This document shows, one piece after another, positions 1 through 64,000 of a DNA stretch of 64,000 bases (positions are counted from its first letter, which is position 1; every line of letters begins with the position of its first letter). Position numbers and translations under genes: made by a program. The stretch covers positions 186,001 to 250,000 of the forward strand of contig JAPTJF010000021.1 of the NCBI GenBank assembly GCA_029339195.1. Direction: 5' to 3'. The notes under the pieces are model-generated. The model was not told the DNA's origin and ran no database searches. It saw only the letters and a list, made by a program, of their open reading frames with translations. This DNA is from Micractinium sp. NFX-FRZ. Its lineage: Eukaryota; Chlorophyta; Trebouxiophyceae; Chlorellales; Chlorellaceae.

Positions 1-36
1 GAATGTGCAGCTGCGCAAGGACAGCAGTGTCTTACC

Positions 37-716
37 TGCCCCAGTTGGGCAAGGCAGCTGAGGCAGGCGCCCGTTTCTGCCGCCATCACAGTGCCAAGGT
101 AGCGGATGCGCACAAATGCTGCCAGCACCTGCACCGCAACAGAGGTGTGGATGCAGGCATTCATTCCAGGACTTCAAATGGGGTCGCAAAGTGCAGGCTG
201 GCGCCTGCAGGTGTCGGGCAGGCTGGGGCAGCGGCCCCGCTGCTCAAACGCCGCGCGCAGCCCGCCCGCCCCGCCCTGCGACAACTCCGCTCCCTTGCCC
301 ACCTCCTTCTTGCTCTGCAGGCTCACGCCCTCCCTCGGTCGCGGCCGCCCCTCCTCGTCCAACAGAAGGGTGTGCAGCCGCTGCGTGAGGTCCATTGCCT
401 CCACAAAGCCCGCAACCTCCGAGGTGCCCTCGAAATCGCCGCCCTCGGCCAGCAGGCACCGAGCCCGCTCCACACGGCTCCTGAGCAGGTCGGGCAGCTG
501 CCACGCCATCCGGGCTGCACCAGCAATGTAGCTTTGGGCTGTGACGTTGACGTTCTGGGCGAGCGTTGGATGGGCTTCGAAACAACGCGGGTGGCACCGC
601 GCCGCCGCTTCCAGCTGCTTGCCGAGGCTGCCAGCGGTGCTGCCGCCAGCCGCGCAGCTCAGCGGGCACGCCGGCGGCGCTCGGGTGCTGCCAGTCTCAC
701 TCACCAGTCGTGGCAC
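37..716 (-). CDS. partial gene of unknown function at the left edge
   Basis: I do not recognise this gene. On the minus strand an open stretch at about 344-665 reads like real protein (an amphipathic, Leu/Arg/Glu-rich run around AARMAWQLPDLLRSRVERA and EVAGFVEAMDLTQRLHTLL). A second likely exon at 37-127 lies between a GTGCAG acceptor and a GTAAGA donor and encodes VLAAFVRIRYLGTVM. A donor near 343 (GTGAGC) could join them. The gene continues left of the window, so its 3' part is missing, and its start is not clear. No domain, signal peptide or membrane segment is evident. Composition and intron style match the neighbours. It could also be a noncoding region with chance open frames. Confidence 0.3.
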
Positions 717-1118
717 TTACATGCGCTCACATCAATCACTCATCTAGCACAAAACAGTTGAGTACAAAGCTGTTGTTCAAAGACGCCCTGCTGCCAATCC
801 AGTTCCTGCCTCCCGCGACTAGGCGCTTCAACAAGCAGCGCTGGCCAATGGTTTCCAGACATAAATCTTTGAAACCATTCTGCCTGATCCCACATGCTAA
901 CTGGTGCTATCTCACTGCCGCTGCGCCGTCTGCCGGCTTCCCGCTGCGCCCTGCGTCAGGCAAGCCGCGTTGCCCACCGCCACCGCCAGAGCCAGGCTCT
1001 CAGCCAAGCCAGCCCGCAATGGCTCCGCCCACGCGCTGAATGATGCCCTCCCCCTCCTCCTCGCCTCCTGCAATCACAACAAAGAGGGGAAAGGATGCAG
1101 AGCCGGCTTTACGTTCGT
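717..1118. other. intergenic stretch 3' of phoD
   Basis: About 400 bp between the PhoD stop and the partial gene. It contains TTACA at 717-721, which is TGTAA on the minus strand, the usual green-algal poly(A) signal, about 400 bp beyond the phoD stop. An alternative in-frame reading (LDAELFTMAGPLDERK and onward, ending at about 1000) looks protein-like, but I could not connect it to phoD in phase. Nothing else is visible. Confidence 0.35.
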
Positions 1119-4100
1119 CTAAGGGGCCGGCCATTGTGAACAGCTCGGCGTCCAGCTTTGACATTTTAGCCCGGACCCCCCAGGACAGAGCAATGCTGCC
1201 CAGCCAGCCAGCGCCCTGCCCAGCTTCCCATCCTGCGGCGCACCTTCCGGGGTGCTGCAGTTACTAGCAACAGCCAGCCCGCCACGAGCGGTCTGCCCTA
1301 GCCCGTAGGCAGCCAGAGGGTCGTCGGCGGCGCCGAAGCGGATCAGCAGCTGGTCGGTGGGCGTGCAGGTGGCGTTGAGCAGGCGGCCAGGCTGGCCTGC
1401 ATGGGGACAGCGTGGGGGGCGCGGCTGGGTTGGGGAAGAGTGGGAGGGGTACCTGACTGCCTGGATGGCTGGTGACGTGCGCTACTGGGGTCAGGGCCGG
1501 GAAAGGCATGCATGGGACGGCAGGTGCACTACACCTGTGCAGGGTGCCTCACTTCTCCCGCAACTTCGGCCGCTGCCCGGCAGCCGTGTAGCCACCCTAC
1601 CCCTCCTGGTGCCTGCCCCCACCCTGGCTGAGCCCCTCCCCCCAGTCCTGCCTTGACTTGCCTGCCTGAACCTCGAAAGACTTGTCGCACCAGGACTGGA
1701 ACTCGCCCTGCTTGTCAATTGAGTCCACAAACAAAAAGTCGGCGTGCAAGCGCTCACGGGTGGCGGTGAGGGCCACCAGCCCGCGGTTCGTGATCTGCGC
1801 GTACCGCAGCTGGTCGTTGGAAATGTGCCTGCAGGCAGCAGGGGCGGCAGTGCAGCAGCCGACTGCGGCAGGGACAGCCCAGGCACAGAGGCACGATGCA
1901 GAGTGCAGCATGCTGCCCCTGCCAGCAAGGCGGGGGCCTGGCCGCATCCACACAATGTTGTGCCACACCAGGGCGGGCAAGTGCACCCATCCCATGCCTT
2001 CCAGCCCCAGCGCCCCCGGCGTGTCGCATGAAGTCACTGGCTCACTCATACTGCACAGCCCCCCACGGCCCTGCACGTCAGATAGACTGGCTCTGGCTCA
2101 CTCACATGCCCCGAACCATCACTGCTGGCAGGTCGACGCCGGGCACGGTGCCTAGCCCACGCTCCAGCCCAGGGGGTGTGACTGAGGCGGTGCAAAACTC
2201 GGTGGCCGCCATGGCTCCGGTGCCGTTGTTCTCGGCAGGCAGCTCGTAGGCCCAGGCATTGTGGGAGTCGCCTGCGGGAGAGGGAGATGGTGTGGGCAAG
2301 AGCGGGGGGGCAGGTTGTCGGGGTTGTGGAGCTTCCACGCAGCGGCCTGTGAGGCAGGCGAGCAAGCACCTTAATCGGGGGCATCATGCTTAGCAGAGTG
2401 GAGGGCTTGCCTGGGGCGACTTGCATGCTCCATGAATGCCACTCCCCCCTCCCTGCCCGCACCTGCCAGGGACACCGGGTTGCCCCCCCTGGAGCCAAGC
2501 TGCTGGAAGAGGCGAAGGATTTGGTCCCTCTCGTACTGGTACCCATCCCACCCGTCCGTCAGGAGCGCGTCGTGCATGGCGCCTGCAGGGCGGAGGTGTA
2601 GGGTCAGGGGGGCTGGGGGTGGCATGGCGCCTGCAGGGACCCGAAAGCTGGGCGGACAGGGCAAGCCTGCTGTGGTCACGCCTGTTCATGGGCCTTTGGG
2701 TCATGACCCAACTGAGCGGCCCGCCGCCCACCTGCCCCGCGGCATATCTTGCAGAACCGGCTCCTGCCAGCAGGGCTGGCCCCTTTTCACGCCAACAAGC
2801 ACCCCGGCCAAGCCTTCTGTCTGCCCGGCAAGGTCAGGAAAGCAAAGAAGAGCAAGCCAGGCAGCTGGGTGGGAGTCGCACCTGCGCTGACCAGCACCCG
2901 GGCAGATGTGAAGACAGCCAGCGCGTCAGACAGCTGGTCGGCAGCCAGGCCCAGCAGGTTTGTGAGTGCAAACTCGGCTGCACGAAAGGGGCAGGCATGG
3001 GCAGGGGTGAAACTGTGCAGTTCGTGCAGGCAACACACTGGCAGGGTCGCATGTTGCGCACAACATGAACGGGAGCTTGGGTCCATGTGTGTGCGTGACT
3101 GTGAGGCACAGCGTGCCAGCCAGCCAGCCAGCCAGCCAGGTACCCACCCAACCGCCAGCAGAACAGCAAGCAGTATGCTGAAAGTGGCGAGCTTCATCAC
3201 AGCTGCGGCTCACCCACGCCTGAGTACATGTCTTTGAGGGCCTGTTGCACATCGGGCGTGCGGCGCGTGCCTGCAGGGCAGTGGGCCGCGCTGGTGGTGA
3301 AGGCAGGAGCTGAGGCGCAGAGGACGGCACTGCGCGCACAGGCAGGGGATGGGTAGACACGGAGGGGAGGCAGCACTGGGTGCCGTGGCCAGCAGCGACA
3401 GGTGCACCACAATCTACCTCACGCCCCTACTGCCGCCGAGCCGCAAGTGGCGTGTGTTGCCCACCACACCAACAGGCAGCCTTTACCGGGGCGGTATCAG
3501 CACCCAAACTGCCCACCCGCCTGCCCGCCCACCCATGATGACTTGGTCGGCGTACAGCTGCCACGTCACCCCGGCGTCCACCGACTTGTTGAAGTCGGCG
3601 GCCATGGCGCTCAGCTGCTCCTGGCCTGCACACAGAGGGAGCCACACAAGAGTGCTGTGCTTGTGGGCGGCATGCAATGCACAGTGCCGTGACGTTCAGC
3701 CTGGTCGGCATGCATAGCCGGCTTTGGTGGCAGGCACGTGCTGGCAGCATGTACCGCCCCGCTCCCAGTGCACCCCTGAGTAATAGTTGGCACTGGCAGA
3801 CGTGCCAGGCAGGTGGTGGCTACCCACCCCAGGAGGGCCTCACCAATCATGGTGTTTTTGGGGGAGGTGAGGTTGGTGTAGTAGCCCCAGCGCAGCTCTG
3901 GCAGGTTGGGCACGTCCTGGTAGAGGGTGTCGGGGTCGGTGTTTTGCAGCGCCTGCGCGGGGGTGGCACAGATGTTGATATGGGGGCGGGGGGCGGGGCG
4001 CGATGAGCGTGAGGTGGTGACGAGCGCAGTTCGTGGTGGGTGGCAGACAATGACAAGTATGCTTCAGGGGTATAGAGTGCGTACGTTTGGGTGGTGCCAA

Positions 4101-7100
4101 ACACATGTCGGCTCCCGGCAACGGCCGAGAAAGCAGGTTCTGCCATGCTGTGCCGCACGCTAAATCTAGTGTGGCATCGCACCTGCCCGTAGGTCGTGTT
4201 CAGTTGGTCAATTGGCTCAGTGCGGTAGAGGAAGCGCTGGTCGGTGGTAACCTGCAAGGGACGGGGGGTGGAAGGGGCCACGTGATACAGGGGCAGCAGC
4301 AGGGTGAGGTGTGCCGGAGGCAGGCTGGGTGGCCGCTGGCAGGCGTCAGCCACAGTTGGCGCTAGCGGGGTCAACGCGCCGGTCGGTTACAGGTGGCGGG
4401 CGCACATGGGCCATTGCCGGCACCTGTGCATGCATCCTGCTGCTTTGAAAGGCCTGAAATCAACTCAAAGCCAGCAGGGCAGGCTAGGCTGGCAGCCAGC
4501 CGTCACAGCAGCAGGGCAGCACCGCACTTGCCAGGGTGGCCAGGTTCCCAAAGGTGAAGGCGCGGTACATGCCCCGCAGCTGGGCCTCCAAGTTGACCGG
4601 GGGCGGCGGGTCGCGGATGGGGAGGTACTCGTAAAAGGCCTGGGCGGAAGGCCGGAGTGTGGGGCATGAGGAAGCGTTTGGTTGGGGGTGTGCTCCACAC
4701 CGCCTGCCGTTCCTTGTCTGCTGACGCACCTGACCTTTTCACTGCCCCTGGCCCCACCACCATCTGTCCAGGTGAACCCCCAGCCCCACCCGGCCCCTTC
4801 CCCTCCACCGGCGCACCTGCACCGCGTTCTGCTTGCGCTGCTGGTACGTCACCCCGGCATCGGTGGCGCGCTGCTGGTCGAGCGACCCATTCTTCCACGC
4901 ATTGTCTGCGAGGTCGTGGTCGTCCCTGCATGGCTTGGAGGGACCAGCAGGCAATCTGAGGCTTTTGAGGCCTCCCAATGACAGGCAGTGTCGGCAAGGT
5001 CGGCATTCATTGCAGCTGAGGGGCCAGCAGCAGTCAGCTGAGGCTTACAGGGCCTCCCAGCGACGTGCAGGCAGCCATGGAGACCAGCCCCCCTGCAAGC
5101 ACAGCTGGCCGCTGCCTCAAGAAGTGTGCGCTTGCCGGCTGCAAGGGTCTCACCAGGTGACGATGATTGGGACGCGCCTGGACATCTCCTGGCTCTGTGC
5201 GTCCGTCCTGCACACGGGAGCAAGGCTTGCAGCTCATTAGGGATATAGATCAGCAAGGGCCAGAAGGCGTTAATATGCAGAAGCAAGGGATATAGATAAG
5301 CAAGGGTCAGAAGGCGTTAGTCTGCAGAAGCAAGGGGCAGTCCATGGTGCGGCAGCAAGGCGCAGCAACAGGTGCAGCAGCAGCAGGTGCAGCAGCAATA
5401 CGCTACAAGACGCTGCGCAAGTGTGCGGCAGGTGCCCGGACAGGGCTCAAAGTCCGGCCGTGCGGCGCCACCTGTGCAGGCGGTGGCGGGCGCGGTAGTC
5501 TGCCAGGCTGAAGGTGTCGTGCTCCCCTGGCACCAGGCCCTCACGCACCACTTTGTCTACGGGGGGCGTGGGGTACTTCAGGCGGGACACGGGCAGAAGC
5601 AGCGTGTTACAGTGGCCGGCATTTGAGAGCAGAGTGAGGCGGGGCATGGGCAGGCAGCACAGGGTGGCGGCGCAGCACGGCCAGCGGCGTTGTGATGCCA
5701 CACAGCCGGCTCACCTGTTCGTCCCCGTACTCGTAGCTGCAGTGCAGGAGTGGGAGGAAAGGGTGCGGGCAGGGCATCAAGAGCAGAGCTGGGCGTGCCC
5801 GCAGGACAGCTGACCAGCCATGGCAGCCCCAGAGAACAGCTTTTGGGCAGCATGTCAGTGCACTCCTGTGGATTTGCCACGGCAGGCTGCCTGCTCACAT
5901 CCAGTCGCCCAGGAAGAGCAGGAAGTCGATGTCCCTTACTTGGGCGGTGAGCTGCACAACAGCCAGCAGCAAGGCAGGGGGCGGCAGGGCTGTGATGGGT
6001 GGACGAGCGCAGGGCAGGGGGCAGCGGGTTGAGATAGGTGGAGGGGTTCCAGGCAGGGGGGCAGCAGGGCCACACAAGGTGCTAGCCCTTCACGTAAAAC
6101 TCTGCTGCAGCCCTCGTGCAGCTTGAGGCGCACACGCCTCCATCCACGCTTCACAGGCACACCCCTCCATCCACGCTTCACAGGCACACCCCTCCATCCA
6201 CGCTTCACAGGCACGCCGGTCCATCCACGCTTCACAGGCACGCCCCTCCATCCACGCTTCACAGGCACGCCCTCCCCACTGCACGTTAACGCACGTTCAT
6301 GACATTGAAGTAGCCAAACTTCCAGCTGGCGCAGCTGCTGATGGCAAAGCGCAGGGAGGGGCGGGTGGAGGCGGGGGCGGGGGCGGTGCGAGTGACCCCC
6401 AGCGGGGAGGACACATTGCCTGCACAGAGGCCGGTGTGGGGCAGGGGAGGGGAGGGTACCGTTGCCTTCAATCAGCACGCGAAAACCCATCGACGAGGTG
6501 CCTTGAGGGTCAGCAGCAACATATGGATGGGTAGGCAGTTGCTTGCACCCTGCCTGCTTGCACCCCTGGCCCCACTTGCAACCCACCCACCACCTACCCG
6601 CACCACAGCAAACCTTCGCCCCGTAACACACCCTGCACCCACGCTGCTCACCAGAGACAAAGTGGTAGAAGTAGCGTGTGTCCGGCTCCAGCCCCTCAAC
6701 ATCAACTTTGACGGTGAAGTCTCTGTCCGGTGAGGCGGTGACATTGCCACTGCGGGGGTGTGTGGAGGTGTGCAGGGGGCGAGATTGGTGTGGCGGGGAA
6801 TCATGGCCAGGCTAGCGGACACCTGCCGCGTGGACATTGCCACACACGCAGATCACCAAACAGCGCTGTTGTGCACACAGCCTTCTGCCGCAGATCCTCA
6901 ACCACGCATGCCCCTGGCCGGATGCGTACCTGGCGACCACTTGGGTGGCGTTGGCGTCCCTGGCCACGGTCCACTCCATCGGGAAGCTCTCAGTCGTGGT
7001 GTTGTCGTTGGCGGGGGTGAAGCGGGTCCAGATGACCACAGCATCCTGCAGGGGTGGCGGCAGCGGCACCTGTCTGGTGAGCAAAGCGGGCAATGCGGCG

Positions 7101-7497
7101 AGGGGGATGGAGGGCAGCATGCTGGCTTTGCAAGGCGAGGCATGATGCAAAAAACGGGGCAGAGAAGCTGAGCAGGCACCCCACAGTTGCAATTTGTTTC
7201 CTGCAGCTTACTGGCAGTGGGTCCCCACTCGCCACGCCGTGGAAGAAGCCCGGGGGAGAGCAGCCGGACACTGGGGAGAGCAAAGTATTGGAGGGCATGT
7301 GTGGTGAGAGAAGCGTTTCCCGGTAACGCAGAAGCTGCCCTGGTGGGACGGCGGCGGCGGCGGCGGCTGACCAGATGGCGTGCTGGGATGTGGCCTGTTG
7401 GACTTTAATAGTGCTTGGCAAGGTGCTTACGTGCTGCAACTGATGACAAGCTGGCAAGGGCGATCCCCAGTGCAAGGTGACGGCAGGCAGCCCGCAT
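1119..7497 (-). CDS. phoD: secreted PhoD-like alkaline phosphatase/phosphodiesterase
   Basis: Calcium/iron-dependent phosphomonoesterase/diesterase family that releases phosphate from organic phosphates outside the cell. Twenty exons close into one 689-aa frame: 7431-7497, 7212-7270, 6930-7045, 6652-6749, 6295-6419, 5899-5951, 5715-5736, 5472-5575, 5154-5207, 4817-4925, 4532-4639, 4183-4251, 3844-3952, 3533-3625, 3214-3270, 2882-2977, 2463-2582, 2106-2271, 1662-1828 and 1119-1396. Residues 1-22 form a signal peptide (MRAACRHLALGIALASLSS). The PhoD N-terminal domain follows, with FHGVASGDP and DAVVIWTRFTP. The metallophosphatase part has FLLFLGDW, YEYGDEQ, FSLADYR, WDDHDLADNAW (about residues 232-242), WQLYADQVIMG, DGWDGYQYER, GDSHNAW and ASVTPPG. 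Exon 7 is only 22 nt. Introns 11 and 19 use GC donors (GCAAGT). Intron 5 holds a minisatellite. The gene is divergent from the NTF2-like gene, 287 bp away. Low-phosphate induction is typical of the family but no site is visible. Confidence 0.9.
5241..5334. repeat. 47-bp direct repeat, two copies, in a phoD intron
   Basis: Two adjacent copies, 5241-5287 and 5288-5334, each beginning GGATATAGAT and ending GCAGAAGCAAG, differ at only a few positions. They lie in the intron between exons 8 and 9 of phoD. No coding content is apparent. Confidence 0.9.
6139..6273. repeat. 27-bp minisatellite, five copies, phoD intron 5
   Basis: Five head-to-tail 27-bp units start at 6139, 6166, 6193, 6220 and 6247, each containing ATCCACGCTTCACAGGCAC. 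Variation is limited to the few bases between these blocks. The array starts about 20 bp beyond the splice donor after exon 5 (GTGCGT at 6289-6294). There are no spacers, so it is not a CRISPR array. Confidence 0.92.
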
Positions 7498-7784
7498 GAT
7501 GGGTCAAGCCTCCGCCTTTGGCCGTCCAAGGGCGCAGCTGGGCCTTGCAACCGTGCAGAGACGCCGGTTCAGCAACGGCAACCTGCAAGTTAGAGTGACA
7601 GAGCCACCTCAGGGCGTCCAAGGCGCCTTTCTTCCCAGGCAGGTGATGGCGTCTCAACCTTCTGGCGCCTCTCTCTCAACGTCCATTGTCATACTACCCG
7701 CCAGGTATCCAGCAAAGCTGCTGAGCGCTTGTTTCTCTCTCGTCAGAAGCGAGCGGGGCACAGGCCTGGTCAGCAAGCCACGCC
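7498..7784. promoter_or_regulatory. divergent promoter region, phoD / NTF2-like gene
   Basis: 287 bp separate the two ATGs, which face away from each other, so both promoters and 5' leaders must fit here. I see no TATA box at a convincing distance and no recognisable operator. Shared regulation is inference only. Confidence 0.5.
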
Positions 7785-10700
7785 ATGGCGGCGCTCATCG
7801 AGGAGAACACGGGAGCCGGCCTCTCCGAGAAGGAGCAGCGGATGATGGGCGTTTTGGCTAAATGGGACGGTGGGTGGGTGGCGCCTCTGTTGGTGCCCCC
7901 CGGCCGCCGCCGCCCGCCCTGCCCTCCACCTGCCGCCGCCGCCCGCTGCGCCCGCCAGCCCAGCTGCGAACCCGCTGCCCATGCCCCAAGCACTTCCCCC
8001 CCTCCCGCGCACTTCCATCTGCCCCACCTCCTGCAGACGCCTTCTTTAACCAGGACTCCGACGGCATCAAGGCGCTGCTGGCCGACGACGTGGTGCAGCA
8101 CGCAGGCAGGGCAGGGTGGGCAGTTTCTGGGAGTCTGCTGCCCGCAGGTGCAGCGTGTCAAGTATGTGCAGGGCACGGCGAGCTGGACGGACGCTGGTCC
8201 GTTCGTGTACTCCACATCCTCCCGCTCTGACCTGCCACTGTGTGCACGAGAGCTCCCTGCTTGTAGCTGCCCTCACAAAGTAGCTGGGGTGCGTTGTGAA
8301 CCTGCCAACAGCCACCCGTCCCTCCCTCCCCTACTGTCTAGGACTTAACTAGGACGCAGACCGGCAGGCTTTTCTGGCGGAGCTGCAGGCACCCACTCAA
8401 GTCAACTCTCCATGCGCCGTGTCGCCCTCTGGGGCCTGCAACCTATGTCTGCCATGCAGGCCACATCTTGAGGGAGACCAACGGGCACGGGCCGGAGCGC
8501 CCCGCTTCCTTCTGATCACCTCCAGGAACGCCGGGTCCAAGTGCCCAACGTGCAAATGTTCCCTCTTGACCACGCCGTCTGTTTGTCACAAACACCCCTG
8601 CAGACCACATCGTGACCGAGACGGACAGGCGCGGGCCGGAGCAGGTGGCACGCTTCCACGCCAAGGCGAGGCCGCGCCGCTTCACCCTGCACTGCCTGCC
8701 GCCCCTGCCTCTGCCGCTGCCCAAGTGACCCCGAACTGGGCAGCATTCCATGTTCAAGGAATCGCCTTTCTTTATCATCAAAATCACCGAGTGCAGTTCT
8801 TCGACAACTACAAGACCAAGCACTTCCCCGTGGTGCGAGCCGTCAACGAGAAGACAAACAGCGCCTTCTGCCTGTGGGACGACGAGGTGGGGCGGCTGCT
8901 AGTCATGCATTTCCAAGGAAACTGGCATGCGGTGGTTCTACTACCAGTAACTAGTAGCTCTGTAGTAGCTCTGTAGTAGCTCTGTATTCATCAATCAATT
9001 ACATTTCAAGTCCACGGGGAACCAGCATCGGTCTCATGAGACAGGGTGGGGGGAGAGTGTGTCGGAATGCATTGAAGGTAAGAGGACAAGACCAACAGCG
9101 CCGTGTGCCTCTGGGGCGACGAGGTGAGCGGCTGCATGCCAGTCTTGCTTGCAGCGGGCCTGCTCTCCTTGGAGAAACGCTCACAGAGGAAGGCATTAGG
9201 GCACACTGCCTCCGGGACAACGAGGTGGTGGGAAGAGGCGTGGAGCGCCTGCTCCTTTCAGGTGCCTCTCCAACTTCCTCACCTGAGCCTCCACACTCAC
9301 ACGCCCTGCTGCAGGATGTGATCATGAAGCCTGAGCGCTTTGACGAGTCGCTGCCGGCGTCTGGCAGCATGACCAGCCTGTCTGGTGGGTGGGCGGGCAG
9401 TTGCAGAGAGGCGTTAATGCAGTTGGGCATGCTGCTGCTGCTGGGAGGCGAGCAGTGCTCTTGGTTGCCAGGCGCGTGGCTCCTGCTTAGGGTGCGCCCT
9501 CAGCTGCATCACCAGCCGGCAAACCGTGTTTCATTCTTGGCACCTGCTCCTGCAGGCATCTGGCGCCTGGTGATGGATGATGAGATGCGCATCAAGGACA
9601 TCTGGTTCCTGCGCCAGCTCACGCGGGAGGAGAAGAAGCACAGGGTGGGCGGGCGGGTGGGGTGCGGGGGTGGGCAGGGCACGGCTGGTTGCAGTGCAGG
9701 TGCCAGCACAGGGTGGGTGGGCGGGGGGCCGTGAGGGTGGGCAGGGCACGGCTGGTTGGAATGAGCAGGTGCAACAAAGTAGAGGCGGGCAGTGGGCGCA
9801 GCAGGCGCAGCGAGGGCTGGGCAGGGGGAGTAGGGATCGGCTGGCATCGGGTCAGCGCCAAGGGAGGAGTGATGTAGCGTAGCTCAGCGCCTGCTTCCCC
9901 CGGCAGACACACAGCAGGGTGAGCACGAGCTTGCCGCCCCCGCCCTGCACTACTGCAGCTGAAGCACCGCCCCAACCAGCTCTACAGCGACTTCCACGCC
10001 AAGAGCCTGGTGGGTGGGTGGGTGGGTTTGTGTGGGCACGCAGCCCGCCCTGAGATGGGAGGGCAGCGGTCCGCAAACCCTTTGAGCCGGCTGTGCACTG
10101 CCCAGCTGATCACAAGTGCCCACCGGAATTCCTGCCAGCCTGGCAAGAACACTCCGGCTTGGCCTGACCAGAAGACGCTCACGCGTCACCCGTGCACTTG
10201 CCCGTCCCGCGTTGCACCATCGACTATCGTCGCACAACCACCCATGCTCGCTCCCCCGCCTTGCAGGTGGGCCCCACGCTGGACTTGAGCGAGAAGCAGG
10301 TGGAGAAGATGCACGCGGCTGCCGAGGCGTTCAACGAGGTGAATGGGGGGCTTGGGAGGAAACCGTGGTGGCTTGGGTACGAGGAGAAGGTTGAGAGGGA
10401 AGAAGATCAAACTTGAGCAGCAGTACCTGCCATGTGAGGCCACCCAGAGAGCGACGCGCGCTTGGCAAGCAGGGCAGCGCACAGCACATCAGCAGCCGCG
10501 CCGTGCTCAGACTCCCTCCCTCCCTCCCTCTCTCCCTCCCTCCCCACCCGCACCTGCGTCCTCCTGCTCAGACCTGGACCACGGGCAACGTCAAGTCGGT
10601 GCACGGCATCATGTCGCCGGAGGCGCACACAGTGAACCCGATTTTTGGGGAGAAGAAGGGGAGCAGGCAGGAGTGGGAGGACATGGTTGACGACGTGTTC

Positions 10701-12776
10701 AAGGTGCGAGAGTTGTTGGGGTGGCGAGGCAAGTTTTGTGTGCTTTTGGGTGTCATGGGCTGAAGTGGCGGCAGGGCGGCATGATTGCGATGCTGTGGTT
10801 TTTGGGAAGAAGGCAGCCGGCAGCGCATATGAGCCTCACCATGTGAGCCACAAATGCCGCTGGAGAGTTATGCAGAGCTCTGGAGAGGTCTTCCCCCCGT
10901 ATGCCCTGAGGCAGACGCCACTCCCGCCCCTCAGCCCGGCCTGCCCCCACCCGCAACGTCCCCAGCAGGTGTGGGAGGTGAAGAGCAACGAGGCTGGCGT
11001 TGCAGGGGTCCCCAGCAGCACCCTACAGCTGGCTTACTCACTGTTTCCGTTCCACACATGGCCCCCCGCAGGTGTGGGAGGTGAAGAGCAACGAGGTGGA
11101 CATCGCCGTCACCCCCAGCAGCAACAAGGCATTCATCTGGTGGCACGTGCGCGGGGTGCAGAAGGACACGCAGCAGGTAGGTGGGTGGGGTGGTGGCACC
11201 TGAGGGAGGGTGGGGGCTTGTCCCAATCAGGGAGTAAGGGGCGTTCAGGCTCGACAGTGGGCGCCAGTGCAGTGCTTTACTTGGGACGTGGCGGGCATGC
11301 TGGGCCAGGTGTGTGTGTGTGTGAGGGGGGCGGGGGCTTCTTGCATGAAAGAGATTAGTGTACAGGTCAGCAGGCGAGGGCCCAGGCACACTTACCTGTG
11401 CTGCCAGCCCTGGACTGCGCTCCTGTGCCAATGCCCTGTATGCATATAGCCCAATTGCCTCGTGCAAGCAGCATGTGGGTCCCGTTGAGGGGGCGAATGC
11501 AGTGCACAGAGGCATCAGAGCGGGAAGGAGAGGCAGGTACTGCCCCATCTCTCCCTCCTGCTCTGACGCAGCTGCGCCCTGCGTTTGCCCCCTCAACACG
11601 ATCCACTTGCTGGTCGCCCTCCACCCCCTTTCCTGCCCTCAAGCCTACCTACCCGCGCTGGCATGCCATGCCTCACCCCTACCCCACCTGCTCCGACCCG
11701 CTGCCCCATCCCCTCTCTGTCTGCCCTACTGCTGCCACTGCCCCAGGACCAGGTGATGCATGGGCCACACCTGCTCGTGTTCGACCTGCTAACACCGTGC
11801 CCTCCTTTGTGCTCTATTTCCTTTTGCAGGACCAAGTGATGTATGGGCTGAACCTGCTGGTGTTCGACCCCAAGGAAGGGCTCATCACAGGTGGGGCCAT
11901 CACATGGATCCAGCACATGGGGCCATCACATGGGGCCATCATATATGGGGCACTTGAGGGTCAGTTCAATGCCTGCCTGAGGGCGTTGGGCGTACATGCC
12001 AGTCAATGCCGAGACAAGCATCTCAACTGCGTGCTCTCCCCCCCTTCTCCTTCCATGCCTCGCCCCGCCCCCGCCCACGTATCCGCCCCACCTTGTTGGT
12101 TGCGTGCCGCCTGCAGAGGTGGTGGGCTTCCGCCAGCCGCTGCAGTCGGAGCACGCTCACATCTTCAAGGCAAGTGGTCAGGCCTGCATGCATTGCTTAC
12201 GTTCCTTTGTATCAGGATGTATCCACTCACATCACGCCACCTCAGCACCGCCGCCATGTGTGGTCACTCTTGGCGTCCGCAGGCGGGCAGCGACCTGGGG
12301 CTGCATTGGGATGCATCCACTGTAAGCGCCCCACCTCAGTGCTCCCCACATGCTTCCACAATCCAGTCCTCCCGTAGGCCGGAAGGTTCCTGGAGCCGAA
12401 GGCATTCCCTAGCAGTACACCACCTCCGCACCCCCACCGCATGCTTTTTCAATTCAATCTTCACAACATCCTTTCCTCCCGCAGGCAGGAAGCTACCTGG
12501 AGATGAAGGCATTCCCTCAAGCCCCTCTACGCTCGCAGCAAGCCACCTCAGCACCCCCCAAGCATGCCTCTTCAAAACGATTCCCATCATCCTTTCCTCC
12601 TGCAGGCCGGAAGCTACCTGGAGATGAAGGACAAGCAGGGGGAGGCGGCGGGGGCGGCAGGCAGCGGTGGTGGCACCCCCTCTGGCCACGCCGACGCAGA
12701 CACGCAGACCGCCGGCGGGGAGGTGGGCAAGGCGGGGCCCCAGGAGAGGGGGAACCAAACCGAGACGGAGGTCTGA
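7785..12776 (+). CDS. tandem NTF2-like / SnoaL-type domain protein
   Basis: Function unknown. The fold family ranges from small-molecule isomerases to binding scaffolds. Thirteen exons give a 369-aa frame: 7785-7869, 8037-8105, 8604-8665, 8797-8886, 9315-9384, 9556-9644, 9959-10009, 10267-10338, 10572-10703, 11072-11176, 11830-11890, 12117-12169 and 12606-12776. Repeat 1 (about residues 20-160) has FNQDSDGIKALLADDVVQH, GPEQVARFHAK, FFDNYKTKHFPVVRAVNEK and MRIKDIWFLRQLT. Repeat 2 (about 173-312) has EKQVEKMHAAAEAFNEV, SVHGIMSPEAHTVNPIFG, AFIWWHVRG, YGLNLLVFDPKEGLIT and EVVGFRQPLQSEHAHIFK. The tail is hydrophilic (Gly, Thr, Glu). No signal peptide, so probably cytosolic. Exons 2 and 3 need GC donors, so their 3' ends are the weakest part of the model; exon 12 has a good GCAAGT donor. 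Five exons have partial copies in adjacent introns. A TGTAA signal lies at 13057-13061. Confidence 0.75.
8450..9245 (+). repeat. echo copies of exons 3 and 4 of the NTF2-like gene
   Basis: A degenerate copy of the start of exon 3 lies at about 8455-8510 (GCAGGCCACATCTTGAGGG...), ahead of the real exon at 8604. Two degenerate copies of the 3' end of exon 4 with its donor follow it, at about 9081-9125 (encoding TNSAVCLWGDE against TNSAFCLWDDE) and about 9205-9235. The copies do not fit the reading frame of the gene. Confidence 0.7.
10961..11885 (+). repeat. echo copies of exons 10 and 11 of the NTF2-like gene
   Basis: A copy of the acceptor and start of exon 10 lies at 10961-11010 (encoding VWEVKSNE, as in the true exon at 11072). 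A copy of exon 11 starts at 11747 (DQVMHGPHLLVFD) and precedes the true exon at 11830 (DQVMYGLNLLVFD). The copies diverge after 15-25 codons and lack a matching donor. Confidence 0.85.
12235..12640 (+). repeat. four tandem copies of intron 3' end plus start of the last exon
   Basis: Acceptor-plus-exon starts occur at about 12283, 12378, 12486 and 12606, that is 95-121 bp apart. The last three read AGRFLEPKAFP, AGSYLEMKAFP and AGSYLEMKDKQG; the first is more decayed. Each is preceded by the same pyrimidine-rich stretch containing CACCTCAGCACC-like sequence. Only the last opens into the full C-terminal exon. Confidence 0.88.
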
Positions 12777-13174
12777 GCAGGCGTCTTTTAGTGGGGGCTA
12801 AACTTCCACGAGTTGTGAAGCCCCTCCAGCCAGGCAGGCTCTCGAAATGGTCAGGGCTCTCTTCCCTGCACCTCCCTCCTCAGAAGGGAGCCCGCACCAC
12901 GTGGCCGGATGAGGCAGGGTTTGAATGTACAGACTGTGGGTGGGCATGCCAGGGGAGCAGTGCACCCTGAGCGCTGCAGCAACCTGGGGCAGTGCCAGCC
13001 TGCGGCTGTAGCAGTTGCTAGTTGATGATGCGTATGTGTTGCGTTGCCTCGGAATATGTAACAGCCAAGAAGAGTATGAAACAGCCAAGAAGAGTAGCAG
13101 ACACATGTATGTTTGGGGAGGGGAACGCAACAGAAAGTGGAAAGGTAGTTGCACAGGGAGAGGAAGAGGCGCGC
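12777..13174. other. convergent 3' intergenic region
   Basis: Lies between the stops of the NTF2-like gene (+) and the hydroxylase-glycosyltransferase fusion (-). It contains TGTAA at 13057-13061 on the plus strand, a plausible poly(A) signal for the NTF2-like gene, and a short direct repeat of ACAGCCAAGAAGAGTA near 13070 and 13085. No gene is seen. Confidence 0.45.
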
Positions 13175-16100
13175 TCAGGTGCTCCCAGTAGGCTCAAGGA
13201 AGGCGCCAGCCGCCATGCCGCCGTTGCGCGCTCGGTCAGAGATCGCTCTGCTGCCAGGCGAAAAGTCCACCCCAACATGCTCCCAGAACTGCTGCAGGCT
13301 GCGGGGCAGGGGTGCGCCGTCACCCCCGCTGCCGCTGCTGCCGCTGCTTCCACTGCTGCCACAGCTGGCGCTGCTTCCGCTGCCACTTTCCACCCTGCAG
13401 CTGCCCTCCCCGCCCAGTGCCGCCGCCACCCGCTGCTGCGAGCGCTGCCGCTGCTGCGCGTCCGGTGGCCGGTCAGCCACGTAAGTGGGCCGGTGCTTGC
13501 GGCTCCAAAGGTGGAAGGCAACTGATTCTGAGGGGGTGAATACGTCCCACCCGGCCTGCCACATGCGCAGCAGCTGCAGCACTTCCTCCCCGAAAAACAG
13601 GCCTGGGAGGTCTGCAGGGTAGGGGGCCTGCACAACAGGGGGCGCGCAGCAGGCATGCAGGCACACTGTGGTGTTTGTGAGTGTGCAGGGCAGGGGCAAG
13701 GTTCGAGGGAGGGGGCACTGCATCCGGCAAGCAGCCCATTCAGAATGCAGCCGCCCCCCCACCACTGCATGCGGGTGTGGCACCACGTCATGTGCAATGG
13801 AACGGCACCATGCAAGAGGCGCACACACGATACGCGGCCAGCTGACGTGGCGGCCCACCCACCTCCTGGATGAGCTGTGACCTGCTGAAGGGCAGGCCTG
13901 CCGGCCAGAAAGCACCAGGCGCCAGCACCACAAGTAACACCCTACCCTTTACCAGCCAGTGTAGCATCTACGCAGTACCCTTAAACAGCCAGTGTAGCAT
14001 CTACGCAGTACCCTTAAACAGCCAGTGAAGCATCGTCCTCACCTCCTGGATAAGCTGCGCTCTGCTGAAGGACAGGCCCGCCGCCCAGAACAGCGCAGGT
14101 GCAGGCACCGCCAGCGGCTCCCGCAGCTTGCGCCCTCGGATGCGCAGCAGCCCGTCTGGCTGCCCCCAGTGGCTGGCGCACAGCACGGCGGGCAGCGGGG
14201 CGGCGGGCAGCACAGCGTCGGGGCCCTCGCCCTGCAGGGTGGTGGAAATGCGAGTGAGGTTGAGGACCGCATGGCGATGAGGGCACTGTGGTAACACTGG
14301 CTAGCTGTCCAAATGGCTAGCTGGCTGGTTGGAACGACAAGAGGGGGAGCAAGGTATGTTTGTTTGCGGCACGCATGCCTGGCCAGGGCGCACCTCGTAG
14401 CCCGGAGGGTAGCAGGACAGCACCACGCGGGGGTGGCCCGCCGCCGCCTCCGCCTGGCACAGCATGCGCAGCAGGGCGTCGTCCCAGCCGGCCACAAAGC
14501 GCATGTGGGAATCGACCTGCACAGGCAACGTGACGATTGGAGAATAGGCACATTGCTCAAACATCCAAACTGTCGCCAAACCTTAGCACAACGACACTTG
14601 CAGTGCATTGAGGTAGGGTGAGGTCGACAGCAGGCAGGCAAGTCCCACCTGCAGGTGGAATTCTTCCCCGTCCCACAGCCGCTGCGCGAGCGCCCGCGCC
14701 TTGCAAGGGCCCGTGGCCTCGCTGGCAGGCAGCACCACCTGCCGCACCTGCAGTGTGTGTGTGTGTGTGTGTGTGTGCAGTGGATGGGCTGCCGAGTGAG
14801 CGCAGCTGCAGGCCGTGCCCCCTTGCCAGACACAGGGGTTGCACAGCACAGCACGCAGACGGTTCTCCACGGCTGCCTCCACCCGATTCACCACGACCTG
14901 CCTCCCCACTGTCCACCGCGTGCCTGTCTGAGGCTCCGGCACAGCCCTGTCCCCCCACCCAATAGCCCAGCCCTAACAGCCCTGCCCTGCCCTGCCCTGT
15001 CCTGCCCTGCCCTGCCTTGCCTGGCCCAGCCAGCGCTGGTCTCCCGCCAGGCGCATCATCCCCGCGTCCATCGGAAGCTCCAGCTGCCACACTATGGCCA
15101 CGCGCACCTGCAAGTATATGGGCAAAATGGACAAGAAGCAATGCGGTCATTCGAGCATGCACTCCTCAGCTGGGCGGCTGATAAACCTGGGCAAAATGCA
15201 GGCAAGCATTGGGTTGGCCGCGGCCCAGCCATGCCCCGCAAGCTGCCATCTGCAAGGCGCTATTGAAAGTGTGGTATCCTCACTCACTCACTCACTCACT
15301 CGCTCAGGGTGAGCTGCTTTGGCAAACAAGTCCCCCAGGGTCCACTGCGCCTCGCTGTCACGGTACGCGGGTATTGAGACGAAGATGCGGCCGGGGGCAG
15401 TGATCATGCAGGCATCGAGCGCTGGCGGGGCCATGTGTTGTTGGTGCTGCTGCTGCCCCTGCTGCTGCTGCTGCCGCTGCTGCTCCGCCTGCTGCGCTGC
15501 GCTTGCAGGCGGTGCGTCAACGGCAGCCGCTGCCAGGGCCGCCGCTGCGGCCTTGACAGCAGGCGGCGGTGCCCTGCTGAACCACACAGTCACTGCATAC
15601 CGCTCTGCATGGGAGGGCAGCACCTCATGAAGCAGCCTGCTATCCATGACAACCAAGCGGCCACCCACAGGGGGCACCACTGTTGCAGGGTGGCCCTCAT
15701 CCAGCCCGCTGCTGATGTGGGAGGCGGGCTGAACGTGCTCTTGCCACTGCTGCTGCTGCTGCTGCCCCTGCTGCTGCCCATGCTGTTGCTGCTGCCCCTG
15801 CTGCTGCTGCCCCTGCTGCTGCTGGCCCAGCTGCGCCACTGGACCACCTGCCCCGGCTGCCTCATCCCTACTGCCACCGCCCTCGTCAGCTGCTTGCGCT
15901 GTTGTCAAGGCTACTGCTGTTGCTGCTGCTGCTGCATCAAGTGTTGATGCTGCTGCTGCTGTTGCTGCACCAGGCGGTGCTGCCCTGGCCAGGCGCAGGT
16001 CTGCTGCTGAGGCGGCACAGGGGTCGCTGCCTGTGGTGCTGTGGTTGTACACGCACAGGCTGCCGCCATGGGAGGCCTCCCAGCCTGCGGGCAGTGGAGG

Positions 16101-17216
16101 CAGGGGGCGTCACCCACCGGTCATGGAAGGTGAGGAACGCTGGCAGCGATCTGCGAGGTCTGGGCAGCTCGGGACTCTTGTGGATTTAGCAACTCTCAAA
16201 AATGAAGCGCATCATCGATCCATTTTGTCTCATGCCAGCAACCTCTCCTCACCTCACCTCCCTGCATGCGCACCTGCAGGCGCAAAAGAACACCACCTGC
16301 CGCTTCCCACCCCGCTCCCCTGCCCCGCCCTCCATCTCCCGCTCCTCCTGCATTCCTCCATGACCAATCCCTTGCATCCCCCCCCGGTCCACACAATCCT
16401 CACCCGGGTTCAGGTACAGGATGGCAGTCACGGAGCGGTAGGGCACACTAGCAGCGGCGTCCCTGTGCCGCACATACCGCGCGCCGCCGCCCGGGTAGCA
16501 CGCCAGCTGCACAGAGGGCCGGCCGCCCACGTCGCACCCCTGCGCCTCCAGCCACGGCCGCAGCGACAGCAGGCGCCGCACAGCTGTCGCCAGCTGGCGG
16601 TGCCCGCCCGCCTCCAGGGTGCCAGGGCTGAGCCACGCCGCACGGTCGCCGCGTGAGGCCCGGTCAGACCACGTGCGCCCCTCCTCGACCTCGCAGGGCG
16701 GCGCGCCTCTCACCATGCCGGCGGCCCAGGCTTGGTCTTGCAGCACCGACCGCGCCTCCCGCTGCGCCGCCTGCACCAAAGGGGGGGCCAAGGTTTTGTG
16801 TGGCATGTTTGCTGAACCTGTAAGCCAGCCAGTCGTACTGCAGGCATACCGGCCCAACACACAGCACCCCAGATTCCTTTGCACACTCCCACCTTGGTCT
16901 CAGTTGGGTTGAGGAAGCCATCAATGACGGCCAGCCCACCGCTGAGCTGGCGCCCCCCCAGCAATGCGGGCGCTGCCGCGCCCTGCCCGCTCCCGCCAGC
17001 TGCATGCGTCTGCTCTTTGCCCTTGCCCGCTGCGGTGCTCCCAGCACCATGGGTGTGGGAGAGGTGGGGGTGGGAGGCAGGTAGAGGCCGCGGGCCGTGG
17101 CCGCCGCTACCGGCAAGGTGCCCCAAGATATTCAACTTGGCCGCATCTGGCAGCAGGGACAGCAGGCGTGGGTCCATATCTGCATTAGAGGGTGGAGTTT
17201 CGAATGCATCAGCCAT
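13175..17216 (-). CDS. fused prolyl 4-hydroxylase (PhyA/PHD2-type) and GlcNAc-transferase (Gnt1-type)
   Basis: Predicted bifunctional cytosolic enzyme: 2-oxoglutarate/Fe(II)/O2-dependent proline hydroxylation followed by GlcNAc transfer to the hydroxyproline. Exons 16893-17216, 16404-16770, 15300-16084, 15021-15107, 14649-14747, 14394-14516, 14043-14231 and 13175-13627 close into 808 aa. Hydroxylase: YVRHRD (H210, D212), TAILYLNPGWEASHGG, GGRLVVMDSRLLHEVLPSHA (H383), RYAVTVWF (R392). The H-x-D pair and the nine-residue H-to-R spacing match human PHD2 (H313, D315, H374, R383). A roughly 90-residue Ala/Gln-rich insert separates D212 from H383. Glycosyltransferase (PF11397/GT60-like): GRIFVSIPAYRD from about residue 463, WTLGDLFAKAAHPER, DSHMRFVAGWDDALL, LSCYPPGYE, LPGLFFGEEV, FHLWSRKHRP. 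No signal peptide or membrane helix. Intron 4 has a GC donor. Dictyostelium has PhyA and Gnt1 as separate proteins acting on Skp1; Skp1 as the target here is inference. Confidence 0.9.
13860..14098 (-). repeat. echo of the 3' end of fusion-gene exon 7, and a 36-bp triplet repeat
   Basis: The intron after exon 7 contains a copy (about 13861-13914) of the last 50 or so bases of exon 7 (14043-14098). On the minus strand the copy still reads FWPAGLPFSRSQLIQE followed by a GTGGGT donor, against FWAAGLSFSRAQLIQE in the exon. Between them, at about 13951-14032, a 36-bp unit with AGCCAGTGTAGCATCTACGC occurs twice in full and once in part. Confidence 0.88.
14753..15303. repeat. simple repeats in introns of the fusion gene
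   Basis: (GT)n at 14753-14777 directly beside the acceptor of exon 5; a CCCTG-type pentamer array at about 14970-15015 beside the GC donor of intron 4; and (ACTC)n at about 15279-15303 that contains the exon 3 donor (GTGAGT on the minus strand), so the donor lies inside a GTGA repeat. Confidence 0.85.
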
Positions 17217-17750
17217 GATTGTGCCTCGCACATCGCTGGGCGGAGGTCTGTATGATATAAGCGCAGGCGTTGGCGCGGCTCATCAGCGCAGGCAGCGGCG
17301 GCGGGAGCGGCGGCGGCGGCGGCGGCACATCGACAGCCCTACCTTTTTATTTTCCACGTTGACCGAGATCCTTCAGGATGTCCAGGCTTGTGTTTCTCGG
17401 CGGCAGCTTGGCCCTAGGCGGCCTGCTAGGACGGCATGGTCAATGATTCAAGGATGGAGCAGCGACAGCAGGTTGGTCGTCGACCGTGCTGCTCTGCAAT
17501 AAGGCAATGGGCGCTACCACTTTCTCGACTGGCCCTAGAAAGCTTGCGACCTCCGCTCCCACCAGTGCTCAGCACGGTCAGCACTTTGCATTGGCTAGGG
17601 GTGCATTTCCACCCTCCTCATAGATATCCCGCATCCTAGCAGTTTGCCACAGTGCTGCGCAGCTCGGCAGACCAGGTCTGATCGCCATCACCCTCGAAGA
17701 GGCTCTGGGGTGGCTAGGGAGGCAACGGGGCGCGGGCACGCTTAGTCGTT
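17217..17750. promoter_or_regulatory. divergent promoter region, fusion gene / J-domain gene
   Basis: 534 bp between two ATGs that face away from each other. No coding frame supported on either strand and no clear TATA element. An alternative in-frame ATG for the fusion gene lies at 17231. Shared control is inference. Confidence 0.45.
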
Positions 17751-20700
17751 ATGAAGCTCACCAGGGCGGAGGCCCGGGACGTGCTGGGCGTGGAGGTGAG
17801 CGCCAGCGGCGCCGCCGCCTGCCGCCGCCGCTGCCGCCGCCCCCTCTGCCCGCCTGCCCGCGCCCTCTTTCGACATGCACTCTACCCTTGGCCGCCCATT
17901 TGCGATTTCGACCCTGACCTTGTACGTATTTCCCATCCTTCGTTGAACGCGCGCTGCCCACGCCTGCCACCCCGCCCCCGCCCCGCCCTTTGCCCTTGTG
18001 CCCCACCCGTCCCGCTGCTCCCGCCCCGCAGGAGGGCGCCAGCCATGCGGTGCTCAAAAAGTCGTTCTTCAAGCTCAGCAAGGAGTGGCATCCGGACAAG
18101 GTGGATGATGAGAAGAAGGACGAGGCGACAGCGATGTTCCAGAAGATCAATGCGGCCTACCAGGTATGTGTGGGGTGCTGGGTGCTGGGTGAGGCGTGTC
18201 TACCGCGTGCCTTGGAGGTAAGTTCGGCAATGGCTGGGGGCTGGGAGAGGCGAATTGGCTGATGGCGTTGAAGTACAGCTGGATGCGCGGAGGAGGTATG
18301 GATGGCTAGGGCTGGATCGCTTGAAGGCAGGTGCTGGGAGCACGGCGGGGGGCAGGCGCGTTGCAAGCCCACTGTGTCTTACTGATTGCACGCTCCCGTC
18401 CTGCGCCCGGCATGTCAGTTCCCTATCACACTTGGTGCCAGCGCTGGGGCAGCGGGCTGGTTCCTAAGATCAGGAGACGCGGCCCCTGCGGCCCACGATC
18501 TGCCTCTCTGCCGTGCGCACCCCTCTTCCTTGCGCGTACCACTGCCACTTGCCCCCTGCCCCAGCAGCGGCGCCATGAGAGGAGTGATTGAGGCCAACAG
18601 GCGGATTCCGTAGCTGCACGCCTCGCCACCTGGTTTACCCTGTCTTGCTCTGTGCCGCTCTCTACCGCCGCCCGCAGAAGCTGCTGAACGACGAGAGCGA
18701 CGATGAGGAGGAGGTGGACACATTCAGCGATGACGAGGACATGATGCCGCCAAACATTGACATCCTGTTTGAGTTCTTCAGATACATGTGAGGCGGGGCA
18801 GGATGTGATGCGGGCGGGACCAGAACGCCGATGGGCTCAGACTGGTGGGCTCCCTGGCACCTGTCCGCTGCCGCCACCGCCCACCCCTGTTGTGGCCCAC
18901 CTGCCCCTTGTGGTAAACCCCACCCTGGGAACGAGATGGTGCAGGTGGAGCAGGATCAGCAGCTGGCCACCCTCCGATACCTATTCCGTGCAAGATCCGC
19001 GCCGCCCTTGTGCCCCTCTCCCCCGGCCCTCATCCTCTGCATGTCAATCTGTGCCCGTGTGTCTGTGTTGTTTTGCAGGGAGGAGAAGATGCGGGCTGAG
19101 CGTGAGAGGCGTCGCTCCCGCGGCGGCCGCAGCACGGTTGGCGGCATGTTTGGCGGGCCGGGCGGCCGGCCAGGCATCATGGTCGGGCCGGGCGGCATCC
19201 ACATCGTGTTTGGGCCGCCGCCGGGGGCGGGAGGCTTCGGCGGCGGCATGGGCGGCTTTGGATCGTTCATGGGGTGAGAGCAGAGGGGTCTGAGGCATTG
19301 TTTATAGTCATGGGGAGTGTGTTGTAAAAAAGCAAGGTGGCGGTTTTGGGCGGTGCAGGGGCCGACTTGGGCGGGTTTGGGACATTCATTCGGGTAGGGC
19401 AGCAAGTGCGGCGTGTGGGCAGGGGTGGTGGGTAGCATGGGTGCAGGGGTGCCGCTGGCACCATGCTGATTAAATTGAGGGGAATAGGAGTGCCTGCTGC
19501 TTGGCCGCTCACCCTGCCTTCCACCCCTTCCTACCTGCAGCCCGGAGGGCGGCGGCTACGGCGGCGGCGGCGGCGGCGGCTATGGCGGAGGCGGGCGCAG
19601 CAAGCCCCACCAGCCGCGCGGCGGCAACCAGCGCTCGCGTTACTATGGTGCGCAGCGCAGCGCACCACCTCACCCGGCTTGCCCTCTGTATGCTTGCCAC
19701 CTGCTTGCCGGCCTGCGTGCTGCCGCAGCTGCCCGACTTCCCCGCACACTTGGGTATGCCAGTGACGCCGTTGTGTGTTTCAGCAGAACCCGCTTGCTCC
19801 CCCTGGCGCACCGCTGCCGACCTTGTTTGCTGTGAAGAGCGCGTCAAACTAGCACCCCATCAGTCCCTGCCCCTGCGCAACCTCCGCTCACCTCTCCCTC
19901 CCACCCTCTGTTATTACCTCAATACCTGCAGAGAGCAATGAAGATGATGACGACTACTCCATTCGCACTCTACTCCTGCGCGTTGTTACCCCGATTGTTT
20001 CTACGTTCATCAATTTGCAGAGAGCGACGATGATGACGATGACTACTCGATTAGCAGCGAGGACGACGACGAGTACGAGCGCCGGCAGGAGCGCATGTTC
20101 ATGTGAGCACGGGGGAGTGCAGTGGGCAGGAGTGGGGAGTGGAGTGGGCACCTTGGGTGCGACGCTTCGCATTCGAACGGTTGCCTGCCAGGAGGCACGC
20201 TCATGTGAGCACAGCCTGGCAGCGCAAGTCTTGCTGCGACCGGCAGTGTGCTTCTATCGGTGTGATCGGATCTCATGAGGAAATGGGGGCCTGCGCGTTG
20301 ATGTCTGCGCAGGGGCAAGGCGGGGTTGAGCGGGAGCGCACACGTGCTCTTCGCTGCACGTGTCGGGTAACAAAGCGCTGCCATGCCATCACTGCCCATC
20401 GACGCCCCACCCACCCACGTGTGCTCACCCCTGCTCCCTGCTCCCTGCAGGCGCATGAAGGCGGAGGAGCGCGCGGAGGAGCAGGACCGCGTGCGCCACC
20501 AGGTGGGTGGCAGCCTGCCCGGGTTGCAGCCTGCCATGGGCCCGCATCCTGTGATGTACAGGAGACCTTGTGTGACATATCAGTGACTTGCCGTTGGTGG
20601 GTGGCAGCCTGCCAGCACACCACTCAGGTGGAAGTCATGGGCATGGGGTACGCGTCATGTATGACAAGGCAGCGGCTTGCCGTTGGTGGGTGCACCGTCT

Positions 20701-23700
20701 TGCATGTGCGGTGGGTGCCCGCATTTGGCTCATTCCTGGCAGCCCGATGGCCCCGCCCGTCTCTCTGCCAGACCACCCGTGCGCCATCTGGTGCCTTGAG
20801 TCTGGCCCGCCTGGGGCTCACTTCTTTCCCGCCACCCTGTCGCCTCTCCCCCTCTGCCTCGGCAGCACGGCGAGGGTAGCCCACTGTGCGCTGTCCTTGT
20901 CCCTTTTTCCGTTGGGCATTCCTCTTCTTGCCCTCTTTTGGAAGTAGTGGGCAGCAGCTGCCTGTGCACGAAACCTCACTGTCCGTGTCCGCATCTCCCA
21001 CCCTTTCCTTGCAAAACAGTACGATGAAGCCAACCGGCGGCGGCGCGAGATGCAGGCGCGAGATGAGCGCTGGCTGGCGCAGCTGGCGCGCCCCGCACGC
21101 GTCGCATTCAGGCAAGCAGGGCCAGCAGCAGCAGCAGCGGGAGGCACCTCCTCCTGCCCTTATGCCCTCATGCCCTCACGCCCCTGTGCCTTTGGTGCCT
21201 GCCTGCCTCCTGCCCTCATCCTGCCGCCCCTCCTCCGGGGCCTCCTCCCTCCTTCCCCCCTCCCCCCCCCCACCTCTTCCTCCTGCCTGTTTACATCCCC
21301 CCCTCCCTCCCTCCATCCTTCCCCTCCATCCACCCACCCCTCACGTTGACACCCTCCCGCCCCCCTTCCTCTCCCTCTCCGCCTCACCCCACCCCACCCC
21401 TCCCGCAGCGACTCCTCCATCACCCTGAGCGTGGACCGGGGCAAGCAGAGCCGCATGGCCAGCTTCCTGTCTGGCAAGGTGGGAGGGGGGTGGGCACAAG
21501 GGAGGGTGGGATGGTGCAAGGGTAGGTGGAAAAGGGTGGTGGCAGGCACAGCCACATGGACAGCTTCCTGTCTGGCAAGGTGCCGGGTTGGTAGAAGGGA
21601 GGGGGGACCTTGGGTGGGGCAAGGTGAGACAGGGTTGTGGCAGTGGCAGGCAGAGCCTCATGGCCGGCTTCATGTCAACGCAGAGCTGGGAGGGATGAGG
21701 GGCACACACCGTAGGGCAGGTGTAGCCAGGGGTGGTGCCCTCTCATCCCACCTTGTCCCCCAGCCGTGTCCCCTTGCCTCCCCACCCTTCTCCGCCCCCC
21801 CGCTGCCACCTGCGCAGCTTCCCGACTGCTTCTTCTGGGAGCTGCAGTACCGCCCCATCATCCCCAGCCACCCGCCGGGCGCCTGGCAGGAGATGGCGGT
21901 GGCCAATGGAGGGATGGAGGTGGAGGTGGAGGGGCTGGAGCCGGGGACCAAGTACGCCTTCAGGTGAGCAACCACAGATGGCGTTTGCTGGGGATTGTGG
22001 TGAGTCGAGGAGTGGTGGCTCAAAACACGGGCTGGAGCCTGGGACCAAGTACGCCTTCAGGTGAGCAACCGGCACCGTTGGCTGGGGATTGGTGCGGCTT
22101 GAGAAGCGGTGTCTCAAAGCAGGGCGTGGAGGTGTACGTTGGGGGGGCTGCGCCTGGGACCAAGAACGCCTTTAGGTGAGGGGAAGGCAGGCTGTGAGAG
22201 GTGGGGTAGGGTTTTAGGGGCTAGGGTTTAGGGTTTTGGGTGGGTCCCCCCCCCACCCCACCCACCCCTAGGTGGTGGTGGTTGAGGGCGGCACCCTGCC
22301 CCAAGCCTTTCAAAACTTCGGAATGGTTACAGCTTAGTGCGGAGCGCAGCCTCTACCACCCTGGCATGTTGGGAGAGCTCGCCGCCTGCCGCTGCTTGCG
22401 TGATCTCCCACCCCCTCCCGTCCGGCCACTGTCCTCCAGGGCTCGCCCTTGCAAGCAAGAGGAGGCGCAGGGGGAGGAGCAGGAGGCCACCATTCTGTGT
22501 GGGGAGTGGAGCGTGGAGGCCCAGTACTCGACCAGCGGTGTGGCCCCGCAGCGCGCCAGCACGGCCAACGCTGCAACGACCGCGGCTGCCGCGGCTGCAG
22601 CCGCTGAGAAGGCTGCTCAGAAGAGCCAGCGCAAAGCCAAGCTGGCGGAGAAAGCGGAGCTGCAGCGTGCACAGCAGGCGGCTCGTGCAGAGCAGGCGGC
22701 GGCGGCGGCGGCGACGCAACGGGCGGAGGAGGCTGAGAAAGAGAAGCGGCGGCAGGCGGCCATTGCTGCCGCGCAGGCAGAGTACGAGCGGGAGGCGGAG
22801 GCGGCGAGGCGCAAGGCGGAGAGGGAGGCTGCCGAGGCGGCTGCACGCGCGCAGGCCAAGGCAGCGGCGGCATCTCAGGCGGCGCAGGCCGCTCAGGCAA
22901 GGAGGAACAAGAGCAGCGGGCAGCTGGCGGCAGGCAGCGGCACGGCAGCGGCCGGGGCCAGCGGCAGCGGCAGCGCCGGCCCCAGCCGCACGCCCAGCGG
23001 CATCAGCCGCAGCATCTCTGGCGTCAGCACGGGCAGCGGGGGTGCCATGGGCGCGGGCGCTGCTAGCACAAACGACTCGCAGGCGGCGCGGCCCTCGTTC
23101 ACGGCTCCTCCCACAGACCCAGAGTCCATCCCCCCAGAGTTCCGCCTGCCCGAAGACTACCAGCCGCAGCTGCCCGCACAGCACAGCACAGCGCGGGCGG
23201 GCTCGCAGGCAACTGGGCGGGCACAGGCTGCCAAGCCGCCAGCCGGCCCGGCGGCCCGCCCAGCAATGGTGGCACCCACCAGGCGCTCACAGATTGTGCG
23301 CCCCGCTGTGAGTGTTGGCAGTGTGGGCACTCCTATTACTCAATCCCTGTGCTGTGCTGTGCTGTGCTGTGCCTTGCTGTGCCCTGCTGTGATCTTCTCC
23401 AACCAGGCGCTCGCAGATCGTGCGCCCCGCGTTGCGTGGTAATGTTGCGGGCCTGGCAGGGCATGGGGCCAGGTGGTTGACTTGCCGCCACCTGCTGCTG
23501 ATCCGTGTGCTATGCGGTGCTGTGCTCCGCTGCGCTGTGCGATCGTCACATTCGTCTTGGCAGCACCGAAAGGACACAACCAACAGCCGCATCTGCCGCC
23601 TCACTTGCAGACCCCCTTGCCTGCACTGCCCCCTTGCTTGCTCATTCCGCAGGGCGGCTTCGACGGGCGCCCCTCCTCCGTGGGCCTGGCGGCCGCCAGC

Positions 23701-26650
23701 GGTGACGTGGCGGCCGCCGGCGCGCTGGCTCGGGAGGCTGCAGCCCACGGGATGAGCGTGGACCAGTACCGGGCCTACCAGGAGGATCTGGCAATGCAGG
23801 AGGCAATCCAGGTGGGCAGGCGCGGCGTGCCTTGTGCTCGTGGGTTGGTTCCATTTTCGAGGGGCGGGGCTGGGGGCCCGGGCCACGTCTCAGCTACAGC
23901 AGGGTGTATCAGGAGGATCCGGCGCTGCAAATGGTGGTCAAGACCGGGTGGGATGTGAGGGCACTGTGAGAAGTAGGCGTTGTGAGGGTGGAGGTGCCTT
24001 GCCCTTCTGCAGCATCCTGCTGTCCCCCCTGCTTCAAGACCCCACTGCGCTGGCCAGTGTCCCAACTGCTCCCTGCCCTCTCTGTTCACTTGCTGCAGAT
24101 GAGCCTGGCCCTGGAGGAGAGCCTCAAGATGGCTGAGGAGCAGCAGCCGCAGATCGAGGTGAGCCACGGGGTGCCCTCAGAGACATGTGTATGCAGGGGA
24201 CCAGGTGGCGACCAGGTGGGACCAGGTGGGCGAGGTGAGTGGCGGGGTGTATGCAGGGACGGCAGAGCGAGGGCGTGAGAGAGAAAAGGGCCGGGGGTGT
24301 GGGCAGCCGCCGTTGGAGGTGGGTATGGTGAGTTGGTGGGGAACTGCGGTGTGAGGAAGCGAGGAGGATGGCCGCCTGTTCACAGCCACAGAGGCAGGCA
24401 GGCAGGCAGGCAGGCAGGCAAGACGTGGGTGGGACTGCCGGCAACGGCAGGGCCACCCAGCACAACGCTACCGCACCACCCTCTCAACGCCGCTGGTTAG
24501 CTGTCTGCATGCTGCTGCAGTAAGTGCCAAGTTGGCCCCGGCCCCGCGTGGACCCCCCATCCCTCGTGTCACAGCTCCCTGCCCTGCTCCTGTGCTGCTC
24601 TGCGCAGGTGGAGAGCCCTGCTCAGTTCCCAACGCTGGGTCCCGCCCCCGGCGCCCCCGCCCCGCCGCCACTGGGCCCCGCGCCAGGGGCAAGGCCCCTC
24701 AGGGCAGCCCCACCACAAGCGCAGGCGCCGCCAGCGCAGCGGCCCGCAGCAGCGCCCCAGGCCTCATCGGCCCAAGCAGCGCCGCTGCCGGCACCGCCAG
24801 GGCCCCGACCCGGATCACGTGGCCAGCAGGCGCAGAAGGCTGCGCCACAGCCAGCGCCGGCACCTGCGGCAGCTGCGCCCTCGGCGCCTGGTGCAGCCCG
24901 CAGCGAGTCGGCAGAGGGTGCTGGCAAGGGGCGCGGGAAGAAGGCCGCTCCAAAGGGCAAGGCGCAGGCGCAGGCGCAGGCGGCACCAGGAGGCGTGCAG
25001 GCGGTGGCGGCGCCGCCGCTGCCGTTTGGCTTTGCCCCTGCCAGCGGCGCCCCACCGCAAGAGGAGGGAGACGGCGAGTCGCAGCAGCAGCGGGGGGCCG
25101 AGCGCCCCGCCCGCCGCGTGCGTCCCGGCTTCACGGCATATGCGCCCCCGCCCTACCGCAGCGGGCAGGCTGCTGGTGCCGAGCCGGCCAACGACAGCCC
25201 CGCCGATGCCCATGCCAGCGCTGACCTGGCACTCAACGGCGCCAGCTCAGCTCCGCCAGCTCATCCGGCAGCCAAGCCGGCAGCCAATGTCGTGCTGGTG
25301 CCCAGGGCGGCAGCCAAGGCTGGCAAGGGCAAGCCTGGCAAGGCCGGCAAGCCTGGCAAGGCGGCGGCGGCAACGGCAACGGCGATGGCGCAGCCGGAGA
25401 CAGAGGCTTTGGCTGGCGAAGATTATGGCGTGGCGGCAGTGTACAGCGAGCCGTACAGCGAGCAGTACAGCGAGCACTATGACCAGCAGTATAACCAGCA
25501 GTACAGCTACCCGGAGGCACAGCAGGCGTATGCTGACGCCGGTACGGGCGCTGCAGCAGCAGCTGCGGCCCCAGCCGAAGATGGCACGGCCAGCAACGGC
25601 CCCGCAGCTAGCACGCTGCTGCCGCAGCCGCCGCACGTGGCACAGCCAGCCCAGCCCTACGACTACGCTCCCCAGCAGCAGCAGTACCAGCAACAGTACC
25701 AGCAGCAGTATCAGCAGCAGTACCAGGAGTACCAGCCCGGCTACGCTCCCCAGCAGCAGTATGCCTACCCGCAGCAGCAGCAGTACAGCTACGAGGCGCC
25801 CTCCGCGGCAGCACCCAACACGGGCGACTTCCAGGCACAGCAGGCGCAGCAGCCGGCTACTCCGCAGTACTACCAGCCGCAGTACCAGCCGGCCGTCGAG
25901 GGCGGCGCGGAAGTGGGCCAGGGCGGACAGGCGGGCCCGCTTGTGCAGCAGGTTGGCGAGGGGCGGTTCATCGCTTACTCTCACCCGCAGGCGCAGTACA
26001 CGCACGCCCCTACCGCCTACGGCTACCCTCAGGCGCCGCAGCAGGGTTACAGCGCCGGTGCCGGCCAGGAGCAGCCGCAGCAGCAGTACAGCCAGCAGTA
26101 CGGCCAGCAGTACGACCAGCAGTACAGCCAGCAGTACTATCAGCAGCCCCAGCAGGCACAGCAGGCACAGCAGTACTACCAGCAGCAGGCGCAGCAGGGG
26201 TACTACCAGCCCTACCAAGCGTCAGCCGCCCAGGCGCAGCCGGGCACAGCGGCTCAGCAGGCGACTGCTGATGTCTCGGCAGCTGCTGCTGCACCCACCT
26301 CTGGCGGCGCTCCCGCCTACACTTTCCTCTACCAGCAGCCCAGCACTGCCGGCGCCGGCGCCAGCTCAGCTGAGTATGGTACTGCCACCCCTGCTACGGA
26401 CAACGGCAGCAGCTATCAGCAGGTGCAGGTGCAGCCAGACACGCCCGCCTTGGTGCAGCCCCCGCCTGCGCCGCGCGCCGGCGGATACAACCCCCTGAAA
26501 CACGCGGGCGGCGCCGGCGGCGGCCGCAGCCGGCCGGGCAGCGTGGCGGGCGCTGCACCCGCGTACAACCCTCTGGCCAGCGGCAGGGGCAGCGGCGGCA
26601 GCGGCGGCCCCGGGGGCAACCTCGCGCACCTGTTCCCTGGTGCCAAGTGA
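17751..26650 (+). CDS. J-domain protein with FN3 domain, UIM-like motif and Q/Y-rich prion-like tail
   Basis: Likely a class C co-chaperone. Fourteen exons give 1386 aa: 17751-17795, 18032-18163, 18678-18787, 19079-19273, 19541-19647, 20021-20102, 20451-20502, 21020-21111, 21409-21478, 21818-21963, 22440-23307, 23653-23811, 24099-24158 and 24608-26650. J domain at residues 1-59 with HPD at 35-37, the Hsp70-stimulating tripeptide. Then acidic runs (LLNDESDDEEEVD), a Gly-rich block, a basic/acidic coiled stretch, and a fibronectin type III fold at about 266-390 (PDCFFWELQYRP, EGLEPGTKYAFRARP, GEWSVEAQYSTSG). Next an Ala/Arg/Glu-rich coiled coil, a UIM-like helix DLAMQEAIQMSLALEES split between exons 12 and 13, and some 680 residues of Pro/Ala then Gln/Tyr repeats (QQYQQQYQQQY) ending near YNPLASGRGSGG. 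Intron 8 has a GC donor. The architecture suggests binding to ubiquitinated or aggregating clients; that is inference. A split into two genes is possible but no stop or start supports it. Confidence 0.8.
19931..23434 (+). repeat. exon echoes in introns of the J-domain gene
   Basis: Four exons have intronic copies. Exon 6 start: copy at about 19932 (ESNEDDDDYSI) before the true exon at 20021 (ESDDDDDDYSI). Exon 9 end: SRMASFLSGK plus donor at 21449-21481, copied at about 21544-21582 and, more decayed, at 21644-21676. Exon 10 end: GLEPGTKYAFR plus GTGAGC at 21928-21970, copied near 22029-22071 and 22141-22180. Exon 11 end: RRSQIVRPA at about 23278-23307, copied at 23402-23434. Confidence 0.88.
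22206..22243 (+). repeat. interstitial telomere-like repeat
   Basis: A short G-rich run of variants of TTTAGGG (TTTTAGGGG, CTAGGG, TTTAGGG, TTTTGGG) lies in intron 10 of the J-domain gene, just after the echo copies of the FN3 exon. TTTAGGG is the plant-type telomere unit, also reported for Chlorella. The run is short and imperfect, so chance is possible. Confidence 0.5.
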
Positions 26651-27694
26651 GGTGCAGCATCTGTGCAGTGCTCAGGCCCAGCAAAGAGTTCCCCACAGGT
26701 GCCACGGTCCTGCCCTGGCTGCAGCGGCAAGCAGCAATCTTACGCCCCCGCCGCCCATCGGGCGCCTGTAACAAGTGCCACCCAAGCTTACATGTTCCAC
26801 AATTCTCTTCTCTGCTGCTCAAGCCCCCCTCTCTCCGTGCTTGCTCTTGCTATCCATGCCCTCAACGCTGCTTCCTCACTTGGGACAACATCCCCAGCTC
26901 CTCAGTTGCGCTTTTCTGGCAGCTGCCACCACGTGCTCCTCCTCGCTTGCTTGTAACGCTTGCAGTGTCTGGCACGCAGTGGGCAGCATTGAGTGTGTGG
27001 GGGTGAGTTGGGTGGTTGTAATGGTGCCGGGGCGTCTGGTGGGGCGAATCAAGTCGGTGTAAACCTGTTGATGACATGGCTTTTGCTTTCCAGTGCACTG
27101 ACCCCCCATGATTGAGAGGGGGCCAACACGAGATACCCACCTGCTTTCCAAGGAGCCTGCTGTGCTGGTAACTGAGACAAAAGCTCTGCCCCGACTCGCA
27201 AACTCCTTGTGTTGCTTCCAAACGCCAGGCAGATAACAGGGGCACTACGGGCCCAGGCGGGCAGGCAAGCTCCTGACTGACTGTCCACTGATGCCACACC
27301 ATTCCTGGACATTTGGAGCCTATTCTAACTGACTATCCAAATGTCAAATGTAGATGACCTAACAAGCACAATGTCGGAAGGTGGGTCAGGTCGGCTGGCA
27401 CGGCTTCAGGCAAGCACCGGCGCCAGGAAGGTGCAAGCTTCTGCGCCTGGTGAGCCACTCGCTGTCAGAAAGAGCATTCAGGAAGTTGGAACATTACATA
27501 CACGTTTTTCAGACAAATGTAGGGTGCATGCAGCGCAGGAAGCCGGCGCGCAGGCCGGCATGCCGCGGCATGGGGGCAGGGGCGAATGACCTGGCGCCGC
27601 CGCCGCCCCTGCCCCTGCTGACCAGCGGGCCGGAAGCAGGTCGCTGGGCGCTGATCGAGCCGTTTTCTTGGGCTCCCGCCCCAATACCGTAACC
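26651..27694. other. intergenic region between two plus-strand genes
   Basis: About 1 kb. TGTAA at 26767-26771, 117 bp after the J-domain gene stop, is the likely poly(A) signal; further TGTAA copies occur near 26952, 27014 and 27056. The right part must hold the promoter and leader of the NT-C2 gene. No convincing gene is present. Confidence 0.5.
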
Positions 27695-30600
27695 ATGGGC
27701 CTGCTAAAACACAAAGGGCAGGCTAAACAAAAGTTCGTGTATGCCATCTACGTACACACGCTGTCCTGGCCCTCGGAAGAAGGATCCTCCCTATGCGTCA
27801 CGTATGAACGAGGAAGCAGCCACAGCGGGAGCACCCGGCGGGCGGCGCCTTCCCCGCGAAGAGCACCGGGCGGCGCTGTGTATGTGTTTGAGGAGCAGCT
27901 GGCGCTGCCCGTCACGCTGTTCCAGGTGCGTCGAAGCGCCCTTGGCGTGACCTGCTTTGTGCCCCGTCGGCTGCCGCCAACCGCCGCCGCTCCCGCCTGC
28001 CGCCACTGCCGCCGCCGCTGCCGGAACAGCAAGCCCTGCGAGCCGGCATCGATGCAGCCGTCGCCTGCACTGCCTGTGCAGGATGCGGCGGCGACACGCA
28101 AGGCCAGCAGCATCCGCGGTGTAGGCCCCTTCCTCCCCAAGGAGCTTCTGCTGGCTGTGTCCCGCACCGATGCCTCGGGCAGGCCAACAGGCAAACCACT
28201 GGGCAAGGTGACACTCAACCTGTCGGATTATGCGGCAGCAGATGGGCGAACCCAGCAGGCTTTCACGGTCGCGCCGGCAGGCGGCAAGCTGCTGCTGACA
28301 ATCGGGTGAGTTCTGCCCGCCTGTGCGTCAGGCGCGGCGCTCAGGGGCCACGTCAACTGGTGGTGCCGTGCTGCGGCCAACACCGTCTGGTTGCCTGCAG
28401 TCAGTGTGGGGTGCCGGGTCGCCTGGGTGCTGCGGAGGCCTAGGCTTGGTCTCACACACATGTACTGCTTGCAAGCAACAGGCCTGCCCTTGCACATGAC
28501 CATCAGTGTGCGCTGCTCTCCCGCCTGCCTGCCTGCCTGCCTGCCGTCGTGCAGATGTTGCGACAGCAGCCACGCCAAGGCTGGCGCCGCTCTGTCTGCC
28601 GGCACCTCGCTCTCCATTTCCAGCATGGGCACGGAGGCGGAGACAGAGGGCCTGCCCACCTCTATGAGCACAGACGAAGAGGGTGCGCTGGGCAGGAGGG
28701 GGTGCTATTGCAGGCTGTGGTCGCAGCTCTTGCCAGGCACACGCTGGTGCCCTGCCCCCGGCTTGCATGCTGTGCCGTCCCTGGTGTGTACTTCTGCCGT
28801 TGCTGCATGCAGCCCCTGCAATCTGAGGTCACAGTGTGTGTCTTGGTGGCAGGAAAGCATGGTGTTGCTGACGTAGGAAGGTCCTGCATGCATGCTGTCC
28901 CCCGGCTGCAGGCGCCAGCCGTGCCACCAGCCCGAGCCCCGGCGGCTACAGCCGGCCAGCCAGCGCTTTGGCGGGCCTATCAGCTGTGCCCGAAGACCTG
29001 CCTGCAGAGCTGTCCCTCAAGCAGCTTCCAGCGGATGGCTGGAGGCAGGCGCAGGCGGGCGCAGCGGCAGCGGGCGGGGCCCAACAGCAGCAGCAGCCGC
29101 CGCAGCCGCAGCCGCAGCAGCGCTCGCCTGCAGCAGCGGCGCCAGCAGCGGCGCCAGCGGCAGCGGTGGCAGCATCAGAAGGGCGGCCGGGTCAGCAGTT
29201 TGATGACGACGGGTTCCTGGTGGATGAAGAGCTGGAGCCGTCGATTGAGGTGAGGCGCTTGCTGTCAGTGTCAGGCCAACAGGAGCTTCCTCTGCAGCAT
29301 GCTGTGTCATGCTGTGCCAACTGCTGGCGGATGCCGCGCTGTGCCCGTCTTTGGAGCTGGGCATGAGGAGCAGCTTCAGCCATATTGCTGGCAAGAGTGG
29401 CATGCAGTGAGAAGCTGCGCATGCCTGTGTCATGCACTGACTGGCATGCACATCGTGCCATGTTGCGGTGCCGTCAGTGGGCGGTGGTTCTTGGCACGAG
29501 CGCCAGGGGTCGTTTGAGGATACCAGTCCAGCGGGAGTCCAGTGGTGCTGCTGCTGCTGAATTGCATGTGATGCGCTGCTATTTAACATCGCACCTGTTC
29601 CTGCTTGCTCCCACCATGGGTGCCTGTGCATGCGCCACATGTGCCGCCTCACCACCCGTCACCTCAGCACTCGCCGCCCTCATCACCCGTGCCTGCAGGC
29701 CTCTGCCGGCGTGCGGCGCAACCTGGGATCAGCCTTGGAGCAGGCAGAGGCGTCAGAGGCAGGCAGCCAGCCTCCCGAGGCAGGCAGCGCGGCTGCGGCA
29801 GAGGTGCAGAGCCGGCCAGGCATTGGCCTGGAGGGCCAGCTTGGCGCGGCGGCAGCAGCAGGAGGGGCAGCAGCGATGCTGTCACACGCGGGTTCGGGCG
29901 CATTTGCGCGGCTGAGGAGCGGCGGTGTGGCTGGTCGTGCGCCAGGCACGCCAGCAGATGTTGTGCGTGCTGCGTCGCTGACGCCAGAGCCCGCCAGCAC
30001 TGGCCAGCAGTCCAGCCTGTCGGCAGCGGGCGACCCCACCGTGCCCTTCTCGGTGCCGCCCAGCACCAGCCGGCGCTTTGCCCAGCGTGACGGTGCAGGC
30101 GGCGGCAGCAGCCGCCGCTGGGCGTGGCGGCGCGACGGCGGCGGAGCGGCTGCACCCGGTGCTGCAGCTGCCGGCGCGTCTGCCTTCCAGCGGGCGCGCC
30201 TGGCCTCTGCATCCCGCCCAGAATCCCCACAGAGCGATGCCACCAGCGCCTCGGGCGCTGCCGTGTCGGCACCAGGGGCAGCGGATGCCTCTGGCCTCTC
30301 GGCTGGCAGCGTTGGCAGGCCCGGCAGCAGCCTGGGCCTGACCTCCCGGCACAACACCACTTCAGAGGACGCAGCTGCCGGCGGCACGGCGCCCACACAG
30401 AGCGGGTCGGCGCCTGCGCCGGCGGCCTCGGCGGCCTCTGCAGCGGCGGCGGGTGGCATCAGCCAGTTCCAGCTCGTCTCCCAGGCCTTTGGAGTGTCTG
30501 CTGGTGGTGGTGGGGGTGCTGTGGACTTCCCGGCTGCCGTGCCGCGGCCACGCTCGTCCACCGGTGCATCGGGTCAGCTGCGGACAGCCATCTCTCTGCT

Positions 30601-33600
30601 GGGAGGCGGCGACTCGTTTGCGCTGCCCAGCCCGGACCAGCAGCGGGGCAGCACTGCGCTGGTGCTGGAGGCGCTGCTGCAGGAGCTGCGCTCGCTGGCG
30701 GCGCTGGAGGTGGGGGAGGGAGGGAGGTGAATGGGGGAGGTAGGGGTGAGGAAGGGGGGAGCTCGCAGTCAGTCAGTGTGCACCCTGCATGCCCCCGCTC
30801 CCGCCTACCCCACCGTATCCGTCCCTGCCGCCACCCCTCCCCTCCCCCCTGCAGTCTGCCGTCTACCTGGCGGGCGGGCGCAAGGCCTTTTCCGGCGACC
30901 CACGCCAGCTGCACACCCCGGCGCGCCGCATCGCCAGGACCGTCATCAGCCTGGGGCCCCAGGAGGGGCTGGACTTTGGGCTGCAGGCCATCCGTGCCAT
31001 CCAGGCCACCGCAGGAGGGGCCTCTGGCGACCTGCACAGGTGCTGATGGCGGTGGTGGTGGGTGGGTGGTGGGTGTATAGATGAGCAGGCGGAGAGGGGT
31101 GTTTTTCCAGTGTAGTGAGATGGGTGAAGCGTCTGTAGGGGTGCAAGCAACTGGGGAGGTTCAGGACTGTGGGATGCGCACAGCACCACCTGCACTTGGG
31201 ATTCAGTAAGCTTCAGGGTTTGCCAGCCTGTGCACGTGTGTAAGCTGCGCGTGCTAACCCTGCTGTGCCGTGCGCTGTGCAGGCTGACCTACTGGTGGAG
31301 CAACGTGCTGCAGCTGCGCCCGCTGTTCTGGGCGCTGTTCCACGGCGACAGCCTGGGCCAGCCAGCGGCGGCGGCAGCAGGGCGCAGCGGGCGGTGGGAG
31401 GACGAGGCGGAGCGGCAGGGCAGTGAGCAGCTGTCGCCCCGGGCGGCGTTGGCGGCAGCGGCGGCGGCGCGCACCGCGGCGGTCAGTGGACCAGAGTGGA
31501 TGCAGGCAAGTTGGGGGGTGGGAGCGGCTGCACATGCAGCAGTGACACAAGGGCAGCAGCACCGGGGCAGAGGGAGGCAGCTGTTTTCAAAGGACAGTGA
31601 GGTCACACTGCCTGGGGCCTGCTGGCTTAGCGCTCCCCTCCCTTGCCCATCAGCTGCCGTGCGCTGCCTGCTCCCCTCCCCCCGCCACAACTCCTCCCCA
31701 CCAGCAGGTGCCGCTCTTTGCTGCCTGCGTGGCCTCGAGGCCTGGTGCTCTGATTCGGATCGCTCAGCGCCCGCCTCCTACCGCCAACCCCAACTACCAA
31801 CGTTCTGTCTGATGCCCCCCCACCCCAGCAGGTGCTGCTCCCCCAGCTACGTGACCTCGAGGCCTGGCTGTTTGCCGAGATGCTGAAGCACCTGTGGTGG
31901 CGCGTGCTGCTGCAAAGCGTGGCAGCGGTGCAGCCAGGCAGGCAGGTCACCGCCTCTGGCGCCGCCTCCCCAGCAGCAGCCGGGCCCTCGGGGTATGGCA
32001 ACGGCAGCATGAGGTCTGCCAAGTCGGCGCCCCACTTGGCGCACACCGGCAGTGGCGCCAGCGAGCTGCACAGCCCGGCCACGCGGCAGGGCACGCCGCG
32101 CAGCTTTGAGAGCCCAGAGGTGCGTGGCTGGCTGGCTGGGTGGATGGGTGGATGGTGAGTCAGCGTGCAGAGCGGGTGGGGAAGAGACCCGTGGTTCCTA
32201 TCCTAGCTGGGGGGCTGGCAGCCTGGATAACCGCCAGGCTGCACTCGCGGATGCATTGTTTTCGCAGCTCTCAATTCGTCTTGCTGTGCGCCCGCCGGCT
32301 CTGTCCTCACTGGTCTGCTTGTTCAATCCCGCTCATTCTACCCGTCGCGCGCGTCAATCTGCCCTTCCTTTTCTACTCCCCGGCAGCAGGAGGAGGCGGT
32401 GCTCCGCTGGCTGCTGGGGGGGGGGGGGTACCGGCCGCAAGCTTGCTGGTTGACACCTGCACTCACTGCAATCTTGCCCTCCCCTGCTTGGGTGTGTGCA
32501 GGAGGAGGCGGTGCACCGCTGGGTGCAGGGGCTGCGTGGGGTGGAGCGGGCGCTGCGGGACACCTGCCGCCCCGCCCCCGCGCCACGTCAGCACCTCGCC
32601 CTGCTGCACCGCCAGCTCATCGTGGCCCTGCTGCGCCGGCTGGACACCCTGCTCTTCAGGTGCGGTTGAGTGTGTGAGTCGTCGCAGGTCAGCCTGGGGA
32701 GGGCACTTAAGCTCAGCCTGGTAGGGTTGGGAAGTAGAAAGAGGAGGGCTGCTGCACAGCCAGCTCATGTTGGCTTGTTTGTGGAGACGCATTCTGAAGA
32801 GACGTCTGGTTCGGGTCGGGCTCCTCTGGGGCATGAGAGCCCCACGGCAGCGGTGGAGGGAGATGAACGGGCACCTCCTGCTGTACCTGCTGTCGTTTGT
32901 ACCTATCGCATGCTCCTGTCCTGGCCTGTGCAGGAAGCTGCTGGCGGAGGAGGGCTCCGACTCCTCCCCCCGCCAGCCGCTGCGCCTGCCCAGCATGAGC
33001 GGGCGCGGCGCGTTTGAGCGCACCGCCGACGCCGACGAAGTGCTGGGGCTGGGGGGGGCGGAGGCGGCGGCGGCGGGGCTGCTGGACCCCAGCGTGCTGC
33101 CCTTCCAGAGGTGAGCACGGGGGGCGCAGAGTCTGCTGGTCAAGGGATTGGGAGCATCAGAGGGAGGGCCAGGTGTGTGCAGCCGGGTCCGGTGGATGAT
33201 GCCAGCGGGTTCGCCTTTCAACCCGGCGAGGGAAGCGGCGGGGCGGGTGGAAGGGCGCCTACCAACCTGCCATAGCCCTCCCCGTCCCGTATGTCACACC
33301 TCTCTGGCCACGCGTTGCTTGCTTGCAGGGGCGCCCTGACCTTCAGCACGGGCGTTCACCTGAAGATGGCGGTCAGCCGGCTGACTAGCTGGGCTGCCGA
33401 CTGCGGGGTGAAGGAGGACCGCCTGCCGCAGGTACTGGGTGCTGGGCACTCTGTCCGGGACCCCTGCCGCGTGGGTGGGTGTGGGACACGGCTTGCCACC
33501 TGCCTGCATGCTCACCCCCTCCCCTGGCCCCTGTGTTGTGTGCACCTCCTGGCAGCGCCCCGCTTTATGCCTGCACGATGTGTTGTGCATGCAAGCCATG

Positions 33601-35270
33601 GCCCCCTGCGGCACACGCACACATGGCAAGGCCATCTGGCTGACTGCGGGCACCCACCCACCCGTGCGCTCCCACCCGGCGCCATGCCGCAGGCCGCACG
33701 CAGCACGGAGATGAGCGACTACCGCCTGTTCCCCTGCCTGCGCGCCACAGCAGACCTGCTCATGATGCCCAAGGAGGTGGGTTGGCTGGGTGGGTGGGTG
33801 GGTGGGCAGGAGGCAAGCAGTGGTCAACAGTATCCCTCTACTTATCTGCTCTTGAAACATACTTGGCCAGGCTGTTGACAAGAGGGGCAGCACCGGGCGT
33901 GCGTGCGCGTGCTGCCAAGGATGCGGGGGTATGGGTGGGCAGGTAGGGGGCAGTCATTAGCCCCTTCTCTCCCTGCCGCCGGAAACAAGGCAAACAACAG
34001 GTAGGGCAGCCCTCTGTCTGTCTTCCCCCTCTGCTTCCTCCATACAAACAGCCCAGCCAACTTTCATATGCGCATGTGTGTGCTGCAGGTGCTGACGGAC
34101 CGCGAGATGCGGCGGGAAGTGGTGCCCGGCCTGCCCCTGCACCGCATCTGCCAGCTGCTGCAGCGCTTTGAGCCGGATGAGTGCGCGCCCGACCCGCTGC
34201 CGCCGGGTGGGTGCCAGCGTGGGGTTGGACACAGGTTTTTTGCTGTGGGTGGGGTGGGTTGTTCCCCGTCGTTCTGGGCTGGTGCCGCTTGATTCCTGAG
34301 GGTGGAGGCGGCATGCGAGCTGTTGTTGGGGTGAATGTAGGTCGCGAGCGGCGGTGCCAGCAGCGATTTCCTTCCGCAGTCTGTGTCTTCCCAGCTCTGC
34401 GCCTGTGTTGCAGCTGCTGCCTCCCTGTTGCTGCCAATGTGTCTTCCCGCCGCCTGTGTCGTAGCTGCTGCCTCCCTGTTGCTGCCCACGTGTGTCCTTC
34501 CTTGTACCTGATGGAGCGCCCTGTTAGAGCTGCTGGTGCAGCACCTTGTCAGGCCTGCTGGGGGCTGACGCAGATACAGCTTGTCGCGCTGCTGGGGCAC
34601 CCCGCTTGGCATTGCCACCCCCAATGGTGCGCTGTTCCCTCCCCAACCCACTCATGCCCCACCCCAAGGTGTGCTGTTCCCTCCCTAACCCAGCCACCCC
34701 CGGCCCCCAACCCCCACATGCATCTGCAGGCCTCTTGGAAGCGCTGCAAAGCGAGAGCCCACGCAGCGACGGCAGCACCCCCTCCCCCACCTACAAATCT
34801 GGGGAGGAGTACCTGCCGCCTGCCGAGGCCGCGCTGCTGGCAGACGGTGCGTGAGCAGGGGCCGGTAGAAGAGTGAGGCAGCAACCAAGGCAGCCCTGCC
34901 AGTGTTCTGGGCCACTCGGGGATGGCCCCATGCAGCGCTCTGCGTGCTGTGCACTCCCGCTTGGCAACACGGACTTTCTGTTGCAACCACGTACGCTTTA
35001 CGCATGTGGCACACATTGATGAGCCATGCTGTGGCATGCTGTGCTGCCTGCCTCGCTGCCTCTGCAGGCGTGACCGAGCCGGTGAGCCTGGAGATGGGGG
35101 AGGAAAGCGAGGATGAGCTGGACTCCCTGGCGGCGGTGCACAGCATGCACAGCAGCTCGCCGGCTGACCTGGCGCCTTATGACAGCGGGGCGGCGGCGGC
35201 TGGCCCGGCAGAGGAGCTGCGCGCCTCGCGCTTTGCGCTGCTGCGGGATCTGTGGTCCGCCACAGGCTGA
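27695..35270 (+). CDS. NT-C2 domain plus DIL-like C-terminal domain protein
   Basis: Likely a membrane- or cytoskeleton-associated adaptor. Fifteen exons give 1195 aa: 27695-27925, 28082-28305, 28555-28682, 28912-29249, 29699-30709, 30855-31039, 31283-31505, 31832-32119, 32502-32659, 32934-33110, 33329-33431, 33693-33776, 34089-34206, 34730-34846 and 35068-35270. The N-terminal 150 residues match the EEIG1/EHBP1 NT-C2 fold (QKFVYAIYVHTLSWP, SLCVTYERG, FLPKELLLAVSRTD, LGKVTLNLSDYA, GKLLLTIG). A long Ser/Ala/Gly-rich linker follows. From about residue 620 the pattern is helical and DIL-like as in myosin V cargo domains (LTYWWSNVLQLRPLFW, LPQLRDLEAWLFAEML, QLIVALLRRLDTLLF, LTFSTGVHLKMAVSRL, RATADLLMMPKEV, HRICQLLQRFEPDE). 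Plant PMI1-type proteins combine NT-C2 with helical C-termini in organelle movement. The start was chosen for its ACCATGG context. Intron 7 has a GC donor. Copies of exons 8 and 9 precede the true ones. Confidence 0.78.
31695..32535 (+). repeat. echo copies of exons 8 and 9 of the NT-C2 gene
   Basis: A CAG acceptor plus exon 8 start is copied at 31707 ahead of the true exon at 31832; the two share GTGC-GCTC and the stretch GACCTCGAGGCCTGG (one mismatch). Exon 9 start (GAGGAGGCGGTGCACCGCTGG) is copied at 32390 ahead of 32502. A further pair of intronic direct repeats lies at about 34395-34495 (shared GCTGCTGCCTCCCTGTTGCT) and at 34625-34690. Confidence 0.82.
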
Positions 35271-35319
35271 GCTGCGCCTTCCAGGCTGAACTGCGCCTTC
35301 CAGGCTGAGCTGCGCCTTC
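35263..35319 (+). repeat. 19-bp triple repeat spanning the NT-C2 gene stop codon
   Basis: Three head-to-tail copies of CAGGCTGAGCTGCGCCTTC at 35263-35281, 35282-35300 and 35301-35319, with one mismatch in the second. The gene's TGA (35268-35270) lies inside the first copy. Confidence 0.92.
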
Positions 35320-36259
35320 ACTTTGCAGCTCTGCCTCGGGGCCCGCGATTTGCTGTGAACACCACTTTCTGCCCAACTGGCCAACCGACTGCTTGCGTGA
35401 CCAGCGCTTAATTGTGGTTTGCGCCTGGTACTTGCCCGTTTTGTGACCTCAAGGGTGGCTGCCGTGAGAACAGTGATCAACACATGTTGCGCTCACGGCA
35501 GGAGCAGCCGCTGAGGCTACCCACCGGCGCACTGATGTGGCCATGCCGTGCCCCAGTGCAAGCAGGATTGTTGCACTTGCGATCGTGCTGCAGCCAGGTT
35601 ACAGCTCCAAAAAAGGAGAAAAGCCAGCCATTTGAATCCATGGTTCCACAAGGGGAGTTGGGAAGAATGCAGGGACACGCGTCGGCGGTACGGTGCATCA
35701 AATGGGGAAGTGGGATGGATGGGGGCGGGGCTGGAAAAGAGCAGTGCTTGGGGGGGGCAGAGTGGCGGCAAAAGAGCTGACTGATGAGTAGGCAGACGGT
35801 CAGAGAATCAGAAGGGACCCGAGGGGAGGCGGAGGGGGCAGGAAACTGAGGGGATGGAGCTGAAGGTTTATGCGTTGTGCTGCGCTGGGGCATAGGGAGA
35901 CCGGGCTGGCTTTCAGCAGCAGGGGCCTGGCTCTGGGTATGCATTGGTGGGTGCAATCAGCGGACAAAGCACGCAGGTAGGGGGGGTGGGACATCGCTCA
36001 GACAGGGCACGCGGGCAGTGGGGGTTGTATATGGAGAGATGAAGAAAGCTCTCGCTCACAAGTGGCAGGTGGGAGGTTCATCGTGTGGAGGGCAGGGTGG
36101 GCAGGCAGCACAGCCAGCTGGCGGGTTGCTACCTGCGTGCTTTGCTGGGCACAGGCGCCGCTTGCTGCCTGCCAGCCTTGGCAAGTGACGCCAGGCCTCG
36201 GCTGCCTTAGGAGCAGGCGCCTAGTGGATAGCCCTGGCACGGTGGCAGGGTTGGGCGCC
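35320..36259. other. convergent intergenic region, about 0.9 kb
   Basis: Between the NT-C2 gene stop (+) and the stop of the small membrane protein (-). It has a G-rich plus strand and a TTACA near 35598 (TGTAA on minus), too far from the small gene to assign firmly. No frame with conserved features on either strand. Confidence 0.4.
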
Positions 36260-37057
36260 TCACATGAAGCGGCCGGGGTTCATGCGCACAGGGGAATCGG
36301 GTGCTGCGTGGCGGGGCAGGGCCAGCAGGTACTCCTTGGTGGCCTCAGCCCAGGCGGGGTCGGTCACCTGCGGGAGGAAACAATGCAGGCAGGCGGGGCC
36401 GGGGGGTGTCAGGGAGGGAAGGGCACGTGTGGTAGGCAGGCAGGGCAGCAGCGGCTTGGCAAGCAAGCAGGATGGGTAACAGCAGGCAGGGAAGGTAGAA
36501 GATCTTTGCGGAGGAAGCTCGTGTTGCGCCAGAAATGGGTGTAGCAATCCGTGCACTGGGGACGGCGGCAGCATGCAGACGGGACATGCCGGCAACGTCG
36601 GGACCACGGACATACGCCGGCAGCGACAGGCGCGCAGGCGGGCAGGAGGAGCGCACCGACTTGGGCAGCTTCTTCTCAGAGCCCAGGGTCATGACGGACC
36701 ACAGGCCATAGGCGGCCACGAAACCGGCGGCCACGCCAGGGATCTGCGGGAAAGCAGTAAATGGCGGGGCAAGTGGAGGGTGGGTGTGTTGGCGGGACGG
36801 AGGGTAGTGTGCAGGCGGCGGGTCAACCTTGCGGCGGTGGGAGGGCGGCCTTTGCCAGCGGCGCGGCACGCGAGCCATGCCCAGGCAGTGTCTTCGGGAA
36901 ACATGGGCGCGTTGCAAGCCCGCCAAAGGCTCATGGCTCCCCGACCCCAGCCGCCACTCGCCAAAGGGCAGCAATTGCTGACTTGCAGGCTCACAAACAT
37001 AGTAACAGCAGCATGCCAGCTCAGTCTCACCAGCTTGCAGGCGGGAGCAGAGGACAT
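36260..37057 (-). CDS. 73-aa single-helix membrane protein, function unknown
   Basis: Three exons (37031-37057, 36657-36743, 36260-36367) join in phase to 73 residues. After nine residues (MSSAPACKL) comes one likely membrane helix, IPGVAAGFVAAYGLWSVMTL, then a charged loop (GSEKKLPKS), an amphipathic stretch (DPAWAEATKEYLLALP) and an end in NPGRFM. Size, helix position and the short acidic-aromatic tail resemble small accessory subunits of mitochondrial inner-membrane complexes, but I cannot name the family, so this is a weak guess. Splice sites are good (GTGAGA, GTGCGC; pyrimidine-CAG acceptors). The short length makes a chance model possible, though three phases agree. Confidence 0.55.
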
Positions 37058-37651
37058 TTTGAGGGTTGGTGGAGGGTGTTGGAGGGTCCGGCCTGGGATG
37101 CAGATAAGTGATGGCAGGAGTGTTCCGGGAGTCTGCAGGGTACAGGCTGGCTACTGCAGGCAGCGCAGGCTGATGAGCCAGGCCTGAGGCGGCGCAGCAT
37201 GAACAGCACGCGACAGTCAGTGGGCCAACGCACAGTTGGAGTTCGGGTTTCGCATTTCGGCACAACTTTTCGGCCCTTCAAAACAAATTTGCGCCCGAAA
37301 CGAAGCGCAGGCATGCAACGAAGCTTTGGGGTTTGGCCCATAAGGTAATCAGCCAGGGTGCAGTAAAAACCCTGGCGCCCCTCCCGGCACCAGGATTATC
37401 CATACATCACAGCATACCATCCAGCACACAATTCCCAACGAAACCCTCGTGCAGCCAGCCATCCCTCCTAACCCTGCCGACTGCTCTGCAGCCAGCACCG
37501 GATGTAGGACGCAGCCTTGCCTGCGCCGCCCTCCGGCTCCCAATGCAACACCTCCTGATGAGGTTCTGTTGACATCACTGTTACACGGAACACACAAAGC
37601 ATTCATAATGAATCGGCGTCAGCTGCTGCCTCGCAACCCAAGTCATCCTGC
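37058..37651. other. intergenic region between the 73-aa gene and truA
   Basis: About 590 bp that must contain the promoter of the 73-aa gene and the 3' end of truA. TTACA at 37581-37585 (TGTAA on minus), about 70 bp past the truA stop, is a good poly(A) signal candidate. Nothing else seen. Confidence 0.5.
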
Positions 37652-39530
37652 TCAGTCATCGTCGGAGGTCAGCACCCAGCTGCCTGCCCCACTGCCGGCG
37701 AGCGCCGCCCCTGCCACCAGTGGCAGATCACTGGCTGCCGGGTATTGAACCTCCTTCAAGCAGAGCCCCTTGGCGTCAGCAACCATCCAGCCTCTGTACG
37801 CATGGCGCTGCACGCCGCTGGCCACCTGGCTGCCTGCTGCCAGCGCTGCCTCTATGGCGTCTGGCCCCAGCAGGCCCGACCCCACCGCCAGCAGGGCGCC
37901 AGTCATGTGCCGAACCTGTGGGGGCCAGAGAGGGTGGGGTGGCAGGGCGAGAGGTAATGAGGGTGGTGGTCGGTAAGGCCGGGGAGAAGGGCAGCGGGTG
38001 GTGGTGGGTGGGGTGGGCCCCTCCATCCCTGCCCCCAGGCAAGCATCAGCGGCGCGACTCGCCAGTGCAATCAAGAAAAGGCGCATTTCATTGCACTGCA
38101 CAGGCGGGCAGAGCCGCGTCAACACTCCGCCCCACGTCGTGTGCAGTGCCCACCTGCTTGTACAGGAAGCCGCTGCCCTCCACTTCGAGCCTGCAGCAGG
38201 TGCCAGCAGGGCGGGCGTGGCGTCAGCCGGGCGGGCGGGGTGTCCACAGGCCAATGAGCTCACAGGGGCGAGGGCAGGCAGGCTGCGCAACAGCAGAGAT
38301 GCAGCAACCATGCCTTGCGCACAACACCAGGCGGTGTGGCGCCCACCCAGCCGTGCCCATGCATCCCCCTGCCGGGTGCCGCCACCCCCACCGCTGCCCC
38401 CATGCACTGCCTTCACAAGGCGTGGTACCATGCCTGCACCCCCGCCCCTGCCCCGCCCACCTGGCGCCTCCCTCAATGGGCAGCAGCTGGTAGCGCACAA
38501 TCGTTTTCACGGGGCTCTTGCGTGCCCCATCCCCGCTGACGTTGGCAAAGTTTGAAAAGTTGTGCGTCCCCTCGAACAGGCGGGCGGCGTCCGACATGGC
38601 GTCGAGGCGCAGCCGCTCGGGGCGGCGCGGGTGGTGGCGGAAGCGGTGGAGGAAGGGGTCAGCAACAGGCTCCAAGTGTAAGTCATAAGTGTAGGTCTTG
38701 CGAAGCGCATAGCGCACGTTGAAATCGGGGGACACCTCCCGCACTGCCACCGCGCGGATGTCGGGCGGCAGATGGGAGTTGAACGCCCGCAGCAGCGCGG
38801 GCGGGGCGGGCGGGCGGCTGCGGGTGAAAAACTGCGCCATCTGCCCCTTGGCGTGCACGCCCGCATCGGTGCGCCCCGCCGCTTGCACTTTGAGTGCCTC
38901 ACGAGGCTCCCCAGTGATCTTGACTAGCGCCTGCTCAAGACGCAGCTGGATGGTGGGCCGCGGCCGTCGGTGGCGCGCCTGCTTGCCGCCTTGGCTGCCA
39001 GCTGGCACAGCAGGTGCCGCCTGCAGCTGCCAGCCCCAGTAGTCCGTGCCATCGTACGCTAGCTGTACTGTGAAGCTGCGCAGCTGCCCTGCCTCTGCCT
39101 CTGCCTCAATGCTGCCCCCTGCCAGAGCATGCCTGTCGCGCTGCTGCTGCTGCTGCTGCTGCGACCCCTGTTGCTGCGCGGCCTCGCCCAAGCCCGGCGG
39201 CTCGCCAGCCACCGTTAGGCCGCCGCCGGCGCTGCTGCCAGCGCCGGCGCCAGCGCTCAGGCGCGCCGCGTGCGCCGGCGCGCGGCGCCCCGCGCCGGCG
39301 CCTCCTCCTCCTCCTCGCCCGCCGCTGCTGCGCCGCCCTGCTGCTGCTGCTGCCCGTCTTCCTGTGCTGCCTGCCCTGCCAGCGCCTTGGAGTTGCGGTT
39401 GATGAAGAGGCTGCCAACCAGGATTGAGGTGGCGCCCACCCACCACTGCAGGCTGGTGCCCTCCCCAAACAGCGCCCGCCCCAGCAGCCCGGTGGCGCTG
39501 ATGTTGACGGTGATGGTGCAAGCCGTGCAT
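37652..39530 (-). CDS. truA: tRNA pseudouridine synthase A
   Basis: Isomerises uridines 38-40 of the tRNA anticodon stem. Exons: 38461 to about 39100 and upstream, 38154-38190 (37 nt), 37652-37915. Visible family motifs: FTVQLAYDGTDYWGWQLQ, TIQLRLEQALVKI, the catalytic loop AAGRTDAGVHAKGQMAQF with its Asp, LPPDIRAVAVREV, FNVRYALRKTYTYDL, GTHNFSNFA, and across the last introns LEVEGSGFLYKQVRHMTGAL. Bacterial-type TruA suggests an organellar enzyme, though no clear transit peptide can be fixed. The start is a problem: the first in-frame ATG upstream of the conserved domain is at 39530, inside the last exon of the TMEM42-like gene read in another frame. The domain itself is certain; the N-terminus is not. 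Confidence 0.88.
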
Positions 39531-40027
39531 GCCAGGGAGGAGTTGTAGCGCAGGCTGCGCGTGAACAGGATGAGCATGAGCGCGTTGCACTGCACGGCAG
39601 GCGGGCAGCGGAACGACCACAGCGGGGCGGGCGTTGGCATGCCATCGGTGGACTGGCATGGAGCAACGCAGGTGTGTGTGTGGGGGGCAAGAATATTGCC
39701 GTGAGGTGGCTAATGCAGGTGTGCATGCGCATGCGGGTCTGCCTGGACTGGGGTGCAGCAAGCAGCACCACGGTGCATCAAGCACCTGCGCTGCGGGCGT
39801 ATCGAGGCAGCACGCATGCAGCGGCCACCCAGTAGAGCAAGCCTGCCCTCATCATGCTGCCATCGCTGCCCACTTACTACTAGCAGCAGCACGTAGCAGG
39901 TGATCTGGGTGGTCTGGTCAATTGGCGTGTTGCCAGCTAGCTTGCCAAAGACGGCCGCGGCCGCGCCGCTGACGCCCGCCACTGCGCACAGCGTCAGGCC
40001 GTACAGGGTGCGCACCCACTCGGACAT
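39257..40027 (-). CDS. TMEM42: TMEM42-like EamA-type four-helix membrane protein
   Basis: Two exons (39878-40027, 39257-39589) with a GTAAGT donor give 160 aa. The pattern is four hydrophobic segments: GLTLCAVAGVSGAAAAVFG, ITCYVLLLV continuing to NALMLILFTRSL, ACTITVNISATGLLGRALFG and WWVGATSILVGSLFI. A conserved block RYNSSLACT sits between helices 2 and 3, as in TMEM42 and half-size drug/metabolite-transporter proteins. The tail after INRNSK is Gln/Glu/Ala/Arg-rich low complexity and ends just where the truA frame takes over. An upstream in-frame ATG at 40147 would add 40 residues. The function of TMEM42 is not established. Confidence 0.75.
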
Positions 40028-40449
40028 GCCCGGTGGATTTCTGGAGTTGGGGTGCCCTGATGGGTTGCGAGAAGTCTGCAGGCTGCGGGCAGGTGGTGCA
40101 ACTTGCAGGGCTGTCGGGAAGGCACATGCCGGCGCGCTGGCTAGCACACATCACGCGACAGACTGCACAGTGCATGGCTGCAATGCACCGGAGCACTGCA
40201 AAGCCGCAGTGCCCTAGCGCACACGAGATCGCGAGTTCCGCACGCTGCACCAGCCCACTGGCTCACCTGAGAACACCGCGGACTCCACAACCAATGTGCC
40301 TGAGTTGAATTGATACACCGCTCATGGCCCCTTGCCAGCTGCACCTGGGCCCTGGACGGCGGCAAGAGGGGCCACCTGTGCCTCTCGCATGTTACAGCGG
40401 TGGTGGTGACCAAGTGGCCAGATCAGAAAAATGAGAAATCAGTGAGAAT
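40028..40449. other. intergenic region upstream of the TMEM42-like gene
   Basis: About 420 bp between the TMEM42-like start and the stop of the next minus-strand gene. TTACA at 40392-40396 (TGTAA on minus) lies about 55 bp past that stop and is a good poly(A) signal. Promoter elements are not recognisable. Confidence 0.45.
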
Positions 40450-42313
40450 CTAAATGTGCTTTGCACCCGCCACACAAGGACTGAGCTGCTCCTGGACGTC
40501 TTCAGCCGCCGCGCTGAGCTGCCGCACGTCAGAGGCGGCGGGCAGCGCTGGCATGTGGCACATACACGCCCGTGCCAGCACTGGCAGACGGCACCTGCAT
40601 TGGACAGTGGCACAACATCACTTCAAGCGTTGCATTCGAGCAAGATGTGTGCACAGTTCACGTGCTGGATAATTGGAGATGGTGGGCTATCGTGCATGAT
40701 GACGCCATCTGCGTCAGCAGGCACAGACATAAAGCTGAGGACCACCCTGGGTCCCCTGAGAGTCCTCAGAGCATACACCCACAACCTAAGCCAGAGTGGA
40801 GCCTTACCAGTGATGCCGTCTTGCGCTCGTTGCGCTGGTTAGAGCCACCCTGCTGGCTGCCACGGAACCAGGGTGCGCGGCTGGGCTCGGAGGAGCGCAG
40901 CTGCAACAGGGGAGGGGTCAGTGCGTTGTGTGCACGTGGGAGGGAAAGCCCCTGATGTAACGAACTGCTGACTCAACGCCCCACGATGCACTCCACGGCC
41001 CAACTTGCCTGGTGGGCCAGGAGGGCCTTCACCTCCTCGGGGGGCAGCTGCGGTGGTTGGGGCAGGGCGAGTGGTAAGTAACCGACTGCGTGTGCGCTGG
41101 CCCTTTCTCACCCCTCATTCCTCAAGCCGCACTGCTCAGTGTGCAGTTCATCAATGATATCTGCTCCCATAGGCACTTGAAGTGTGCACCCACCTGCCCA
41201 TTGACGGCTCCTGTGCCTCCCGCCCAACCGCCACCCACCAGTGATGTACCCCCTGCCCCTGCACCCACCTGCGGCATGACCTTCTTTGAGTGCGCGACGT
41301 GCAGCTTGGAGGACAGCTGCTTCACGCTCTCGGCGCCCAGGCCCGTCTGGCCCTGCATGTTGGTCACGTCGCCCAGCGCGCGGGCGCCAGTGGTGGGTGC
41401 TTCCGCTGGCAGCGGCGCCGCCAGCGCAGTCGCAGCAGAGGCAGCCGGCTTGGCAGTGGGCATGGTCAGTGGCGCGGCATCGCAGTAGACGGACAGTGAG
41501 GGGCAGGGGGCAGCCAGCCGTGGCGGCGGTGATGCGGCGCGTGGCAGCGGCGGCGCTGGCACGGGCTGGCCCACCGCACCGAAGGCAAGAGACCGCACAG
41601 CGCTGGCCGCCGAGCTCTTCTCCGTGTGCGGCACCTGGCCCCACCATGCAGACAGGCCCGCAAGCTCTGCTTCGCTGCTGGCAGCTGCCCCGTTGAGCAG
41701 CGCCTCAATCTCCTCGACACTCATGGGTGCTGCGGGCACGCCGTGCGCCTCGTACACAAGCGCCTCGGGCAGCTCCGGCGGCGGCACCGCCAGGTGCACT
41801 GCCGGGCGCGGGGCCATGGGCGCTGGCGGCAGCTTGTAGTCAACTGCAGGCAAGGGGCAAGGTGGGCACGGTGGGGGCAGGTTGGAGCGCAGGCACAGCA
41901 CGAAGCGCGCTGTGAAAGAGCAGCAGACGCCGACAGGTGGGCTGGCGGGTGCGCGGGTGCGCGCCTGGAAGCAGCAGCACGGGCATGCCGCCAAACTGGG
42001 TGCTCAGGAAGGCCAGCGTGCCGTTGTCGATGCTGGAGAAGCTGCCCTCCTGCGCTTGATACCTGCAGCGATGGATAGGCTCGCCAGATCCCACGTCTCA
42101 CAGGGTGTGTGTGATCAGGCGGCGTGAGTGGGCCTGTCCTGTAGGACCCGCCCAGCCGGTTGCGGGATTGCTGCGGCCTCGGAACGGCTGAACTGCCGGC
42201 AATGCGGTCCCCAAGGAGCGCCGACAGCAGCGCCCAAGGCAGGCGTTCTTCCCATCGCACCGGCCGGCGTACCTGTGCCACCACGAAGGAACCTGCCAGT
42301 TCTGCGCGTCCAT
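40450..42313 (-). CDS. hypothetical 314-aa protein
   Basis: I do not recognise this protein. A phase-consistent model uses exons 42273-42313, 41935-42062, 41269-41843, 41009-41047, 40808-40900 and 40450-40518. It starts MDAQNWQVPSWWHR, continues with SFSSIDNGTLAFLSTQFGGM, then an Ala/Pro-rich middle containing MSVEEIEALLN, and ends with short conserved-looking blocks LPPEEVKALLAHQ, SEPSRAPWFRG and LSAAAEDVQEQLSP. No signal peptide, membrane helix or known catalytic motif. The exon 4 donor is GC (GCAAGT). The exon 2 end is uncertain: a GC donor at 41965 would also keep phase. The two short helical exons at the C-terminus suggest a protein-binding role, but this is only an impression. Confidence 0.5.
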
Positions 42314-42707
42314 GGTGGCTGTTGGGTGTCGAGAGGACAACAATGCAGAGCGGAATGGGGCTGGAAACACCGAATGGCAAGAATGTAACCCCCACCGCGG
42401 CGCCTCGTCAGCAGCGGTCGCATGGGGAAGCGCACGCCGTGCGGCACGGTGTTCCATGGTGGGCATGGCTTTCTGCCGCTGCTCGAGAATGAACTATTGA
42501 TGAATTGCCTGCAAGATGCTGCTAGCCTTCCTGTGGTGCTCTGCTGCTTTCACCTCTGCACGGTGCACCGCAACCACAGCACCCACGTCACGCCGCCAGC
42601 CACCCGTCCCTCTTGGCCAGCCCCTGTGTTCAAGCACGGTCCAAATCGCAGCACAAATTCTTTCAATACACATGGCGAAATGAATATCAATGCATAGTTC
42701 GAATGAA
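42314..42707. other. intergenic region, about 390 bp
   Basis: Between the start of the hypothetical 314-aa gene and the YbeY-HAD stop, both on the minus strand. It must contain the first gene's promoter and the second gene's 3' UTR. I see no TGTAA on the minus strand and no other feature. Confidence 0.35.
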
Positions 42708-45700
42708 TCACAGGATCAGGCGCTCAATGGCCTCTGCCACGCCACCCGAGTCATTGTCCGCCACCACCAGCTGGGCAGCCGCCTTCACCGCCGGCACCGC
42801 ATTCCCCATCGCTACGCCCACACCAGCGCCCGCGACCAGTCCCAGGTCGTTGCCGCCGTCACCAATTGCCACCAGATCGGAGACAGGAATCTGAAGATCG
42901 TCCAGCAAGTGCTCCACAGCCCGCCACTTGTCCCACCCTGCAGTGCGGACAGCAGAGGGCCGGCCGAGGGTGCTGGTTTTGCCTAGGTTTTGACTGCAGC
43001 GTGTGTGGGCAAGCAGATGCAGGCAGGTGCGCAGGTGTCCAGGCAAGCAGGCAGGCGAGCAGGCAGGTAGGCAACATGCAGCAGGGGGCACCCTTTGTGG
43101 GTGCTCAGCATCCAACAATGCACTCAACGCTGCTGGCGGCATCCCACTCACCGCTGGGCACCACCTCTGCAGATACGAGACGGGGAGGCAGGGGAGAAGA
43201 GCAAGAGGTGAGTGCCAGTTTGGGGATCTGGGTGTTCCAGCGGGACGGGGAGCACGTGGACGTCAGGGGGCTCAGCAGGGATGCAGCACCCACGTTGCTC
43301 TCGCGCCGACTGCAGCCTGGTCGCACCCACGAGCAGGTCACGCACCTGCAAACATCCCCGCCGGCACCCCACACCTGGGGGCACACGGCAGCAGCAGCCC
43401 TAACAGCTCACCCAGCATGTCTGGCACCGCCTGCATCGTCTCCGCCTCGCTCCCCTGCAGCGCCACGCTCCAGTGCGGCTTCAGGTGCCCCTCCACCGCC
43501 TCTGGGCTGGTCATGAACAGCAGCTTGCGCAGCGGGGGGCCCGCCAGCACAGCTGCCAGGGTGGACACCTCGGCCAGGGGCTCGTAATACCTGCGCAGCC
43601 GGGGTGGGGGCAACCGTGGTTGAGGGGGCGAGGTGGGGCAGGACGGGGGATGGGATGGGGCAGCAGGTGAGGTGGGGTGACCAGCAGGGGAGGTGGCAGG
43701 GGAGCGGGCCAGTAGGGCGGCGATGCCCACAGCAAGCGCATCGCACCACCCACATACTGCAATCACCGCACCCATCCATCCCCTACCCCTGTCCGACCCA
43801 CTTCTCACACCCTGACCAACCCTGCCATGCCCTTTTGCCCCCCAACTCCTCCCCCCGCCTGGGGTACACCTCCTCCGGCTGGACGAGGGCGACCCAATCC
43901 CTGCCAGAACACCCATCCAGTGAAGTTTGCTTTACTCTTTTTTGTAACCTTGCTTCACCTGTGGTGCAGCTCTTCCAGCTCCGGGTGCATCTTGTGTGTG
44001 ACGCACTCCTCACCCAGGAAGCCACACAGCGGGACGTCGTGCTGCGCCGAGAACTCAAACGCAGCGCGCACCACGTCAGACGGCAGCTGCCCGCCCGCGA
44101 TCAGCCGCCCGCCGCGGCCATAGGCGGTCAGGCCTGGGGCGGGAGAAGGGAGAGAAGGGAGGAGGAGCGGAGGGCGTGAGGCAAGGGCGCGCTTGTTGGG
44201 TGCTGCCAGATCAGAGGTTGGAGGAGCACAGGATACACCCCCTGCTCAGGAGCGCCCGCAGCAACCAGCAACCTACCCCTGACGTTCTGCCGTGGCCCCT
44301 GCTTGTGCTGCCTGCTGGTCCCTGGGCCCGCCTCATCCCAACACGCCCCCTTCTCAAACAGCAAGCCCCCTTCCTCCCGGTATTCTTGCAAAGTCCCACC
44401 TAGCAAGAAGATGGCCCGAGACGGCCAGAGCGGCCAACAACAAGCTGCTCCCCTGCCAGCCCCCACCGCCCTGGCCTGGCCCCAGCTGCCTGCTCGCCTG
44501 TGCGCACCCACCTTGCAGGAAAATGCCCGGTCCTGTCGTGCTGACCACAAGCCCCTCCCCCGCCAGCCCCACCGCTTCCATCGCCCGGATGGCTGCCGGG
44601 CGGGCCTTGCCGGTTGCTAGGATCACAGTGACCCCTCGTGCCAGGGCCGCCTTGATCGCCGCCACTGAGGAGGGCAGCACCCGGCTGCGGCTGTCCAGCA
44701 GCGTGCCGTCCTGCACAGGGGGGTGGGTGGGGAGGGAGCAGAGTGGAAGGGTGAAGGTGTGCGGGGGGGAAAGAGGCAGGTGGGGATGAGCAGGGACTGA
44801 GGCTTCAGGAAAGAGGGAGGGGAGGCAGGCAGGCAGGGAGGGAGATGGGCAGGCACGGAGGCAGACAGGCGGGCGGGCGGGCGAGCATGGAGGCAAGTGG
44901 CCAGAACTAGGCTGCATGCCTGGCCCAGCGTACACTAAGCAAGCAGCTGGCAAGCAATGCAGCAATGCGTGAGGAGCGCGTGCCCGCTCACCATGTCGAG
45001 TGCCAGCAGCTGCGCCTCTGCCCGGGTGCGCCAGCGCTTGATGAAGCCACCCTCGGCGTCACTATAACTGGTGCCGGCCAGTGCAGGGCCAGGGGCAGAC
45101 GTGGAGGCACCTCCCTCTGGTGTGTGCACTGCTGAGCCTGCACAGGCAGCAGCAGAGGCAGGCAGGGCAGGGTGGGAAGTCGGGGCACCTCCCTCTGGCG
45201 TGTCCAGCACAGCTGGGTGCGGTATGTGATTTGCTGCCCGCCTCCCTGCTGCATGATGCAGACTTCAGACACACGACAGTGCGCTGGTTACAATGTTCCG
45301 AGGGTCACGGCATGGGAGTACACACAGCTTCAGGGGTGCAAAGCAAAATGCCAAAATTCATGTACTCGCTGTAGCCGCCTCCCAACACAAAAAGCGGAGG
45401 TGCGGCGCCGCCCTCTCACTGGCCCCATCTGCCGGCTCACGCACCTCTGCCACCGCCGGTGCCGCCGCTACTGCCGCTGCTGCCATCGCCGTCGCCGTCG
45501 CCGTGCACGTCGTCGCCGCTGCCTGCCAGGGCAATCAGGCCCTGCCCCTTCCAGCCCATCGCCTTGAGCAGGTGCTGCTCTGCGGCCGCCATCTCTGCCG
45601 CCTCCTCCTCATCTGGAGAACGCACAACAGGAAGAAGTGGCGCAGCAGCAAAGACGGCATCAGCAGAATGCATGGCAGCAGCCCAAAAGTTGTCGCCTCG

Positions 45701-47481
45701 CCTTGCCCCCGCACTCCCTCTTTCAGTGTGCGCCACGAATGCCGGCCAGCCTCGTGCATTGCCTGGAGCAACTCCCCTCACCCACCCTGCAGCCCCGCTC
45801 ACCCTCCTCGTGATCAAAGCCCAGCAGGTGCAGCACGCCGTGCACCAGCAGTACACGAGACTCGTCCAGCAGGCCGTACTGCCGCTCAGCCGCCTGGCGG
45901 GCGGCGGTGTCCAGGGAGATGACCACGTCGCCCAGCACATTCACGGGCAGCTGCACGAGTGGATTGGAGTGACTCAGTTGGTTTGGGGAGCGTCAGGCAT
46001 CAGTGAGGCATGGTGGAGGTTTCAGGCGCTGTGCAGAGAGGACTGCACATGCACTGTCACCCAGCACATGCACAGGCAGGTGGGAGGGGTAGAGGGAGGG
46101 CTGAAGAGCAGTCAAGAGAGGCAGATGGGCGGGCCACAGTGCCCGGTATTACATTACATCCAATTGCACGCCTTGCGCTTGGTGTCTTCACAGCACTGTC
46201 CCCTCCTCGAGCTCACGCCCACCCGCACCCTCAGCCACGCACCTCGGGTGCCGTGCTGTTGCCGTCCTCGTCCACCTCCCCCTCATCGCCGTCCTCCAGC
46301 TCAAAAGACAGCACATCCGTGGGGGCATCCACCCCCCGCCACTCCCGGTTCAGCTCTTGGATGTGCGCATCGTCACACAGCACCAGGGACAGCTCCAGAG
46401 GGGCTGCAGGGAGGCAGGGAAGCAGGCAGGGAGCAGGTGGGTGGGCAAAACTTGCAATTCCCGAGTGCAGGGTCACACAGCACCAGAGAGACTCCAGAAG
46501 CTGATTTTGAGAGTGACGGAGAGGCAGGGCGGCAGGTGTGGTGGCGCAACGAGGTGGCTCTGGGCAGCTGCCTGTGGTGAGCATGCGGGGCAGCAGTGAG
46601 GGGAGGGGCACATGTGTGCAGCATCCACCGAGTGCCTGCCCGCAACGCCTTGCCACCACCGCGCCTCCTCGCTCCGACCACCCAGCGAGCGCCTGCTCCT
46701 CCCCCTCCTCCTCCACTGTGTCCTCCCCCATGCCCCCTACCCCGCACGCCAGATCACATCTGTAGCTCGACCAAACTCGGGCGAGATTGTAACACCACAC
46801 CCACCCGGTGGCTCCTCCCGCTCATCCTCCTCCTCCCCCAGGATGTACAGCGCCGCCGCCTTGACCAGCCCGAGGCTGTCGTTGTACAGCGTCTCTGCCA
46901 GGCCCTCCAGCTCCTTTTCGCTGCGGGCAAGAAGAAACGGAAGAAGCGAGGTGGGGGGAGGCAGGCAGGCACGATTGGCACTCATCTTTGTACTGGATCC
47001 ACCAGCTTTGAAATGTGATTATAAAGCAGGCTGTGCAGGTTTCCCTGGCTCCTTCTCGCTGGGAGCAGGCAAGAACGGAGGGATGGGGGGTGGGGCTACG
47101 AATCGCCGAGCAACAGTGTGGCCCGCAGCACATCTCGACCTCCCTCCCGCCGCCGCACCTGAGGCTGCTTGGCTCGCCCTCCACCATCACCCCCACGTCA
47201 GCCTGGATGTCATCCTCAGTGAATGCACGTGCCCGCCAGCGTGAGCTGTGCAGCTGCTGCCTCTGCTGCCGCGCCAGCGCCGTGCCGCCGCCCAGCCAGG
47301 CAGCAGCAGGGTGCCACCGGCGCAGCGCCGCGGCTAGCGGCGCTGCCGATGCGATCCCACGGCACTCTCCGGCATCCCCGACGGGCGCACAAGCAGCCAA
47401 GGGCCGTCGGGAGACTGCCCGAGTCTGGCGCCCCGCAGCCAGGCGGCACAGCCGTCCCGACACCCGCAGGCAAGCTGTCAT
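42708..47481 (-). CDS. ybeY: YbeY endoribonuclease fused to a Cof-type HAD phosphatase, chloroplast-type
   Basis: YbeY is the metal-dependent RNase for rRNA 3'-end processing and ribosome quality control. The plant chloroplast enzyme (At2g25870) carries the same C-terminal HAD domain. Eleven exons give 655 aa: 47159-47481, 46805-46920, 46243-46403, 45803-45950, 45445-45612, 44992-45245, 44512-44710, 43959-44133, 43412-43590, 43152-43166 and 42708-42937. The first 100 residues are Arg/Ala/Ser-rich and look like a transit peptide. YbeY part: [18 protein letters not shown] and [12 protein letters not shown], with zinc ligands H237, H241 and H247 in the exact H-x3-H-x5-H spacing. HAD part: ALDMDGTLLDS (D389, D391), [10 protein letters not shown]583 and GDGGND (D606, D610). 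DMDGT is built across the intron between exons 6 and 7. Exon 10 is 15 nt (EVVPSG, shared ends). Exon 6 holds an in-frame duplicated block with TPEGGA. Divergent from NECAP. Confidence 0.92.
46365..47076 (-). repeat. echo copies of YbeY-HAD exons 2 and 3
   Basis: The start of exon 3 (about 46372-46403, encoding [11 protein letters not shown]) is copied at about 46470-46500 in the preceding intron, with CAGCACCAG and CTCCAGAGG-like blocks kept. The start of exon 2 and its acceptor (about 46900-46932) is copied at about 47041-47076 (shared GGCTCCTT-TCGCTG and GCAAGAA blocks). Confidence 0.75.
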
Positions 47482-47902
47482 GGCTGCTCAGACTGCGATG
47501 CGTATTGCAAGCCCGCGCAAGATGCTGTTTTGCAGTGCACTCTCGACACCTTCCAATTACATGGGATTCCCGCATCCCTGTGCTGTCCCCAGTGCTTTAC
47601 CTACCTCGTAGATTGCTTTGTAGCCTCTCTCGGTGGGTCGAGCAGCTGTTCAGTCCCAGCGAACAGAGCGACACTAGTGCTGATCGCTTCGAGACTTCAG
47701 CCCCCTTCAGCGCGCTTGCTGCGCAGGCACGTAGCACTGTATGCGCACTGCGAGCTTTAGACAACCGCCGACCGCCCTCAATCCTCAGGGCAAGAGAGGC
47801 CCGACCGTCGTCGTGCGCCGCCGCCGCGCGCTCCCTCCGCTGCTAACCTGGCCTCCCGGCTCTTCCCCCCGGAGCCTTGCAGGCACTGCACGGGTCGGCG
47901 AC
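47482..47902. promoter_or_regulatory. divergent promoter region, ybeY-HAD / NECAP
   Basis: 421 bp between ATGs that face away from each other, with lower GC than its surroundings around 47560-47700. No recognisable TATA or operator motif. Co-regulation is inference. Confidence 0.45.
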
Positions 47903-50900
47903 ATGGAGGGCGAGCAGCAGGCACAGGGGGCAACGCCACCTCCGGCGCCCAGCGATGCCACCGAGGCAGCGGCGCCTGCCGACGCTGGCGCCGCGCCTGC
48001 CGAGGGTAGCCCAAGCGTTGGCGCCGAGGGCGAGGAGCTGCCAGAGCTGCCGCTGTTTAGCTGCAAGGTGCGCTGGTCAGGCAGGGGAGACTAAGTTAAC
48101 ATGGGTTGCTGTCAAGGCGGAGCAACTGCCTGTCTGATCGCACAGTCAGCTGGCCCATGGGCGCTCCCTGCGTGGCGTCCTAACCCCGCCCGGCCCCCTT
48201 TTCGCCTTCCTTTTCTCATGGCTACCGCCGCCTCTGTGATTGTCACCCTGAATTCTCGGCCTTTCCAAACCACGTGTTGCTGTGGGTGCCCTGCCACCCG
48301 CACCACAGCCGGGCACCTTGCCAAGCTGTCTGCCCACGCGCCTGCCACCCTTCTTCCTCCCCTGCTTTCTCTTGCCTCTTGCCTGCCTGCAGGAGGCGTA
48401 TGTGTATCGTGTGCCGCCTGCCACCACGGCGGGGCACCGGGCGGAGATGTGGGATGTGAACAAGTGGCTGGCCACTGTGTCTCTGAGGGTCATGCAGGCG
48501 GATGATGACGCGTTCATTCGCATGACGGATGAATCAACCGGTGGGCACGAGTCGATTCGAGTGGTTTGCTGGGCACGTGGTCGTGGGGGTGTCCTCGAGG
48601 ATAAGCAGATGGTGGTGTGATGTCATTGCGGCCGCTGAATCGCAAGGCAGGTGCACGTGCCGATTGCCTCCGCCTGCGCCCTGTGCGTTTGCAACTCCTT
48701 ATGACGGGAAACGTTGGAGCAGCAGCCAGATCACGTCTAGATGCAGGCCACTTGTGTCCACCAACCCCGACCCCTTGACGCCCAGCACTGATTGGGAACA
48801 ACACTGGCTCGCGCTCCCTCCCCGCAGGCGAGCTGTTTGCCGAGTGCCCCGTGCCCACCGACAAGCCGCTGGTGACGGCGGTGGAGCCGGTGGTGGACAG
48901 CAGCAGATACTTTGTGGTGGGTCGGTGTTTCTGTCCTTTGAAAGGGCCACTGTGGGGCTTCACTTTGTTGCAGACTGGGGGCGGTTGGGAGCCGGTGGTG
49001 GGCAGCAGCAGCAACTGCTTTGTGGTGTGTCGCCGTTCTTTCTGGGCATGAGTTCTGTTGCAGGAATGGGGGCGGTGTAGTCTTTGGTCGACAGGAGCAG
49101 CTACTTTGGGGTGGGTTGACTGCCCTGCCAGGGAAGGCTGCTGGTAGGGCTTGAGCTTTTCACAGGAATTGTGGCGGTGCAGCCGGTGGGGGTGGACAGC
49201 AGCAGCTGCTTCGTGGTGGATGGGCTGTTACTCCAGGTTTGCAGCACGGGCTGCGGTTGAGGCCTCAGGGGGCAATGGCAGCAGAGCCAGTGGTGGAGAG
49301 CAGCCGCCACTTTGTGGTGGGATGAGCTGCTCTTCGTCTTGCCTTCTGCCCGCCCCGGCATCGTCTTCCCTACAGGATAGAATGGGCGTAGGGCTGGGGC
49401 ATACCTGGCTGACGCCGCCCTGCGGCCCCCTGCCCCTCCTCATGTTGTTGCAGCTGCGCATAGTTGACCGTGACTCGCAGCGTCACGCATTCATAGGTGC
49501 GTGCAGCAGCAGCAGCACAGCAGCAGAACCCAGCCACTGCGTGTCGGATAGTGCAGTACAATACCATCCAGCACAGCAGGGGCTGCTGACAGTGCCGCAT
49601 TTTCTCTCCCAACAGCAGTTTGACCACCTCACACTGGTGCGCTGGCCCTGCTGATCTTCTCTGCACCGGATGTTACTCTGCCCGCGCAGGCATCGGCTTC
49701 CGTGAGCGCAGCGAGGCATCCGACTTCAGCGCAGCACTGCACGAGTTCCTGCAGGCAGGCTGGGGTAGGGTGGGGTGGTGTTGAAGGGCGCTGACGTGGC
49801 GCCACGGGCGCGCCGAGGTGTGACATGCGACGTGCAACGTCTGCACGCAAACTGGCAAGTTTGGTGGGTAAAGGGTTGCAAAAACAGGATGTCACACACA
49901 CACGTCACACACGTCACACACGTCATACACGTCACACATACACACACGCGTACCGCAATAACCCCCTGTGCAGTACATCAAGCGGAAGCGCACTGCCGAT
50001 GCGATGCGCAGCGCGTACGAGGAGCGGCTGCAGTCGGCTGGGGGTGCAGACGGCGGCGAGCAGGGGGCGGAGGACGCACAGCCCCAAGCAGGTGCGCCCA
50101 TGCACGGCAGGGGTTGCAGGGCAGGGGTTGCAGGCGGTTTGCCATGCCGGCGCTTGAGGCTGACCAAAGTGCAGCTGTGCACCAGGACAGGGGTTGCACG
50201 CAGCTTGCCTGTGCCGCGTGCCCCCCCCTGTTTGCTGCCATGTTGCTGTGTCCCTCCACCCTGCCGTGGGCCCACCTGCCACCCCCCGCCCCGCCAGCAG
50301 TGAACCGCGCGTGTATCTGTGTGAATTGCGCCCCGCCTGTCCCCTGCAGGCGACAGCACTAAAGATATGGGGCGGGGTGAGCGACTTGCTGACACCCACA
50401 CACTGCCTTGGACAGTGCCTCCGTGCTCAAAAAACGCACCGTTCCCCCCGCTCCTTCCTGGCACTGCCTGCAGACTATGCCATTAAGGAGGGCGAGACCC
50501 TGCACCTCAAGATCTCCGCCCCCCGGCGGGCAGGCACCGGCGGCTTTGTGAGCAGCAAACGAGGGCTGCTGGGCAAGCAGTTCAGCCTGATTATGGACGG
50601 GCGGGGCGGGGCGGTGGCCGCCCTGTCACCGCCCCCCAGCCGCACCAGCAGCGACGCCGGCAGCCGCGCCAGCAGCGACGGCGGCAGCGCCCGCCCCCCG
50701 CTGGACGACATGTGCGTCTCCCCGGCAAGCGTGGGCAGCGGCGGCAGCAGCCCCTTCCAGCGAGGGGACAGCGGGTCCGCCGAGGGGCCCGCCAGCTTGG
50801 GCGCTGCGCTGCCGCGGCTGTCGGGCGCGGGCGATGCGGAGCTGCAGACGCGGCTGCGTGGGCTGCGGCTCAACCAAGAGGGACCGCCGAGCAGCAGCGC

Positions 50901-50982
50901 CAGCCTCACGAGTGGCTCGCCATCGGCGCCCGCCTCTGCATCGGCCACAGACGACGACGATTTCGGGGATTTTGAGGGCTGA
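47903..50982 (+). CDS. NECAP: NECAP-family clathrin adaptor accessory protein
   Basis: NECAPs bind AP-2 and regulate clathrin-coated vesicle formation. Seven exons give 378 aa: 47903-48067, 48393-48540, 48828-48916, 49454-49496, 49690-49754, 49974-50091 and 50474-50982. The PH-like NECAP domain spans about residues 50-210: LFSCKEAYVYRVPP, MWDVNKWLATVSLRVM, GELFAECPV, VEPVVDSSRYFVLRIVDRD, HAFIGIGFRERSEASDF, YAIKEGETLHLKIS. This follows animal and plant NECAPs block by block. The C-terminal 130 residues are Ser/Gly/Pro-rich and end DDDDFGDFEG, like an acidic-Phe adaptin-ear motif. Intron 5 uses a GC donor. Intron 3 holds four decayed copies of the exon 3 end. Confidence 0.93.
48878..49323 (+). 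repeat. five copies of NECAP exon 3 end plus donor, about 100 bp apart
   Basis: The coding copy at about 48878-48922 (VEPVVDSSRYFV plus GTGGGT) is followed by decayed copies near 48979-49029, 49071-49117, 49171-49221 and 49277-49323. Each keeps GGAGCC(G/A)GTGGTGG-like and ACTTTGTGGTG-like blocks. The copies vary in frame and some have lost the donor. The next real exon (LRIVDRD) starts at 49454. Confidence 0.88.
49886..49950. repeat. CACGTCACACA-type short tandem repeat in NECAP intron 5
   Basis: About five imperfect 10-11 bp units around ACACGTCACAC, just upstream of exon 6. Simple sequence, no further content. Confidence 0.85.
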
Positions 50983-51737
50983 GCTGGCGGCCACGCTGTG
51001 CGCAAAGAGATGCATGCATCAGACTTGCACGTGCGATTCCCTGCCAAGGGAGAGGCGTGAACTTACCGCGCCCTTTCGTACTGTGTTGAGCACTGCCCAT
51101 CCTGGCACCGCTCCCGTACCGCCTGTGCTTCATGCGCCCCCTGAAACCGTATCGAGTGTGATATTAGTTACTCACTGCTGCCAGCGTGCATCAAGCAGGG
51201 CTAGCACACGTGTTGTTGGGAGCCAGGTGTGATGCAGTGCAGCACAGCATGGTTGGGCAGAATCACGCGAGGGGGCAGTCAAGGGGCTTTGGGCGCTCGG
51301 CAGTGATAGGCATGTGTGCGGGGTTGCGATGTTGTGCGAGGCGTGCCTGGAGGGGCGACTTTTGCAGCAGGCCTGTGCCCGGAATGGGAGCAGCAGGTGA
51401 GGGAGTGGGGGAGCAGGGGAGGGCGGCAGGCGGGGGAAGCGCGTGGAGCAAAGAGCTCACCCTTCTAGCACAGGGAGAGAGGTCGGCTCTCACTGACACG
51501 TGAGAGGCGCTCAAGGGCTAGCACACAGGAAGCAAAAGGGGGGCAGTGCTTGATATTGGCTGCGGCAGGGCAGGTGGCAGGCAGCTTAGGGCAGAAACAT
51601 AGAAGTCGGCGACGCTGCAGCCAGCTGCAAGGCATGCAGCGCACGAAAAATTTGGGGCATGCCATGAAAGAGGGAATAAAATGTAGGGTGCGGCCGGAGG
51701 GGTACAGGACAGGACTGGAGCCGGGGCCAGCCGTTCA
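50983..51737. other. convergent intergenic region, about 750 bp
   Basis: Between the stops of NECAP (+) and PC-esterase A (-). Holds both 3' UTRs. I see no TGTAA at a convincing place for either gene, no RNA gene and no supported frame. Confidence 0.4.
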
Positions 51738-54502
51738 TCACGATCCTCCTCCTCCTGCTCCTCCTGATGCTGTGCCCTGCTGCACTCGTGCCGGGCTCCC
51801 CAGCCCCTCAGCTCCCAGCAGCTCGTTCAGCTGATGCAGCCAGAGGTGGTAGGCAGTGGGGTGGCACCTGCTAGTAATGGCGGGCAGGAAAGGAGGGCGA
51901 TTCGAGCACAAGGGATGAGCCAAAGATGGGGTGGTAGGAGGAAGGGTGAAGAACTGCCAGTGCTGGTCACCCTCTTACAGAGGGGCCTGAAGGACTGCCA
52001 GCGGTGCAGGCCCATGCGTCGCCCCTGCTTTCCACTCTGGGGGCCCAAGCACGCAAAGAAAACAGTCTCCCAGCACCATTATCTCACCAGTGTGTGCACT
52101 CATCGGGCACGTGTGAGTCCCACAGCCGCACGCTGGCGTTCCAGGTGCGCAGGTGGGCATCCGCCAGGCGTGGGACCAGTGGAGCGGCGGCCACGTTCCA
52201 CGTCCCGCCAGCACGCGCCACAGGGTCGCCCCGTCGCCAGGCGTGCAGCGGCTCGCACTGCTTGGCCGAGAAGTTGCCCGCCCAGTTTCCGGTGCCCGGG
52301 AAGTGCTGGGGCGGGGTGTCCATCCACACCATGCGGGGCAGGCTGGCTCTGTTGGCGGCCCGGTAATCTGCCAGCCGGCGGAGGTCTTGCACATAGGCAG
52401 AGTCCTTGCCGGGCACGTGGCAGCTGCCGCCCTTGCAGCTTACATCCTCATAATAGTGCAGCCTGGGGGGATGGCAGGGGATGGCAGGGAGAGCACGAGG
52501 AATGAGCTGAGGGTCCAGGCCAGCTGGGACCGGTTCTGGTCCTGCGCACACAGGCAGCTGTGCCATGCATGTGGCCAGCCCCGCCACTGGCACCCGGCAG
52601 TGGCAGCGGCAAGGCAGCAGGGGGCCAGCAGGGGGCACCAGGCTCCCGTCGCCGCCCCCCTGCTGCAGCTTCCCCTCATCATCACCCCACTCCAGCTGGC
52701 CCTTCTAGTGCTGAGCTGAGGTTTTGAGAACCTCACTCACTCAGTCACCCGCAGGCCCTGCTGGCTGAGTGAGCTGCTTGAAGCCCCTCACTCACTCACC
52801 CGCTGTTGAGCACCAGCAAGTCGTGCTTGAACCCCGGGGAGTGCTCCGCCAGAGTGGGAAGCACAGAGTCTGCCATGGCGCCTGCGCTGTCCACCCGCAC
52901 GGCGCACACCCGCGTGCCGTGTGCCAGCTCAAGGCACAGCGGGGGCACCTTGTACCACTTGTAGCACAGCTTGGCTTTGGCGGTGGTGAGGGGCTTCATC
53001 AGCTTGCGACGCGCCAGCGGCTCGCTGCAATGCGACGGCGGCGTGGCAAGGAGCATGCTGGCATCTTGGGGCGCGGAACACGCTGGGGTGTTGGCTGGGC
53101 GGCAGTGCGAACGGCCAGCAGAGGCCAGCCAGCTCAGCAGGCAGCATGCGGGGATGGCGCGTCGGCTTGCCAACGAGCATGGTAGGCATGTCTGGCCCTT
53201 CCGCAGCAGGGCACAGAGCACGCAATGCGCCAGCTCAGCGCGGCCAGCCGCCCGGCATGCTCACCTACGCTGCAATGAAGGCGCAAACTCTCTCAAGAAG
53301 CATTCCACCGCGTAGTAAAAGTTCCAGGTCTGGGAGTCCCCCAGCAGCCACAGCGTGCGCCCCCGGATGCGCTGGAACAGCTCGCACGGGGTGAAGCCCT
53401 GCGGGCACACAGCAGACAGGCAGGCGGGCAGGCACCAGGCAGGCAGGCTCAGCGCGCTGTGGGCAGCCAGCCAGCGTGGGTAGGCTGCAGGCCCCACCGC
53501 CGCACGGACGGGGCACCCAAGCCAGCACGCTGCAGGCGCAAGCACGTCGCTTGCCACAGCACACACTCACAAGCGCAAGGCACCGCTCCTTGGCCCCATG
53601 CTGCCTTCTTGACTGCCCCCGGCCCTCAGGCTGCCCCCTGGCCTCCCATGCACAATGTGTCCGCCTGCCGCCAGGCGTGCTGCCGCTTGTTTGCCCCCAA
53701 TCCAACCCTGGCTGCCCTCCAGGCCCACGACTGCCTCCCACCGCCTCACATGCAAGAGATGCCCGTCTGCCATGTACCGTGCTGCCGCTTCCTGCGCCTT
53801 GCGCTGCTCCGGGTACAGCTGGCTGCACATGCGCCCCTGGAAGCGGCACACGCCGCAGCAGAGATAGGGCAGCTCCTTGGCCCCGCAGTTGCTGGTGCGA
53901 GGGCAGTGGGAGCAGGCCTGCTTCTTGGTGGGCAGCGCCTCAGCTGAGAGGTTGAAGAGGAAGGGGAGCTGGCCAGAGGTGGGGGGCGGCGGGGATGTGC
54001 TCACTAGACCTGCAATCAAGCATCGGCAGGAGAGGTTTTCCGTTGGAGAAAGGATGCAAATCGTTGGAGAAAAGGATGAAAAGTAGCGTGGCAGGTGTCC
54101 TTTCAGTGAGCAGACTTTGCCGGTCAGTGCCAGCAAACGGCAGCGGCAGGCCCCACGGCGTGCGCACCCACCGTCGGCGGCAATTGAGCACTGAGAGTGG
54201 GGCGTCTGGAAGGTGCTGCCAGGCGCCTTCTGCCACTTTGCCGCACTGTGTGTCACCCTGATCATGCCAGGGGCTGCTGTGATGCGAACTTCAGCCGCCC
54301 CCACGGCCGTGTCGCGAGGCCAGACTGGCACCGCCGTCAGTCGCACCGCCAGTGCCGCCGCCACCAGCAGCAGGGTGACCAGAGCTGCCCCTAGTTCAAA
54401 GCGCCGCCAGCTCCAGTGGTGCGCTGAGTGCGGTGAGCGCGGTGACTCGCCATGCCGCAGCAGCGGAGAGCTGGGGGTCGAGTGATGCGCGGCGCGCGAC
54501 AT
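51738..54502 (-). CDS. type II membrane PC-esterase / TBL-like acyltransferase, copy A
   Basis: Member of the GDS-type PC-esterase/trichome-birefringence-like superfamily, Golgi enzymes that move acetyl groups onto wall polysaccharides; the substrate here is unknown. Exons 54172-54502, 53750-54009, 53265-53398, 52800-53024, 52088-52462 and 51738-51867 give 484 aa. One N-terminal signal-anchor (ELGAALVTLLLVAAALAVRL) after about 35 residues. A Cys-rich stalk (CSHCPRTSNC, CCGVCRFQGRMC) follows, then the Ser block LWLLGDSQTWNFYYAVECFL, LELAHGTRVCAVR, HDLLVLNSGLHYYEDV, PRMVWMDTPPQHFPGTG and the His block DECTHWCHPTAYHLW. The Asp of the usual D-x-x-H is Glu (ECTH). Tandem paralogue of the next gene, same strand. 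An in-frame ATG at 54550 is an alternative start. Confidence 0.85.
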
Positions 54503-54925
54503 TGGCAAGTGTGCAGTGTCGAACTCCGTCCTGTCACGTGTGTCAAACACTGCGGCGACGCGCCGACAATGCGGCGGCTGCGGAATTAAACCAGCAAAGT
54601 TGAAAAGGCCGTAGCGTGCGCAGCATGCGCCTGTTCAGCCGCGCGGGGGGTTATTGAAGGGGCCTGGCATTTCAGGTTACACGAAGAAGAAAACGTACAA
54701 GAGAGGAGCGTATTAATATTAGGGGTGAAGGGGTGAGGAGGGAAGGCGCATGGCCATGGTTGAACGGGTGTGGGTGCAAGGCGCCAACCGGTGCCATCAG
54801 CAGCAAGTCGGTGAGGAAAACATGTACATGCAAAACATTGACATGGTACACACAGTATTCAATCACAAGCCTGCACAGTGTACTTATTGCAATCCGTGGC
54901 AAGGCGGCAGGAGTCTGGGCGGGGC
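54503..54925. other. intergenic region between the two PC-esterase paralogues
   Basis: About 420 bp. TTACA at 54677-54681 (TGTAA on minus), about 250 bp past the stop of copy B, is its likely poly(A) signal. The rest is presumably the promoter of copy A, with an AT-richer patch near 54700-54720. Confidence 0.45.
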
Positions 54926-57599
54926 TCACGCCGGGGGCTGGTGCACACGCACCGGGCTGCCGAGCCGCTCATCCCGCAGGACGCCATTTAGTAGATACGT
55001 CCACAGGTGATATGCGCTCGGCTGGCACCAGTGCGTGCACTCCCCCGGCATGTGGCTGTCCCACAGCGGCACGCTGGCGTTCCAGGTGCGCAGGTGTGCA
55101 TCTGCCAGGCGTGGCACCAGGGGAGCGGCGGCCACGTTCCACGTCCCGCCAGCACGCGCCACAGGGTCGCCCCGCTGCCACGCCTTGAGTGGCTCGCACT
55201 CCTTGGCCCGGAATTTGCCCGCGAAATTGCCGGTCCCGGGGAAGTGCTGCACGGGTGTGTCCATCCACACCATGCGGGGCAGGCTGCCTGCATTGGCGGC
55301 CCGGTAGTCTGCCAGCTGTCGCAGATCGCGGACGTAGGCAGAGCCCTTGCCGGGCACCTGGCAGCTGTCGCCCCTGCACATCACGTCTTCGTAGTAGTGC
55401 AGCCTGGGAGGAGAGCAGCGGAAGGAAGGGGAGGGCAGGGGGCACAGGTTGGTAGGGCAATGGGCAACGGCGCGGGAGGCCGGGTGGCAGGCCCGGGAGG
55501 CAGGGTGGCAGGTGGCAGATGTACACGGGTTGACGATCGGCAGTATGGACGGGCCCAGGAGGGGTTATGCGGTGCAGGCTGCAGGCATCTTGGCCCGCAG
55601 CAGCGCACAGAGCGCAGCATCATGTCATCACAAAACAACCGCAAGGTGCGCAACACAGCACACGCAGCGGGCCCTGCCTGCCGCTGCATCGCACAAATCT
55701 GCACGCATGCCGCTCTCTCCAGCTCCCAATGCTCCCAGCAAAGCAAACCTGCTCGCTCCCCAACTCACTCACGTCCCATCCTGGATGAGGCCTGCCATTT
55801 CTCCCACGATTCCCACCCAATTACCCCGTGTTGAGCACCAGCAAGTCGTCCTTGAACCCCGGGGCGTGCTGCGCCAGCAGGGGCAGCACCATCCCCGCCA
55901 TCACCGCCGCTGTGTCGGCCCGCACCATGCACACACGCGTGCCGTGCGCCAGCTCAAGGCACATGGGGGGCACTGGGTAGGGCTCGTAGCTGCAGAGAGA
56001 TCGGGGGCAGAGCCAGGCGAGTGATTACGGGAAGATGAGGGGGCACTGGGGTAGGGCTCATAGCTGTTTGGAGTTGGCGGGCGGGCAGCGGCAGCAGAGG
56101 GCTGTGAGGGGCGCGGGCAGCAGAAAGCTGGGAAGCGAACACGTGGCGGCATGAGGGCAGGCGCAGGGGAGGCTTGTGCTGGCGAGGCGCTGCGCATGGC
56201 CCGGCACGACCAAGGTACACCCGGCTTACCACAGGTAGATGGTAGCTGTGTTCAGCTGCTTCACCAGCTTCTGGCTGGGCAGAGGGTCGCTGCATGGGCA
56301 GCAAGTGAGGGCGGGGCATGAAAGGGTGGGCAGCACAGCAGTGGGCAGGCTGCTAGGCGGCGGTGTGTTGTCCTGAGCTGCTAGCCAGGCAGGCAGCCAG
56401 GCAAGGAAGGGGCGACAGATGGCAACAGCTGTTTGGCTGGAAGCCAGCCGGCGCTGCTCACGTGCGGCGCAGCGAGGGCGCAAATTCTCTCAGGAAGCAC
56501 TCTATGGCGTAGTAGAAGTGCCAGGTCTGCGAGTCCCCCAGCAGCCACAGCGTGCGCCCCCTGATGCGCTGGAACAGCTCGCACGGGGTGAAGCCCTGCG
56601 GGCAGCGGGCAAGATAATGTGTGCGTGTTCGTGGATGTTGGAGATAACGCCAGAAGCGGGCTTGGGGCAGGCGCAGCGCCAGCAGACGCCGTTGCTGGCA
56701 CATGCACCAGCTGAGCGGCGGCCCTAACGCCAGCGACGCGCACTGACATGGGAAGGTACGACTGAAGGTCACCCCAGGCAGTGACCCCGCTGGCCATTCT
56801 CACTGCTCAATTGTGGCACTTACATGCAGTGGGTGTCCCTCCGCCATGAAGCGCTCTGCAACCTCCTCTGCCTTGCGCTGCCCCGGGTAGACCTTGCGGC
56901 ATTGCCGCAGCTCGAAGCCGCACACGCCGCAGCAGGCGGCGGGGAGGGAGGCGGGCAGGGGGTTGCAGCCAGAAGAGCGCGGGCAGTGAGAGCACGCCGC
57001 CTCTTGGGTGGGCAGCGCCTCGGCTGAGAGGTTGAAGAGGAAGGGGAGCTGGCCAGAGGCAGGCGGGGGCGGCGGGGATGTGCTCACTAGACCTGCACAC
57101 GTGGGACGGGAGCGACCCGGGGACAGGGCAGAGGCAGCGGTTGCATTGGGTATTCTGTGGGATGTTGGGTGCACCACTCTGTTGGTTAGTGTCACTGCAT
57201 GCATTCGGGCAATATGCAAAGCCGGCAGGTGGATGCAGGAAGGCACGCAAGCATTAAGCTGGCGGGGCGGCCTGGCGCCTGAGACTCACCGTCGGCGGCA
57301 ACTGTGCAGCGTGACTGGGGAGCCTGGAACGCTCTCTGAGGCGCCTGTTGCCACTCTTGGATGCTGCTGGTAGGACCTGGCTCCCTAGATGGGGAGCGCG
57401 TGACCTGCGGCCTGGTGGGGACCGGCCAGAGGTCGGCTGGAGCGCCCCAGCGCAACGCCACCGTGGCCGCCACCAACAGGAGGAGGCCCAGCCCGGCCAG
57501 CAATCCGTGGCAGTCGGTGCGGCGCCGCAGCCGCGTTTCAATCTCTTCAAGAGATTCGTGGTCCAGCTTTGAGCACTGGGGCTTAAGGAGAGCGGGCAT
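54926..57599 (-). CDS. type II membrane PC-esterase / TBL-like acyltransferase, copy B
   Basis: Tandem paralogue of the preceding gene. Exons 57290-57599, 56824-57092, 56462-56595, 56230-56289, 55825-55989 and 54926-55403 give 471 aa. The signal-anchor is GLLAGLGLLLLVAATVALRW. Shared blocks: GQLPFLFNLSAEALP, GFTPCELFQRIRGRTLWLLG, GDSQTWHFYYAIECFL, DLLVLNTGLHYYEDV, PRMVWMDTP, FPGTGNFAGKF, GTWNVAAAPLVPRLADAHL and GECTHWCQPSAYHLW. As in copy A, Glu replaces Asp in the D-x-x-H position. Gene structure differs from A: B has an extra intron between its exons 4 and 5 and lacks the intron that A has within THWC. The exon 5 start has an echo copy at about 56037-56066. Divergence is concentrated in the N-terminus and stalk. 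Confidence 0.85.
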
Positions 57600-58711
57600 A
57601 GTGCGCGCAGCCGCAGTCCGCGTTGGTGCTTAGGGGAGGGGGGGCCTCAACAGGCGCCCGGGCGCATCACAGAATGGTATGGTTGGACTGCAAGCAACTC
57701 ACGAGCGGCAAGTGCGTTTGGAAGGCGGCAGCAGGCCCAGCAGACGTGGGAGGCGAAAATGCCTCCAACCGTGCCCCGATTCGGGCAACTGCTTGAGAAA
57801 TGCAGCTCAGAAGTTGTCGGTGTGCAGAGCATGCCTGGGGGGAAGCTAAAGGGTTGGCGTGAGACCTGCCGCCGCTCGCCGGCAGCACTGCGGCGGTTGG
57901 TACCAGGTACCACTCTGACCAGGGGCGAGTGCCCGTCGCTCCCCGAGGGGCAATACCCTTGCCATGAGCTTGTTCACAGCGGTGAATTGTAACACTGGCT
58001 GACAACAAGTGCGTCAGCCACTTGTTTGCACTGCCTCCAGGTGTGGCAGTGCAAACAAGTGTGTGTGGCAACCTGCACCACACACGGAGCCAGGTCAGTT
58101 GCCTACTGCTGGGGGCCTGCTGAGCGGAGGACGCTGCATGCCTTCCGCACACCAGCGCTTCCCGGCTGCCATTGCTAGGTGAAGGCAGTTCCAGAGAGGA
58201 CACCGCCAGCGCGCCTGGGTTGAGTTGCTGGTGACGTTTTGCTGGCAGCAGATACAGCCACTTCATCACTGCAAATGCTGCCAGCCCGGCAGTCAGCATG
58301 GGGGCCGCTTCGCAACACGAGCTGGCATGCATGGGTTGGTCAGCTGTTGAGCAGGCGGGCCGCCAAGTGCAGGCAGAGGCGGGCACGGCAGGGAAATCGG
58401 GCCCATTCTGCTCTGCTGTACACAAGTGAGGCCCTCCCCGCCTGCCCACATCCAAACGTCCTCGGCACGCCGAGCACAGCACGCCAGAGTGCCGACCCCA
58501 AAACTCGCCTTGGCAACTTGCGACTGCTGAACTGCCCACTTCCTCCCTGTTTCAACCTGTCTAGCTGAGTTCTGCCAGCACTTACACCTTGGTTTGCAAG
58601 AATGCGGTGGGGACGGAGTGCAAGGCAAGCCGCTGCTATTGTGAGCGCGATGAGGATCGCAGGACACAAAGCGCCGGTCGAGGGGGGACTGCCTCCGGCA
58701 GCATCCCACGC
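57600..58711. other. intergenic region, about 1.1 kb, with hairpins
   Basis: Between the PC-esterase B start and the MYND gene stop, both on minus. TTACA at 58582-58586 (TGTAA on minus) is a good poly(A) signal for the MYND gene. Perfect inverted repeats lie at 57996-58061. A 290-codon open frame on the minus strand (57667-58539) has no conserved features and is probably noncoding. Confidence 0.5.
57996..58061. repeat. two adjacent perfect inverted repeats
   Basis: First hairpin: 8-bp arms TGGCTGAC (57996-58003) and GTCAGCCA (58013-58020). Second: 17-bp arms CACTTGTTTGCACTGCC (58019-58035) and GGCAGTGCAAACAAGTG (58045-58061), loop 9 bp. They abut with a two-base overlap. Confidence 0.92.
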
Positions 58712-61700
58712 TTACGCCGCCTCCTGGGCTTGCTGCCGGGCCTGCCGCGCCGCCTGCCGCGCAGCACCCAGCGCCGCGCACACCCGCCTGTGCCCCGCAC
58801 GCCAGTCAGCGTGCGAGCAGGCAGTGCCACAGTACCTGGCGGGGTGGAGAGGAGGAGCAGCGGTTTGAAGAAGCAGCAGCGTGCGTAGCCTGCCGTGGCA
58901 GCCAAGCGGATGCCAGCGGTGCACGCGTGGCGCTCTGTACTCTGGGCAACGCAGCACTGCATGCAGCCATGTGCTCTTCCTCCTTTCCTGCCTGCCGTCC
59001 CTTCCCCCCTCCCCCCGCCCTGCACTCACCACACTGTGCGGCAGCCGCTGCACCTGCGGCCACCCACGCCCTGCCCCGCTGCGGGGCCGCCCTCCCCCGA
59101 CAGCCGGTCGCACCGCAGGTAGGCGCAGCTGCGGACTGCCGCCGCTTGTGCCAGCTCCATCTGATCCTCAGCTGCCTGCTCTGGGCGCCGCCACCATTCA
59201 AGCAGCGCGGTCGACAGCTGGCACGCCGGCGGCAGCGCATCACGCTCCAAGCGCTGCAGCAGCGTAGGGGTGGCCGCTGCTGTCCACTGCCGCGGGTGCT
59301 TGGGAAGCTGGCTGATGGCAGCCTCCAGGGCATCCAGCTGGCGGGCCAGCGCCGGCACGGTGGCAGTGCCAGAGGTGTTGCCGTCGCTGCCGCTGCCACC
59401 GCTGCTGCTGCCACCGCTGCTGCTGCCACCGCTGCCGGTGCCGGCAGCGCTGTGGTTATCAATGGCAGCCAGCACGCCTGCTGCGGCTCTCCCGAAGGAT
59501 TGCAACATATCGGGCAGGAGAGATGCGACCGCGGGCCCCACCTGCGCAGCCAGGCGCAGCCAGGATGGGGAGGCATCAAGCAATCAGGCAGCCTAGCCGT
59601 GCTGCCCCCAACAGCCACACTCTCGAGACATGGAAGGATGTACACACAATTATGGGTGCCCACGCCCTCCTGCCCACCCCACACCCACCTGCGGAGCCCA
59701 GGGCTGGCGGTTGCGCGCCATGCTGACCAACTCTGTGACCATGGCCTGCAGCGCACCACTCTGCAACAAGTGCGCCGCCAGGCGTGGCGACGCTGCGGCC
59801 GCAACGATGACAGGTATGTACATGGTCAAACGGTCATCTGGCTCCTGCACCGTGTTGGCAGCGCATGCGCACATGGACAAGCTGTCGTAGGGAGGCGAGC
59901 AAGGTGCGGGGCTGTGGCGCAAACCAGACAACAGTGTGCTTGTGCTTGCCTATGCCTGTGCTTGTGCCCTGTGGTGATGCGCTTCAAAGGCACAAGCACA
60001 GGCATAGGCATGCACGTGCCGGCTCACCGTGACGGCACGCATCGCCTGCTCCAGCAGCGCCCCCTGACTAGCATCCAGCGCGACCACGCCCGGCGCCTCC
60101 CCTAGCGCCACCGCCAAGCCGAAGGCATCTTCCAAAGCAAGCCTGCCCTGCATGAGTTGCGGTGCGTCGTCGCTTGCCGCCAGCGCCTGCAGCGCTGCGC
60201 AGTGGGCAGCAGCCATGGCATGCAAATGCCTGCAGCGCAGGCCAGCAGGTTTGAGAACAGGATGGGGCAGTGACGCATGGCTGCAGTGCAATGGTAACAA
60301 GCAAGCAGAGCTGGCTACAGCACCGCGCGCAAGCTGCAGGCGCTGCTGCTCTGTGGAGCCAGCATGAGATGGTCAGCCACTGCCCACACACCTGGCCGGC
60401 TGCTCTGCGCCTGCCGCCTGCCGCCCCTTCAGCCGCACGGCAATGCGCAGCGTGACGCTGGTGATGCTGAGTGCCTTGGCGCGCTGCTGGAGCGAGGGCA
60501 GCAGGCGGGCCTCGCTGGTTGCCATGAAGTGGGCCACCCGGCAGGCGCTGGTGTGCAGCTGCCAAACCGCCGCCTCCGCAGCAGCCACGCCGTCAATCGG
60601 CATCTGGGCACCCATATCGAGCTCCCGGCACTCGGAGCACGCACTGGAGCATGCCTCTGCAACTTGCCCCAAATAGAAAGCAAGCTCTGTAGCCACGCCC
60701 TGCAGCTCAGGCTGATCCTCTAGCCGCTGCACAAGGGCTGCCACAAATGGCAGCGCGCGCAGCTGCGCGGTCGCTGCGTCGCACCAGGCCGCCAAGTCAG
60801 CGAGGGTGAGCAATGCTGTGTCCCCGCTGCTGTAGGCAGGCTGCGCCAGGGCCAGCTTGGCCAGCATGGTGATGGCATCCAGCGCTGCGCCACACAGGGT
60901 GGCTGCAGCAGGGCCACTGTTGAAATGCGGCTCTCCCGCCACCACTTGGAGCACCAGTGGGAGCCGCTGTGTGGCTGCCAGCATGGCAGGCGCCAGCCGC
61001 CGCGGCCGTTCACCCCAGTGCCAGCTGCCGCTCTGCTGCAGGGGGGTGATGCTGTTGCACACGTGGGTGCAGCTTACAGCCAGCAGGCGCAGGAGGCCAA
61101 AGAGCAGGGCCGGCGGGGGCGGCTCGCACTCTGGGTCCTCCAACGGTGCCAGGGCCAACAGCCTGGCAGCGCACTGCACCAGGCGCTGCCCGCTCAACGT
61201 CACGCCGCCATCAGCCGGCGATGCTTGGCCAATGTGCGCCGCCAGCTGCTCCTCCAGAGGGTCTGCGGATGCCGCAGCTGCCATGTCGAGCACAGCGAGC
61301 CAGCTGTACTGGGCGGTTCGCCGCTCTGGCGGCAGCTGCATCACAACTGCCGCCTCCTGCAAGCACCCAAGCAGCATCTGCAGGAGGCGGCGCCGCAGGT
61401 CGGGCTGAATGGCTGCCGCATGCTGCTGGAATTGCGAACCATACCTGCAACAGGGAGTGGGTCGGGGACTATGTTCAAAACTGGCACCCACGGGCTGCAA
61501 CACTTGCAAAGCACAACTTCCACAAGCTGGACAAGCGAGGTGATACCACGCGCAACTGCAAGCAACGCCCAGCCAGCCAGCCAGCCAGCCAGCTCGTCGG
61601 CAAGTAATCAGCTAGTTCCTGGCGCATCGCGCGCCCGTTGCCCCCAAGCTCACAGCAGTTGGTGCAGAGCGGCCGCAAGGGACGCCACAACTGCCCCCCG

Positions 61701-62584
61701 GTCCTCTGCGCCTGCGCATGCCCAGGGGAGGGCGGGAGGTGGCGCACAACAGCAGGCGGGCCGCAGCGGTCATGCCCCCCAAAGCGTGCTCTCTGGTTGT
61801 GAAGCCATGCACCCAATTGTCCAGCGCTTTGCACCCAGGCTCCCCTCCAGCTCTGTGGCAGCAAGCATTGCTGCACCCCGCCCACCTGCCCCGTGGCGTG
61901 GGTGCAGGACGGTCCCAGCCGCGCCCGCCACCGCTTCCAGCCAGGTGGTGAATGGTGCTTGCGGAAAGCGGCTGTGCAGATCCTCGGGTCTGCAGTCCGC
62001 AAGCAGGCTGAGCAGCGAGGCTGCCACACTCAGTTGGGATTTGAGGGCCAGGACGACTTCAGAAGCGTCGATGATGGTTGGGCTCGCCACAGAGCACGCC
62101 AGCTGCACCCGTCCGGTGCTGAGGAGCAGGGTGACACAGCGCGCCAGCGCACGGGCCACCGTTGAGGCCTCTGTCGCATCAATTGAGTGTGCCACACCTA
62201 TAAGAGTGTGTGCAATGCAGAAAGCAGACGTGCACTGCAAGTGCAGCGCCTGGGACTGTGAGGCTGAAGCGCCAGCAGCAGCACTCTGCCACGCTGCTGT
62301 GAGCTTGGGGGCGAGCGCGCCGAGTTCATCGAGCGCCCTGCGACATGCACCAAAGAACCTGAAGCGTCAGTGGCTGGCTTGGACAGGAGAGGGAGCCAGC
62401 GAAACTCTTTGCCGACACGCACTCACTCGAGCAGCGCTGCCGGGTCAACGGAGCCAGCGTCCACCTGCGCCTTCAATCCACGCGTCACATGTTCAACTCG
62501 CTGCAGCAAAGCCAAGCTGCCGGCAGCGTCGTCCCCACCCGCAAGCGAGCCTAGCTCGACCAGGACGGCTCTCAGCTCTTCCAT
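58712..62584 (-). CDS. MYND-type zinc finger protein, 904 aa
   Basis: Large helical protein with a C-terminal MYND finger, a class greatly expanded in green algae; MYND domains bind proline-rich peptides. Eight exons: 62427-62584, 61886-62337, 61654-61711, 60392-61444, 60028-60229, 59689-59844, 59030-59541 and 58712-58835. Residues 1-820 are Ala/Leu-rich helices with no catalytic motif (RALARCVTLLLSTGRVQL, LLFGLLRLLAVSCTHVCN, FVAALVQRLEDQPELQGV), possibly a helical-repeat scaffold. A Ser/Gly linker sits in exon 7. The finger (about 825-877) reads CAYLRC then RRCSGCRTVW, with YCGTACSHADWRAGHRRVC completing the Cys/His set across the last intron. It lacks a SET domain, so it is not a SMYD methyltransferase. 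No signal peptide. Intron 5 holds a perfect 22-bp hairpin. Confidence 0.85.
59947..60010. repeat. perfect 22-bp inverted repeat with 20-bp loop
   Basis: Arms 59947-59968 (TGCCTATGCCTGTGCTTGTG then CC) and 59989-60010 are exact reverse complements. Located in intron 5 of the MYND gene, ending 18 bp before the exon 5 donor on the minus strand (exon end 60028). Confidence 0.95.
61561..61600. repeat. (CCAG)n tetranucleotide repeats
   Basis: CCAG/CAGC tetranucleotide run in an intron of the MYND gene. Similar simple runs occur at about 3118-3139 (phoD intron), 24394-24420 (GGCA, J-domain gene intron) and 28531-28546 (CCTG, NT-C2 gene intron). Confidence 0.85.
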
Positions 62585-62765
62585 GGTACCAGAAACTGCA
62601 ATGCAACTGCGCATTAAGCTTACCGAAACCGCAAGATGGGGATGCACAGCACGCTGTGCAGAGGCAGGTGGCAACCTACCCCGCCCCGCCCCCTACGACC
62701 TTCCCCCTCTGGTCAAAAAGGTTCACGCGCAAGTGCCAGCAGGATTGAGAGGGAGGCAGAGCTGT

Positions 62766-64000
62766 CTAGAGGGCGAAGATGGAGGTGGTGCAGGTCATGG
62801 CGTTGTAGATGAGCGTGCCGCCCACCGGCACAAACTGCCCCGTCAGCAGCTTGATCGCCTCCTGGGCCGCCATGGCGCCCACCACAGCCGCGATGACGTG
62901 CAGCTCCCCCGCTGCGCAGCGGCACATCTCCCCCACCAGGTCGTCGCTCACAGCGCCGCCCGCTGCGCTGCCGGTGATGCCGCACTCTGAGAGGATGGCG
63001 TTGGCCTGGCTCTTCAGCAGGGCCGCGTCCTCCTCCACCTCGCTGTAGCGGGGGAAAGGGGATTGTGGGGAGGGGGAGGGGGAGAAGGAAGTGGAAGGCG
63101 GGAAAGGTGGAGGCAAGTGAGCTGTGGAGAGGACCAAGGGGGGGAAGAGAGTTGGGATCGACGGCGGGCACAGGCGGGCACAGCGGGCAAGCAGCTGGGC
63201 AGGCTGGTCATGCACAATGATCCCTGCCTGCATCCTTGCCCTTGATCATTCTCAGTTAATCACTCTCACGTGTCCACACACCCCACACCTGTCGTAAGAC
63301 CCCGGGTAGCGCTGGTAGGTGGCGTGGAAGCGGTCGGCAGCTCGCAGCAGCACGTAGAGCGCCGCGTTGGCTGCGCTGTCCTCCGCCGCCAGCGCCGAGC
63401 GCAGCGCGTCGACGCGGCAGCTCGAGGGCTCGGTTTCCTCTGCCAGCGAGCGGCAGCGCACCAGCCTGGGGGCAGGAGGCATGGCAGGCGCACAGGCACA
63501 AAGAGGGGAAGGGAGGTGAGGAGGCAGGGGGACATGCAAGCAGACAGGCGTGGCACACAGCTGGAAGGCGAGCTCCCCTCTGCCGCGGCAGCAGCAGACA
63601 GATGAACATGAACATGCGGCACCCAGCCTGTGAGGTGCACCCCCCCGCAGCTTCCCATGTGCTCTTACAAAACCTCCCACCCCCGGCACCTGAGGTAGCG
63701 CGCATGCTTGCAGAAGTGCTTGACCTCAGAGGTGGGGATGGAGGAGGGGTCGCGCCCCGCCGCCTCCAGAATGGCCCGCGCGTGGGCCTCCACCGCTGCC
63801 GCGTCTGCAGGCACACCCGGGCAGGGCAGCACAGCACAGCGGCACCGCATGTAAGGAAAGGCCAGCAGAGGCAGGGCAGCTGGACTCGCCACGGACTGCA
63901 GGGCGGCAGGCGACAGGCGCCGCAGCAGAGGCGGGGCACCCGCCTGCAACCGCAACGTGTGGCAGCACTGCCCTCTGCCGGTGCACAGCTCAGCACAGGC
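62766..64000 (-). CDS. AXR1: NEDD8-activating enzyme E1 regulatory subunit (AXR1/NAE1-like), 3' part
   Basis: Pairs with ECR1/UBA3 to activate NEDD8/RUB for cullin neddylation; this subunit has no catalytic cysteine. Three terminal exons are visible: 63690-63804, 63289-63465 and 62766-63042. They encode SSIPTSEVKHFCKHARYLR, SSCRVDALRSALAAED, YVLLRAADRFHATYQRYPG and the family C-terminus DDLVGEMCRCAAGELHVIAA, MAAQEAIKLLTGQFVPVGGT, then LIYNAMTCTTSIFAL. This follows plant AXR1 and human NAE1 closely. The 5' exons, including the nucleotide-binding fold, are outside the window. The stop is only 181 bp from the MYND gene start on the same strand. A functional link to the hydroxylase-Gnt1 fusion through SCF ligases (Skp1 and cullin are both SCF parts) is possible but speculative. 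Confidence 0.9.

What the first reader, a model, noticed from the sequence alone, without database searches (positions are those of the whole stretch)
13175..17216. One polypeptide joins a PHD2/PhyA-type prolyl hydroxylase and a Gnt1-type GlcNAc-transferase
Eight exons close into a single 808-aa frame with an intact hydroxylase (H210, D212, H383, R392; H-to-R spacing as in PHD2) followed by an intact PF11397-type glycosyltransferase (FVSIPAYRD, DSHMRF, FFGEE, FHLWSRKHRP). Exon 3 carries the end of one domain and the start of the other with no stop between. In Dictyostelium the equivalent enzymes act in sequence on one Skp1 proline and are separate genes. A natural fusion in an alga implies a channelled, possibly O2-responsive, hydroxylation-glycosylation of a cytosolic target such as Skp1. 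I cannot rule out that such fusions are already known in other algae or protists.
Basis: partly seen in the sequence, partly recalled or inferred. Interest (0 to 1): 0.87.

Follow-up and report, generated by a model that had tools for sequence, protein, structure and literature searches.

The report
Algal hydroxylase–sugar-transferase fusion enzyme
A green alga carries one gene for a two-in-one enzyme that probably hydroxylates a single proline on the protein-degradation adaptor Skp1 and then caps it with a sugar; the fusion is real, but the same kind of fused enzyme is already known in other single-celled eukaryotes and is common in green algae.

Summary
Eight minus-strand exons (17216-13175) splice into one frame of 808 aa; one donor is GC-AG. 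About residues 90-403 are a PHD2/PhyA-type prolyl 4-hydroxylase with all five catalytic positions; about 463-780 are a PF11397 (GT60, Gnt1-type) GlcNAc-transferase. Exon 3 carries the join without a stop. In its 66-Mb genome, exon-wise searches found no other GT60 gene and no other PhyA-like gene. The host Skp1 keeps the acceptor proline, NDFTPEE.

It is not new in kind. Of 27 homologues in the first search, 25 carry both domains, mostly from green or streptophyte algae. [quoted passage not shown] The window gene is a new member of that kind.

Extras: a roughly 110-aa Q/A-rich insertion in the hydroxylase of 4 Chlorellaceae fusions (longest here); a conserved N-terminal helix-Leu-Pro-helix element of unknown role; reversed domain order in a dinoflagellate. 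Skp1 as target and channelling remain inferred.

The parts
16893..17216 (-). exon 1 (aa 1-108): N-terminal helix-LP-helix element (MDPRLLSLLPDAAKLNILGHL, aa 14-34), low-complexity stretch, start of hydroxylase; alternative start Met14 at 17177-17175
16404..16770 (-). exon 2 (aa 109-230): hydroxylase core with HRD iron-binding motif (H210 at 16467-16465, D212 at 16461-16459) and Y227 (16416-16414)
15300..16084 (-). exon 3 (aa 231-492): rest of hydroxylase (H383 at 15629-15627, R392 at 15602-15600), linker and start of glycosyltransferase in one frame without a stop
15702..16034 (-). Q/A-rich insertion (about aa 248-358) between the hydroxylase stretches GGSLCVY and HPATVVPPVGGRLVV, by alignment at the place of the betaIV-betaV loop of DdPhyA
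15390..15566 (-). interdomain linker (about aa 404-462), A- and Q-rich
15021..15107 (-). exon 4 (GT60 domain); its donor is GC-AG
14649..14747 (-). exon 5 (GT60 domain, ATGPCKAR)
14394..14516 (-). exon 6 (GT60 domain, DSHMRF at aa 556-561)
14043..14231 (-). exon 7 (GT60 domain)
13175..13627 (-). exon 8 (GT60 domain end, FFGEE at 13597-13583, FHLWSRKHRP; stop codon 13177-13175)

Best explanation
The locus encodes one bifunctional enzyme, probably cytosolic, the green-algal form of PhyA-Gnt1. Its N-terminal half uses Fe(II), 2-oxoglutarate and O2 to make 4-hydroxyproline at the acceptor proline in the C-terminal tail of Skp1 (NDFTPEEEEE). Its C-terminal GT60 half then puts alpha-GlcNAc on that hydroxyproline, which in Dictyostelium and Toxoplasma affects Skp1 dimerisation and F-box-protein binding and so makes SCF ubiquitin ligases respond to oxygen. 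Shown here: gene structure, domain identity, conserved catalytic residues, no second gene found for either activity, presence of the acceptor proline. Inferred from the family: Skp1 as target, order of the two steps, cytosolic location. Not shown: transfer of the intermediate between the two sites, O2 responsiveness in the alga, whether further sugars are added.
For: Single frame; Pfam PF13640 and PF11397; PHD1, a HIF prolyl hydroxylase (6ey1) and PHD2 as best sequence matches in the PDB, DdPhyA 6T8M also matched at E 1.1e-6; AlphaFold model of the Coccomyxa orthologue P0006 (mean pLDDT 88, pTM 0.65) matches Pseudomonas P4H and PHD2; iron ligands, 2OG-binding Arg and Tyr, and the D, S, H, R and two E positions of the transferase kept in all 46 hand-picked aligned fusions; relatives include a Globisporangium (formerly Pythium, recalled) ultimum fusion, P0080, which the window protein matches over both domains; no other GT60 exon found in the genome, and no other hydroxylase exon with E below 0.01 for a PhyA-type query; host Skp1 ends NIENDFTPEE|EEEVRRENQWAFE; no strongly hydrophobic segment (highest 19-residue Kyte-Doolittle mean 1.33, in Ala-rich stretches); both half-trees place it with the Micractinium and Chlorella fusions. 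Alpha linkage and dependence of Gnt1 on PhyA: passages of PMC6939170.
Against: No transcript or activity from this organism was seen. The acceptor proline is also kept in plant Skp1 proteins that have no such enzyme (recalled), so it is weak support. The long low-complexity insertion in the hydroxylase could impair it. Genome searches are exon by exon and give lower bounds; a PF13640 search listed six other oxygenase places and missed this gene. PMC8724618 says algae hold up to four GT60 genes, some of them Golgi enzymes (passage), so a GT60 domain alone does not name the target. An internal Met (about aa 447) could start a free Gnt1 from a second promoter; nothing here excludes that.
Confidence: 0.82

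Rival explanations
1. The enzyme is a real hydroxylase-GlcNAc-transferase fusion, but in green algae it acts mainly on another cytosolic protein than Skp1.
For: P4H-family enzymes have changed targets (HIF-alpha in animals, EF-Tu in bacteria: PMC6437050 section 6); the long Q/A-rich insertion could change substrate choice; no algal modification data turned up in the paper searches (capped lists).
Against: The hydroxylase groups with other hydroxylase-GT60 fusions; the transferase groups with the same fusions, and the dictyostelid GlcNAc-transferases in that tree start directly at the catalytic domain, though I did not establish that those rows are the Skp1 enzyme; the host Skp1 keeps the acceptor site.
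Confidence: 0.12
2. Gene-model artefact: two adjacent genes, PhyA-like and Gnt1-like, wrongly joined.
For: Model built from DNA only; internal Met at about aa 447 before the transferase; some public models of relatives look truncated.
Against: The join lies inside one exon without a stop; annotations from many lineages give the same fusion; the Tetraselmis astigmatica fusion P0011 comes from an MMETSP transcriptome.
Confidence: 0.03
3. The gene is expressed but one half is inactive, for example a hydroxylase disabled by the Q/A insertion.
For: Longest HxD-H spacing (173) of the 46 aligned fusions.
Against: The catalytic residues examined are kept; the insertion lies at a loop that is disordered in the DdPhyA structure; three related Chlorellaceae fusions have spacings of 137-153.
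Confidence: 0.05

Closest known systems
[quoted passage not shown] title seen in reference lists only)
   Same: Two domains of the same kinds; the Globisporangium ultimum protein P0080, probably the same enzyme, has them in the same order and aligns over both halves (28-43% identity in three pieces)
   Different: Green alga instead of oomycete; Q/A-rich insertion in the hydroxylase and a longer linker; activity not tested
Green-algal fusions in public databases (Micractinium P0001, Chlorella vulgaris P0002, Parachlorella P0003, Coccomyxa P0006, Trebouxia P0009, Volvox P0018, Tetraselmis P0011, Klebsormidium P0016)
   Same: Same architecture; 83% identity to P0001 over the transferase, 58% over the N-terminal part
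   Different: Length of insertion and linker; I saw only sequence records, no experimental work on them
Dictyostelium PhyA and Gnt1
   Same: Same two chemical steps (recalled and PMC7864055, PMC6939170 passages); same kind of active site as DdPhyA structure 6T8M; 36% identity of the transferase to a Dictyostelium firmibasis protein
   Different: Separate genes in Dictyostelium (recalled; the dictyostelid transferases found are free proteins)
Human PHD2 (EGLN1)
   Same: Sequence and fold of the hydroxylase half
   Different: PHD2 acts on HIF-alpha and has no transferase domain (recalled)

Membership tests
PhyA/PHD-type prolyl 4-hydroxylase | HxD...H iron ligands, Arg 9-10 residues after the distal His, and the 2OG-binding Tyr | tested here: met
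   H210, D212, H383, R392, Y227; the same in all 46 aligned fusions; DdPhyA residues from PMC7864055 section 8, part 1
PhyA/PHD-type prolyl 4-hydroxylase | PHD2-like double-stranded beta-helix fold | tested here: met
   Orthologue P0006 model matches 4iw3 and PHD2 chains; the window protein itself was not folded
PhyA/PHD-type prolyl 4-hydroxylase | hydroxylates the Skp1 proline | not testable with these tools
   Acceptor proline present in the host Skp1; activity unknown
GT60 (PF11397) Skp1-hydroxyproline GlcNAc-transferase | PF11397 match over the curated cut-off | tested here: met
   208.1 bits against cut-off 21
GT60 (PF11397) Skp1-hydroxyproline GlcNAc-transferase | conserved DSH-R and GEE motifs | tested here: met
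   46 of 46 for D, S, H, R and both E; 45 of 46 for the G
GT60 (PF11397) Skp1-hydroxyproline GlcNAc-transferase | cytosolic, without signal anchor | tested here: inconclusive
   No strongly hydrophobic 19-residue segment (maximum 1.33); no dedicated predictor was run
GT60 (PF11397) Skp1-hydroxyproline GlcNAc-transferase | transfers alpha-GlcNAc to hydroxyproline of Skp1 | not testable with these tools
   No activity data for this organism
bifunctional PhyA-Gnt1 fusion | both domains in one polypeptide, hydroxylase first | tested here: met
Skp1 modification pathway beyond GlcNAc (PgtA, Glt1, Gat1, AgtA) | downstream glycosyltransferases in the same genome | not tested
   No reference sequence or specific family model was at hand
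F-box protein | F-box domain at the N-terminus | tested here: not met
   F-box-clan models hit 2 of 33 N-terminal segments, best E 0.027, under the curated cut-off; eight other families hit one segment each at E 0.03-0.22; 0 of 33 class-preserving shuffles hit F-box models, but two unrelated families hit one each at E 0.021 and 0.12; no hit for the window segment. A 30-position profile search of the PDB listed 7 sequences up to E 10, none an F-box protein

The most novel reading that the evidence does not exclude
The hydroxylase half of these enzymes carries a conserved N-terminal helix-Leu-Pro-helix element that moves with it: it heads the protein in green algae, Naegleria and (as a variant) oomycetes, and it sits in the middle, just before the hydroxylase, in dinoflagellate-type proteins with the reversed order transferase-hydroxylase. 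On this reading it is a docking hook for the substrate (Skp1, or ubiquitin), and the two enzymes were joined at least twice in opposite order because holding the hydroxylated intermediate is under selection.
Probability: 0.15. Interest if true: 0.5.

Novelty: new member of a known kind. Interest (0 to 1): 0.27.

Why it matters
It suggests that an oxygen-dependent hydroxylation-glycosylation step, probably aimed at Skp1, operates in green algae, whose cells swing between high O2 in light and low O2 in the dark, and that there the first two steps sit in one gene. If no second copy exists, a single gene removal would abolish both steps, which makes the pathway simple to test in laboratory algae. 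As a discovery it is modest, because the fusion is already described elsewhere.

Tried and rejected
F-box idea for the N-terminal motif: rejected as a membership claim. UBM (ubiquitin-binding region) matched 1 of 33 segments at E 0.043, no better than unrelated families. The Pfam control A6 was one class-preserving shuffle of the 33 segments; it had no F-box hit but two unrelated hits. The motif pattern was found in the first 60 residues of 50 of 62 hydroxylase-bearing proteins, against a mean of 3.6 (maximum 9) of 62 in 200 shuffles and 28 of 1119 other windows of the same proteins. The pattern was written after seeing these sequences, and 17 of the 50 share one identical oomycete 13-mer, so this shows conservation, not function. 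The 12 without it are P0008, P0048, P0094 and nine unnamed metagenome proteins; some of these may have incomplete N-termini.

Viral counterpart: in IMG/VR 160 stretches encode a PF11397 relative and the best 80 were fetched; none of the 80 holds both domains in one open frame. The hydroxylase model used there was built from ten PhyA-type sequences, so distant oxygenases can be missed.

Single ancient fusion: the transferase tree needs 7 changes of the forward-fusion label and the hydroxylase tree 4; starred branches force 3 in each. Some 'solo' rows are metagenome or partial models and may be exon fragments, so the count cannot separate one fusion with losses from several fusions. Rows were hand-picked: 65 for the first tree and 54 for the second, out of 179 fetched proteins plus the window; near-copies and partial models were left out. 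The 46 rows were hand-picked in the same way.

Own-genome search with PF13640 listed 6 matches and missed the window gene, so that family is insensitive here; a protein query replaced it.

F-box genes of the host: a PF12937 search listed 37 places; it was meant for an F-box model of the host's own and was not used further.

Table S2 of PMC6437050, which concerns the fused genes, could not be seen (no supplement look-ups allowed); whether green algae are named there is unknown. Paper searches. No title in their capped lists is on an algal PhyA-Gnt1 fusion; only open-licence papers are held.
Full report
Gene structure. The minus strand from 17216 to 13175 holds eight exons that join in frame to 808 aa. 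Six introns are GT-AG and one, 15020-14748, is GC-AG with a CAG|GCAAGG donor. Exon 3 (16084-15300) holds the end of the hydroxylase, the linker and the start of the transferase, with no stop. Three close relatives begin at the residue that corresponds to Met14, so the first 13 residues may not be translated. The neighbouring gene on the plus strand has an ATG at 17751 and encodes a J-domain (DnaJ, E 7.7e-14 for hand-joined exons); the gene on the other side runs towards this one and appears to end at 12776.

What the protein is. Pfam gives PF11397 (best stretch 520-780, E 3.5e-61, two stretches) and PF13640 (best stretch 195-247, E 1.8e-15, two stretches). The closest solved sequences are PHD1 (Egl nine homolog 2), a HIF prolyl hydroxylase (6ey1, Trichoplax) and PHD2; 6T8M is listed too and is DdPhyA according to PMC7864055. 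All five catalytic positions of the hydroxylase, and the D, S, H, R and two E positions of the transferase, are the same in all 46 fusions that I picked and aligned, the window included. Its best structural matches are the Pseudomonas prolyl hydroxylase 4iw3 and PHD2. The 50 rows listed, of 1885 matches, all concern the hydroxylase half, so the fold of the transferase half was not examined.

How common the fusion is. The first search returned 27 proteins, of which 25 carry both domains by their precomputed Pfam labels; P0020 and P0025 carry PF11397 alone, and P0020 still has a partial hydroxylase by my own model. The named ones are green algae of several classes, the streptophytes Klebsormidium and Closterium, the oomycete Achlya and Naegleria. 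A profile search with the transferase half found 1093 proteins, of which the best 120 were listed; these add many oomycetes, Guillardia, Chrysoparadoxa and the dinoflagellate Effrenium, and free transferases in dictyostelids and, by its transcript name, Physarum. Some PF11397-only rows from metagenomes may be exon fragments. The third search, with the hydroxylase half, gave 42 proteins, many of them named 'SM-20-related' and probably bacterial, besides a partial Heterosigma fusion. The Tetraselmis astigmatica fusion P0011 comes from a transcriptome.

Trees. Both halves of the window protein fall with the Micractinium and Chlorella fusions inside a larger supported set of mainly green algae (SH-aLRT 95 for the transferase set of 15 rows, which also holds Guillardia and Klebsormidium; 98 for the hydroxylase set of 15 rows; quick method). 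This fits vertical inheritance in algae. The trees do not settle whether all fusions come from one event.

Two variants worth noting. First, proteins P0098 (metagenome) and P0107 (Effrenium voratum) have the order transferase-hydroxylase; P0107 looks truncated at its C-terminal end. Second, the spacing from HxD to the distal His is 58-82 residues in 42 of 46 aligned fusions and 137-173 in four Chlorellaceae-type ones (Micractinium, Chlorella vulgaris, Parachlorella and the window), with 173 in the window. The extra sequence is Q- and A-rich and lies, by alignment, where DdPhyA has its disordered betaIV-betaV loop. [quoted passage not shown]

N-terminal element. Fusions from algae, Naegleria and oomycetes begin with a short conserved stretch of the form LxxLPxxxxxxILxxL (in most oomycetes LSP in place of LP); in the AlphaFold model it forms two helices around Leu-Pro (residues 5-13 and 17-32; block pLDDT 66, 88, 82), followed by disorder. 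In the reversed proteins a similar stretch stands just before the hydroxylase. It resembles helix 1 of the F-box, but tests do not support F-box membership. It is absent from 12 of 62 examined N-termini. Its role is open.

Host context. In the 66-Mb assembly of 838 contigs the PF11397 search found three places, all exons of this gene, and a hydroxylase query found only exons of this gene with E below 0.01. Other 2OG-oxygenase exons exist: a PF13640 search listed six places elsewhere and missed this gene. One Skp1 gene has the C-terminal exons ...NIENDFTPEE | EEEVRRENQWAFE, stop; a second, weaker PF01466 match was not read. Searches are exon by exon and give lower bounds.

What is known. [quoted passage not shown] That paper is not held. 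PMC3515798, passages: genomes of protist groups including green algae (Chlamydomonas) harbour Skp1 pathway-like genes. Passages of PMC7864055, PMC9485057 and PMC10539598 mention Skp1 modification in Pythium ultimum. Passages of PMC11570480 and PMC12101541 describe effects on F-box-protein binding and Skp1 dimerisation.

Verdict. The finding is correct as an observation and largely right in its reading, but the fused enzyme is a new member of a known kind. Interest is modest; the conserved N-terminal element and the reversed fusions are the parts that might surprise a specialist.

Noticed in passing
L046 4366-5864, L047 2115-3613, L058 1-1322, L059 437-1959, L079 2277-3739 (IMG/VR contigs): In 5 of 80 viral loci a 2OG-Fe(II) oxygenase-like frame lies directly before, and abuts or overlaps, a GT60-like frame on the same strand (L046 and L047 may be the same virus; in a sixth locus, L024, the oxygenase lies about 2.8 kb away). 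The frame of L079 matches PF13640 at E 8.1e-18. Possibly a phage two-gene oxygenase-glycosyltransferase cassette; target unknown.
   Followed up: partly
P0028, P0030, P0031 and similar: Proteins of about 640-660 aa, mostly from metagenomes and some named as bacterial or archaeal, consist of two GT60-like domains in tandem.
   Followed up: no
P0098, P0107: Dinoflagellate-type proteins carry the reversed order GT60 then hydroxylase, with a stretch like the N-terminal motif retained between them.
   Followed up: partly
window 17751-18164: A divergently transcribed J-domain gene shares an upstream region of about 530 bp with the fusion gene.
   Followed up: no
window 11800-12776, + strand: Convergent neighbour gene; a hand-joined piece of 155 aa had no Pfam match at E 0.01.
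   Followed up: no
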